Below, piece after piece: positions 1-38,430 of a stretch of DNA of 38,430 bases (positions within the stretch are counted from its first letter, which is position 1; each line of letters opens with the position of its first letter). Below the pieces are notes generated by a model. It was not told the origin of the DNA and did not search any database. It saw only the letters and a program-made list of their open reading frames with translations. The stretch spans positions 1 through 38,430 of the forward strand of contig NZ_JAQMSD010000282.1 in the NCBI RefSeq assembly GCF_028330525.1. Reading direction: 5' to 3'. Source of the DNA: Spirulina sp. CS-785/01. GTDB lineage: Bacteria; Cyanobacteriota; Cyanobacteriia; Cyanobacteriales; Spirulinaceae. A program made the translations under genes and the position numbers.

Positions 1-22
1 TGGAGTCGCCCTCACCCCCCAA

Positions 23-50
23 CCCCCTCTCCCAACCTTGGGAGAGGGGG
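23..50. repeat. perfect inverted repeat, 13-bp arms
   Basis: CCCCCTCTCCCAA is followed after two bases by its exact reverse complement, giving a GC-rich hairpin on either strand. It lies about 150 bases beyond the phosphoketolase stop codon. Pyrimidine-rich palindromes of this kind are common dispersed repeats in cyanobacterial spacers (general knowledge). It has no T-tract on the side expected for a phosphoketolase terminator, so I call it a repeat. The rest of 1-198 shows no coding evidence. Confidence 0.6.
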
Positions 51-198
51 AGAAAATGTCTCTCACAAGTGTCTGAAACAACGGTGTCTCGTTCTACAAT
101 TTCTCACCTTGACAGGGCTGGGCTGGCAATGCCCACCCTACCATGATTAAGACTTCACAAGGAGATTTGGGGTGAGTGTCCCACCCAAGGCCAACTCA

Positions 199-2601
199 TT
201 AATACGGCCAAGTCCAATGGGTAATTTCCGGCTTATCTTCCCCATGCTCACAAGCATAATGTAAATGTTCCAGAATCGAATTCTTCATCCGTTCCTTCAC
301 ATAAGCCGCCGCAGACTGTAACTTAGGCACACGGTCAATCACATCAATCACCAAATTAAACCGATCAATCTGATTACGAATCGCCAACTCTAACGGTGTA
401 TTAATATTCCCCTTCTCCTTATAGCCCCGCACATGAATCCGTTCCTGATTGGTGCGACGATAGGTTAACTTGTGAATTAACCAAGGATACCCGTGGAAAT
501 TGAACATCACTGGCTTATCCGGCGTAAACAGCGTATCAAAATCCCGATTGGATAACCCGTGGGGGTGTTCACTCTCCGACTGTAGCTTAAATAAATCCAC
601 CACATTAATAAAGCGAACCTTCAACTCCCGAAACTCCTCCCGGAGAATCGCCGTGGCCGCCAACGCTTCTCGCGTGGGAATATCCCCACAACCAGCCATC
701 ACCACATCCGGGATATCCGGTTCTTTCCCCTGATCATCATTACTGGCCCATTCCCAAATACCAATCCCCTTGGCACAATGCTGAATGGCCTCCTCCATAT
801 TCAAATATTGGAGGTGCATTTGCTTATCCGCCACAATCACATTCACATAATTCACACTGCGGAGACAATGATCCCCCACAGACAGCAAACAATTGGCATC
901 AGGAGGGAAATAAACCCGCACCACTTCCGCACTCTTATTGGTCACTAAGTCCACAAAACCGGGGTCTTGGTGACTAAAGCCATTATGGTCTTGTCGCCAT
1001 ACTGTCGAAGACAGCATAATATTCAACGAGGAAATAGGCCGCCGCCAGGGGACTTCATGTTTGCAAATATCTAACCATTTGGCGTGTTGGTTAAACATCG
1101 AGTCAATGACGTGGGCAAATGCTTCATAGGTGTGGAAAAAGCCGTGCCGTCCCGTCAAGAGATATCCTTCTAACCATCCCTCTAGGGTATGTTCGCTCAA
1201 CATCTCCATCACGCGACCATCGGGGGATAATTCACTGCCATCCAAGTCTTCTGGCAAGAAATCTGCCATCCAGGTCTTTTTACTGGCCTCATACACCGAA
1301 GACAAACGGTTAGAAGCCGTTTCATCGGGCCCAAACATCCGGAACGTTTCCATATTACGCCCCATCACATCCCGGAGGAAATAACTGAGGGTTTTTGTAT
1401 TTCCCGCTTCCATCGTCCCCGGTTTCTCGATATCGACAGCATATTGTCTAAAATCGGGGAGGTCTAATTCTTTACGCACTAATCCCCCATTGGTTAAGGG
1501 GTTGGCACTCATGCGACGCTCTCCTTTCGGGGCAATTTCCTTTAATTCCGGAATTAATGTCCCATTTTCATCAAATAATTCCTCTGGTTTATAGCCTTTC
1601 ATCCAGTCTGCCAGCATTTGCCGATGTTCGGCATTACTGTGCATTCCTCCCATAGGGACTTGGTGCGCTCTCCAGAACCCTTCGACTTTGTGGCCATCCA
1701 CTTCTTTGGGTCCGGTCCACCCTTTGGGAGTCCGTAAAATAATCATGGGCCACCGTGGCCGTTTGGCTTCCCCGGTGCGTCGCGCTTCTTCTTGAATGGT
1801 GCGAATTTCTTGGACACAATGTTCTAAGGTGGCGGCCATTTTCGGGTGCATTGCTGCGGGGTCTTCCCCTTCCACCACATAGGGGGTATATCCATAGCCC
1901 ACAAAGAGGTTTTCTAGCTCCTCTCGGCTAATGCGGGAGAGAATGGTGGGATTGGCGATTTTATAGCCATTGAGGTGGAGAATGGGTAACACAGCCCCAT
2001 CTCGGACTGGATTTAAGAATTTATTGGAATGCCAAGCGGTGGCCAGGGGCCCGGTTTCGGCTTCGCCATCCCCTACCATTACCGTAGCGATTAAATCAGG
2101 ATTGTCGAATACTGCGCCATAGGCATGGGCGACACTATAGCCTAATTCTCCCCCTTCATGAATTGACCCAGGGGTTTCGGGGGTGCAGTGACTACCAATT
2201 CCCCCAGGAAAAGAGAATTGCTTGAAAAAGCGGCGCATCCCTTCTTCATCTTGGCCAATATTCGGGTAAACCTCAGAATATGTGCCTTCGAGATAGGCTG
2301 GAGCGAGGACTCCTGGCGCACCATGGCCGGGCCCGGCGAGGAAAATGGCATTGAGTTTGTATTTCTCGATCAAGCGGTTGAGATGAATATAGGCAAAACT
2401 TAATCCTGGACTTGATCCCCAGTGACCGAGGAGGCGATGCTTGATATGTTCCGGTTTTAGGGGGTCTTTGAGTAAGGGGTTGTCTCGCAAATAGATCATC
2501 CCGGCGGCAAGGTAGTTACAGGCTCGCCAGTAGGCATCAATCTTGCGCTGTTCTTCTGCATCTAATGCCGTTTGCGTCGGGCGTTGGGGTGCTGCGACCA
2601 T
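199..2601 (-). CDS. xfp: xylulose-5-phosphate/fructose-6-phosphate phosphoketolase
   Basis: Thiamine-diphosphate enzyme that cleaves xylulose-5-P (and often fructose-6-P) with phosphate to acetyl-phosphate plus glyceraldehyde-3-P or erythrose-4-P; cytoplasmic. At 800 residues it has the normal family length. Recognisable motifs are HGAPG, the TPP/Mg motif GDGEAETGP, and the family signatures [18 protein letters not shown] and [11 protein letters not shown] start it at the ATG at 2601, giving MVAAPQRP. That start has CAGGAGA six bases upstream and matches family N-termini; the ORF runs on to 2631 without a ribosome site. In many cyanobacteria an acetate kinase gene is adjacent, but none is visible here; the left side lies outside the window. 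It diverges from the small gene at 2922, sharing a spacer with spaced ATCAC motifs. Confidence 0.97.
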
Positions 2602-2772
2602 AAAATATCTCCTGACTTTCAAGAATAGCAAAGCAATTTTGTGAGCATTCTAACCTAACTTTTTCTCAAGCATCAGTTCGAGGGTAGTCTAGGCTACATA
2701 ATCTGGAGAAAGGTAGATATGACCGCCTCACGCTGGGCGTTTTCCCTCCATTTGGGCTTTGACTGTGACTGA

Positions 2773-2846
2773 GATCACGAGGGGCAAGAGCTAAATATCA
2801 CGACTTAGTTTTCTTTGAGATCACAAAGGCAAAAACAAAAGATCAC
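2773..2846. promoter_or_regulatory. four evenly spaced ATCAC direct repeats
   Basis: ATCAC occurs at 2774, 2797, 2820 and 2842, so the spacings are 23, 23 and 22 bases, close to two helical turns. Three of the four read GATCAC. They lie in the 320-base divergent spacer between phosphoketolase and the 59-residue ORF, 76 to 150 bases before the latter's ATG. Such phasing on one DNA face is typical of cooperative regulator binding (inference). I cannot name the protein. The rest of the spacer (2602-2921) holds no gene I can support. Confidence 0.45.
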
Positions 2847-2921
2847 AGAATCCTCACATTTTTAAGGTCATATTAATAAGTAAGGATAAAAACTAACCAT
2901 AAAATACAGGGATCAAGAGCA

Positions 2922-3101
2922 ATGAACACAAACGTTAAGGAAATGACGGCAAACGTCTTGTCTTCTCGGAGTATTTCTCGCCTCGAACAGCAAATTATGA
3001 TAGCATTGTTGGGGCAAGAAGATTTAGATGAGCAGGACAGAACTTTAATTCAACGAGTATTTTATGGTATTCGTCATGGACTGTTAAAGACTGTTGATTA
3101 G
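2922..3101 (+). CDS. conserved-looking small protein, 59 aa, function unknown
   Basis: ATG to TAG, 59 codons. The first 17 residues are polar, rich in Asn, Thr and Ser. The C-terminal two thirds looks like two amphipathic helices around LEQQIMIALLGQEDL and LIQRVFYGIRHGLL, so it may be a small helical dimer or adaptor. No signal peptide or membrane segment is seen. The ribosome site is weak (AGGGATCAAGAG before the ATG). An internal ATG at codon 8 is an alternative start. I do not recognise the family. A coherent hydrophobic pattern and the structured upstream region support a real gene. It lies 257 bases before the glycosyltransferase on the same strand. Confidence 0.6.
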   Translation: MNTNVKEMTANVLSSRSISRLEQQIMIALLGQEDLDEQDRTLIQRVFYGIRHGLLKTVD

Positions 3102-3251
3102 AGACGGTTGATTAGAGGCGGTGGGCGAGTGCCGTTTGTATTGTCTGTGAAAGATGGAAAACGAGAGAACTATCAAAAGACTGATCTTGAGAACTTTTCT
3201 GCAATAGGAACGGACTTCGCTTTGGTCTTCTGTACGGAATTGTTTGACTCA

Positions 3252-3284
3252 ACAGCCTAGCCATGCAGAAAAGTGCTAGGCTGT
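3252..3284 (+). other. 10-bp perfect hairpin in spacer
   Basis: ACAGCCTAGC and its exact complement GCTAGGCTGT are separated by 13 bases, 150 bases beyond the 59-residue ORF. No T-tract follows, so a standard intrinsic terminator is not supported; it may fold in the transcript. The rest of 3102-3358 shows no gene I believe. Confidence 0.35.
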
Positions 3285-3358
3285 AGGGAGAATAGGAGTT
3301 AGGACGACTGAACCGCCTCCTCCTGGGTCTGTTAATCTCCATATTTTCCTGAATAGCT

Positions 3359-4288
3359 GTGTTTTTGACTGTCGTTATTCCGACTTATAACCGTAAACCG
3401 ATTTTAGAGAAATGTCTCCGGGCGTTAGAGTCGCAACAATTCACTCCGGAGAGTGGCATTACGGGTTATGAGGTGGTGGTGGTGGATGATGGGTCAACGG
3501 ATGGGACGGTGGACTGGTTGAAGTCCCAACCCGCAGAATTTCCCCATTTGGTGCTTTATACCCAAGATCATCAGGGGCCGGCGGCGGCCCGGAATTTGGG
3601 GGTAGAACGGGCGCGGGGGGAGATTATTATTTTTATTGATAGTGATTTGGTGGTGACGGAGTGTTTTTTACAGGCCCATGCGGTGGGGTTACGGGAGGGG
3701 GCGAAACGGTTGGGAAGTGAGGCGGTTTTCACCTATGGGACGGTGGTGAATACTTGTAATTTTGCTGATCCGACTTCTGAACCCTATAAGTTGACGGATT
3801 TTTCGGCGGCTTATTTTGCGACGGGGAATGTGGCGATCGCGCGTCACTGGTTAATCAAAGCCGGCCTCTTTGACCCCCAATTTCAACAATACGGATGGGA
3901 AGACCTAGAATTAGGCGTTCGCTTAAAACAACTGGGCTTAAAATTAATCAAATGCCCCCAAGCAGTAGGCTACCACTGGCATCCTCCCTTTCAACTCCAA
4001 GACATTCCCAATCTGATCGAAAAAGAAAAACAACGGGGTCGTATGGGGGTTTTATTCTATCAAAAACACCCCACATGGGAAGTCCGCATGATGATTCAAA
4101 TGACCCTCTTACATCGTCTTCTCTGGGGACTCCTCTCCCTTGGCGGGTTAGTCAATGAAAAAACCCTAGCCCCCCTCCTCCAATGGCTTATCAACCGAGG
4201 CAACCCCCAACTCGCCCTAGAAATTGCCCGCGTTTTCCTCAATTGGTATAACGTGAAAGCTGTTTATGCTGCTTATCGGAATAATTAA
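3359..4288 (+). CDS. glycosyltransferase family 2
   Basis: GT-A fold glycosyltransferase that moves a sugar from a nucleotide donor onto an unknown acceptor, probably in surface polysaccharide synthesis. The N-terminus LTVVIPTYNRKP and VVVDDGSTDGT form the nucleotide-sugar site, and IFIDSDLVV carries the metal-binding DxD. A second half around YGWEDLELGVRLKQLG matches the galactosyltransferase-type C-terminal region that holds the ED base. The C-terminus (about 235-309) has a short hydrophobic stretch that may bind membrane. A TGA lies just upstream in frame, so the GTG at 3359 is the only N-terminal start. No good ribosome site is visible. Strand composition changes from G-rich to C-rich at the HIP1 site 3833-3840 inside the gene. 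Donor and acceptor are unknown. Confidence 0.9.
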   Translation: MFLTVVIPTYNRKPILEKCLRALESQQFTPESGITGYEVVVVDDGSTDGTVDWLKSQPAEFPHLVLYTQDHQGPAAARNLGVERARGEIIIFIDSDLVVTECFLQAHAVGLREGAKRLGSEAVFTYGTVVNTCNFADPTSEPYKLTDFSAAYFATGNVAIARHWLIKAGLFDPQFQQYGWEDLELGVRLKQLGLKLIKCPQAVGYHWHPPFQLQDIPNLIEKEKQRGRMGVLFYQKHPTWEVRMMIQMTLLHRLLWGLLSLGGLVNEKTLAPLLQWLINRGNPQLALEIARVFLNWYNVKAVYAAYRNN

Positions 4289-4308
4289 TAATGGGTAATG
4301 GGTAATGG
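4289..4308. repeat. period-7 tandem repeat (TAATGGG)n
   Basis: Almost three copies of TAATGGG directly after the glycosyltransferase stop codon. A related two-copy ATTGTTA repeat lies at 4409-4422, just beyond the minC stop. Both belong to the period-7 class seen in many spacers of this window. Confidence 0.7.
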
Positions 4309-4317
4309 TGTTAAGAC

Positions 4318-4378
4318 ACCGGGTTTCTCTCCAAAGTCATCCTATTCTCTCAAAATCCTAAAAGAAACCCGGTTTCTC
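4318..4378. repeat. paired GAAACCSGGTTTC palindromes
   Basis: ACCGGGTTTCTC at 4318 and AGAAACCCGGTTTCT at 4363 form an inverted pair in the convergent spacer between the glycosyltransferase and minC. Each half is itself nearly palindromic, so either strand can form a local or long hairpin. The same motif pair occurs at 14587-14898 (tandem array) and 17323-17389. A bidirectional terminator role is inference. Confidence 0.75.
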
Positions 4379-4419
4379 CCGCCACCAAGAACAAACAAAA
4401 AACAACCAATTGTTAATTG

Positions 4420-5541
4420 TTAAGTTTTATCGACCCAACAGTTGCGACTCATGGAGAAAATATGGGTTTTGAAGAAATTGACGGCTTGGGATAAGCGGAT
4501 GCCGGATTCGGCGACGTAGGCGATTTCGGGGTGATAGACTTTGGGGGGTCGTTCGGGGGGGCGTGCGATCGCATCTGCTATTCTGAGTTGCATGGCTTCC
4601 ATCTGTAAGGCGACAATGTGACAAGTCCGGTTGCCTTGGGCCCCGGCGTAGGCAATACCCCGTAATCGCCCCAAAACCATGATATCCCCCGCCGCAATCA
4701 CTTTACTCCCTGGATTCACATCCCCTAACACAATGACCGTCCCTGGATGTTGAATTTCCATTCCCGATCGCAGGGTTGATTTAAGATAAAGGGGGGCATC
4801 CCAATGTTCCGCAGAGACACTGGTTTCAGCATCTAGAGAAGACTCTTTTGGTTTCTGTGGCGTTGGGGTTTGTTGGTTGACGGACAACCCGCAGGAAGCC
4901 GCCGCAACGGCAGTTTTGCGCCGTTGAGTTTGAAGGGTGGTGACTTCTAACCCAACTTCTTTTAAGGCTTGTATAATGGCTTTAATTTGTTGACTATCTA
5001 ATAGTTGATCTCGGCTAATTAATTGAGCTTTTGTCCCCATTTTCCAAGACCGTTCTCCCGCTTGTAAGCGGTGTTTCAATTGCGCCCACATTTCGGACCA
5101 ATGGGCTTTGACTGAGAGTTGTTTGGCTTTGGGAAAGAGAAGATGAATTTCATCCCCCTGAGACTTGAGGCGAAGTTGGGAGTCTCGGAGGGCAACTGGG
5201 GAGGGTTGAGGTTTTTTGGTGGACTGTTTTGGGGATGTCTCTTTAGGTTTCTCAACCGCTTTCTCTGTGGGGTTCTCTGGGGTCTTCTTCACCGATGGTT
5301 TAGCCGCTTTCTCTGTGGGGTTCTCTGGGGACTTCTTGGCGGCTGTCTCACTGGGTTGATCTACAACGGATTGCCCTGTTTTTTGCCCCTCTGGGGACGT
5401 TTTAGCGGGTTGATCGGGATGAGTCTCCTTTTTCGCAGAAAACTCCTCATTCACCTCTCCAAACGCCTCTGAGAGTTCCTCTAGGTCTAAATCAGGTAGG
5501 TTTAAATCAGGGGGAGTTGTAGAAGGGTTATTGTTGGTCAT
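4420..5541 (-). CDS. minC: septum site-determining protein MinC
   Basis: Inhibitor of FtsZ ring assembly that normally acts with MinD at the membrane. Residues about 1-115 are a disordered Lys/Pro/Glu/Thr-rich region with repeats of the type TPENPTEKA. Residues about 116-225 resemble the FtsZ-inhibiting N-domain. Residues about 247-365 are the right-handed beta-helix C-domain (GTVIVLGDVNPGS, AAGDIMVLGRLRGIAYAG). The long low-complexity N-terminus is often seen in cyanobacterial MinC. The start ATG lies inside a heptamer repeat and has no Shine-Dalgarno sequence. minD and minE usually follow minC in cyanobacteria; here the downstream neighbour is a convergent glycosyltransferase, so this minC is separated from them. 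It follows the epimerase gene on the same strand after a 94-base repeat-filled gap. Confidence 0.93.
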   Translation of the reverse strand: MTNNNPSTTPPDLNLPDLDLEELSEAFGEVNEEFSAKKETHPDQPAKTSPEGQKTGQSVVDQPSETAAKKSPENPTEKAAKPSVKKTPENPTEKAVEKPKETSPKQSTKKPQPSPVALRDSQLRLKSQGDEIHLLFPKAKQLSVKAHWSEMWAQLKHRLQAGERSWKMGTKAQLISRDQLLDSQQIKAIIQALKEVGLEVTTLQTQRRKTAVAAASCGLSVNQQTPTPQKPKESSLDAETSVSAEHWDAPLYLKSTLRSGMEIQHPGTVIVLGDVNPGSKVIAAGDIMVLGRLRGIAYAGAQGNRTCHIVALQMEAMQLRIADAIARPPERPPKVYHPEIAYVAESGIRLSQAVNFFKTHIFSMSRNCWVDKT

Positions 5542-5641
5542 TGGTCATTGGTCATTGGGTAATGGGTCATTGGTAATGGGTAATGGATAATGGGTGTAAC
5601 TCTCTCACTATCAACTATCAGCTATCAACTCCCTATCAACT
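5535..5641. repeat. period-7 repeat tracts upstream of minC
   Basis: On the + strand, TTGGTCA-type units (5535-5556) grade into TAATGGG/ATGGATA-type units up to about 5596. A second set of CTATCAA-type units runs from about 5608 to 5640. The first set covers the minC start codon and the second covers the stop codon of the epimerase gene. Period-7 short tandem repeats are a known class in filamentous cyanobacteria. Confidence 0.75.
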
Positions 5642-6559
5642 CTTAACAATGGAAGTGATAGCATCTTTGACATGGGAATATTGAAACTCAAACCCGCTTT
5701 TTTGGGTGGCTTTGGGGAGGACTTCTTGGCCTTCTAAAACCACAACGGCCCCGTCTCCGAGTAGGGTTTCAATGACGAAACCAGGAACAGGTAGCCAAGA
5801 GGGACGGTTCATAACCCTGCCGAGAGTATCACAAAACTGCTGCATTCGGACGGGATGGGGGGCTGTGGCGTTGTAAACTCCGGCCATATCGGGGTTGTCT
5901 AGACTGTGTAAGATTAAATTCACCACATCTTCCCGATGAACCCAAGAAAACCATTGTTTGCCACTGCCGATGGGGCCTCCAGCGTATAGTTTAAAGGGAG
6001 GAATGAGTTTTGCGATCGCGCCCCCATTGCCCAACACAATCCCAAAGCGTAAAATGGCCAAGCGAACCCCGGTATTTTTCACCTTCTCTGCGGCCCCTTC
6101 CCAACGTTTACACACTTCCGCCAAGAAATCATTACCTGGAGGACTACTTTCATCAAAAGTTGCCGTTTCGCTTGTTCCGTAGTAGCCTATCGCCGAGGCA
6201 TTAACCAGAACCGAGGGTTTTGACTCCGCTTTGTCTATGGCCTCAACAAGTTTCTGGGTCCCTACTTCCCGACTTGCGATAATTTCCCGTTTCCGGTTTT
6301 CCGTCCAACGACCTTCTGATAAAGATTCTCCTGCTAAGTTTACCACTCCATCACAGCCGGACACAGCGTTTTGCCACTCTCCGGACTCTTTGGGGGTGTA
6401 AGCAACTGCTGTAACATGGGAAAAATTATTTTTGGGGAAGACTTTCATGGCCTTTTCTGGACTACGAGTGAATAAAATAATTTCATCCCCTCGTTTTTCG
6501 AGTTTCTCAACTACACGCTGTCCAACAAACCCAGTTCCCCCTGTGACGGCAACTTTCAT
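5636..6559 (-). CDS. SDR39U1/YfcH-type NAD(P)-dependent epimerase family protein
   Basis: TIGR01777-type extended short-chain dehydrogenase, 307 aa, the usual length. The Rossmann start MKVAVTGGTGFVGQR has the GxxGxxG motif. VVNLAGESLSEGRWT is the family signature, and SAIGYYGTSE carries the YYG motif. WFSWVHREDVV and VYNATAPHPVRMQQF are also typical. The substrate is not established for this family. GGAGG lies seven bases before the ATG, so the start is sound. It sits between psb28 and minC on the same strand. The HIP1 site at 6012-6019 again separates a G-rich from a C-rich stretch of the + strand. Confidence 0.9.
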   Translation of the reverse strand: MKVAVTGGTGFVGQRVVEKLEKRGDEIILFTRSPEKAMKVFPKNNFSHVTAVAYTPKESGEWQNAVSGCDGVVNLAGESLSEGRWTENRKREIIASREVGTQKLVEAIDKAESKPSVLVNASAIGYYGTSETATFDESSPPGNDFLAEVCKRWEGAAEKVKNTGVRLAILRFGIVLGNGGAIAKLIPPFKLYAGGPIGSGKQWFSWVHREDVVNLILHSLDNPDMAGVYNATAPHPVRMQQFCDTLGRVMNRPSWLPVPGFVIETLLGDGAVVVLEGQEVLPKATQKSGFEFQYSHVKDAITSIVKS

Positions 6560-6667
6560 CTCATTTCCTCCTTACAGTTTGACCTAATTAGAGTAGATTC
6601 GGGTGACGTTCCCAACCCCCCCAATTACATCTTAATCACGATTAAATCACGAGCCTATTTTTCTTGA

Positions 6668-7036
6668 CTATTTTTCTTGATAGGCCATCCCATTTGCCTC
6701 TGCATAACGATGGAGAAAACGCATCATGCGTTCCCATTGATCTTCTTGATCAATATCAATTTGACAAGTCACTCCTTCTAAGTCGTCTCCGTCATCTCCT
6801 CCAAAGCGAACTTTAATCGAGGAGGGAGTTACAGCAATTTTTCCTTCGGAGTCGGTTAACTGTAATGTTCCCTTGGTTCCTTTGGTAAAACTGTTCATCA
6901 AGTTAATTGCTTTTAAATTATCAAAAACGAGGACAATATTGCGAGTCCCGCTTTCTTTACCCTGACGCAATTTAACATTACTCAGTTCTTCATAAACACC
7001 GTTTAAAAATTCTATGCTTGGTTTGGTTTCAGACAT
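6668..7036 (-). CDS. psb28: photosystem II assembly factor, Psb28 family (Psb28-2-like)
   Basis: Small soluble protein, 122 aa, that in the family binds the cytoplasmic face of CP47-containing photosystem II assembly intermediates. IEFLNGVYEEL, the central SEGKIAVTPSSIKVRF and the C-terminal MRFLHRYAEANGM match the family. The acidic FGGDDGDDLEGV segment and the RYAEANGM ending look more like the second paralogue (Psb28-2) than classical Psb28-1, which usually has a KFVNG-type motif there. That assignment is from memory and is moderate. No Shine-Dalgarno sequence precedes the ATG. The gap to petM (7037-7310) holds petM's terminator and nothing else I can support. Confidence 0.9.
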   Translation of the reverse strand: MSETKPSIEFLNGVYEELSNVKLRQGKESGTRNIVLVFDNLKAINLMNSFTKGTKGTLQLTDSEGKIAVTPSSIKVRFGGDDGDDLEGVTCQIDIDQEDQWERMMRFLHRYAEANGMAYQEK

Positions 7037-7261
7037 TTTTTTTATGATATGAGAGGTTTTTTTATGGTTTGATAGTCTAATTTTAAGTTAACTCAATTTT
7101 TTATGAATTGAGAATAAATTCCGGTTGGATTAACAATCTAATATCCTGAGAGGGGCAGAGTTTCTAGAAACTGGAAAGGCTACAATTTTCTATTTCCTAT
7201 TCCCTATTTTCTTGCCTCACAAGGCTAACCCGTTGTAAAAGAAAATATCAATGAACCCTTG

Positions 7262-7292
7262 AAAAAGCCCGAATGAAACATCCGGACTTTTT
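7262..7292 (-). terminator. intrinsic terminator of petM
   Basis: On the - strand, AAAAAGTCCGGATG, a short loop and then CATTCGGGCTTTTT form a stem with one G-U pair and one mismatch, ending in a T-run. It begins 19 bases after the petM stop codon. This is the clearest intrinsic terminator in the window and suggests petM is a single-gene transcript. Confidence 0.7.
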
Positions 7293-7310
7293 GCAAAAAC
7301 AGGGAAACGT

Positions 7311-7409
7311 TTATTCTGCTTCGCCACCTTGAATTTTTAACAGTAAAAATCCTAGACCTAATCCAACTAAAATTAGACCAGAAGAAAGAATGGCTGCATT
7401 GAACATCAT
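7311..7409 (-). CDS. petM: cytochrome b6f complex subunit VII (PetM)
   Basis: A 32-residue single-span thylakoid protein at the periphery of the cytochrome b6f dimer. The sequence starts [16 protein letters not shown] and ends [11 protein letters not shown]; the LLxKIQG(G/A)E tail is diagnostic of PetM. One hydrophobic helix spans about residues 6-24. The ORF runs open to 7502, but AAGGAG lies about ten bases before the ATG at 7409, and family proteins start at this point. The next codon (7406) is also ATG. It is divergent from pdxA and ends at its own hairpin terminator. Confidence 0.93.
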
Positions 7410-7569
7410 GTTGCTACTACTCCTTAAAGCAATTTTTTTTAAACTGGGGATGGCTGACTCAGAGTACCCAACAAATCGTCCATTTGGGGGGGATTTGGTC
7501 AACCTTGAGTCATAATCAACCTACAGAGTATTGTAGAACAGCACTGTCTCAAAACGAAACCAATTGCAA

Positions 7570-8595
7570 ATGGAAATCGCCATCCCGATAGGAGACCCTG
7601 CCGGAATTGGGCCGGAAGTGGTGTTAAAAGCCCTTGCAGACCCCGAAATCACCCAAAAATGTCAAATCACCCTTGTGGGGGAAAGAACTCTCCTAGAAGC
7701 CGCTTATATTAATTTGCTGCAACAGGGAGTGGAGGAAATTGCCTCCCCCAGTCAGTTTACGCTTTTGGATATTCCCCTTGATCAAGAGATCATGGAACAA
7801 ATTGAACCGGGGAAGGGGAATGCGGCCAGTGGAGAGGCCAGTTTTAAGTTTCTTGATGCAGCAATCAGGGAAACCTTGGCCGGAGGGTTTCAGGGGATTG
7901 TGACGGCCCCTATTGCGAAATCCCACTGGCAGGCCGCAGGATATAATTATCCAGGACAGACGGAGGTTTTAGCGAGTCGGTCTGGTTGCGATCGCTTCGG
8001 AATGTTATTTGTGGGAACATCTCCTCACACGGGATGGAGACTGATCACCCTGTTGGCCACCACCCACATCCCTCTCCACCAAGTTTCCGAGACTCTCACC
8101 CCAGAGTTACTCACTGGGAAATTAGACTTATTAATCGACACTTTAAAACAGGATTTTGGCATTGAGTCTCCCACCATTGCCATTTCCGGGTTAAACCCTC
8201 ACAGTGGGGAAGATGGCCAGTTGGGGAGAGAGGAAAAGGACTGGATGCAGTCGTGGTTAATGATGCAACAACACAACTATCCCCAAACGGAGTTAGTTGG
8301 CCCGGTCCCTCCTGATACCCTGTGGGTTAAACCGGGCCAAGCCTGGTTTCACGATAGTACAATTAAAACAGCCGATGGGTATTTGGCGTTATATCATGAT
8401 CAGGGGTTAATTCCGGTGAAATTAATGGCGTTTGATCAAGCGATTAATACGACGATTGGTTTACCCTTTATTCGGACTTCTCCCGATCATGGGACGGCCT
8501 TTGATATTGCCGGAAAAGGGGTGGCCAAGGCTGAGAGTATGAAAGCAGCAATTCAATTAGCGTCAGAGTTAACAATGAGGCGGTTTTCGGGGTGA
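7570..8595 (+). CDS. pdxA: 4-hydroxythreonine-4-phosphate dehydrogenase
   Basis: NAD-dependent oxidation of 4-phosphohydroxy-L-threonine in the DXP-dependent route to pyridoxal phosphate; a cytoplasmic, metal-dependent dimer. The N-terminus [20 protein letters not shown] is the family signature. TAPIAKSHW, the metal-site histidine region [23 protein letters not shown] and [18 protein letters not shown] follow in order. I take the ATG at 7570 (341 aa); a TTG two codons earlier (7564) is an alternative, and neither has a clear ribosome site. It is a complete enzyme of normal length. A cyclase remnant follows on the same strand. Confidence 0.95.
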
Positions 8596-8645
8596 TATCT
8601 AGAACCTTTCTAGGACTGTCAAAAGGTTAGCGTCAAAAGGTCAGC

Positions 8646-9174
8646 ATGGTCTCTAAAAATATTTATACTCGCTTTTCTATATTTTGGGGCATTAAGGGGA
8701 TGTTGTCCCTGTTTCAGGAGTATGTGGACGCATTAAAAAATGCAGAGGGTCATTATGAGTTGTGGCGCGATCGCTTTATGAAAGCGGGGTTATTATTAGG
8801 GATTGCGATCGCGTCTGCTTGTATTGTTACCTGAAGATCATGCAGTTGCGATCGCCAGTATGGCCCTAGAAATGCAAATCGCCCTTTCCCACTATAACCA
8901 ACACTATCACCACTCCCTAAATTTACACATTGGCATTCATACAGGAGAGGTGGTTGCAGGAGTAATTGGCCTGAAAAAATTTGCCTATGACTTATGGGGA
9001 GACACAGTAAATACAGCAAGTCGTATGGAGTCTCACAGCATCCCCGGAAAAATCCAAGTCAGTGAGTTAACCTATCACTATTTAAAAGACAACTATCAGT
9101 TAGAAAAACGAGGCAAAGTAACGGTGAAAGGGAAAGGAGACATGGAGACTTATTTTTTATTAGGTGAATTATGA
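8646..9174 (+). pseudogene. class III adenylate/guanylate cyclase, internal-deletion remnant
   Basis: Two reading frames that belong to one gene type are joined out of frame. 8646-8834 encodes an N-terminal piece ending in a membrane helix (RFMKAGLLLGIAIASACIVT), as at the start of membrane-bound cyanobacterial cyclases. From about 8822 the next frame encodes LLPEDHAVAIASMALEMQ, then LHIGIHTGEVVAGVIG, FAYDLWGDTVNTASRME and the typical cyclase end IQVSE...ETYFLLGEL. The metal-binding N-terminal half of the cyclase domain and the whole sensor region are missing. An intact gene would need several hundred more codons. Three HIP1 sites (8767, 8805, 8848) lie near the junction. Almost certainly non-functional as a cyclase. 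Confidence 0.85.
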
Positions 9175-9356
9175 TGATGATCTAGGCAAAAATATTGCCA
9201 TCTTTCCGTCATCCTGGGTATCGTAGAACATGAGTATAAAACTCGCAATCACTTCGTTCTATGGTGAAATTAATCGTAAAAAAGGGCTGAATTTTCGGCA
9301 TTCAACCCCTTAACCTTAGTTGATACGTCACAACAGTTACACCGTGACGGCTTGTT

Positions 9357-9389
9357 ATTCATCCATCCGTTTCAAACCGATGGCTTTTT
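9357..9389 (-). repeat. 33-nt dispersed palindromic element, copy A
   Basis: Reads as the reverse complement of the elements at 26347 and 29769. All three are exactly 33 bases, start A(A/G)AAAGC, end GGATGGATGAAT, and differ mainly in the core. In this copy CCATC and GATGG flank a GTTT/AAAC core, giving a good hairpin. It lies in the convergent spacer 9175-9416 between the cyclase remnant and the next gene; nothing else in that spacer is identifiable except a weak, bulged hairpin near 9282-9312. Confidence 0.75.
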
Positions 9390-9416
9390 AACTGATTTTT
9401 CTGTAAGTATTTAAAC

Positions 9417-9806
9417 TTATTGATTGCCCATTTGTCGGGCCAGAGAACGGAAACTGTCTAAACTGGGACCCGGACGACGTTTGGGATAGGTGCGGGTGTA
9501 TAAGAGATAATCCGGTGCAAAGGTCATATCCGGTTGAGGTTCGGGTTTAGACTCGCTGGTAGCAGGAGCAGGGGCTGCAGGGGCCGTGACGGGTTGGGGT
9601 TTTGCTTCCCCTTGGGCTGGTTTGGGTTCTGCTTTTGTAGGTTTTTCCTCTTTTGCAGGTTCGGGTTTTGCTTCAGTTTTGGCCGGTTCGGACTTTGCTT
9701 CTGGTTTAGCTTGCTGATCTTGGGGTTTCCCAGACTCGCTTTTGTTCTCGTCAAGCTCTAAATAATAGGACTCTCCGCCTGTTAATTTTTTCAGGAAGTT
9801 AACCAC
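9417..9806 (-). CDS. Lys/Pro/Glu-rich conserved cyanobacterial protein, 129 aa
   Basis: Function unknown. Three parts are visible: an ordered N-terminus (MVNFLKKLTGGESYYLEL), a disordered middle of about 70 residues made of imperfect PEPAK/EAKPEPA units, and a C-terminal tail DMTFAPDYLLYTRTYPKRRPGPSLDSF. The tail motif (A)PDYLL...RRPGPSL...F...AR resembles tails I associate with a cyanobacteria-specific protein family, so the tail probably carries the function. The start is GTG with AGGAGA about nine bases upstream. Because the middle is low in complexity, its length may vary between strains. It diverges from the phytase-like lipoprotein gene; the 129-base spacer is AT-rich with no clear promoter. 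Confidence 0.8.
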   Translation of the reverse strand: MVNFLKKLTGGESYYLELDENKSESGKPQDQQAKPEAKSEPAKTEAKPEPAKEEKPTKAEPKPAQGEAKPQPVTAPAAPAPATSESKPEPQPDMTFAPDYLLYTRTYPKRRPGPSLDSFRSLARQMGNQ

Positions 9807-9935
9807 GATAATTGTCTCCTCTCTGGATCGTTATTAATGGTGTATTCTGAGAATGAGTTCATATAAGTTAATATTTTAAATGAAATTGGGTAATTTCCCA
9901 AATGGTTTTGTGTGATGTCAATGTAATTCAGTCTA

Positions 9936-11072
9936 ATGTGGCAAAAATTCTTATTTCTTTTAACGCTACTGGCATTATCCCTAGGATTAACCGCCTGTCA
10001 ACCCCGACAAGTCATGGCCGAAGACCGCTTATTTTTAGATTTATCGGTGGACTTTGTTGGGGCGGTGGAATTGCCGAAAACCGAGTATGAGGGGACAACC
10101 GTGGGGGGATTGTCGGGTTTAACTTACGATCGCCAGCGCGATCGCTTCTATGCCATCTCCGACGATCGCAGTCGCCAAGCCCCGGCCCGCTTCTACACCC
10201 TCCAGCTTACCCTAGAAACTACCCCCCAAGTGACCCTAGAAAACGTCACAACCCTCAAAAACGAACAAGGGAACACCTACCCCGAAAACGGCATTGATCC
10301 CGAATCCATTGCCCTTTCCCCCAGAGATACCCTCTACATTAGCAGCGAAGGCATCCCCAAGGACAATATTGCCCCCTTCATTGGCGAATTTAACCGAGAA
10401 ACCGGACAAAAACTCAACGAACTCCGCATCCCCAAACGCTTCCTCCCCAACACCCCCATCCGCAACGATAACCCCCCCCACGGGGTTCAAGATAACCTAG
10501 GCTTTGAAGCCCTGGCCTTGGGCATTACCAGCGTAGCCGAAGCCGATCCCTTCCGTCTATTCACCGCCCCCGAATTTTCCCTCATCCAAGATGACATGGA
10601 ACACACCCCCGACACCCAACCCCGTCTCCGTCTCCTCCATTACGGAATCAACCCCGTCGGGCCGCCGATTTTAGTCTCCGAAACCCTCTATCTCCTTGAA
10701 CCCATCCCCGAAAGTGCCATCTCCCACGGTTTAACCGAATTAATTGCCCTACAGCGAGAAGGCTACCTCCTCAGTTTAGAACGGAGTTTCAGCCCCCTGA
10801 TGGGAGTCACAGCGAAATTATTTCAAGTCACCAGTGGCAATGCGACTGACACTTCCCGCATCGACAATTTAAAAAGCATTAATATTGTCGAACCCATGGG
10901 AAAACGATTGTTGTTTGACCTGAACACCCTCGATATCCCCTTAGATAACCTAGAAGGGATGGCACTGGGGCCTTATTTCCCCGATGGCAGTCAGAGTCTC
11001 ATTTTCGTCAGTGATGATAATTTCGGAGAGGAACAAGTCACCCAGTTTTTAGTATTTCGCTTATATCAGTAA
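9936..11072 (+). CDS. esterase-like/phytase-like beta-propeller lipoprotein
   Basis: Exported 378-residue protein of the esterase-like activity of phytase family (PF13449 type). The signal peptide has a lipobox L-T-A-C with the lipidated Cys at residue 21, so it should be anchored in a membrane. The family hallmark GGLSGLTYDRQRDRFYAISDD opens the propeller. DPESIALSP, a GFEALAL segment and NLEGMALGP repeat the glutamate-containing E(S/A/G) turns of the fold. FVSDDNF closes it. The substrate is unknown; phosphoester hydrolysis is inferred from family naming only. The ATG at 9936 lacks a clear Shine-Dalgarno sequence. The coding strand changes from G-rich to strongly C-rich at the HIP1 site 10138-10145. 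The stop codon is inside the first unit of a heptamer repeat. Confidence 0.85.
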   Translation: MWQKFLFLLTLLALSLGLTACQPRQVMAEDRLFLDLSVDFVGAVELPKTEYEGTTVGGLSGLTYDRQRDRFYAISDDRSRQAPARFYTLQLTLETTPQVTLENVTTLKNEQGNTYPENGIDPESIALSPRDTLYISSEGIPKDNIAPFIGEFNRETGQKLNELRIPKRFLPNTPIRNDNPPHGVQDNLGFEALALGITSVAEADPFRLFTAPEFSLIQDDMEHTPDTQPRLRLLHYGINPVGPPILVSETLYLLEPIPESAISHGLTELIALQREGYLLSLERSFSPLMGVTAKLFQVTSGNATDTSRIDNLKSINIVEPMGKRLLFDLNTLDIPLDNLEGMALGPYFPDGSQSLIFVSDDNFGEEQVTQFLVFRLYQ

Positions 11073-11092
11073 TCAGTAATCAGTAATCAGTA
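11065..11092. repeat. period-7 repeat (TCAGTAA)n over a stop codon
   Basis: About four units of TCAGTAA begin inside the last codons of the phytase-like gene, so its TAA stop belongs to the repeat. The tract leads directly into an 18-bp repeat. Confidence 0.75.
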
Positions 11093-11096
11093 GTAT

Positions 11097-11165
11097 ATCT
11101 CCCCCATCTTCCCTATCTCCCCCATCTTCCCTATCTCCCCCATCTTCCCTATCTCCCCCATCTTC
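11097..11165. repeat. 18-bp tandem repeat, pyrimidine-rich
   Basis: Nearly four copies of CCCCCATCTTCCCTATCT. Each unit is two degenerate 9-mers. Its complement resembles the G-rich 9-bp repeat at 29607-29697, so the two loci are the same repeat class in opposite orientation. The remaining spacer up to 11330 holds the carB promoter region. Confidence 0.75.
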
Positions 11166-11281
11166 GCTGGAAAGGGAACGGGGAACGGGGAAATGGTTCA
11201 CCCATCAAGACAATTGAACCGAAAATTTACCTCAAACAAGGGGCAAAATATAAAAATGTGAACAATTTGCTAGTGGAGGGG

Positions 11282-11292
11282 TGCTATACAAT
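11282..11292 (+). promoter_or_regulatory. possible extended -10 element of carB
   Basis: TGCTATACAAT lies about 40 bases before the carB start. The TGn-TATACA form fits an extended -10 box. No convincing -35 hexamer is seen at 16-18 bases upstream. Confidence 0.4.
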
Positions 11293-11330
11293 GGTCTGGA
11301 TTTAGACACCATGAGCGATTATAGAAAGCT

Positions 11331-14300
11331 ATGCCGCGTCGTGACGATTTACACAAAATCTTGCTACTAGGGTCAGGTCCAATCATTATTGGACAAGCCT
11401 GTGAATTTGACTATTCAGGAACTCAGGCGTGCAAAGCCTTACGGCAAGAAGGCTATGAGGTTATTTTGGTTAACTCCAATCCGGCGACCATTATGACCGA
11501 TCCAGAAATGGCAGACCGGACTTATATTGAACCGTTAACCCCCGATATTGTGGCCAAGGTGATTGAAAAAGAACGGCCCGATGCGTTACTTCCCACCATG
11601 GGCGGACAAACGGGGCTGAATGTGGCGGTTGATTTGGCTAAAGCAGGGATTCTCGATAAATATGAGGTGGACCTCATTGGAGCAGATTTAGAGGCCATTG
11701 AGAAGGCGGAAGACCGTCAACTCTTTAAAGAGGCCATGGCGAAAATTGGCGTGAAGGTCTGCCCCTCCGGGATTGCGAGTAATTTAGAGGAAGCCCGGGC
11801 GATCGCGGCCCATATTGGCTCTTATCCTCTCATTATTCGCCCTGCGTTCACCATGGGGGGAACAGGAGGCGGTATCGCCTACAACCAAGAGGAATATGAG
11901 GATATGGCCTATGCGGGACTGGATGCCTCCCCCGTGTCGCAAATTCTGGTGGAACAGTCCCTTTTGGGGTGGAAGGAATACGAATTAGAGGTGATGCGGG
12001 ATTTGGCCGATAATGTGGTCATTATCTGTAGCATTGAAAACTTAGACCCCATGGGAGTCCATACTGGGGACTCCATTACCGTTGCCCCGGCCCAAACCCT
12101 CACGGATAAAGAATATCAACGACTGCGGGACTTTTCCATTAAAATTATCCGGGAAATTGGCGTAGAAACTGGCGGGTCAAATATTCAATTTTCCGTCAAC
12201 CCCGTCGATGGGGATGTAGTGGTGATCGAAATGAACCCCCGTGTGTCCCGTTCTTCGGCCTTGGCCTCCAAAGCGACAGGTTTCCCCATTGCCAAATTTG
12301 CGGCGAAATTAGCGGTGGGTTATACCCTGGATGAGATCGCCAATGATATCACCAAGAAAACCCCGGCTTCTTTTGAACCTACTATTGATTATGTGGTGAC
12401 GAAGATTCCTCGGTTTGCTTTTGAGAAATTCCCAGGGGCCCAACCGGTTTTAACCACACAGATGAAGTCTGTGGGGGAGGCCATGGCCATTGGTCGCACC
12501 TTCTGTGAGTCTTTCCAGAAAGCCTTGCGCTCTTTGGAAACGGGGCGATATGGGTTTGGTTGCGATCGCGCAGAAACCCTCCCCTCTCTCCAACAAGTCC
12601 GGGCCAACTTACGCACCCCCAACCCAGAACGGATTTACAGTATCTATCATGCCTTTAAACTGGGCATGACGGTGGAGGAGATTCACGAATTAACCGCCAT
12701 TGATCCCTGGTTCTTGGATAAATTGGCGGAATTGATGGAAACGGAGAAATATCTCAAACAAACCCCCCTGAAAGAAATCGACGCGGTAGAATTGCGCTAT
12801 ATCAAACAACAGGGATTTAGCGATCGCCAGATTGCCTTCGCCACCAAAACCAGCGAAGATGATGTCCGGGCCTACCGCAAATCCCTCGGCATTACCCCGG
12901 TTTATAAATTAGTGGATACCTGTGCCGCCGAGTTTGAAGCCTATACCCCCTATTACTACTCCACCTACGAGGAAGGCGAGTCCGAAGACACGGTATCCGA
13001 CAAGCCGAAAGTGATGATCTTAGGGGGAGGGCCCAACCGTATTGGCCAAGGGATCGAGTTTGACTACTGCTGTTGTCATGCCTCCTTCTCCCTGCGAGGT
13101 GAGGAATACGAGACGATCATGGTTAACTCCAACCCGGAAACCGTCTCCACTGACTACGATACCAGCGATCGCTTGTATTTCGAGCCACTCACCAAAGAAG
13201 ATGTCCTCAACATCATCGAAACCGAATATCCCAATGGGATTATCATTCAATTTGGTGGCCAAACCCCGTTAAAACTCGCTGTTCCCCTAGAAAACTATTT
13301 AGCGAGTCAAGGAGACTCCTTCCCCACCAAAATTTGGGGAACAACCCCCGAATCCATTGATATTGCCGAAGATCGGGAAAAATTCGAGCATATCTTAGAA
13401 CAATTGGCCATTTCTCAACCCCCCAACGGCATCGCCCGCAGTTATGAAGAAGCCTTAGCCGTTGCCAACCGCATTCAATATCCCGTCGTGGTGCGTCCCT
13501 CCTACGTTTTAGGCGGTCGTGCCATGGAGATCGTCTATTCGGATGAAGAATTAGAGCGATATATGACCTTTGCGGTACAGGTTGAACCCGAACATCCCAT
13601 CTTAATCGACAAATTCCTAGAAAATGCCGTGGAAGTGGATGTAGATGCGATCGCCGATAAAGAGGGAACAGTGGTCATTGCCGGGATCATGGAACATATC
13701 GAACAAGCGGGAATTCACTCCGGAGACTCTGCCTGTTCCATCCCCCATACCAGCTTAACGGAGGATGTGTTACATCTGATCCGCACCTCCACCATTCAAC
13801 TGGCCAAAGCCTTAAATGTGGTCGGCTTAATGAACATCCAGTACGCCGTCCAAGGGGATAAAGTTTATATCCTAGAAGCCAACCCCCGTGCGTCTCGGAC
13901 TATTCCCTACGTCTCCAAAGCCACAGGTGTTCCTTTCGCCAAAATGGCCTCCCTCGCCATGTCTGGGAAAACGCTCACAGAACTCGGCTTAACCGAAGAA
14001 CCGAAACGGCAGCACGTCGCGGTGAAAGAAGCCGTCTTACCCTTTAAGAAATTCCCTGGCACGGATACCATTTTAGGGCCAGAAATGCGCTCTACTGGGG
14101 AAGTGATGGGCATTGACATCGACTTTGGCCGCGCCTTTGCCAAAGCCGAATTAGCCGCCGGAGAAGTGCTACCTCTCTCTGGGACAGTGTTTGTGTCTAT
14201 CAATGACCGGGATAAACCCTATGTGATCCCCGTTGTGAAAGATTTTGCCAAATTAGGCTTCAAAATCATTGCCACGGAGGGAACATTGGCGGCCTTACAA

Positions 14301-14576
14301 AAAGAAGGCATTAAAGCCGATTTAATCCTGAAATTACACCAAGGTCGTCCTAATGTTTTAGATGCCATCAAAAACAAGCAAATTCACCTGATTATTAATA
14401 GTCCATCGGGTCAAGATGCACGAGAAGATGGTATTTTAATTCGTCGGACTTGTTTGGCGTATAAAATTCCCTTGGTGACAACTATGGCCGGGGCCCGGGC
14501 AACGGTGGCGGCTATTCGTTCGTTACAGTCTCAACCCCTAGGCGTGAAAGCGATCCAAGACTATATAATGACGTAG
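11331..14576 (+). CDS. carB: carbamoyl-phosphate synthase large subunit
   Basis: Makes carbamoyl phosphate from bicarbonate, two ATP and ammonia channelled from CarA, for arginine and pyrimidine synthesis. The 1081 residues contain the two homologous synthetase halves. The first starts [20 protein letters not shown], with ATP-grasp motifs such as [12 protein letters not shown] and [21 protein letters not shown]. The second starts around residue 560 with [20 protein letters not shown] and has [20 protein letters not shown]. The last 140 residues form the allosteric MGS-like domain. It is complete and of normal length. carA is not nearby, which is usual in cyanobacteria. The protein should be needed together with pyrD (30 kb away here is not operonic). 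A HIP1 site at 12562 is followed by a strongly C-rich stretch. Confidence 0.98.
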
Positions 14577-14586
14577 TTGGGGTAAC

Positions 14587-14898
14587 AGAAACCCGGTTTC
14601 TTGGCTTTCACTAGGGTTTTAAGAGAGAGAAACCGGGTTTCTTGGTTCATTGAACGGCTTAACCATTCAACCCCGATAGAAACCCGGTTTCTTGGCTTTC
14701 TCTAGGGTTTTAAGAGGGAGAAACCGGGTTTCTTGGTTCATTGAACAGGTTAACCATTCAACCCTGATAGAAACCCGGTTTCTTAGCTTTTGCTAAGGGT
14801 TTTAAGAGGGAGAAACCGGGTTTCTTGGTTCATTGAACAGGTTAACCATTCAACCCTGATAGAAACCCGGTTTCTTAGCTTTTGCTAAGGGTTTGAGA
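14587..14898. repeat. tandem array of ~91-bp units, each a large palindrome
   Basis: Units begin with AGAAACCCGGTTTCT at 14587, 14678, 14769 and 14861, so the periods are 91, 91 and 92 bases; three units are full and the fourth is partial. Each full unit holds AGAAACCCGGTTTCT, about 30 bases, then the inverted copy AGAAACCGGGTTTCT, then a conserved segment with TTCATTGAAC and TTAACCATTCAACC. The array fills the convergent spacer between carB and the DUF1823 gene (14577-14930). Units 3 and 4 are closer to each other than to unit 1 (TTAGCTTTTGCTAAGGG variant), which suggests recent duplication at the right end. No other content is seen. Confidence 0.9.
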
Positions 14899-14930
14899 GG
14901 GGATGAGGATTTTCAGCCCATCCCCTTTAG

Positions 14931-15302
14931 CTAGAGGAGCAAACCATTGTCTTGCATATAACTGAGCAACCAGTTGGCCATAGTCGCTCTCCGGGTTTGT
15001 CGGGGTCCAAATTCGCCGATTTTATAGCCCTTAAAGCCTAATTTTTCTTTGAGGAGTTGTTTATTGGGTTTGGGGATAGATCGGGTTAATTTGACCGTGG
15101 GGCGGCGATTTTCGATAAAATCTGGGGGGTCGGGATAGTCCTCGCGCCAGTCGTCGGGGACGTTTTCGTTGTCCCACGTTTGGGTGCTGTCGTTGTACTG
15201 ATAGCCTAAATAATGCCACACTAATTGATTCACGGTGGCATCATCGAGTTTTTCGTGAATAATGTCCCAAATGGTGTTGGTGTTTAACGGGGGTAAGGTC
15301 AT
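14931..15302 (-). CDS. DUF1823 family protein
   Basis: Cyanobacterial and plastid-lineage protein of unknown function, 123 aa. The N-terminus LPPLNTNTIWDIIHEKLDD followed by ATVNQLVWHYLGY is the DUF1823 signature. The middle is Asp/Pro-rich (DDWREDYPDPPDFIENRRP). The C-terminus has a basic KLGFKGYKIGEFGPRQTRRA patch and ends in a helix NWLLSYMQDNGLLL. No signal peptide is seen, so it is cytoplasmic. Its ATG is only 32 bases from the divergent transporter gene's ATG, so at least one of the promoters must overlap coding sequence. Confidence 0.88.
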   Translation of the reverse strand: MTLPPLNTNTIWDIIHEKLDDATVNQLVWHYLGYQYNDSTQTWDNENVPDDWREDYPDPPDFIENRRPTVKLTRSIPKPNKQLLKEKLGFKGYKIGEFGPRQTRRATMANWLLSYMQDNGLLL

Positions 15303-15334
15303 TAATGTTAACTTTAATTCGCAAAACCTAAGTT

Positions 15335-16249
15335 ATGAGTATTTTCTCCCAGCAACCGCGGCCATGGCAAGTGAGTCTTGTTTTAGGGTTGGGGGTGTTT
15401 GCGGTTTCGACGGCGGCCATTTTTATTCGTCTGGCCATGCAGGAGGCCCAAATGCAGGGGGTGGGGTTTAGTTTGTTTGTGGCGGCGACTCGGTTGCTGT
15501 TTGCGGCGGGGGTGTTGCTTCCGGGGTGGCGGACTGTTCGCCAAACTCAGGTGTCCCGGAAGGCGTGGGGCTATGCGGTGGGGGCCGGGGTGGTGTTGGC
15601 GGCGCATTTTGTGGCTTGGGTGACTTCTTTGTCGTTTACTTCTATTGCGGCTTCTACGACTTTAGTGACGACTAACCCGGTTTGGGTGACGATTTTGGCT
15701 TGGTGGTGGTTTGGGGAACGGTTAAGCCAGTTAACGATTTTTGGGATTATTTTATCGTTGCTTGGGGGCGGTTTAATTGCCTGGGGTGGGGCTGAGGGAA
15801 GTAGTGTGGGGTCTAATCCTTTGTTGGGGGATGGGTTGGCGTTGATGGGGGCCTGGTGTGTGAGTTTGTATTTTCTTTTGGGACGGGAGGCGCAACGAGA
15901 GGGGTTAGGGACTGGGAGTTATGTGGTGGTGGCTTATACGGTGGCGGCGTTGGTTTTATTGCCGTTACCGCTTTTGTGGGGGACGGCTTACTGGGGGTAT
16001 CCGGGGACGGTTTATCTTTATATTCTGCTGATGGCTTTAATTTCTCAGGTGTTTGGCCATACGGTGTTTAATTGGGCGGTGCGGTGGGTATCGCCGACGT
16101 TTGTGACGTTGGGGATTTTATTTGAACCTGTGGGATCAAGTGGTTTGGGGTTTTTGGTGTTTGGGGAAGTGCCGGGGATGTTGGTGGTGGTGGGGGCTAT
16201 GGTTTTATTATTGGGGGTAGCCATTGCAATTTTCGGTAACAGGAATTGA
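15335..16249 (+). CDS. EamA/DMT-family transporter
   Basis: Inner-membrane drug/metabolite transporter, 304 aa, with ten predicted hydrophobic segments in two EamA repeats (about residues 15-150 and 165-300). Typical features are TAAIFIRLAM in helix 1, FTSIAASTTLVTTNPVW in helix 4 and the equivalent VSPTFVTLGILFEPVGSS in the second repeat. The substrate cannot be told from sequence; family members export amino acids or metabolites. The coding strand is very G-rich: 27 G to 5 C in 15901-15960. The gene leads up to the HIP1 site at 16269. It diverges from the DUF1823 gene and precedes the isomerase gene by 51 bases, so the latter two may be co-transcribed. Confidence 0.9.
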   Translation: MSIFSQQPRPWQVSLVLGLGVFAVSTAAIFIRLAMQEAQMQGVGFSLFVAATRLLFAAGVLLPGWRTVRQTQVSRKAWGYAVGAGVVLAAHFVAWVTSLSFTSIAASTTLVTTNPVWVTILAWWWFGERLSQLTIFGIILSLLGGGLIAWGGAEGSSVGSNPLLGDGLALMGAWCVSLYFLLGREAQREGLGTGSYVVVAYTVAALVLLPLPLLWGTAYWGYPGTVYLYILLMALISQVFGHTVFNWAVRWVSPTFVTLGILFEPVGSSGLGFLVFGEVPGMLVVVGAMVLLLGVAIAIFGNRN

Positions 16250-16300
16250 ATCTGGTATTAGAATAGAGGCGATCGCTAGATAAAACGAGGAGAAAAAATC

Positions 16301-17305
16301 GTGATCCGCGATTGGGGTTTATGGGAATTAGCCAATAGTGATTGGGATAACTATCTGCCGATGCAGTCTCAGCAACCAGTTTTCCCTCTGTCTGCTGTCG
16401 GGTTTTGGTTAAAACCCCATTTGACCCATGAGGTGGAGTCTTCTCCCGCAAAAATGCCTCCTCCTGCTGAGACAGAAACCCCTCCTTTGGAGGAGTCGGG
16501 AGTTGAGAGTCGGGAGTCGGAAATTAAAAAAGTGATGGATGGTGAGAAGCAAGTATCAACCCCTCAGTCCTCTAACTCTAAACCGCTTTTACAAATTGAG
16601 GATTTAACGGTGACGGGAGAGGAAATTATGCCCTTGTTGCAGAAATATCAACTGCTCTCGAAACTGGTGCAAGAAATTTTAATCGATCGCGCGATCGCAA
16701 CTATTCCCGACGCTCCCGACGAGCTTAACACAGCCCTCGAAAATTTCTTTGTCAGTCAAAACTTAACCACCGACAAACAGCGACAAGGATGGTTACAACG
16801 TCAAGGGATGAGTAATGAAGACTTACAAACCCTCGTCAGTCGTCGCCTGAAATTAGAAAAATTTAAAGAACAACAATGGGGCGACACCGTAGAAACAGAA
16901 TTCCATAACCGCAAAGACCAACTCGACCAAGTAAATTATCATCTACTCCGCACCAAAGATGCCGGAATTGCCCAAGAATTATATTTTCGCTTATTAGAAG
17001 GAGAAGGAGACTTTGAAGAATTAGCCCGCAGTTATTCCCAAGGGCCAGAAGCGAAAAATGGAGGAGCAATTGGTCCCGTTTCTTTAAGCAATATTCACCC
17101 CACTCTCCAAGAAATGTTCCACCGCAGCAAACCCGGCCAACTCTGGTCCCCCACCTTTATTGATAATTGGTTTGTCATTGCCCGTCTAGACCAATTTATT
17201 CCCGCCGAATTTGATAAAAAGAACCGTCAACAATTGTTAAATGATTGTTTTAATCAGTGGTTACAAGAAGAACGGCAAAACGTTGAAATCGTTGCTCATG
17301 AATAA
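16301..17305 (+). CDS. parvulin-type peptidyl-prolyl isomerase
   Basis: 334 aa. Residues about 100-205 match the N-terminal helical region of cyanobacterial SurA/PpiC-like proteins (LPLLQKYQLL-like segment IMPLLQKYQLLSKLVQE, then IDRAIATI). Residues about 215-305 form the rotamase domain: VNYHLLRTKDAGIAQEL, DFEELARSYSQGPEAKNGG and LWSPTFIDNWFVIARL. The start is GTG with a good GAGGAGA eight bases upstream. The first 95 residues are unusual: a Trp-rich start (MIRDWGLWELANSDW) followed by a low-complexity Pro/Glu/Ser stretch, with no signal peptide or membrane helix. It is therefore probably cytoplasmic, unlike classical SurA. Some relatives accompany peptide exporters, but no such gene is next to it. 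Confidence 0.85.
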   Translation: MIRDWGLWELANSDWDNYLPMQSQQPVFPLSAVGFWLKPHLTHEVESSPAKMPPPAETETPPLEESGVESRESEIKKVMDGEKQVSTPQSSNSKPLLQIEDLTVTGEEIMPLLQKYQLLSKLVQEILIDRAIATIPDAPDELNTALENFFVSQNLTTDKQRQGWLQRQGMSNEDLQTLVSRRLKLEKFKEQQWGDTVETEFHNRKDQLDQVNYHLLRTKDAGIAQELYFRLLEGEGDFEELARSYSQGPEAKNGGAIGPVSLSNIHPTLQEMFHRSKPGQLWSPTFIDNWFVIARLDQFIPAEFDKKNRQQLLNDCFNQWLQEERQNVEIVAHE

Positions 17306-17322
17306 TGGATAATTGGTTAGGG

Positions 17323-17389
17323 AGAAACCGGGTTTCTTATCCTCATTTTGTGTAAAATATCAAACACTAATACAGAAACCCGGTTTCTA
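17323..17389. repeat. paired GAAACCSGGTTTC palindromes, convergent spacer
   Basis: AGAAACCGGGTTTCTTA at 17323 and AGAAACCCGGTTTCTA at 17374 form an inverted pair between the isomerase and chemoreceptor genes. It is the third locus of the family also found at 4318 and 14587. A CCAACAA heptamer repeat (three copies, 17399-17421) follows directly. Confidence 0.8.
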
Positions 17390-17398
17390 GATATTAGA

Positions 17399-17421
17399 CC
17401 AACAACCAACAACCAACAACA
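17399..17421. repeat. period-7 repeat (CCAACAA)3
   Basis: Three exact CCAACAA units just beyond the chemoreceptor stop codon, next to the palindrome pair. Confidence 0.75.
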
Positions 17422-17428
17422 AAAAAAC

Positions 17429-20400
17429 CTAATTTACCTTAAACTGCTTCACAACTTCCTGTAACTGTTCTGCCGTTGCCACAGAATCTTGTACCACCTT
17501 CGATAACTCCACCGAAGAAGTCGAAGTCGTATTAGAAATTTCAGCAACTTCTCGCATGGTTTGTGTCACCGACTCCGACTGTTTTAACTGCGTTGTGGTT
17601 GCCGTGGTAATGCCTTCGACTAACTCGCTAATTTGTGCTGTAGCTGCGGCAATAGCCGTTAAATTCCCCTTGGTTTCTTCCACTAAATTTGTCCCCACAC
17701 TTACCTGAGTAATAGCGGCCTCAGTGACTTTAATAACCTCGCTAGTTTGGGTGCGAATTTCTGCCACTAAATTGGAGATTTCAGAGGTGGCATTAGCCGA
17801 CTGACGGGCCAAGGACCGCACCTCATCAGCAACCACCGCAAACCCTTTCCCGTATTCTCCCGCACGGGTGGCCTCAATAGCTGCATTCAAGGATAATAAC
17901 TGAGTCTGGGTAGCAAAATCCCCGATTAAATTCACCACGCGGTCAATTTTCTGGGTGGACTCACTCAACTCGCGGATTTTTTGACTCGCTTCCGACACGG
18001 TATCCCGAATGGCCACAATGCCTTCTACTGTCCGGTTCATGGCTTCATCCCCGGATTTTACCGTTTGGTTGGCGTTTTGTACCGCTTGTTCGATAGACTC
18101 CGCATTGGTGTTCACATCCTTGGTAGAGTTGACCATTTTCTGTAACTCCGCCAAAGCTTCATTTAACTCTTGGGCTTGCTGTTGCGCTTGTTCTGCCAAT
18201 TTGCGGATTTGTGCGTCACTCCCGGCGGATTTTTCTGTCACCAAGGCGGTGGCTTTCTGTACCTGCATGACGATGCCTCGGAGACTTTGCAGGGTGTTAT
18301 TATACACATCGGCAATAGTCCCTAGTTCGTCGTCTGAGAGGGGCGCACGCACCGTTAAATCCCCTTCTAATGCCGGACGGACGGCGGAGAGTAACTGGAT
18401 GGCCCGTTGTTGTAAATTTTCTCTGCTGGTTTTTTCTCGGTTTGCTGCTTCGGCGAGTTGGTCAGCTTGTTGGCGGAGTTTTTGCAAGTCTTCGGCCCGT
18501 TGTAGGGCAATTCCCAACTGGGCCCCTAGTTGTACCATGAGTTGAATTTCTGCATCTTCCCAGACTCTGGGCCCCGAACATTGATAGTTGGCTAAGAGTC
18601 CCCAGAGGGTGTCTCCTTGGAAAATTGGCACGGTAATATAAGCTCGGGCCTGGAAGTCTTCTAAGAGTTCTAAATAGCAGGGGGGGAAACCGGAGTTATA
18701 AACGTCATTACTGACGCGGAATTGTTCCCCTTTACGGTAGGTTCCCCCTTGGGTTTTCTGTAAATAGGTGTCTTGGGAGGCCCGTTGTCTGGCCTGCATT
18801 TCTTTGATGGTGCAACCTTCGGTGTCGATGTTGTTGCGGGTTTGTTCTAAGATACTGGGGTCTTCTCCTTGGGCCCCTAATAGGGAGGTCCAACCGGGTT
18901 CGACGGACTCGGCGACGAATTGCCCACTCCAGTCTTCGTTAAACTGATAAATGCCTACTCGGTCGGATTTAAAGATTTTCCGGGCTTCGGTGGTGGCGAT
19001 GCGGAAAATGGTTTTAATTTCGGTGGATTGTTTAATTTTATCACTGATGAGCGCGATCGCGCGTTCCCGTTCGACGGCTTCTTCGAGTTTCTGTTTCTGT
19101 AACTTGAGTTGTTCTAAGTCTTCGGCCCGTTGTAAAGCTATCCCCAACTGGGACCCCAAGTTGACCATCAGTTTAATTTCTTCATCTTTCCACACCCTGG
19201 GCCCAGAACATTGATAACAAGGCATTAACCCCCAGAGGGTTTCCCCAAGGAAGATGGGAACGGTAATATAAGCACGGGCTTGGAAACTTTCGAGGAGTTG
19301 CAAATAACAGTCGGGAAACTCAGAGTTATACACATCATTACTGGCCCGGAATTGTTCCCCTTTACGATAGGTCCCCCCTTTGGTGTCTTGTAAATAGGTA
19401 TCTTGGGAGGCCAGTTGCCGCACTTTCATGTCCTTAATGGTGCAGCCTTCACTGTTAATATTACTATCTGTCCCTTGTAATATCTTCTCATCCTCCACCT
19501 GTGCGCCTAAAAGCGACTTCCAACCGGGGGCGACGGACTCAGCGACAAATTCCCCACTCCAGTCCTCATTAAAGCGATAAATGCCCACTCGGTCTGCTTT
19601 CAGTAACTTGCGGACTTCTTCGGTGGCCACTTTAAAAATGGCGTTGGTATCTTGGAATTGTTTAATTTTATCACTGACCAGCGCGATCGCCCGTTCCCGT
19701 TCCACCGCTTCTTCTAGTTGTGCTTTTTGGACTTTCAGTTGGTCTAAGTCTTCGGCCCGTTGCAAAGCTATTCCTAACTGGGACCCCAAGTTGACGACTA
19801 AATTAATATCTTCTTGTTGCCACACACGGGGACCCGAACATTGATAATTGGCTAATAGTCCCCAGAGTGTCTTACCGAGGAAAATGGGAACAGTAATATA
19901 GGCCCGGGCCTGGAAACTTTCTAATAATTCAATATAACAATCGGGGAATCCTGCCTTATAAATATCATTGGTGGCACGATATTGGTCTCCTTGACGATAT
20001 GTTCCCCCCTGGGTCCGTTGTAAGTAGGTATCTTTGGCCCCTAACTCCTTGGTCCGCATATTTTTAATGGTGCAACCCTCGGTGTTAATATTGGTGTCTG
20101 TCCCTTCTAACAGTTTTGGGTCTTCTCCTTGGGTCCCTAGTAGGGATAACCAACCGGCCCCGACGGACTCGGCCACAAATTCCCCAGTCCAGTCTTCATT
20201 AAAGCGATAAATAACCACTCGGTCTGACTTGAGTAACTGGCGAATTTCTTGGGTTGCGTTGCGGAAAATAATGTTGGTATCGAGGGATTGTTTAATTTTA
20301 TCACTGACTCGTGCGATCGCTTTTTCCCGTTCCACGGCTTGCTGTAACTGGGCCGCTTGTCGTTTCTGTTGTCGCAACGAGGCCGCTTGTTGTAGCGCAA

Positions 20401-21583
20401 CCCCCAACTGGTCGGCAATTTGCAGCATCAGGTTCACCTCCTCACTCTGCCAATGACGGGGCCCCCCGCATTGATAACTAGCCAATAATCCCCATAAGCG
20501 ATCGCCCTGATACACCCCCACGGTAAGATAGGCTTTAGCCTGAATCCGTTCGAGGAGTTCCACATAACAAGCAGGAAACCCCATCTCATACACATTATCG
20601 ACAACGCGATATTTTTCCCCGCGACTATAAACCCCCCCTTTCGTCCGTTCTAAATGCGTATCAACAATTTCCCCCCGTCCCCCAGTCGTCACCATCTGTT
20701 TCAGGTTACAGTCCTCACTATTATCCCGAAACAACTTCTCATCTGGGGGGTTTTGTAGCAGCGAAGTCCACCCCGGTCCCACCGACTCAGCCACAAACTG
20801 GCCACTCCAGTCCCGATTAAAACGATAAATCCCCACCCGGTCTGCTTGCAACAACTGCCGGACTTCCTGCGTAGTAGATTGAAAAATCGTGCGAATATCC
20901 AAAGAACGACGAATGCGGTCTATCACCTTATTGACCGTCTGTTCCCGGACTTGTTGCTGTTGTAACTTCTCCTGATACTGATACCCCACCAAATGCAGGG
21001 ATAAGGCCGTCGCAATTTGGTCTAACAGCGTCGCATCCACCTCTCCCCACCGTCGGGCCTCATTACACTGCTGTACCACCAACAGTCCCCAAATTTGTCC
21101 CCCTAACCGAATTGGAGACGCTAAACTAGAGCGAACCTGGAACTTTTCTAGGAGTTGTAGTTGGTAGGGAGTGACTTGAGTTGTGGCAGAATAGGCAATA
21201 GAGACACATCCCCGGTTATACTCATTACGAATATCCGCCCCAAAAAACGTCGCAGGAAGCGTTTCCCGAACCGCAGGAGTCCACCCTCGGTCAATGGACT
21301 CTGCTAAAACAATTCCTTTTTGTTCTGTCTGAAACTGATAAATTAACGTCCGTGACCCCTGAAACAGTTGTTTCACCTGTTCTACAGTGTTATTCAGTAG
21401 CGCGTTGCGGTTTTTCGCTTGACTGAGAACCGACTGCACCCGCGTTACCTGTTCCCGCATCCACTGAAACTGTTTTTCCAGGTCGGGAGGTGCAAGTTGT
21501 AACGGTTCTTGACTTTGACTCCCATTCTGTTGGGAGGAGGAGTCTTGGGGAGAAGTGGGTTGGTTGGGGTAAATAGCTGTCAT
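17429..21583 (-). CDS. soluble methyl-accepting chemoreceptor with five GAF domains (PixJ-like)
   Basis: 1384 aa with no membrane helix. Order: Gln-rich N-terminus; GAF1 (about 50-205, divergent); GAF2 to GAF5 (about 225-1035), each preceded by a coiled linker such as LEEAVERERAIALISDKIKQ; HAMP-like segment (about 1065-1115, LEGDLTVRAPLSDDELG); and the MCP signalling hairpin with tip LLSLNAAIEATRAGE and FAVVADEVRSLA. It should signal to CheA/CheW, likely in taxis. GAF2-5 look like cyanobacteriochrome GAFs (FNEDWSGEFVAES, TYLQxTxGGTYR), but the bilin-attachment Cys is followed by Tyr (FPACYVELL, FPDCYIELL, FPDCYLQLL, FPPCYLELL) where the canonical pair is Cys-His. The four Cys codons are exactly 630 bp apart. 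GAF1 lacks the Cys (TPYQLQLL). Bilin binding is therefore uncertain. No che genes are adjacent. Confidence 0.93.
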   Translation of the reverse strand: MTAIYPNQPTSPQDSSSQQNGSQSQEPLQLAPPDLEKQFQWMREQVTRVQSVLSQAKNRNALLNNTVEQVKQLFQGSRTLIYQFQTEQKGIVLAESIDRGWTPAVRETLPATFFGADIRNEYNRGCVSIAYSATTQVTPYQLQLLEKFQVRSSLASPIRLGGQIWGLLVVQQCNEARRWGEVDATLLDQIATALSLHLVGYQYQEKLQQQQVREQTVNKVIDRIRRSLDIRTIFQSTTQEVRQLLQADRVGIYRFNRDWSGQFVAESVGPGWTSLLQNPPDEKLFRDNSEDCNLKQMVTTGGRGEIVDTHLERTKGGVYSRGEKYRVVDNVYEMGFPACYVELLERIQAKAYLTVGVYQGDRLWGLLASYQCGGPRHWQSEEVNLMLQIADQLGVALQQAASLRQQKRQAAQLQQAVEREKAIARVSDKIKQSLDTNIIFRNATQEIRQLLKSDRVVIYRFNEDWTGEFVAESVGAGWLSLLGTQGEDPKLLEGTDTNINTEGCTIKNMRTKELGAKDTYLQRTQGGTYRQGDQYRATNDIYKAGFPDCYIELLESFQARAYITVPIFLGKTLWGLLANYQCSGPRVWQQEDINLVVNLGSQLGIALQRAEDLDQLKVQKAQLEEAVERERAIALVSDKIKQFQDTNAIFKVATEEVRKLLKADRVGIYRFNEDWSGEFVAESVAPGWKSLLGAQVEDEKILQGTDSNINSEGCTIKDMKVRQLASQDTYLQDTKGGTYRKGEQFRASNDVYNSEFPDCYLQLLESFQARAYITVPIFLGETLWGLMPCYQCSGPRVWKDEEIKLMVNLGSQLGIALQRAEDLEQLKLQKQKLEEAVERERAIALISDKIKQSTEIKTIFRIATTEARKIFKSDRVGIYQFNEDWSGQFVAESVEPGWTSLLGAQGEDPSILEQTRNNIDTEGCTIKEMQARQRASQDTYLQKTQGGTYRKGEQFRVSNDVYNSGFPPCYLELLEDFQARAYITVPIFQGDTLWGLLANYQCSGPRVWEDAEIQLMVQLGAQLGIALQRAEDLQKLRQQADQLAEAANREKTSRENLQQRAIQLLSAVRPALEGDLTVRAPLSDDELGTIADVYNNTLQSLRGIVMQVQKATALVTEKSAGSDAQIRKLAEQAQQQAQELNEALAELQKMVNSTKDVNTNAESIEQAVQNANQTVKSGDEAMNRTVEGIVAIRDTVSEASQKIRELSESTQKIDRVVNLIGDFATQTQLLSLNAAIEATRAGEYGKGFAVVADEVRSLARQSANATSEISNLVAEIRTQTSEVIKVTEAAITQVSVGTNLVEETKGNLTAIAAATAQISELVEGITTATTTQLKQSESVTQTMREVAEISNTTSTSSVELSKVVQDSVATAEQLQEVVKQFKVN

Positions 21584-21750
21584 AAAACTAGCAAAGGCGT
21601 TGTTTTAGGCGGGTCTAGGCTACATTTTTGCATCCCTCAGACCCTTGGTATCATCGGCTCTCTCTATTTTGACACGGACACAGGGAAGGGTTCTATATTT
21701 TTCTGGTGTTGCTCATTCATTGACCCAGAATAACAGAGTCCCGCGTCACC

Positions 21751-22098
21751 TTAACCCACATCTATGGGAGAAAAAGGAGTTCTCGAATAATTGGCCTGTC
21801 CCTTACCTGCCATAATTTTTTCTGACTTAAAAGAAACCTTTAACTCCGGTAACTCTGAAGTCTCTAACCGTCTCCCGATTTCTGCTTTGGCTAACTCCAG
21901 TTTAGGAAATTCTGGGCTTGTTCCAAAGGGAATCCACACACTATAGTTATTCAGGGACGGAATTTTAATATTAACTTTGGCCGGAGCAACCCGTTTACGG
22001 GGGGATACATAAAATTGAGTAAGATACCCTTCCCCATTGTCTAATTTATTGTCTAATTTTAAGGCGGGTTTCGCAAAATCCCGCAAATAGTCTTCCAA
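21751..22098 (-). CDS. hypothetical protein, 115 aa, possibly a 3' fragment
   Basis: I do not recognise it. The residue pattern is protein-like: Lys/Glu-rich, with segments GYLTQFYVSPRKRVAPAKVN and FPKLELAKAEIGRRLE. No signal peptide or membrane helix is seen. The only N-terminal start is a TTG (22098) without a ribosome site. Two codons upstream in the same frame is a TAG (22105-22107), before which the frame stays open back to 22404. An ATG at 22332, overlapping the prmA end by 17 bases, could start a 192-residue protein if the TAG were sense. So this may be a short real gene, the tail of a broken gene, or non-coding. It lies between prmA and the chemoreceptor gene on the same strand. Confidence 0.4.
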   Translation of the reverse strand: MEDYLRDFAKPALKLDNKLDNGEGYLTQFYVSPRKRVAPAKVNIKIPSLNNYSVWIPFGTSPEFPKLELAKAEIGRRLETSELPELKVSFKSEKIMAGKGQANYSRTPFSPIDVG

Positions 22099-22315
22099 TA
22101 AGAGCTACGCTTTGCGATCTACCTGAACCAACAAATAAAGCGTCTCAAATTGAGAATAGAGAGCAGATTTTTTTGTGTTATTTAAAATTCCGGTTGCTGA
22201 GTTTCTTGGTTGGGGATTATTTTGATATTGTTCAAAGCAAAAGCATTCGATAAAAAGCCCGATCTGATCTTGGCAGAGCCAATTGCCTATTAACTTTGCT
22301 AGTAACCCCCCCAAT

Positions 22316-23203
22316 TTAAGGTCGTCGGACATTAAAACAACACCATTCGTCATGTTTCCAGAGGGTGGCCACAATCCAACCGTATTCTTCGAGGATATCT
22401 GCAATGGGTTTAGCTTGATCTAATAAAATTCCGCTTAAAATGCCCCATCCTTTGGGTTTGACGATTTCGGTAAGGTCGGGGATCATCTCGACAATGACTT
22501 CGGCCAAAATATTACACAATACACCATCTACTTGACCGCCGACCATTTTGGGAATACGCTCAACACTGCCTTTTTTGACGATTAAACGCTCTGGGTCAAT
22601 GTGGTTGAGGTCTCGGTTGGCGGCGGTGGCCTTCACCGAGAGGGGGTCGGTATCGACGGCGTAGGCTTGACCCATCCCCAATAATAACGCGCCAATGGAG
22701 AGAATGCCTGACCCACAGCCCACATCAGCAACAATTAAATCTTTCCTTTCTGGGGTGACGCGCATTTCTAAGGACTCTAGACAGAGTTGGGTGGTGGCGT
22801 GGGTCCCAGTGCCGAAGGCCGCACCGGGATCAAGGCGGATGATGGTGCGATCGCTGTCTGGAGGAGTTAACCAAGCGGGACAGATTAAAAAGCGATCGCC
22901 GATTTCTTGGGGTTGCCAATGTTCCTTCCAACTACTCGCCCAGTCTTCCTCATCCAACACCCGCCACTGGGCCAAGGGGGCGGGTAGTTCCAAAGATAAC
23001 GCATCCTGTCGTAACCACAAGGCCAAGGCCGCCAAATCCAAAGATTTCGACGTTTCTTGGGGGAGATAGCCCCGAATGAGTCGGGAGTCCCCCTGATACT
23101 CACTGGCAGTCCCCCGACAGCCAAATTCCTCCAATCGCCAGAAGACTAAATCTTCTTGCATGGGTTCACACAGGATCGTTATTTCCCACCAGTGGTTAGA
23201 CAT
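22316..23203 (-). CDS. prmA: ribosomal protein L11 methyltransferase
   Basis: SAM-dependent trimethylation of ribosomal protein L11; cytoplasmic. The 295 residues are of normal length. The N-terminal L11-recognition domain ([22 protein letters not shown]) is followed by the Rossmann SAM domain. That domain has [19 protein letters not shown], motif [16 protein letters not shown], the VDTDPLSV acidic loop and the catalytic-region [10 protein letters not shown]. It lies 33 bases after serA on the same strand, so the two are likely co-transcribed; serA-prmA pairing is common in cyanobacteria. Two HIP1 sites (22847, 22892) lie exactly where the + strand turns from G-rich to C-rich. Confidence 0.96.
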
Positions 23204-23236
23204 GGAACTTCCCCACCCTAGTTGTACAAATTAGAA

Positions 23237-24817
23237 TTACAGTTTCACCGTATAGGCATCAGAAATCCCCGGAATTTTGGTGATTTCTTCTAAAATGCCT
23301 TCAGGCAGGGGATCATCTAAACTCAAAGCCATCACCGCATTGCCTCGGACAATTTGCCGCCCGACTTGCATACTGGCAATGTTGACATTAAAGTTCCCCA
23401 GTAATGAACCAATCTTACCAATAATTCCAGGCATATCCCGGTGTAAGGTAAAGAGCATATGGCTACTGGGGGGTAAGTTAATGGGGAATTCGTCAATATT
23501 GATCACGCGAATTTCGCCATTCCCCAATAAGGCCCCAGTAACGGAATGATCTCCTAAAGACCCCCGTGCTTCTAAGTGTAACGACCCGGAATAGTCAGAC
23601 GCTGACGCATCTTTGGTTTCGACTACCCGAATGCCCCGTTCTTTGGCTTCAATGCTGGCATTGACATAGTTAACTCGTTCCCGTAAGGCTTGGGAGAGTA
23701 GCCCTTTTAAGCCTGCAATGACAATGGGTTGACTCTGGGCGGTGGCCAAGTCGCCTTGTAAGTTGACATTAAAGTGATCAACTCGTCCTCCGGCTAATTG
23801 TCCCACTAAATTTCCCAGGGTTTCCGCCAGTTGTAAGTAGGGTTTCAGTTTTTCCATGACGTTGGGGTTTAAGCCAGGAATATTCACGGCGGACCGGGCC
23901 GGCAGTCCCAGTAAAACATCCCGAATTTGTTCGGCTACGTCAATGGCCACATTTACTTGCGCTTCGGCGGTGGAGGCTCCTAAGTGGGGGGTGAGGATGA
24001 GTTCACCAATGCCTCGTAGGGGGGAGTCTTCGCCGAGGGGTTCTTGGTTAAATACGTCTAAGGCTGCTCCGGCAATTGTACCGTTTTTCACAGCTTCGGC
24101 GATGGCCGCTTCGTCCACAATGCCACCCCGCGCACAGTTAATGATGCGGGTGGTGGGTTTCATTTTTGCTAAGGTTTCAGCGTTGATTAAGTTGGCGGTT
24201 TCTGGGGTTTTGGGGACGTGCAGGGTAATATAATCGGATTCCTGGAATAAGAAATCTAAGTCCACCAGACGACACCCCAGTTGTTCGGCCCGTTCTGCGG
24301 AAATGAAGGGGTCATAGGCTAAGATTTTCATGTCCATGGCTTTGGCTACACTGGCTACATGAGAGCCAATTTTTCCGAGGCCCACCACACCGAGGGTTTT
24401 TTTGTAAACTTCAGCCCCTAAAAATTTCTTCCGTTCCCATTTCCCGTCTTGAACCGACTGATGGGCGACGGGGATGTGTCGGGAGAGGGACAACATCATG
24501 GCTAGGGCGTGTTCTGCGGCGGCTGTGGTGTTGCCTTCGGGGGAGTTCACCACGACAATACCGCGCCGGGTGGCGGCGGGGATGTCGATGTTATCTACGC
24601 CAACGCCGGCCCGCCCGACGATTTTGAGTTGAGTTCCTGCTTCAATGACCTCTTTGGTAACTTTTGTACCAGAACGCACCATTAAAGCATCGTATTCTGG
24701 AATAATGCGTATGAGTTCTTCGGCAGACAAGCCGGTTTTTTCATCGACTTGTGCCACTTGCGACAGAATTTCGACTCCTGCGCGATCGATACTATCGGAA
24801 ACTAGAACTTTAGACAT
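23237..24817 (-). CDS. serA: D-3-phosphoglycerate dehydrogenase
   Basis: First step of phosphorylated serine synthesis: NAD-dependent oxidation of 3-phosphoglycerate. 526 aa, the long (type I) form. The Rossmann motif is VVGLGKIGSHVA (about 144-155). The catalytic residues are Arg230 (INCARGGIVDE), Glu259 (DVFNQEP) and His278 (LTPHLGAST). After residue 310 come the intervening allosteric substrate-binding domain and a C-terminal ACT domain (about 455-526, LFTLHRDMPGIIGKIGSLLG), so serine feedback is possible but not proven. The ATG at 24817 fits the family N-terminus (MSKVLVSDSIDRAGV). It is first of a serA-prmA pair. Confidence 0.97.
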   Translation of the reverse strand: MSKVLVSDSIDRAGVEILSQVAQVDEKTGLSAEELIRIIPEYDALMVRSGTKVTKEVIEAGTQLKIVGRAGVGVDNIDIPAATRRGIVVVNSPEGNTTAAAEHALAMMLSLSRHIPVAHQSVQDGKWERKKFLGAEVYKKTLGVVGLGKIGSHVASVAKAMDMKILAYDPFISAERAEQLGCRLVDLDFLFQESDYITLHVPKTPETANLINAETLAKMKPTTRIINCARGGIVDEAAIAEAVKNGTIAGAALDVFNQEPLGEDSPLRGIGELILTPHLGASTAEAQVNVAIDVAEQIRDVLLGLPARSAVNIPGLNPNVMEKLKPYLQLAETLGNLVGQLAGGRVDHFNVNLQGDLATAQSQPIVIAGLKGLLSQALRERVNYVNASIEAKERGIRVVETKDASASDYSGSLHLEARGSLGDHSVTGALLGNGEIRVINIDEFPINLPPSSHMLFTLHRDMPGIIGKIGSLLGNFNVNIASMQVGRQIVRGNAVMALSLDDPLPEGILEEITKIPGISDAYTVKL

Positions 24818-25291
24818 AAGAGATAATTTACAGTGAACGCATTGACTTGCTCCTCTGCATCTTTCTGAGATGCGCGAGGATTCTCAAAGGATGTGACGAC
24901 GGGTTGAAACCACAAATCTCCACCTTTTTCCTGTCTCATCGGCTCTTAACTCGACCGTCACCAGTCTCTGTCAGATCGCCTCCCCAGGTGATTTTTTTAA
25001 CGTCTCGCACAGAAATTGTATAGGGAAATGGGACGAGTGACCAGTCTTTGCTGTGAAAAGAAGGGGAGTGGATAGTGGATAGTTGATAGTTGGAGAATTG
25101 AACCACAAAGACACAAAGGACACAAAGGGGAGATGGGGAGTTAGGGAAGATTGGCTAACGGAAGCCCGACTCGGAACACCCTTTGAGAATCCTTGTCTCT
25201 TTAGAGCAAGGAGTAAAATAGGAAGGATGATTGATTATTGTTTACTGATTATTGTTTACTGGTTACTGGTTACTGGTTACTGATTGCTGTT
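24818..25291. other. serA leader and repeat-rich divergent spacer
   Basis: A 474-base gap between serA (-) and the membrane-protein gene (+). On the - strand TATACAAT (25015-25022) could be the serA -10 box, giving a leader of about 190 bases; no -35 box is convincing. A GCATCT/AGATGC hairpin lies near the serA start (about 24860-24880). The right part holds period-7 repeats: GTGGATA/GTTGATA units near 25070-25094, a CACAAAGGA-type repeat near 25103-25127, and TTACTGG/ATTGTTT units at about 25232-25285. A 66-codon ORF here is composed of these repeats and I do not accept it. Confidence 0.5.
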
Positions 25292-25804
25292 ATGAGTATG
25301 AGTTATTTGGTGGCGGTGTTGCGCGATCGCCTTGAAGCGGAAGCCGCCTATACTGCTTTAGAAAAGGCGGGGTTTGAGTCGGCCAATGTGTCGATTTTAG
25401 GCCGGGGGTATCAAAGTGCAGATGAATTTGGGTTAGTTGATCCTGGAGTCCAAGCCAGAAAACGGGCAACCCTAATGGCTTTCTGGCTGGTTCCCTTTGG
25501 CTTTTTTGCGGGGGCCACTTTTAATCTCATTTCCCATTTAAACCTGATCACTTGGACTGGAGAAGTGGGAAATACGGTGATTGGCGGGATTTTAGGTGCG
25601 CTGGGGGGTGCAATGGGAAGTTATTTTATTGGGGGTGGGATCAATGTCTCTGACGAAAGTGGTGAGGCGTTACCCTATCGCAATTCCTTGGAGGAGGGGA
25701 AATATTTAGTGATTGTGCGCGGTTCAACGACGCTGAAAAACCGAGCTAAACCGATTTTACAACAGTTCGAGCCGGAGGAATTGCAAGGATATACCCAAGA
25801 ATAG
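25292..25804 (+). CDS. conserved cyanobacterial glycine-rich membrane protein
   Basis: 170 aa when started at the ATG at 25292; a second ATG at 25298 is equally possible. A short N-terminal alpha/beta domain (YLVAVLRDRLEAEAAYTALEK) resembles the small ferredoxin-like fold of stress-associated DUF1269-like proteins. Two hydrophobic glycine-zipper segments follow: FWLVPFGFFAGATFNLI and VIGGILGALGGAMGSYFIGGG. The C-terminus KYLVIVRGS returns to a soluble strand. The N- and C-terminal soluble parts probably pack together on one membrane face. Function is unknown. The ORF extends upstream to a TTG, but that part is encoded by heptamer repeats, so I reject it. It is eight bases before the peptidase gene and likely co-transcribed. 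Confidence 0.75.
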   Translation: MSMSYLVAVLRDRLEAEAAYTALEKAGFESANVSILGRGYQSADEFGLVDPGVQARKRATLMAFWLVPFGFFAGATFNLISHLNLITWTGEVGNTVIGGILGALGGAMGSYFIGGGINVSDESGEALPYRNSLEEGKYLVIVRGSTTLKNRAKPILQQFEPEELQGYTQE

Positions 25805-25812
25805 AAAGGTCT

Positions 25813-26325
25813 ATGAAACGGCTGTTGTTGACTTCGTTTCAAACGTGGCTTCCCCATCAAGTCTCTAATGCGTCGGATGATTTGTTAGCGATGGTGGTGG
25901 GGAGGTATTTACCGGGGATAGAGTGGGTTTTGTTGCGACAGTTACCTGTGGAGACGAGGGAAGCGAGTGAGACAGTCTTGGCGGCTATTGAAACCTATCA
26001 TCCCGACGGCATTATTTGTTGTGGTATGGCGGAAAGTCGTTCTCAGTTAACGGTAGAATCCAATGGGAGGAAGGGTCAGCAGAGGTTATATACTTCGGTG
26101 AATTTAGCGCAATTAATTGCCCCTTTATCGTTGACCCATATTAGCCATGATGCGGGCAATTTTGTCTGTGAGGGGGTTTATTTTGAGGTTTTACGGTATT
26201 TACAGGAGAAGGAGTTAAAAATGCCCTGCCTTTTTGTTCATGTCCCCATTTTAACCGCACAGAATCAGGTTCAGGTGTTCTCGGATTTTCAGCAAATTTT
26301 GGGGTTGGTTCACCTATCCCCCTGA
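25813..26325 (+). CDS. pyroglutamyl-peptidase I-like protein (peptidase family C15)
   Basis: 170 aa. Family C15 removes N-terminal pyroglutamate with a Cys-His-Glu triad. The expected residues are present in order: Glu74 in GMAESRSQLTVE, Cys119 in SHDAGNFVCEGVYFEVLRYL and His143 in CLFVHVP. The N-terminus LLLTSFQTWLPHQVSNAS corresponds to the usual TGFEPFGG...NPS region, but the FEPFGG loop is degenerate. The protein is about 40 residues shorter than typical bacterial enzymes (around 210-215), so substrate specificity may differ. A weak AAGG lies before the ATG. It follows the membrane-protein gene by eight bases. Confidence 0.82.
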   Translation: MKRLLLTSFQTWLPHQVSNASDDLLAMVVGRYLPGIEWVLLRQLPVETREASETVLAAIETYHPDGIICCGMAESRSQLTVESNGRKGQQRLYTSVNLAQLIAPLSLTHISHDAGNFVCEGVYFEVLRYLQEKELKMPCLFVHVPILTAQNQVQVFSDFQQILGLVHLSP

Positions 26326-26346
26326 ATGCTTATAGAACAATCGGTC

Positions 26347-26379
26347 AAAAAGCTATCTGTTTTCAACGGATGGATGAAT
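26347..26379 (+). repeat. 33-nt dispersed palindromic element, copy B
   Basis: Starts AAAAAGCTATC and ends AACGGATGGATGAAT. Same length and ends as copies at 9357 (inverted) and 29769. It begins 22 bases after the peptidase stop codon. The hairpin is weaker here because the left arm has mutated (CTATC for CCATC). Confidence 0.7.
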
Positions 26380-26529
26380 GACAGCTAGGGATGTTGCTTC
26401 CTTTTGTGGTCTTTTTTCTGCTAGCTCGGCAAAGTGCGGAATGTGGGCAACCCAGTTGCTTGCTTAAAAATTTTGCGTCACAATAAAGTTAAAGAAACCT
26501 ATCTTTTCTTTAAAAAATATTAAAATATT

Positions 26530-27768
26530 ATGACAAGTAAGCAAATTTGTGATAGAGAAAAAACTCCTGCTTTAGACTGTGACTTAATAATTGTTGGAGG
26601 AGGGATTAGTGGAGCAACCTTGGCTTGTGCGTTGCAAGATTCGGGGTTGCGTATTACCCTCATTGAAGCGCGTCCCCTAGAAGTCGTGGCCGCCAAACGA
26701 CAAGCCTACGCCTTAACCCTGCTCTCAGGAGGTATTTTTGCAGGTTTGGGGGTATGGGATGAGATTCTGCCGCAGATTACTCAATTTCAACAAATTCGCC
26801 TCTCAGATGCCGATTATCCCCAAATTGTCAACTTTCACCCCCAAGACTTGGGAACAGGGCAATTAGGGTATGTGGCGGAACATGAGGTGGTTTTGACGGC
26901 CTTGCAGGAAAAATTGAATGCTGCTCCGAATGTGCGCTGGTGTTGTCCGGCTCAGGTGGAGGGGGTAGAGTATGGTCAGGATGCGGTTACTGTCACCGTG
27001 ACGCAGGAGGGGAAAGAGAAAACCCTGCGGAGTCGGTTATTGGTGGGGGCAGATGGGGCGCGATCGCGCATTCGCCAAGACGCTGGCATTAAAACCCAGG
27101 GTTGGAAATATTGGCAATCCTGTGTGGCCTTCACCATCCGCCACCAAAACCCCCAAAATGATATCGCCTACGAACGGTTTTGTTATAGCGGGCCGATGGG
27201 CATTTTGCCCTTACCCGGGAATCGCTGTCAAATTGTCTGGACTGAACCCCACGAGGAAGCGAAAACCTTACAAAAAATGCCCGAAGCCGCGTTTTTAGAG
27301 CGTTTACGGGAACGAACCGGGGGGATTTTTTCCGGGTTAGAATTAGCCAGCGATCGCTTTTTATTCCCCGTCCAGTTAATGCAGAGTGAACAATACACCC
27401 AGTCGAGACTGGCCCTCATTGGTGATGCGGCCCACTGTTGTCACCCCGTCGGGGGCCAAGGGTTAAACCTCGGTATCCGAGACGCAAGTGCTTTAGCCGA
27501 AGTCTTACAAACCGCCCTACAACAAGGAGAAGATATCGGCAATGCACAAGTCTTACACCGTTATGAGCAGTGGAGACAGGGAGAAAATTGGGTCATTTTA
27601 GGTTTTACCGACTTTTTAGACCGAATGTTCTCCAATGACTGGTTACCCCTAATGATGTCTCGACGGTTAGGACTCTGGATGTTACAGAATATTCAACCCA
27701 TGAAACAGTTTGCATTAGCGTTAATGACAGGATTAAAAGGACGCAGGCCACAACTGGCCAAATTCTAG
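26530..27768 (+). CDS. UbiH/COQ6-family FAD-dependent monooxygenase
   Basis: 412-residue aromatic-ring hydroxylase of the UbiH/UbiF/VisC group. FAD motifs: DLIIVGGGISGATLACAL (GxGxxG), the GADGARSRIR segment (DG motif) and LALIGDAAHCCHPVGGQGLNLGIRD (GD motif). Cyanobacteria lack ubiquinone, so a role in plastoquinone or another quinone pathway is inferred, not shown. The ATG at 26530 lies in an AT-rich leader without a clear Shine-Dalgarno sequence. HIP1 at 27060-27067 marks a sharp G-rich to C-rich change: 28 G and 9 C in 27001-27060 against 10 G and 21 C in 27121-27180. Confidence 0.92.
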   Translation: MTSKQICDREKTPALDCDLIIVGGGISGATLACALQDSGLRITLIEARPLEVVAAKRQAYALTLLSGGIFAGLGVWDEILPQITQFQQIRLSDADYPQIVNFHPQDLGTGQLGYVAEHEVVLTALQEKLNAAPNVRWCCPAQVEGVEYGQDAVTVTVTQEGKEKTLRSRLLVGADGARSRIRQDAGIKTQGWKYWQSCVAFTIRHQNPQNDIAYERFCYSGPMGILPLPGNRCQIVWTEPHEEAKTLQKMPEAAFLERLRERTGGIFSGLELASDRFLFPVQLMQSEQYTQSRLALIGDAAHCCHPVGGQGLNLGIRDASALAEVLQTALQQGEDIGNAQVLHRYEQWRQGENWVILGFTDFLDRMFSNDWLPLMMSRRLGLWMLQNIQPMKQFALALMTGLKGRRPQLAKF

Positions 27769-27779
27769 GAGATGGAGGA

Positions 27780-27848
27780 GTGGATAGTTGAGAGTGGATA
27801 GTTGAGAGTGGATAGTTGAGAGTGGATAGTTGAGAGTGGATAGTGGAT
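27780..27848. repeat. 14-bp tandem repeat (2 x 7), about 4.6 copies
   Basis: GTGGATAGTTGAGA is repeated four times, then partially, between the monooxygenase and the MscS channel genes. The unit is two 7-mers, so it belongs to the period-7 class. It starts 12 bases after the monooxygenase stop codon. Confidence 0.8.
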
Positions 27849-27906
27849 GGTCACAAAATTAGGTTAATCTATGTTCTAACGGTCTTGCTCTCATCTCCTA
27901 AGTTCG

Positions 27907-29604
27907 ATGAAATTTCCTAGATTGTCCGCTTTACTTAAAAGTCTCATTGTGCTATGCCTTCTGGTGCTAACTTTGGGGGTTACTCCCCCAACAGGTTTAG
28001 CCCAAAATGATCAAGCGATTGAGAATAATGCCCCCGTGGTTTTAGATAGCCGCACCTTATTTACACTTCCCAGTGAAAGTCGCGCTGAGTCGGTGAGTGA
28101 GCAAATTACTAAAATTGCCAATGATGAGACCATTACCTTAGACCGTTTACGTTTGGAAAATGAGGAAAGCGAAACGGATTTTTATGCCGGAAATCAACTC
28201 ATTTTTACCCTCACTGATGCCGACATTCAAGGAACAGGAAAAGCTAGAGAAACCCTAGCCACAGAGTATTTATTATCCATTCAAAATGCCATTAAAACCT
28301 ATCGACAAGTTCGCAGTAGTGAATATTTAATTCGCTATGGGGTTCAAGCGGCGATCGCAACCATTATTTTCATCTTAATCATCTGGCTCTTAAACAGCAG
28401 TTTTAAAAAGCGAATTATCCGCAAAATCGACCAACTCGCCGAAGAAGAAAAATGGGCAATTCGCTGGCAGGGAGAAACCTTAGTCAACCAAGAACGTTGC
28501 TTATTTTGGACATGGAAAGGCATTAAACTCTTTAAACAAATTATCCTCCTCCTCTTAGTCCTCCTGCATCTCAACTTACTCCTCCTCTTTTTCCCTTGGA
28601 CCGCCTACTTGAGTCAGCAACTATGGGGGGCATTAGGCAACGCAATACTCCCCGCCGGAGGCGCGATATTACGCACCTTACCCCGTCTATTAGTCGTTCT
28701 CCTCACCATCGGCATAACCGCAGTTTTATGGCGGTTATTACGGCGAATCCGTCAACGTTTAGAAGACGGGAGAATCACCCTAGAAAAATTCCCCGCCGAC
28801 TTAGCACGACCCACCTATTATCTCCTAACCGGAGGCTTAATTTTAATCGCCGTAGCCATCGCATTCCCCTTCATTCCCATACTCAACTCACCCACCGTGG
28901 CCGCCTTATTAGGAGTTATTTTAATCTTAGGCATTATCGGCTCTTGGGATGCCATTCAAAACCTCATTGCCGGGATTATGATCCTGTATAGTCGCGCCTT
29001 TACCGTAGGAGACCGCATCAAAATAGGCGACATAGAAGGCATTGTTTTTGATCGTAACGGTTTAATCACCCGTCTGCGCAATTCCAACAACGAAGTTATT
29101 GCCTTACCCCACCGTCGTTTCCTCCGAGAAGAAGTCGTCAACTATACCGCCTCCCTACGAGAACGAAAAATCCCCTTACTCTTACATACCCAAATCCTCA
29201 TCCCCTATCATACCCCCTGGCGACTGGTGCATAAAACCCTCCTCCATGCCGCCCAAAAAACCCGTTATATCTTGCCAGACCCCAAAAGTTTTGTCCTACA
29301 AAAACAATTAACCGACACCGCCATTTTGTATGAATTAAACGCCTATACCAACGCCCCCGCCTTAATGGAAAAAGTCTATGGAGAATTACACCAAAATATT
29401 GTAGATCGCTGTAACGAAGTCGGAATTGAACTGGTAAGTCCTCAATATTCTGCGGTACGGGATGGAAATATGGCCGCCCTCCCCCCCAACTATCTCCCCG
29501 ATGATTACACCGCCTCTGGCTTCCGCGTTTCCGCCATTAAAGCCGATATCGTCCCCTCCAATGTCCAGAAAAAATCCTCTCATCCTAAAGGAAAAGAGTC
29601 TTGA
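27907..29604 (+). CDS. MscS-family mechanosensitive ion channel
   Basis: 565 aa. A signal peptide (cleavage probably after TGLA, near residue 32) is followed by a periplasmic domain of about 105 residues. Hydrophobic helices lie around 145-165, 203-230, 255-280 and 300-325. The pore helix and MscS core come next: SPTVAALLGVILILGIIGSWDAIQNLIAGIMIL, here given as two parts around residues 328-360, then the beta-domain AFTVGDRIKIGDIEGIV and RNSNNEVIALPHRRF. The C-terminal alpha/beta domain ends about 525, followed by a polar tail. It should relieve osmotic pressure or act in signalling at the inner membrane. It converges on pyrD. Confidence 0.92.
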   Translation: MKFPRLSALLKSLIVLCLLVLTLGVTPPTGLAQNDQAIENNAPVVLDSRTLFTLPSESRAESVSEQITKIANDETITLDRLRLENEESETDFYAGNQLIFTLTDADIQGTGKARETLATEYLLSIQNAIKTYRQVRSSEYLIRYGVQAAIATIIFILIIWLLNSSFKKRIIRKIDQLAEEEKWAIRWQGETLVNQERCLFWTWKGIKLFKQIILLLLVLLHLNLLLLFFPWTAYLSQQLWGALGNAILPAGGAILRTLPRLLVVLLTIGITAVLWRLLRRIRQRLEDGRITLEKFPADLARPTYYLLTGGLILIAVAIAFPFIPILNSPTVAALLGVILILGIIGSWDAIQNLIAGIMILYSRAFTVGDRIKIGDIEGIVFDRNGLITRLRNSNNEVIALPHRRFLREEVVNYTASLRERKIPLLLHTQILIPYHTPWRLVHKTLLHAAQKTRYILPDPKSFVLQKQLTDTAILYELNAYTNAPALMEKVYGELHQNIVDRCNEVGIELVSPQYSAVRDGNMAALPPNYLPDDYTASGFRVSAIKADIVPSNVQKKSSHPKGKES

Positions 29605-29606
29605 TA

Positions 29607-29697
29607 GGGGAGTCGGGAGTCGGGAGATGGGGGAGATGGGGGAGATAGGGGAGATGGGGGAGATAGGGGAGATAGGGAGATAGGGAGATGGGGGGAA
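29607..29697. repeat. G-rich 9-bp tandem repeat
   Basis: Units of GGGGGAGAT, AGGGGAGAT and shorter variants fill the region immediately after the MscS stop codon. The reverse strand reads as a spurious Ser-Pro-Ile repeat protein. It is the complement of the repeat type at 11097-11165. Confidence 0.75.
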
Positions 29698-29768
29698 GGA
29701 GTAGGGTGGGTTGCCTCGCAATAAACCCAAAGCACAACCCAAGGCGCAATAAACCCAAAAAATACGTC

Positions 29769-29801
29769 AGAAAGCCATCCGTTTCAAATGGATGGATGAA
29801 T
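29769..29801 (+). repeat. 33-nt dispersed palindromic element, copy C
   Basis: AGAAAGCCATCC, GTTTCAAAT and GGATGGATGAAT; CCATCC pairs with GGATGG across a nine-base loop. It lies in the convergent spacer between the MscS channel and pyrD, 11 bases from the pyrD stop codon. Confidence 0.75.
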
Positions 29802-29811
29802 CAATATATTG

Positions 29812-30945
29812 TTAATTGTTAATTGCAGATTGTCCAACGGCCTCCTGTAAAGACGCAAACCCCGACTCCTCCAACCGTTCCAACAATCCTGTTAAAATCC
29901 GTTTTACCATCCCCGGCCCCTCATACACCAACCCCGTATAAACCTGCAATAAACAGGCCCCTGCCGTAATCTTCTCCCAAGCATCTGCTGCTGTAAAAAT
30001 CCCCCCAACCCCAATAATGGGGAGTTGGCCTCCTGTCTCCCGCCAAATTAAACGGATCACCTCCGTGGACCGCTTTTTAAGGGGTTGGCCACTAATTCCT
30101 CCCGCTTCCTCCGTCACGGGTTTCCCGGTTTTCTCAATAACTTGGGTTTGTAACTGATCCCGGCGAATGGTGGTATTTGTGGCAATAATTCCCGCTACCT
30201 GATAGGTTTTCGCTAACTCCAATACCGCTAAAATTGCCTCATCACTTAAATCGGGTGCAATCTTTACTGTAATTGGTTTTTTGCCCTGATTTTCCTGTTG
30301 TAATGCCTCTAAAATTAACTTTAATTGGTCACTACTTTGTAAAGTCCGCAACCCAGGAGTATTGGGAGAACTCACATTAACTACGAAATAATCCCCCAAG
30401 GCTTTCAACCGTCGAAAACTGCCTAAATAATCCGTTGCGGCTTGATCTAAGGGGGTAATTTTCGATTTTCCTAAGTTAATCCCAATGGGAATAGAAATTC
30501 CCTGTTTTCGAGATTCTAAATGCTTTTGTAAGGCGACACTCCCTTGATTATTAAAGCCCATGCGATTTAATATGGCTTCATCGGGCAATAAACGAAATAA
30601 ACGGGGGGGTAAATTTCCCGGTTGGGAATGATAGGTAACTGTTCCTAATTCGGCATACCCAAAGCCAAATCTGTCCCAAATTCTTGCTGCTACTCCATCT
30701 TTATCAAACCCGGCAGCAATTCCCAATGGATTGGCAAATTCTAATCCCCAAAGGGTTTGTTTTAAACGGTTATCCTGTAAACAAAAATTGCTTTCTGCAA
30801 AGTTCAAAAGCCAAGACTGAGGGGGAGTTTCTGGACTTTTTTCCAGCCATTTTAAAAGGGTCATAGCACTATTATGAGCTTTTTCTGGATCAAGTTTAAT
30901 TCCAGAAAATAACAGGGGACGAATTGTGCTGGTGTAGATGTCCAT
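29812..30945 (-). CDS. pyrD: dihydroorotate dehydrogenase, class 2 (quinone-dependent)
   Basis: Oxidises dihydroorotate to orotate in pyrimidine synthesis and passes electrons to the quinone pool at the membrane. 377 aa. The N-terminal helical membrane-association region (about 1-60) marks class 2. FMN-site motifs: LGIAAGFDKDG, ILNRMGFNNQG, GINLGKSK, then the catalytic segment VNVSSPNTPGLRTLQ with the class-2 serine, KIAPDLSDE, ATNTT, GGISGQPLKKRS and IGVGGI. It is complete. Its last codons and stop (AINN) fall in an ATTGTTA-type heptamer repeat. It is divergent from nothing; secA lies upstream on the same strand after a 266-base repeat-rich gap. Confidence 0.97.
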   Translation of the reverse strand: MDIYTSTIRPLLFSGIKLDPEKAHNSAMTLLKWLEKSPETPPQSWLLNFAESNFCLQDNRLKQTLWGLEFANPLGIAAGFDKDGVAARIWDRFGFGYAELGTVTYHSQPGNLPPRLFRLLPDEAILNRMGFNNQGSVALQKHLESRKQGISIPIGINLGKSKITPLDQAATDYLGSFRRLKALGDYFVVNVSSPNTPGLRTLQSSDQLKLILEALQQENQGKKPITVKIAPDLSDEAILAVLELAKTYQVAGIIATNTTIRRDQLQTQVIEKTGKPVTEEAGGISGQPLKKRSTEVIRLIWRETGGQLPIIGVGGIFTAADAWEKITAGACLLQVYTGLVYEGPGMVKRILTGLLERLEESGFASLQEAVGQSAINN

Positions 30946-31017
30946 GTTTTTGGGAATGGGTGATAGGTGATGGGGAATTGGTATTGGGTTACTTTTTCTT
31001 TAGCCAACCCTAATAGT

Positions 31018-31067
31018 CCTTGGGTTTCAACCCAAGGCTAAGAGCTTAAACCCGTTCAAAACGGGTT
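31018..31067. repeat. two short palindromes in pyrD-secA spacer
   Basis: CCTTGGGTT/AACCCAAGG (31018-31037), framed by TTAGCC (31000) and GGCTAA (31036), is followed by AACCCGTT/AACGGGTT (31049-31067). Both are compact hairpins of a type common in cyanobacterial spacers. They lie upstream of pyrD; whether they act in its leader is unknown. Confidence 0.6.
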
Positions 31068-31172
31068 AAGAAACCAACGAGGAATTAAAAAATTTAGTCG
31101 TTACACTGTCCGGGGTGAAAGAAACTCCCAAGGGAGCTTACTACAAATAGATAAATAATATCTGAATACTTA

Positions 31173-31205
31173 CAAGTAGAGAGGTTAAGGCAACCTCTCT
31201 ACTTG
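31173..31205 (-). terminator. 14-bp perfect hairpin just downstream of secA
   Basis: CAAGTAGAGAGGTT and its exact complement are separated by five bases, starting seven bases after the secA stop codon. Its position suits a secA terminator, but the T-run lies before the stem on the transcribed strand, not after it. I therefore call it a possible factor-dependent or mRNA-stabilising hairpin. Confidence 0.45.
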
Positions 31206-31211
31206 AAAAAA

Positions 31212-34022
31212 TTACACCGTTTGGGGGACTTGGGGTTGGAATTGGAATAGGGAGTAAACCACATTCCGACGAATATCAATCATCGTTTCTAGGAACATTT
31301 CATACCCCTCTTGTTTGTACTCAATTAAGGGGTCTTTTTGTCCATATCCCCGTAAACCAACGGACTCCCGCAACGCATCCATGGCTTGTAAATGTTCCCG
31401 CCATAGGGTGTCAATTTGTTGCAGGATAAAGAACCGTTCTGCTTGACGCATTAAACCAGGTTGAATTTTCTCGATTTGGTTTTCTTTGATATCGTAGGCT
31501 TTGCGGACTTCCTCGTGGAGAAAAGTCTTAATTTCTCCTACGGTCATATCATCTAAATGATGGGGTTCGAGGTCTTGTAATAAATAGACAAACTCTTTGG
31601 CCTTATTAATTAAATCCTCGATTTTCCATTCTTCGGGGGGTAACTCTGGGTTCACATAGGCATCCACAATATCATCCATGGTTTTCTCTGCGTAGGTGAT
31701 GACTTGTTCTTTCAAGTCTTCCCCTTCTAACACCCGACGACGTTCGGCATAAATGGCCCGTCGTTGGTTGTTCATTACTTCGTCATATTCAAAGACCTGT
31801 TTCCGGGTGTCGTAGTAGAAGGTTTCTACTTTTTGCTGGGCCCCTTCGAGGGAACGAGTCAGCATTCCCGACTCGATGGGCATATCTTCTTCTACGCGGA
31901 AGGCATTCATTAAGCCGGCCACGCGATCGCCGCCGAAAATCCGCAATAAGTTATCCTCTAAACTGAGGAAAAACTTTGTCGAACCGGGGTCTCCTTGTCG
32001 TCCGGCCCGGCCTCGTAACTGGTTGTCAATGCGTCGAGACTCGTGACGTTCCGTTCCGATAACGTGCAACCCTCCTGCTTGAACCACCTGGTCGTGTTCC
32101 TGGTCCGTACAGGCATCGTACTCCTTACGAATTTGGTTATACACCTCCCGAATTTTCTGAAGTACCGGGTCATCAACCGGAGCATTTTCCGCCGCGATCG
32201 CAATTTTCTCCTCCGCATCCAACTCCGGAACAGACTGTTCCCCGTACTGCTTCACCGCAAAGGCCACCGTATCCTTTAACTGTTGTATCGTCTCCGGTTT
32301 TAAGTCCGTGGGAAAAATTTGTGGCGACGCTTTCCAAGTCTTAGGTTTCTTCTTCCCATTATTGCCAAACCCTTGGCCTTGACTCTGACGACGGGGTTTA
32401 GACCCAGGGACCGACACCCCCAACTCATCATCCTCCGGCTTGACAATTTTCGGCATCAAATACTCCCGCAACTTGAGACGGGCCATATAGTCAGAGTTCC
32501 CCCCTAAAATAATATCCGTCCCGCGACCTGCCATATTAGTAGCAATGGTCACAGCCCCCAGTCGGCCAGCTTGCGCCACAATTTCCGACTCTCGTTCCAC
32601 ATTCTCCGGTCGCGCATTGAGCAAGTTATAGGGAATGTTTAACCCCTCCAACAACCGCGACAACACCTCGGATTTTTCCACACTGGTTGTCCCCACCAAA
32701 ACCGGACGGCCTTTTTCGTGCATCTCCGCACATTCCTTGGCCACTGCTTTCCACTTCGCATCCTCAGTTTTATAGACCACATCCGCCACATCTCGACGAC
32801 GGGAGGGTAAGTTGGTGGGAATAATAGTTACAGAGAGATTATAAATCTTCTCAAACTCCGACTCCTCCGTTTTGGCCGTCCCCGTCATCCCTGCTAACTT
32901 AGGATAGAGGAGGAAAAAGTTTTGATAGGTAATGGTGGCGAGGGTTTGGGTCTCATTTTGAATATCGACCCCTTCTTTGGCCTCAATTGCTTGGTGTAAC
33001 CCATCACTCCACCGTCGTCCGGCTAACACCCGTCCGGTAAACTCATCCACAATAACCACCTCATCATTGCGAATCATATAATTTACATCACGGGTAAATA
33101 ATTCCTTGGCTTTAATGGCATTAAACACATAATGGGCCCAGGGGTCTTCGGGGTTATATAAGTCCGTCACTCCTAACAACTGTTCGGCTTCGGCAAACCC
33201 TTCATCGGTGAGAATGACATTGCGGGCCTTTTCGTCCACCTCATAATGGCCTTCCCCTTCCTCATCTTGGGGGACTAATTCTTTGGCAATTTGCGCCGCC
33301 CGAATATACTTTTCTGTGGGCCGTTCCACCTGTCCAGAGATGATCAGAGGGGTTCTTGCTTCGTCAATGAGTACCGAGTCCACCTCGTCAATGATGCAGT
33401 AATTAAAGGGTCGTTGTACCACATCCTCCATAGAGGTGGCCATATTATCCCGGAGATAGTCGAACCCTAACTCACTGTTGGTCGCGTAGGTAATATCACA
33501 ACCATAATTTTCTTTCCGTTCATTGGGACTCATTCCCGACTGAATGAGGCCCACGGTTAACCCTAGGAAACGGTGGACTTGTCCCATCCATTCCGCGTCC
33601 CGACGGGCCAGATAGTCGTTTACGGTGACAATATGAACCCCGTGGCCAGACAGCGCGTTCAGATAAGCGGGGAGTGTAGCGACAAGGGTTTTCCCTTCCC
33701 CGGTTTTCATTTCTGCTATCTGTCCTTCATGGAGAACCGCCCCCCCTAACACTTGTACATCAAAGTGGCGCATTCCCAAGACTCGCCAGGCGGCTTCTCG
33801 GACGACAGCAAAGGCTTCAGGGAGGATTTCGTCTAAGATATCATAACGCTCGCGATCGCTTTTCGCCTTCGCTAACTGATCTTGAAACTCCTTAGTTTTC
33901 CCCCGTAACTGGTCATCCGATAACGGTTGAATATCTTCTTCTAGTGCATTAACCTCTGCAACAATCGGTTGAAATTGCTTTAATTTCCGAGTGTTCGGGT
34001 CTCCAAATAACTTTTTAAACAT
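31212..34022 (-). CDS. secA: preprotein translocase ATPase SecA
   Basis: Motor of the Sec export pathway, at the plasma and thylakoid membranes in cyanobacteria. 936 aa. Walker A is [16 protein letters not shown] (about 105-120). The Walker B region is [17 protein letters not shown], followed by the preprotein cross-linking domain. Motif III-VI regions include [26 protein letters not shown] and [18 protein letters not shown] cyanobacteria-type insertion of about 70 residues with basic, Gln/Gly-rich sequence ([18 protein letters not shown]) lies between motifs V and VI. The protein ends at a helical scaffold and lacks the Cys-rich zinc tail, as usual in cyanobacteria. The ATG at 34022 fits [10 protein letters not shown]. 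Confidence 0.98.
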
Positions 34023-34037
34023 AACAGCTTACTTATC

Positions 34038-34110
34038 CCACGTCATTTGTCATTTGTCATTCATCATTTGTCTAGCGGGACACCGCGCTATCCTGACCCC
34101 TGACAAATGA
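34038..34110. repeat. heptamer repeat and IS-end-like hairpin upstream of secA
   Basis: CATTTGT units (period 7) run from about 34043 to 34072. They are followed by TAGCGGGACACCGCGCTATCC, a short hairpin resembling IS200/IS605-type ends. TCATTTGTC and its complement GACAAATGA flank that 29-base piece. No transposase is nearby. The rest of the 288-base spacer (34023-34310) shows nothing I can name. Confidence 0.5.
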
Positions 34111-34310
34111 CTATATCAATGGTATCACTTCCTTTTCGCTGTTCGGGGGGAGAGAAAACCGAAGGGGTTAACCGAGGTTAACTCCTTGGGAGACTAGATT
34201 TTTGGCGACTAGAGGATTAATAGGTAAGAGGGAGTGGTGGGTTCAACGGGGGTTCTGTTGAGGGGACGACGCACAGTTATTGGCCGTTGAACACACCCTA
34301 GGGCCTTGCC

Positions 34311-36062
34311 TTAATTTTCCCCCTCCCAAGAGGGGAGTACAGAAGTCAAGTCCTCCAGTAACTCCTGTTCCTCTGCGGAGAAAACCGGACTGTCTCCCGT
34401 TACCTCTGTTATAATTGTCTCCCGTTGACTCGCCAAGGTGTCTCGGCGGTTTTGTAGGTCGGTCATCATCTTATCTGGCCAAACCGAAACCGTGGCATTT
34501 TCCGCTAAATCTCCCCCACTGGCCCGCATTTCAAAACTGGCCGTCGGGGTATTAAACTCTAATTTAACGGGAAACGCTAAGGGATTATCCGCATTGACAC
34601 TGGGTTCAATGCCACTAATGGTAAATTTCTTCACTCCTTCCCCATTCACCAGTAAATCGCCTAATTCTTCTTGATAGTCGGCAAAATCTACTGTTTCCTC
34701 AGAGCTAAATTCCCCCAAAACCACGCCTTCGACGGACACGGTAAAACGGTCATCGGCATCAATATCCGAGGGTAAACCACTAATTTCGGTAAAGAGAGAG
34801 TTATCTACGGTTTCCGTTCCCGTCATCCCCGGAAATACGCGACCCAATAACCCCACAGGTTGCTCGGAGGGGAGCATTTCATATTCAAAACTATCGGCCA
34901 TGGGTGGGTCAAACCAGTTCCCCCCCCACACATTAGTAAAGACAAACACACTAATCCGAATTCTGACAGGTAGCACCGGAAGGCTGGGTCGCAGACCAAT
35001 ACCACCGCGAGGGGGTGGATTAGGTCGCCAACGGTTACGGTTGGGACCTCCATCATTGGAGCTATTATTGGGAGGTTCAACATCATCTACAGCATCTTGT
35101 AAGCCTTGATTATTCGGAGGTTCTGCTACGTCACTGCCTGTACCTGTGTTACTGCCTGTACCTGTATTACTGCCTGTACCTGTATTACTGCCTGTACCTG
35201 TATTACTGCCTGTACCTGTATTACTGCCTGTACCTGCGTTACTGCCTGCACTTGAGCCATCTGGACCACTTGTTGTGCCAAGATCAGGAGGTTCAGAGCC
35301 TTCTATTTCGATTGGCCCTTCAATGGTTGTATCAGACTCAGTGGAAGGCAATGCGTCAAGGTTAGTATTGATGTTAGAAATTGTGCTAAACCCAGGAGGA
35401 TTCGGGACTTGAATTGAGCCACCCGTTAAACTGGTCTCAAAATCCGCTTCAAAACTGATCCCATCGTCACGCCTTACAAAGGCTTCTGCGGGAGCTAGTC
35501 TCGTATCAACCGGATTATCAGGAGATTTTTGATACTGCACTAAAACCACAGTTCGGGTGTCTTGTACTGAACCACTACCCTCACTACTAAACCCAGTTCC
35601 CTGTGTTCCTAACTCAAATGGCCCCGTATTATAGCGAATGAAATCAGTAGCCGAATCAATGGAAATTTGCTCAATTTGAAATCTTAGGGTTGTGGGTAAA
35701 TCGTTGAAAAAAGCCCGTTGACCGTTTGCGCCAAACCCTTGAAAGGTTAATGTGCCGAAGACTGAACCTCGATCGCCTACCTTGGGAACTCCCCCAGGTC
35801 GGACTCGGAGTTGGGGTAAGGTGCGGCTTTCAAAGCGGGCATTGAGGGGGATTTGGCCTTGGGAAGTCCGGATCATATAGCTAGTAGGTGTAGCCCCTTC
35901 CCAAACATCTGCATCGCCAGCCCCAAAATTTTCCGGGACAAAAATTTGGGTGTCTTCAAAATTCGCAAATCCTCCGGTGACTCGTAAGGTTTGACTGTGA
36001 ACCGGAAGGGCAATTAATGTCCCCCCTAAGAGTCCGGTTAGTGCCAGTGATAATTTGTTCAT
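34311..36062 (-). CDS. exported repeat-containing protein, function unknown
   Basis: 583 aa. A signal peptide (MNKLSLALTGLLGGTLIALP, cut likely after VHS) directs export. The N-terminal half (about 25-245) is beta-rich (LRVTGGFANFEDTQ, GSVFGTLTFQGFG). Residues about 270-320 are a low-complexity linker of (NTGTGS) units. A Pro/Arg-rich stretch (NRNRWRPNPPPRGG) leads into a second beta-rich domain (about 355-545). The end has a helix and acidic tail. The only recognisable architecture is two exported domains joined by a flexible linker. It starts 26 bases after the porin gene stops and is surely co-transcribed with it, so a periplasmic or outer-membrane role is inferred. Confidence 0.75.
   Translation of the reverse strand: MNKLSLALTGLLGGTLIALPVHSQTLRVTGGFANFEDTQIFVPENFGAGDADVWEGATPTSYMIRTSQGQIPLNARFESRTLPQLRVRPGGVPKVGDRGSVFGTLTFQGFGANGQRAFFNDLPTTLRFQIEQISIDSATDFIRYNTGPFELGTQGTGFSSEGSGSVQDTRTVVLVQYQKSPDNPVDTRLAPAEAFVRRDDGISFEADFETSLTGGSIQVPNPPGFSTISNINTNLDALPSTESDTTIEGPIEIEGSEPPDLGTTSGPDGSSAGSNAGTGSNTGTGSNTGTGSNTGTGSNTGTGSNTGTGSDVAEPPNNQGLQDAVDDVEPPNNSSNDGGPNRNRWRPNPPPRGGIGLRPSLPVLPVRIRISVFVFTNVWGGNWFDPPMADSFEYEMLPSEQPVGLLGRVFPGMTGTETVDNSLFTEISGLPSDIDADDRFTVSVEGVVLGEFSSEETVDFADYQEELGDLLVNGEGVKKFTISGIEPSVNADNPLAFPVKLEFNTPTASFEMRASGGDLAENATVSVWPDKMMTDLQNRRDTLASQRETIITEVTGDSPVFSAEEQELLEDLTSVLPSWEGEN
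35131..35256. repeat. 18-bp coding minisatellite, about 7 units
   Basis: Seven 18-base units of the form ATTACTGCCTGTACCTGT lie inside the exported-protein gene. The middle four are identical; outer units have single changes. It encodes the (NTGTGS) linker. In-frame units mean that copy-number change would alter linker length without frameshift. Confidence 0.85.
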
Positions 36063-36088
36063 GGTTGTTTTTGGATAAAGTTAAAGAT

Positions 36089-37822
36089 TTAGAAGGTGAG
36101 AGTCATTCTCAATGCACCGATGGTGAGGGTGTCGCTGCCTGATATGTGTCCTGGGTTAAACACCAAGATTGTCCCTGGAGTTAGGGAAATGTTGTCCGTC
36201 ACCTGCCACAGGTAGAAGGCTTCAACGTGGGTGGTGGTGGCATTTTGTCCCCCTGGGACTCCGCCTGTATTCCGTACTAAACTGGGTAGGTTAAAGCCTG
36301 TGGGGAAGTCGCTGCTGGTAATTTTGGGCGGTTGTCCCACATAAATGCCGCCTAGGTTGCCTTCTCCGAATAGATCGGGGAAGTTGAGAAAACTCATCCA
36401 ATTGATGGTTTCTGATGAACCGGAGAAGACTGGAGAGGTGGAGTTGGTGTAACCGAACCAACCGCCTAGGGTGACTTTTGGGGAAATGCGCCAACTCACG
36501 GTCGCACCAAAGGCATCGGTATTAAGTGGATTCCCGTCTAAAATGAGTTGTTCGTCTCCGACTCCGGTACGAATTGTGCCAAAGGGAGAATAGGCGTTGA
36601 GATAGTTAAAGGTGATATCTAGCTCATTAATGGGGGTGTAGGATAACTGGACTCCTAGGGTTGTATCCCCAAAATCGCCGCCAAATAGACCCCCAAAGGA
36701 GGCATTAGCTGGGAGACTGGAGGTATAAACGCCTTGGAGATTAACGCGATCGCTAATTTGCCAATCAAAGCCAAATCCTCCTGATCCCCCCCCAATCCCA
36801 ATAATAGGATTCCGTTGAGCAAAGGAAGACAGAGGCCCAGACCCGGCACTTTCGACACGGTTGGCCCCCCGAAAGACATTCACCGGACTCACTCCTCTCA
36901 CCCCTGCAATCAAGCCTAAATTATCCCCGATCAAGTGACGATAGGTGACATCACTGATTTGGAATTGTCCCCCGGTATCCCCTTCATACCCTAAGCGACT
37001 ATCATTGGTAATCCGCAAAGGCGACGTATTCCCCGTTCCCGCTTGCAGTCCCGTTAACAGGACACTCCGGGGGGAAAACTGAGTGAATAAACTCAGTTGC
37101 ACGTTACTCACCACATTAATCTCAGTAAAGGGGTCATCAAAGTCAGGAGTCCCATCCACCGGGAAGAAATCAACGGAATTCTCGCCCCGTCCTTGGAGTC
37201 CCACAACCACCTGTCCAAACAGTTTGGTGGTGGTCGAAAATTGACTATCCTCTAACTGAGCCGTCCGAGCTTCTAACTGGTCAGTGCGGGTACTCAACAG
37301 GGCCAATTCTTCGGCAAATTCCTGTTGTAAGCGTTCCAAGATTTCTAAATCTTCTCGGGTGGCCAAATCTGCCGTTGCTTCCGCCAACAACCGTTCCATT
37401 TGCTGCAAACAACTATTCAGTCCTGCCGCAAACTCATACCGACTCAACGCCCGTCTTCCCCGAAACGTGCCGTCAGGATACCCCACTAAACAACCATACC
37501 GTTCAATGAGGTCACTCAGGGCTTGATACGCCCAATCACTCGGTTGGACATCTTGTAATTGAAAAACATTATTCAATTGTCCCATCGCGTCTTCTGGGAC
37601 AGGAGACAGAGAGGTGACAGGTTCGCCTCTTTGCAGTTGAGACACATCAGTCATCTGTCTCATGGCAGCATTCGCCATTAAATTTTGTCTCACCTGTCCG
37701 ATTTTTGCCGGGTTAGCTTGGGCTTCCAGGGATTCAGCATTACTGATCAAAAAGGTGAAAAAACCCAGTAATACCGCTTGGTAGATTGGATTGCCCCTCA
37801 TTAGCCAATACATCAGTTTCAC
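36089..37822 (-). CDS. SLH-domain outer-membrane porin (cyanobacterial OprB/Som type)
   Basis: Outer-membrane channel of the cyanobacterial SLH-porin family. After a signal peptide (cleavage likely at LEAQA-N), an SLH domain (WAYQALSDLIERYGCLVGYPDGTFRGRRALSRYEFA) anchors it to peptidoglycan-linked polymer; a coiled coil follows (about MERLLAEATADLATREDLEIL), then a beta-barrel ending in a C-terminal aromatic residue (LRMTLTF). I choose the GTG at 37822 (577 aa): GGAGGAG is 11 bases upstream. The ORF runs to a TTG at 37900, but that TTG is the first part of a TTGACA -35 box. ATGs at 37813 and 37801 are alternatives. Some relatives are called iron-uptake porins; the solute here is unknown. Confidence 0.9.
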   Translation of the reverse strand: MKLMYWLMRGNPIYQAVLLGFFTFLISNAESLEAQANPAKIGQVRQNLMANAAMRQMTDVSQLQRGEPVTSLSPVPEDAMGQLNNVFQLQDVQPSDWAYQALSDLIERYGCLVGYPDGTFRGRRALSRYEFAAGLNSCLQQMERLLAEATADLATREDLEILERLQQEFAEELALLSTRTDQLEARTAQLEDSQFSTTTKLFGQVVVGLQGRGENSVDFFPVDGTPDFDDPFTEINVVSNVQLSLFTQFSPRSVLLTGLQAGTGNTSPLRITNDSRLGYEGDTGGQFQISDVTYRHLIGDNLGLIAGVRGVSPVNVFRGANRVESAGSGPLSSFAQRNPIIGIGGGSGGFGFDWQISDRVNLQGVYTSSLPANASFGGLFGGDFGDTTLGVQLSYTPINELDITFNYLNAYSPFGTIRTGVGDEQLILDGNPLNTDAFGATVSWRISPKVTLGGWFGYTNSTSPVFSGSSETINWMSFLNFPDLFGEGNLGGIYVGQPPKITSSDFPTGFNLPSLVRNTGGVPGGQNATTTHVEAFYLWQVTDNISLTPGTILVFNPGHISGSDTLTIGALRMTLTF

Positions 37823-37871
37823 GGGTGTACAAACTCCTCCACACAATAAATAAAGATGCGTGATTTTCCTG

Positions 37872-37900
37872 AAGGTAATCGCTATTTTTTTAAATGTCAA
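37872..37900 (-). promoter_or_regulatory. sigma70-type promoter of the porin gene
   Basis: On the - strand TTGACA (37895-37900) is followed after exactly 17 bases by TACCTT (37872-37877), an imperfect -10. Transcription would start near 37865, about 43 bases before the GTG start, with GGAGGAG between. This supports the shorter porin start. The remaining spacer to 38113 is AT-rich and shows no gene. Confidence 0.55.
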
Positions 37901-38113
37901 GACAAAAAAAAAGTGATTTTACTGGAAAAACTCTTTATTTTGGCTAATTTTACTTTTTAGTAGGTCTATTTACAGGGTTTTCACGTAGATACATTCACGC
38001 CCCCTCCTAGACAGGGTTTAGCAGATCATAAAGGAAGGATTAATAAGCCTGTTTTCAGGAAGTTGTGCCAAGGTTGTTTAATAAAGAGTCATTGATTCGC
38101 CTAAGTAGAAGCT

Positions 38114-38299
38114 ATGCAACCCTCTACACTCCCCCTAGAACTTCCGGAGGAACTCACCCTCTACGTCACCCCCGAACAGTTTGCCCTACTGGCCGCCGCT
38201 AACCGCCAGCTTAAACTCGAACGGACTGCCCAAGGAGCATTAATTGTGAACCCACCCACAGGCGGAAAATCCGGTAAGAGAAATAAAGAGTTGAGCTAG
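38114..38299 (+). pseudogene. Uma2-family (DUF820) endonuclease, truncated after 61 codons
   Basis: The N-terminus of a Uma2-type restriction-endonuclease-like protein: LPEELTLYVTPEQFALLAAAN, LKLERTAQGALIVNPPTGG and GKRNKEL. Intact members run about 185-200 residues and carry the catalytic PD-(D/E)xK core after this point. Here the frame stops at TAG (38297-38299) directly after GKRNKELS, where the family continues with a helix. The sequence after the stop changes to a hairpin-rich, non-Uma2 sequence. An insertion is the best explanation; the 3' part may exist beyond the window. These genes occur in many copies in filamentous cyanobacteria and their role is unclear. Confidence 0.7.
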
Positions 38300-38430
38300 G
38301 GGCGACAGCCCCGCGCTCTATCCGACAGGGTGAGCGTCGGGAAGGATAGCCCGACAATTTGAGGATTCGATGTCCGAAAATTGTCAATCAGGAGTATTCT
38401 GTTTCTCGACATAAGATTTTAGTTGGGAAA
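38296..38430. mobile_element. probable insertion-sequence end (IS200/IS605-like), cut by window edge
   Basis: After the Uma2 stop come stacked hairpins: GGGGC/GCCCC (loop gaca), CTATCC/GGATAG, GTCGGG/CCCGAC and GACAATTT/AAATTGTC. Dense subterminal hairpins of this kind are typical of IS200/IS605-family ends or of structured RNA carried by them. In one frame 38346-38430 stays open and reads NQEYSVSRHKILVGK, which might begin a transposase, but I cannot confirm it. The target would be near GAGTTGAG. Low certainty because the element leaves the window. Confidence 0.35.

Follow-up and report, generated by a model that had tools for sequence, protein, structure and literature searches.

A chemoreceptor gene of Spirulina sp. 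CS-785/01 with four putative two-cysteine cyanobacteriochrome modules at regular spacing

The 38,430-nucleotide stretch of Spirulina sp. CS-785/01 that was analysed (the window; contig NZ_JAQMSD010000282.1) contains a chemoreceptor gene in which four GAF modules carry a cysteine followed by tyrosine, rather than the familiar Cys-His, at intervals of exactly 630 bp. The locus raises two questions: what these modules would sense, and how they came to be so evenly spaced. As detailed below, their type is most likely one already known, the two-cysteine bilin-binding modules, for which the odd-looking traits are normal; the receptor would be a tidy example rather than a novel kind of sensor.

Domains, cysteines and internal spacing

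The open reading frame at 17429..21583 (minus strand, as are all features below) specifies a protein of 1384 amino acids, in which the Pfam domain scan places five GAF stretches ahead of an MCP signalling domain (residues 1195–1349 in the strongest Pfam stretch; 17537..18001). Cyanobacteriochrome (CBCR)-type GAFs are thus fused to an MCP domain in one reading frame, and the preliminary description of phytochrome-like GAFs on a chemoreceptor agrees with the domain scan and with the CBCR sequence and fold matches. The named relative among the sequence matches is a Xenococcaceae MAG (41% in the best segment).

GAF1 (residues 43–200; 20984..21457) lacks the canonical Cys at the aligned position and has a shortened chromophore region in the alignment and tree, and is therefore probably not bilin-binding. 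By motifs and alignment, GAF2 (residues 213–412; 20348..20947) possesses canonical Cys339-Tyr, a loop Cys292 in CNLK, and DTHL. GAF3 (residues 425–622; 19718..20311), GAF4 (residues 635–832; 19088..19681) and GAF5 (residues 845–1042; 18458..19051) possess Cys549-Tyr, Cys759-Tyr and Cys969-Tyr, respectively, with insert cysteines 504, 714 and 924, each in CTIK, and DTYL; the GAF4 assignment draws in addition on an AlphaFold model searched with Foldseek. All four modules thus carry the CXXR/K motif at the loop Cys and Tyr directly after the canonical Cys, as read from the translation, and three of four have DTYL at the DXCF position. The loop Cys lies 14 residues from the Asp motif in GAF3–5 and 16 in GAF2.

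The canonical Cys codons at 18677, 19307, 19937 and 20567 (GAF5 to GAF2) follow one another in exact 630 bp steps, that is 210 residues, as originally noted. A second Cys in E(G/D)C near TYLQ had also been ascribed to every module; the Cys is indeed present in all four, but TYLQ occurs only in GAF3–5 (EGC...DTYLQ), while GAF2 has EDC and then DTHL. Since the second cysteines are 212, 210 and 210 residues apart, GAF2 stands outside the shared internal register. A third Cys, in a YQC motif absent from the preliminary description, lies at residues 372, 582, 792 and 1002, again exactly 210 apart. GAF3–5 are pairwise 68–72% identical and align with one another free of gaps. This likeness, and the recurrence of the period in relatives, make the exact spacing more than chance.

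Class of the modules and predicted light response

The combination of CXXK and a DTYL-type Asp motif is described for insert-Cys CBCRs in excerpts of PMC5240096 and PMC5578081. Because the loop Cys of GAF2–GAF5 lies in CXXK and an Asp motif occupies the DXCF position, we assign all four to this type. A role for the paired cysteines, as first suggested, is likely. The closest solved structures, by both sequence and fold, are CBCR GAFs. The GAF4 model gave as its top Foldseek match 5zoh (AnPixJg2_BV4, a bilin-bound CBCR), followed by 3w2z; its insert loop has a pLDDT <50, so that the loop Cys is not placeable in the pocket. A profile search of the strain's own genome yielded a bilin reductase match (Fe_bilin_red, E 3.3e-74).

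From sequence, models and analogy we infer bilin binding, a photocycle, its colour, a che partnership and phototaxis. Most likely the receptor is of the PixJ/PtxD type serving phototaxis, its four distal GAFs being insert-Cys (dual-Cys) CBCRs with a phycocyanobilin photocycle that signal through the MCP domain to CheA/CheW. In each distal GAF the Cys that precedes Tyr would hold phycocyanobilin covalently. The loop Cys (CXXK) would add to C10 of the bilin in darkness and move absorption to the near-UV/violet; in light, C15=C16 isomerisation would release this second thioether and give a longer-wavelength form. Coiled-coil linkers, held in heptad register, would then carry the signal to the tip of the MCP domain. 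This tip would control a CheA/CheW pair and response regulators of the CheY type, with type IV pili as their target. The linker helix between GAF4 and GAF5 (residues 800–852; 19028..19186) is predicted to be continuous over 53 residues in a tandem model with pLDDT block means of 75–91 and a pTM of only 0.50. In the alignment GAF3–5 retain Phe on beta-2 as well as on alpha-4, from which we would expect the dark state to absorb in the near-UV and the product in the blue to green, rather than a violet/orange pair; this is the least certain step, its rule coming from one paper (PMC5240096, in part). The best reading is a PixJ/PtxD-like phototaxis receptor that would respond to near-UV or violet light.

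In the related genome G002 a DUF4388 response regulator, the receptor, CheA and CheW follow one another, and in six of the ten genomes having a strong CheA match, CheA is found downstream of the top receptor match at a distance of no more than about 2 kb. Among the 20 neighbouring ORFs scanned in the Spirulina window no che genes were found beside the receptor. The preliminary description had proposed looking for distant pixGHI/che genes, and a CheA-CheW pair matching that of G002 is present on another contig of the genome (C191); the two are candidate partners, by homology. The Spirulina receptor gene is distant from these presumed partners. PtxD (NpF2164) is reported as needed for positive phototaxis (PMC5812497, in part).

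That replacing His by Tyr might leave the modules blind or anomalous, as first considered, is not supported. Cys-Tyr is the majority form (153/166) among sampled GAFs with both loop and canonical Cys, and Cys-His is commoner where the loop Cys is absent (103 of 138). Covalent bilin binding with Cys-Tyr is reported in the portion of PMC9378818 consulted, and NpF2164g5, a Cys-Tyr module, binds bilin according to passages of PMC9378818 and PMC7504144. Cys-Tyr also occurs in the insert-Cys modules of probable orthologues of NpF2164g2/g3, assigned because two published residues are both shifted by +3, and of NpR1597g2, whose insert Cys, counted from the first Met, is residue 298 (L095, L097 and L123) or 299 (L096). 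A 114-row tree gave only four and six independent pairs on well-supported branches, leaving the sign test powerless; since repeated co-evolution of loop Cys and Cys-Tyr is not demonstrable on that tree, the association may be inherited from a single ancestor. It would nonetheless tell insert-Cys from most single-Cys modules by one letter; we do not claim priority in noticing it.

Two other functions deserve consideration. The modules might bind bilin but be mainly light-stable, fluorescent or slow, with Tyr stacking on ring C, the receptor then being a weakly photoactive or integrating sensor. As excerpted from PMC9378818, photoconversion was not detected in the single-Cys Cys-Tyr proteins NpF2164g5, which is highly fluorescent, and miRFP670nano, and a CH-to-CY variant of SPI1085g3 was slow to revert and strongly fluorescent; weak photochemistry of the Spirulina modules is possible by this analogy. 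However, NpF2164g5 and SPI1085g3 are single-Cys modules, the SPI1085g3 variant still photoconverts (same source), and photocycles are reported for insert-Cys NpF2164g3 and NpR1597g2 (PMC5240096, in part), whose orthologues here are Cys-Tyr; we consider this explanation distinctly unlikely. Very improbable is a receptor whose cysteines sense redox or a thiol-reactive compound with bilin unbound. It would account for three conserved cysteines per module, YQC being present in 46/46 family modules versus 66/258 other canonical-Cys GAFs in the sample, but the canonical Cys and the DTYL Asp columns are invariant over 75 aligned rows (picked for high GAF score), and the CBCR that heads the structural matches has bilin bound.

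Age and history of the array

The 210-residue array spacing is old: it is kept in nine of 12 sampled family relatives. Linker lengths are quantised in multiples of seven residues in 219 of the 258 tandem pairs sampled, a general rule whose principle is already published; with the recurring period, this bears out the earlier idea that helical register is preserved along the receptor. Reading the 210-residue period as 30 heptads was dropped: linkers of the same lengths, 84 or 91 residues, also occur in other receptors whose periods are, for example, 183, 200 or 207; it is thus the linker, not the period, that is quantised.

The spacing had been attributed to recent tandem duplication or to gene conversion, and of these the second survives in part. 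Recent duplication within the Spirulina species itself is close to untenable: exact spacing and the ungapped alignment of GAF3–5 speak for it, but a module tree of ten genomes places GAF2 and the last GAF in clades by position, the array is shared with most of the relatives, and GAF3–5 differ at 28–32% of residues. We lean instead towards an old duplication followed by continuing gene conversion and birth and death of middle modules, with the register fixed, which is compatible with the CBCR phototaxis reading. Four-fold-site identity is 0.54–0.57 within the gene versus 0.43–0.48 to the same-position modules of G009 (codon-use expectation 0.33–0.34), and within-genome patterns outnumber positional ones at these sites by 11:1 (G007) and 7:3 (G009), residues giving 4:15 and 1:17, although counts are small, comparisons overlap and the ratio against G005 is only 5:4. 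Sister modules occur inside G002, G005 and G007. A third-position tree (28 rows, varying in base composition) joins the modules of the Spirulina gene at only 85/74, leaves those of G009 ungrouped and sets G011 and G012 together according to position. Synonymous sites thus suggest, with moderate support, partial gene conversion between modules. A search of the available literature found no paper linking cyanobacteriochromes with gene conversion.

Relatives possess four, five or six modules. The array might even act as a homogenised near-UV/violet counter, in which four same-type dual-Cys modules on one coiled-coil spine stay alike in DNA through gene conversion and are gained or lost only in whole heptad-register units, copy number tuning the UV dose response and Cys-Tyr belonging to the thiol-switch chemistry that the class uses; we regard this as doubtful, if conceivable. 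With all bilin-type modules of one dual-Cys type, and natural four-, five- and six-copy variants, the family would lend itself to studying why a receptor carries its sensor in several copies.

Comparison with known receptors

The insert-Cys CBCRs NpF2164g2/g3, NpR1597g2, Mbr3854g4 and Mbl3738g2 share with the Spirulina modules the loop Cys in CXXK/R, an Asp motif replacing DXCF and the canonical Cys, and Cys-Tyr is common to the Spirulina modules and the probable Nostoc orthologues examined. In Mbl3738g2 (C569 and D583 by published numbers) the loop Cys lies 14 residues from the Asp, as in GAF3–5. The Spirulina receptor differs in having four copies at one spacing, in the DTHL and distance of 16 of its GAF2, and in its YQC, to which YQN corresponds in the L096, L098 and L123 insert-Cys modules. 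The red/green CBCR GAFs AnPixJg2 and NpR6012g4 rank among the top matches by sequence and by fold, but lack the 27-residue longer Cys-bearing loop, and their aligned chains are Cys-His.

At the level of the whole receptor, PixJ1 of Synechocystis is a CBCR-MCP protein with CheA, CheW and CheY-type partners, as in G002; it combines two transmembrane domains with a pair of GAFs, of which the second alone carries bilin (PMC5812497, in part), whereas the Spirulina receptor has five GAFs, four of bilin type. PtxD of Nostoc punctiforme (NpF2164) likewise has several GAFs ahead of the MCP domain, and its probable orthologues likewise begin with a GAF that lacks the canonical Cys and have two insert-Cys modules side by side. 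PtxD has che partners (PMC5812497, in part), whereas the Spirulina gene is not beside che genes, and the PtxD orthologues mix insert-Cys with single-Cys modules, whereas all four bilin-type modules of the Spirulina receptor are of the insert-Cys type.

The receptor gene and the age of its GAF array

The receptor gene (17429..21583, minus strand) specifies a protein of 1384 amino acids on translation, in which Pfam recognizes five GAF stretches and an MCP signalling domain. In the alignment GAF1 is missing the chromophore region. The exact Cys spacing and Cys-Tyr motif of the preliminary description are borne out: the canonical Cys residues of GAF2 to GAF5 are 339, 549, 759 and 969, in steps of 210 residues, with Tyr after each. 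Each of these modules also has a second Cys, in the loop (residues 292, 504, 714 and 924), and a third within YQC (372, 582, 792 and 1002). GAF3, GAF4 and GAF5 align without gaps at 68–72% identity. GAF2 is 52–55% identical to these and has small indels within its loop; since this loop precedes its Cys, the GAF2-GAF3 Cys-to-Cys distance is unaffected and the exact period masks the divergence. The YQC codons (20468-20470, 19838-19840, 19208-19210 and 18578-18580) occur in all four modules; most sampled cyanobacteriochrome (CBCR) GAFs read YQN. The third Cys is present in 46/46 family modules versus 66/258 other canonical-Cys GAFs in the set. An additional Cys (residue 789, LMPCYQC, 19217-19219) is found in GAF4 and is absent from GAF2, GAF3 and GAF5.

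For 258 pairs from 79 proteins in which both anchors aligned, linker length was taken as the distance between the WGL Trp of one module and the RVxxY Arg of its successor. Linkers were 84 residues long in 69 pairs, 91 in 138, 98 in 10 and 105 in 2; multiples of seven make up 219/258, with 18 being one residue longer and 21 of other lengths, and 49/62 after thinning at 45% identity. Those of the window receptor are 84, 91, 91 and 91. Since Cys-His and Cys-Tyr modules have these values in common, the 210 period reflects the shared linker with a constant loop added to it. A tandem model has a single helix at residues 800-852, its pTM of 0.50 making the relative placement of the two domains unreliable. 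The heptad-linker principle is already known: PMC6798134 describes such linkers and names regularly spaced cyanobacteriochrome GAF domains.

A recent tandem duplication, as had been proposed, is contradicted by the distribution of the array and by the module tree. Cys-Tyr modules in 210-residue steps occur in 9/12 sampled family genomes (G001, G002, G004, G005, G007 and G009-G012), intact arrays having four, five or six bilin-type modules; the pattern search overlooked one Cys each in loci L012 and L041, both present in the alignments. The G001 copies are split over two contigs, the G004 frame has one stop inside the match, G003 and G006 show other spacing, and G008 gives a partial match only (45%). 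In the 97-row tree the GAF2 sequences group as a ten-row clade (support 100/99) and those of the last module as another of ten rows (97/97), while the middle modules form within-genome sister pairs in G002, G005 and G007. Loop Cys and Cys-Tyr are found in all 46 family modules of the set. On this evidence the array duplication predates the sampled family, and middle modules have been gained and lost.

Probable gene conversion between modules

Partial homogenisation of the modules by gene conversion is moderately supported by sequence comparison. Identity at four-fold sites is 0.54-0.57 among GAF3-5 and 0.43-0.48 between these and the same-position modules of the relative G009, the codon-use expectation being 0.33 within the gene and 0.34 versus G009. 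In residues GAF3 and GAF5 are 0.75 and 0.80 identical to G009 modules versus 0.66 to each other; the nearest relatives of GAF4 in the module tree lie elsewhere. In four-way comparisons the ratio of within-genome to positional four-fold sites was 11:1 of 47 for G007, 7:3 of 44 for G009, 5:0 of 35 for G011, 8:3 of 40 for G002 and 5:4 of 41 for G005; for residues, positional to within-genome, it was 15:4, 17:1, 13:7, 15:5 and 16:5, respectively. Base make-up alone predicts a smaller within-genome excess (G007, 0.097 to 0.044 of sites; G009, 0.058 to 0.049). A third-position tree unites the three modules of the window (85/74 with 28 rows, 90/88 with 21); in it the G009 modules are not united, and G011 is paired with G012 by position. 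No paper on both cyanobacteriochromes and gene conversion was found in the literature searched, most subscription journals lying outside its reach.

Pathway genes and neighbourhood

A single match to Fe-dependent bilin reductase is present in the genome of this Spirulina, together with eight CheW stretches, which all lie on contigs other than the window's, and no match to che, MCP or response-regulator families was found among the 20 other window ORFs scanned. A 115-aa ORF with a TTG start upstream of the receptor (21751-22098) and a 583-aa ORF flanked by the genes for SecA and an OprB/SLH porin (34311-36062) have no Pfam or NCBIfam matches. In G002 the order is DUF4388 response regulator, receptor, CheA, CheW. 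Upstream of the G009 receptor there are two response regulators, of which one carries DUF4388. We take DUF4388 to be Pfam's designation of PATAN. PMC5812497 reports PATAN-CheY proteins from tax operons.

A CheA and a CheW on contig C191 of the same assembly are 65% (best stretch) and 45% identical to the G002 partners. These genes (L186:1307-8555) adjoin AAA-ATPase, DUF3226 and PIN-domain genes, as if a phototaxis cluster had been split. Five contigs (C32, C71, C158, C342 and C233) carry regulators matching that of G002 over most of its length. With the C191 CheA as query, 10/13 genomes, this one included, gave a match at E ≤1e-100. In 6/10 (G001, G002, G003, G005, G006 and G015) CheA shares the strand of the best receptor match and lies within ~2 kb downstream of it; in G000, G004, G007 and G014 the two are on different contigs, the last genome having a second receptor-type match ~2 kb from a CheA match. 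In G004, G007 and G014 the receptor match stops ≤1.3 kb from a contig end; that of G000 is mid-contig, so its separation is not an assembly edge.

Module class, Cys-Tyr motif and predicted colour

Fetched loci yielded 404 GAF stretches, 304 with the canonical Cys. Loop-Cys GAFs comprised 153 Cys-Tyr and 13 Cys-His, and those without it 103 Cys-His, 28 Cys-Tyr and 7 other, in a sample biased because the window's own sequence was the query that found most loci. Thinning at 70% identity left 84 Cys-Tyr and 4 Cys-His with the loop Cys, and 56 Cys-His, 19 Cys-Tyr and 7 other without; because class was scored by position some short-loop rows count as loop Cys, and two of these four Cys-His rows have a short loop. 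A smaller earlier set gave 125 Cys-Tyr to 1 Cys-His with the loop Cys, and 60 Cys-His, 20 Cys-Tyr and 5 other without. PMC9378818 reports a CY motif in NpF2164g5, and in a CH-to-CY variant of SPI1085g3 increased biliverdin binding and fluorescence with slower reversion; on this evidence Cys-Tyr does not block covalent binding. It may damp photoconversion in single-Cys modules.

Insert-Cys CBCRs, as described in PMC5240096, have a second Cys in an insertion loop; the motif around it, CXXR/K, is poorly conserved, and the DXCF position is occupied by Asp and Tyr (DTYL in UG1). The loop motifs of GAF2-5 are CNLK, CTIK, CTIK and CTIK, with DTHL (GAF2) or DTYL (GAF3-5) downstream. Among CBCRs in the PDB, the top hits by sequence, and for GAF4 by fold, include the AnPixJg2, NpR6012g4 and Slr1393g3 GAF domains. 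Mean pLDDT of the GAF4 model is 79.5, falling below 50 in the second-Cys loop. Another insert-Cys Cys-Tyr GAF of this genome belongs to a hybrid histidine kinase with PAS, GAF and receiver domains (L140:1726-6108). PMC5240096 concludes that the pocket becomes smaller when beta-2 and alpha-4 carry bulky residues, and that both states shift to the red when they carry smaller ones. At these two positions GAF3-5 read Phe/Phe and GAF2 Phe/Ile; beta-2 is Val in the L098 module that is the probable VO1 orthologue. For GAF2-5 the pocket rule would predict dark states in the near-UV and photoproducts in the blue or green.

Counting from the first Met, the insert Cys of L095, L097 and L123 falls at 298, the same number as the published C298 of NpR1597g2; these three have DHCF in module 1 and Cys-Tyr in the insert-Cys module. 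In L096 the insert Cys falls at 299. Loci L098-L100 have seven GAFs each. The insert Cys (549) and Leu 965 of L098 are offset by a constant +3 from C546 and L962 of NpF2164, and its fifth-GAF canonical-Cys peptide equals the hand-translated primer in PMC7504144 except for the Leu962 change and one His-to-Tyr. Modules 2, 3 and 5 of L098, L099 and L100 are Cys-Tyr. The primer's His-to-Tyr difference is presumably one of the BV4 changes. By sequence, L095-L097 and L123 are probable orthologues of NpR1597, and L098-L100 of NpF2164, identity not being claimed. GAF3-5 share with Mbl3738g2, by its published numbering (C569, D583, L622), a loop Cys-to-Asp distance of 14 and an Asp-to-alpha-4 distance of 39, with the beta-2 position offset by one residue. 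What sets the receptor apart within the known sensor class to which it most likely belongs is its uniform set of modules, together with natural variants in copy number.
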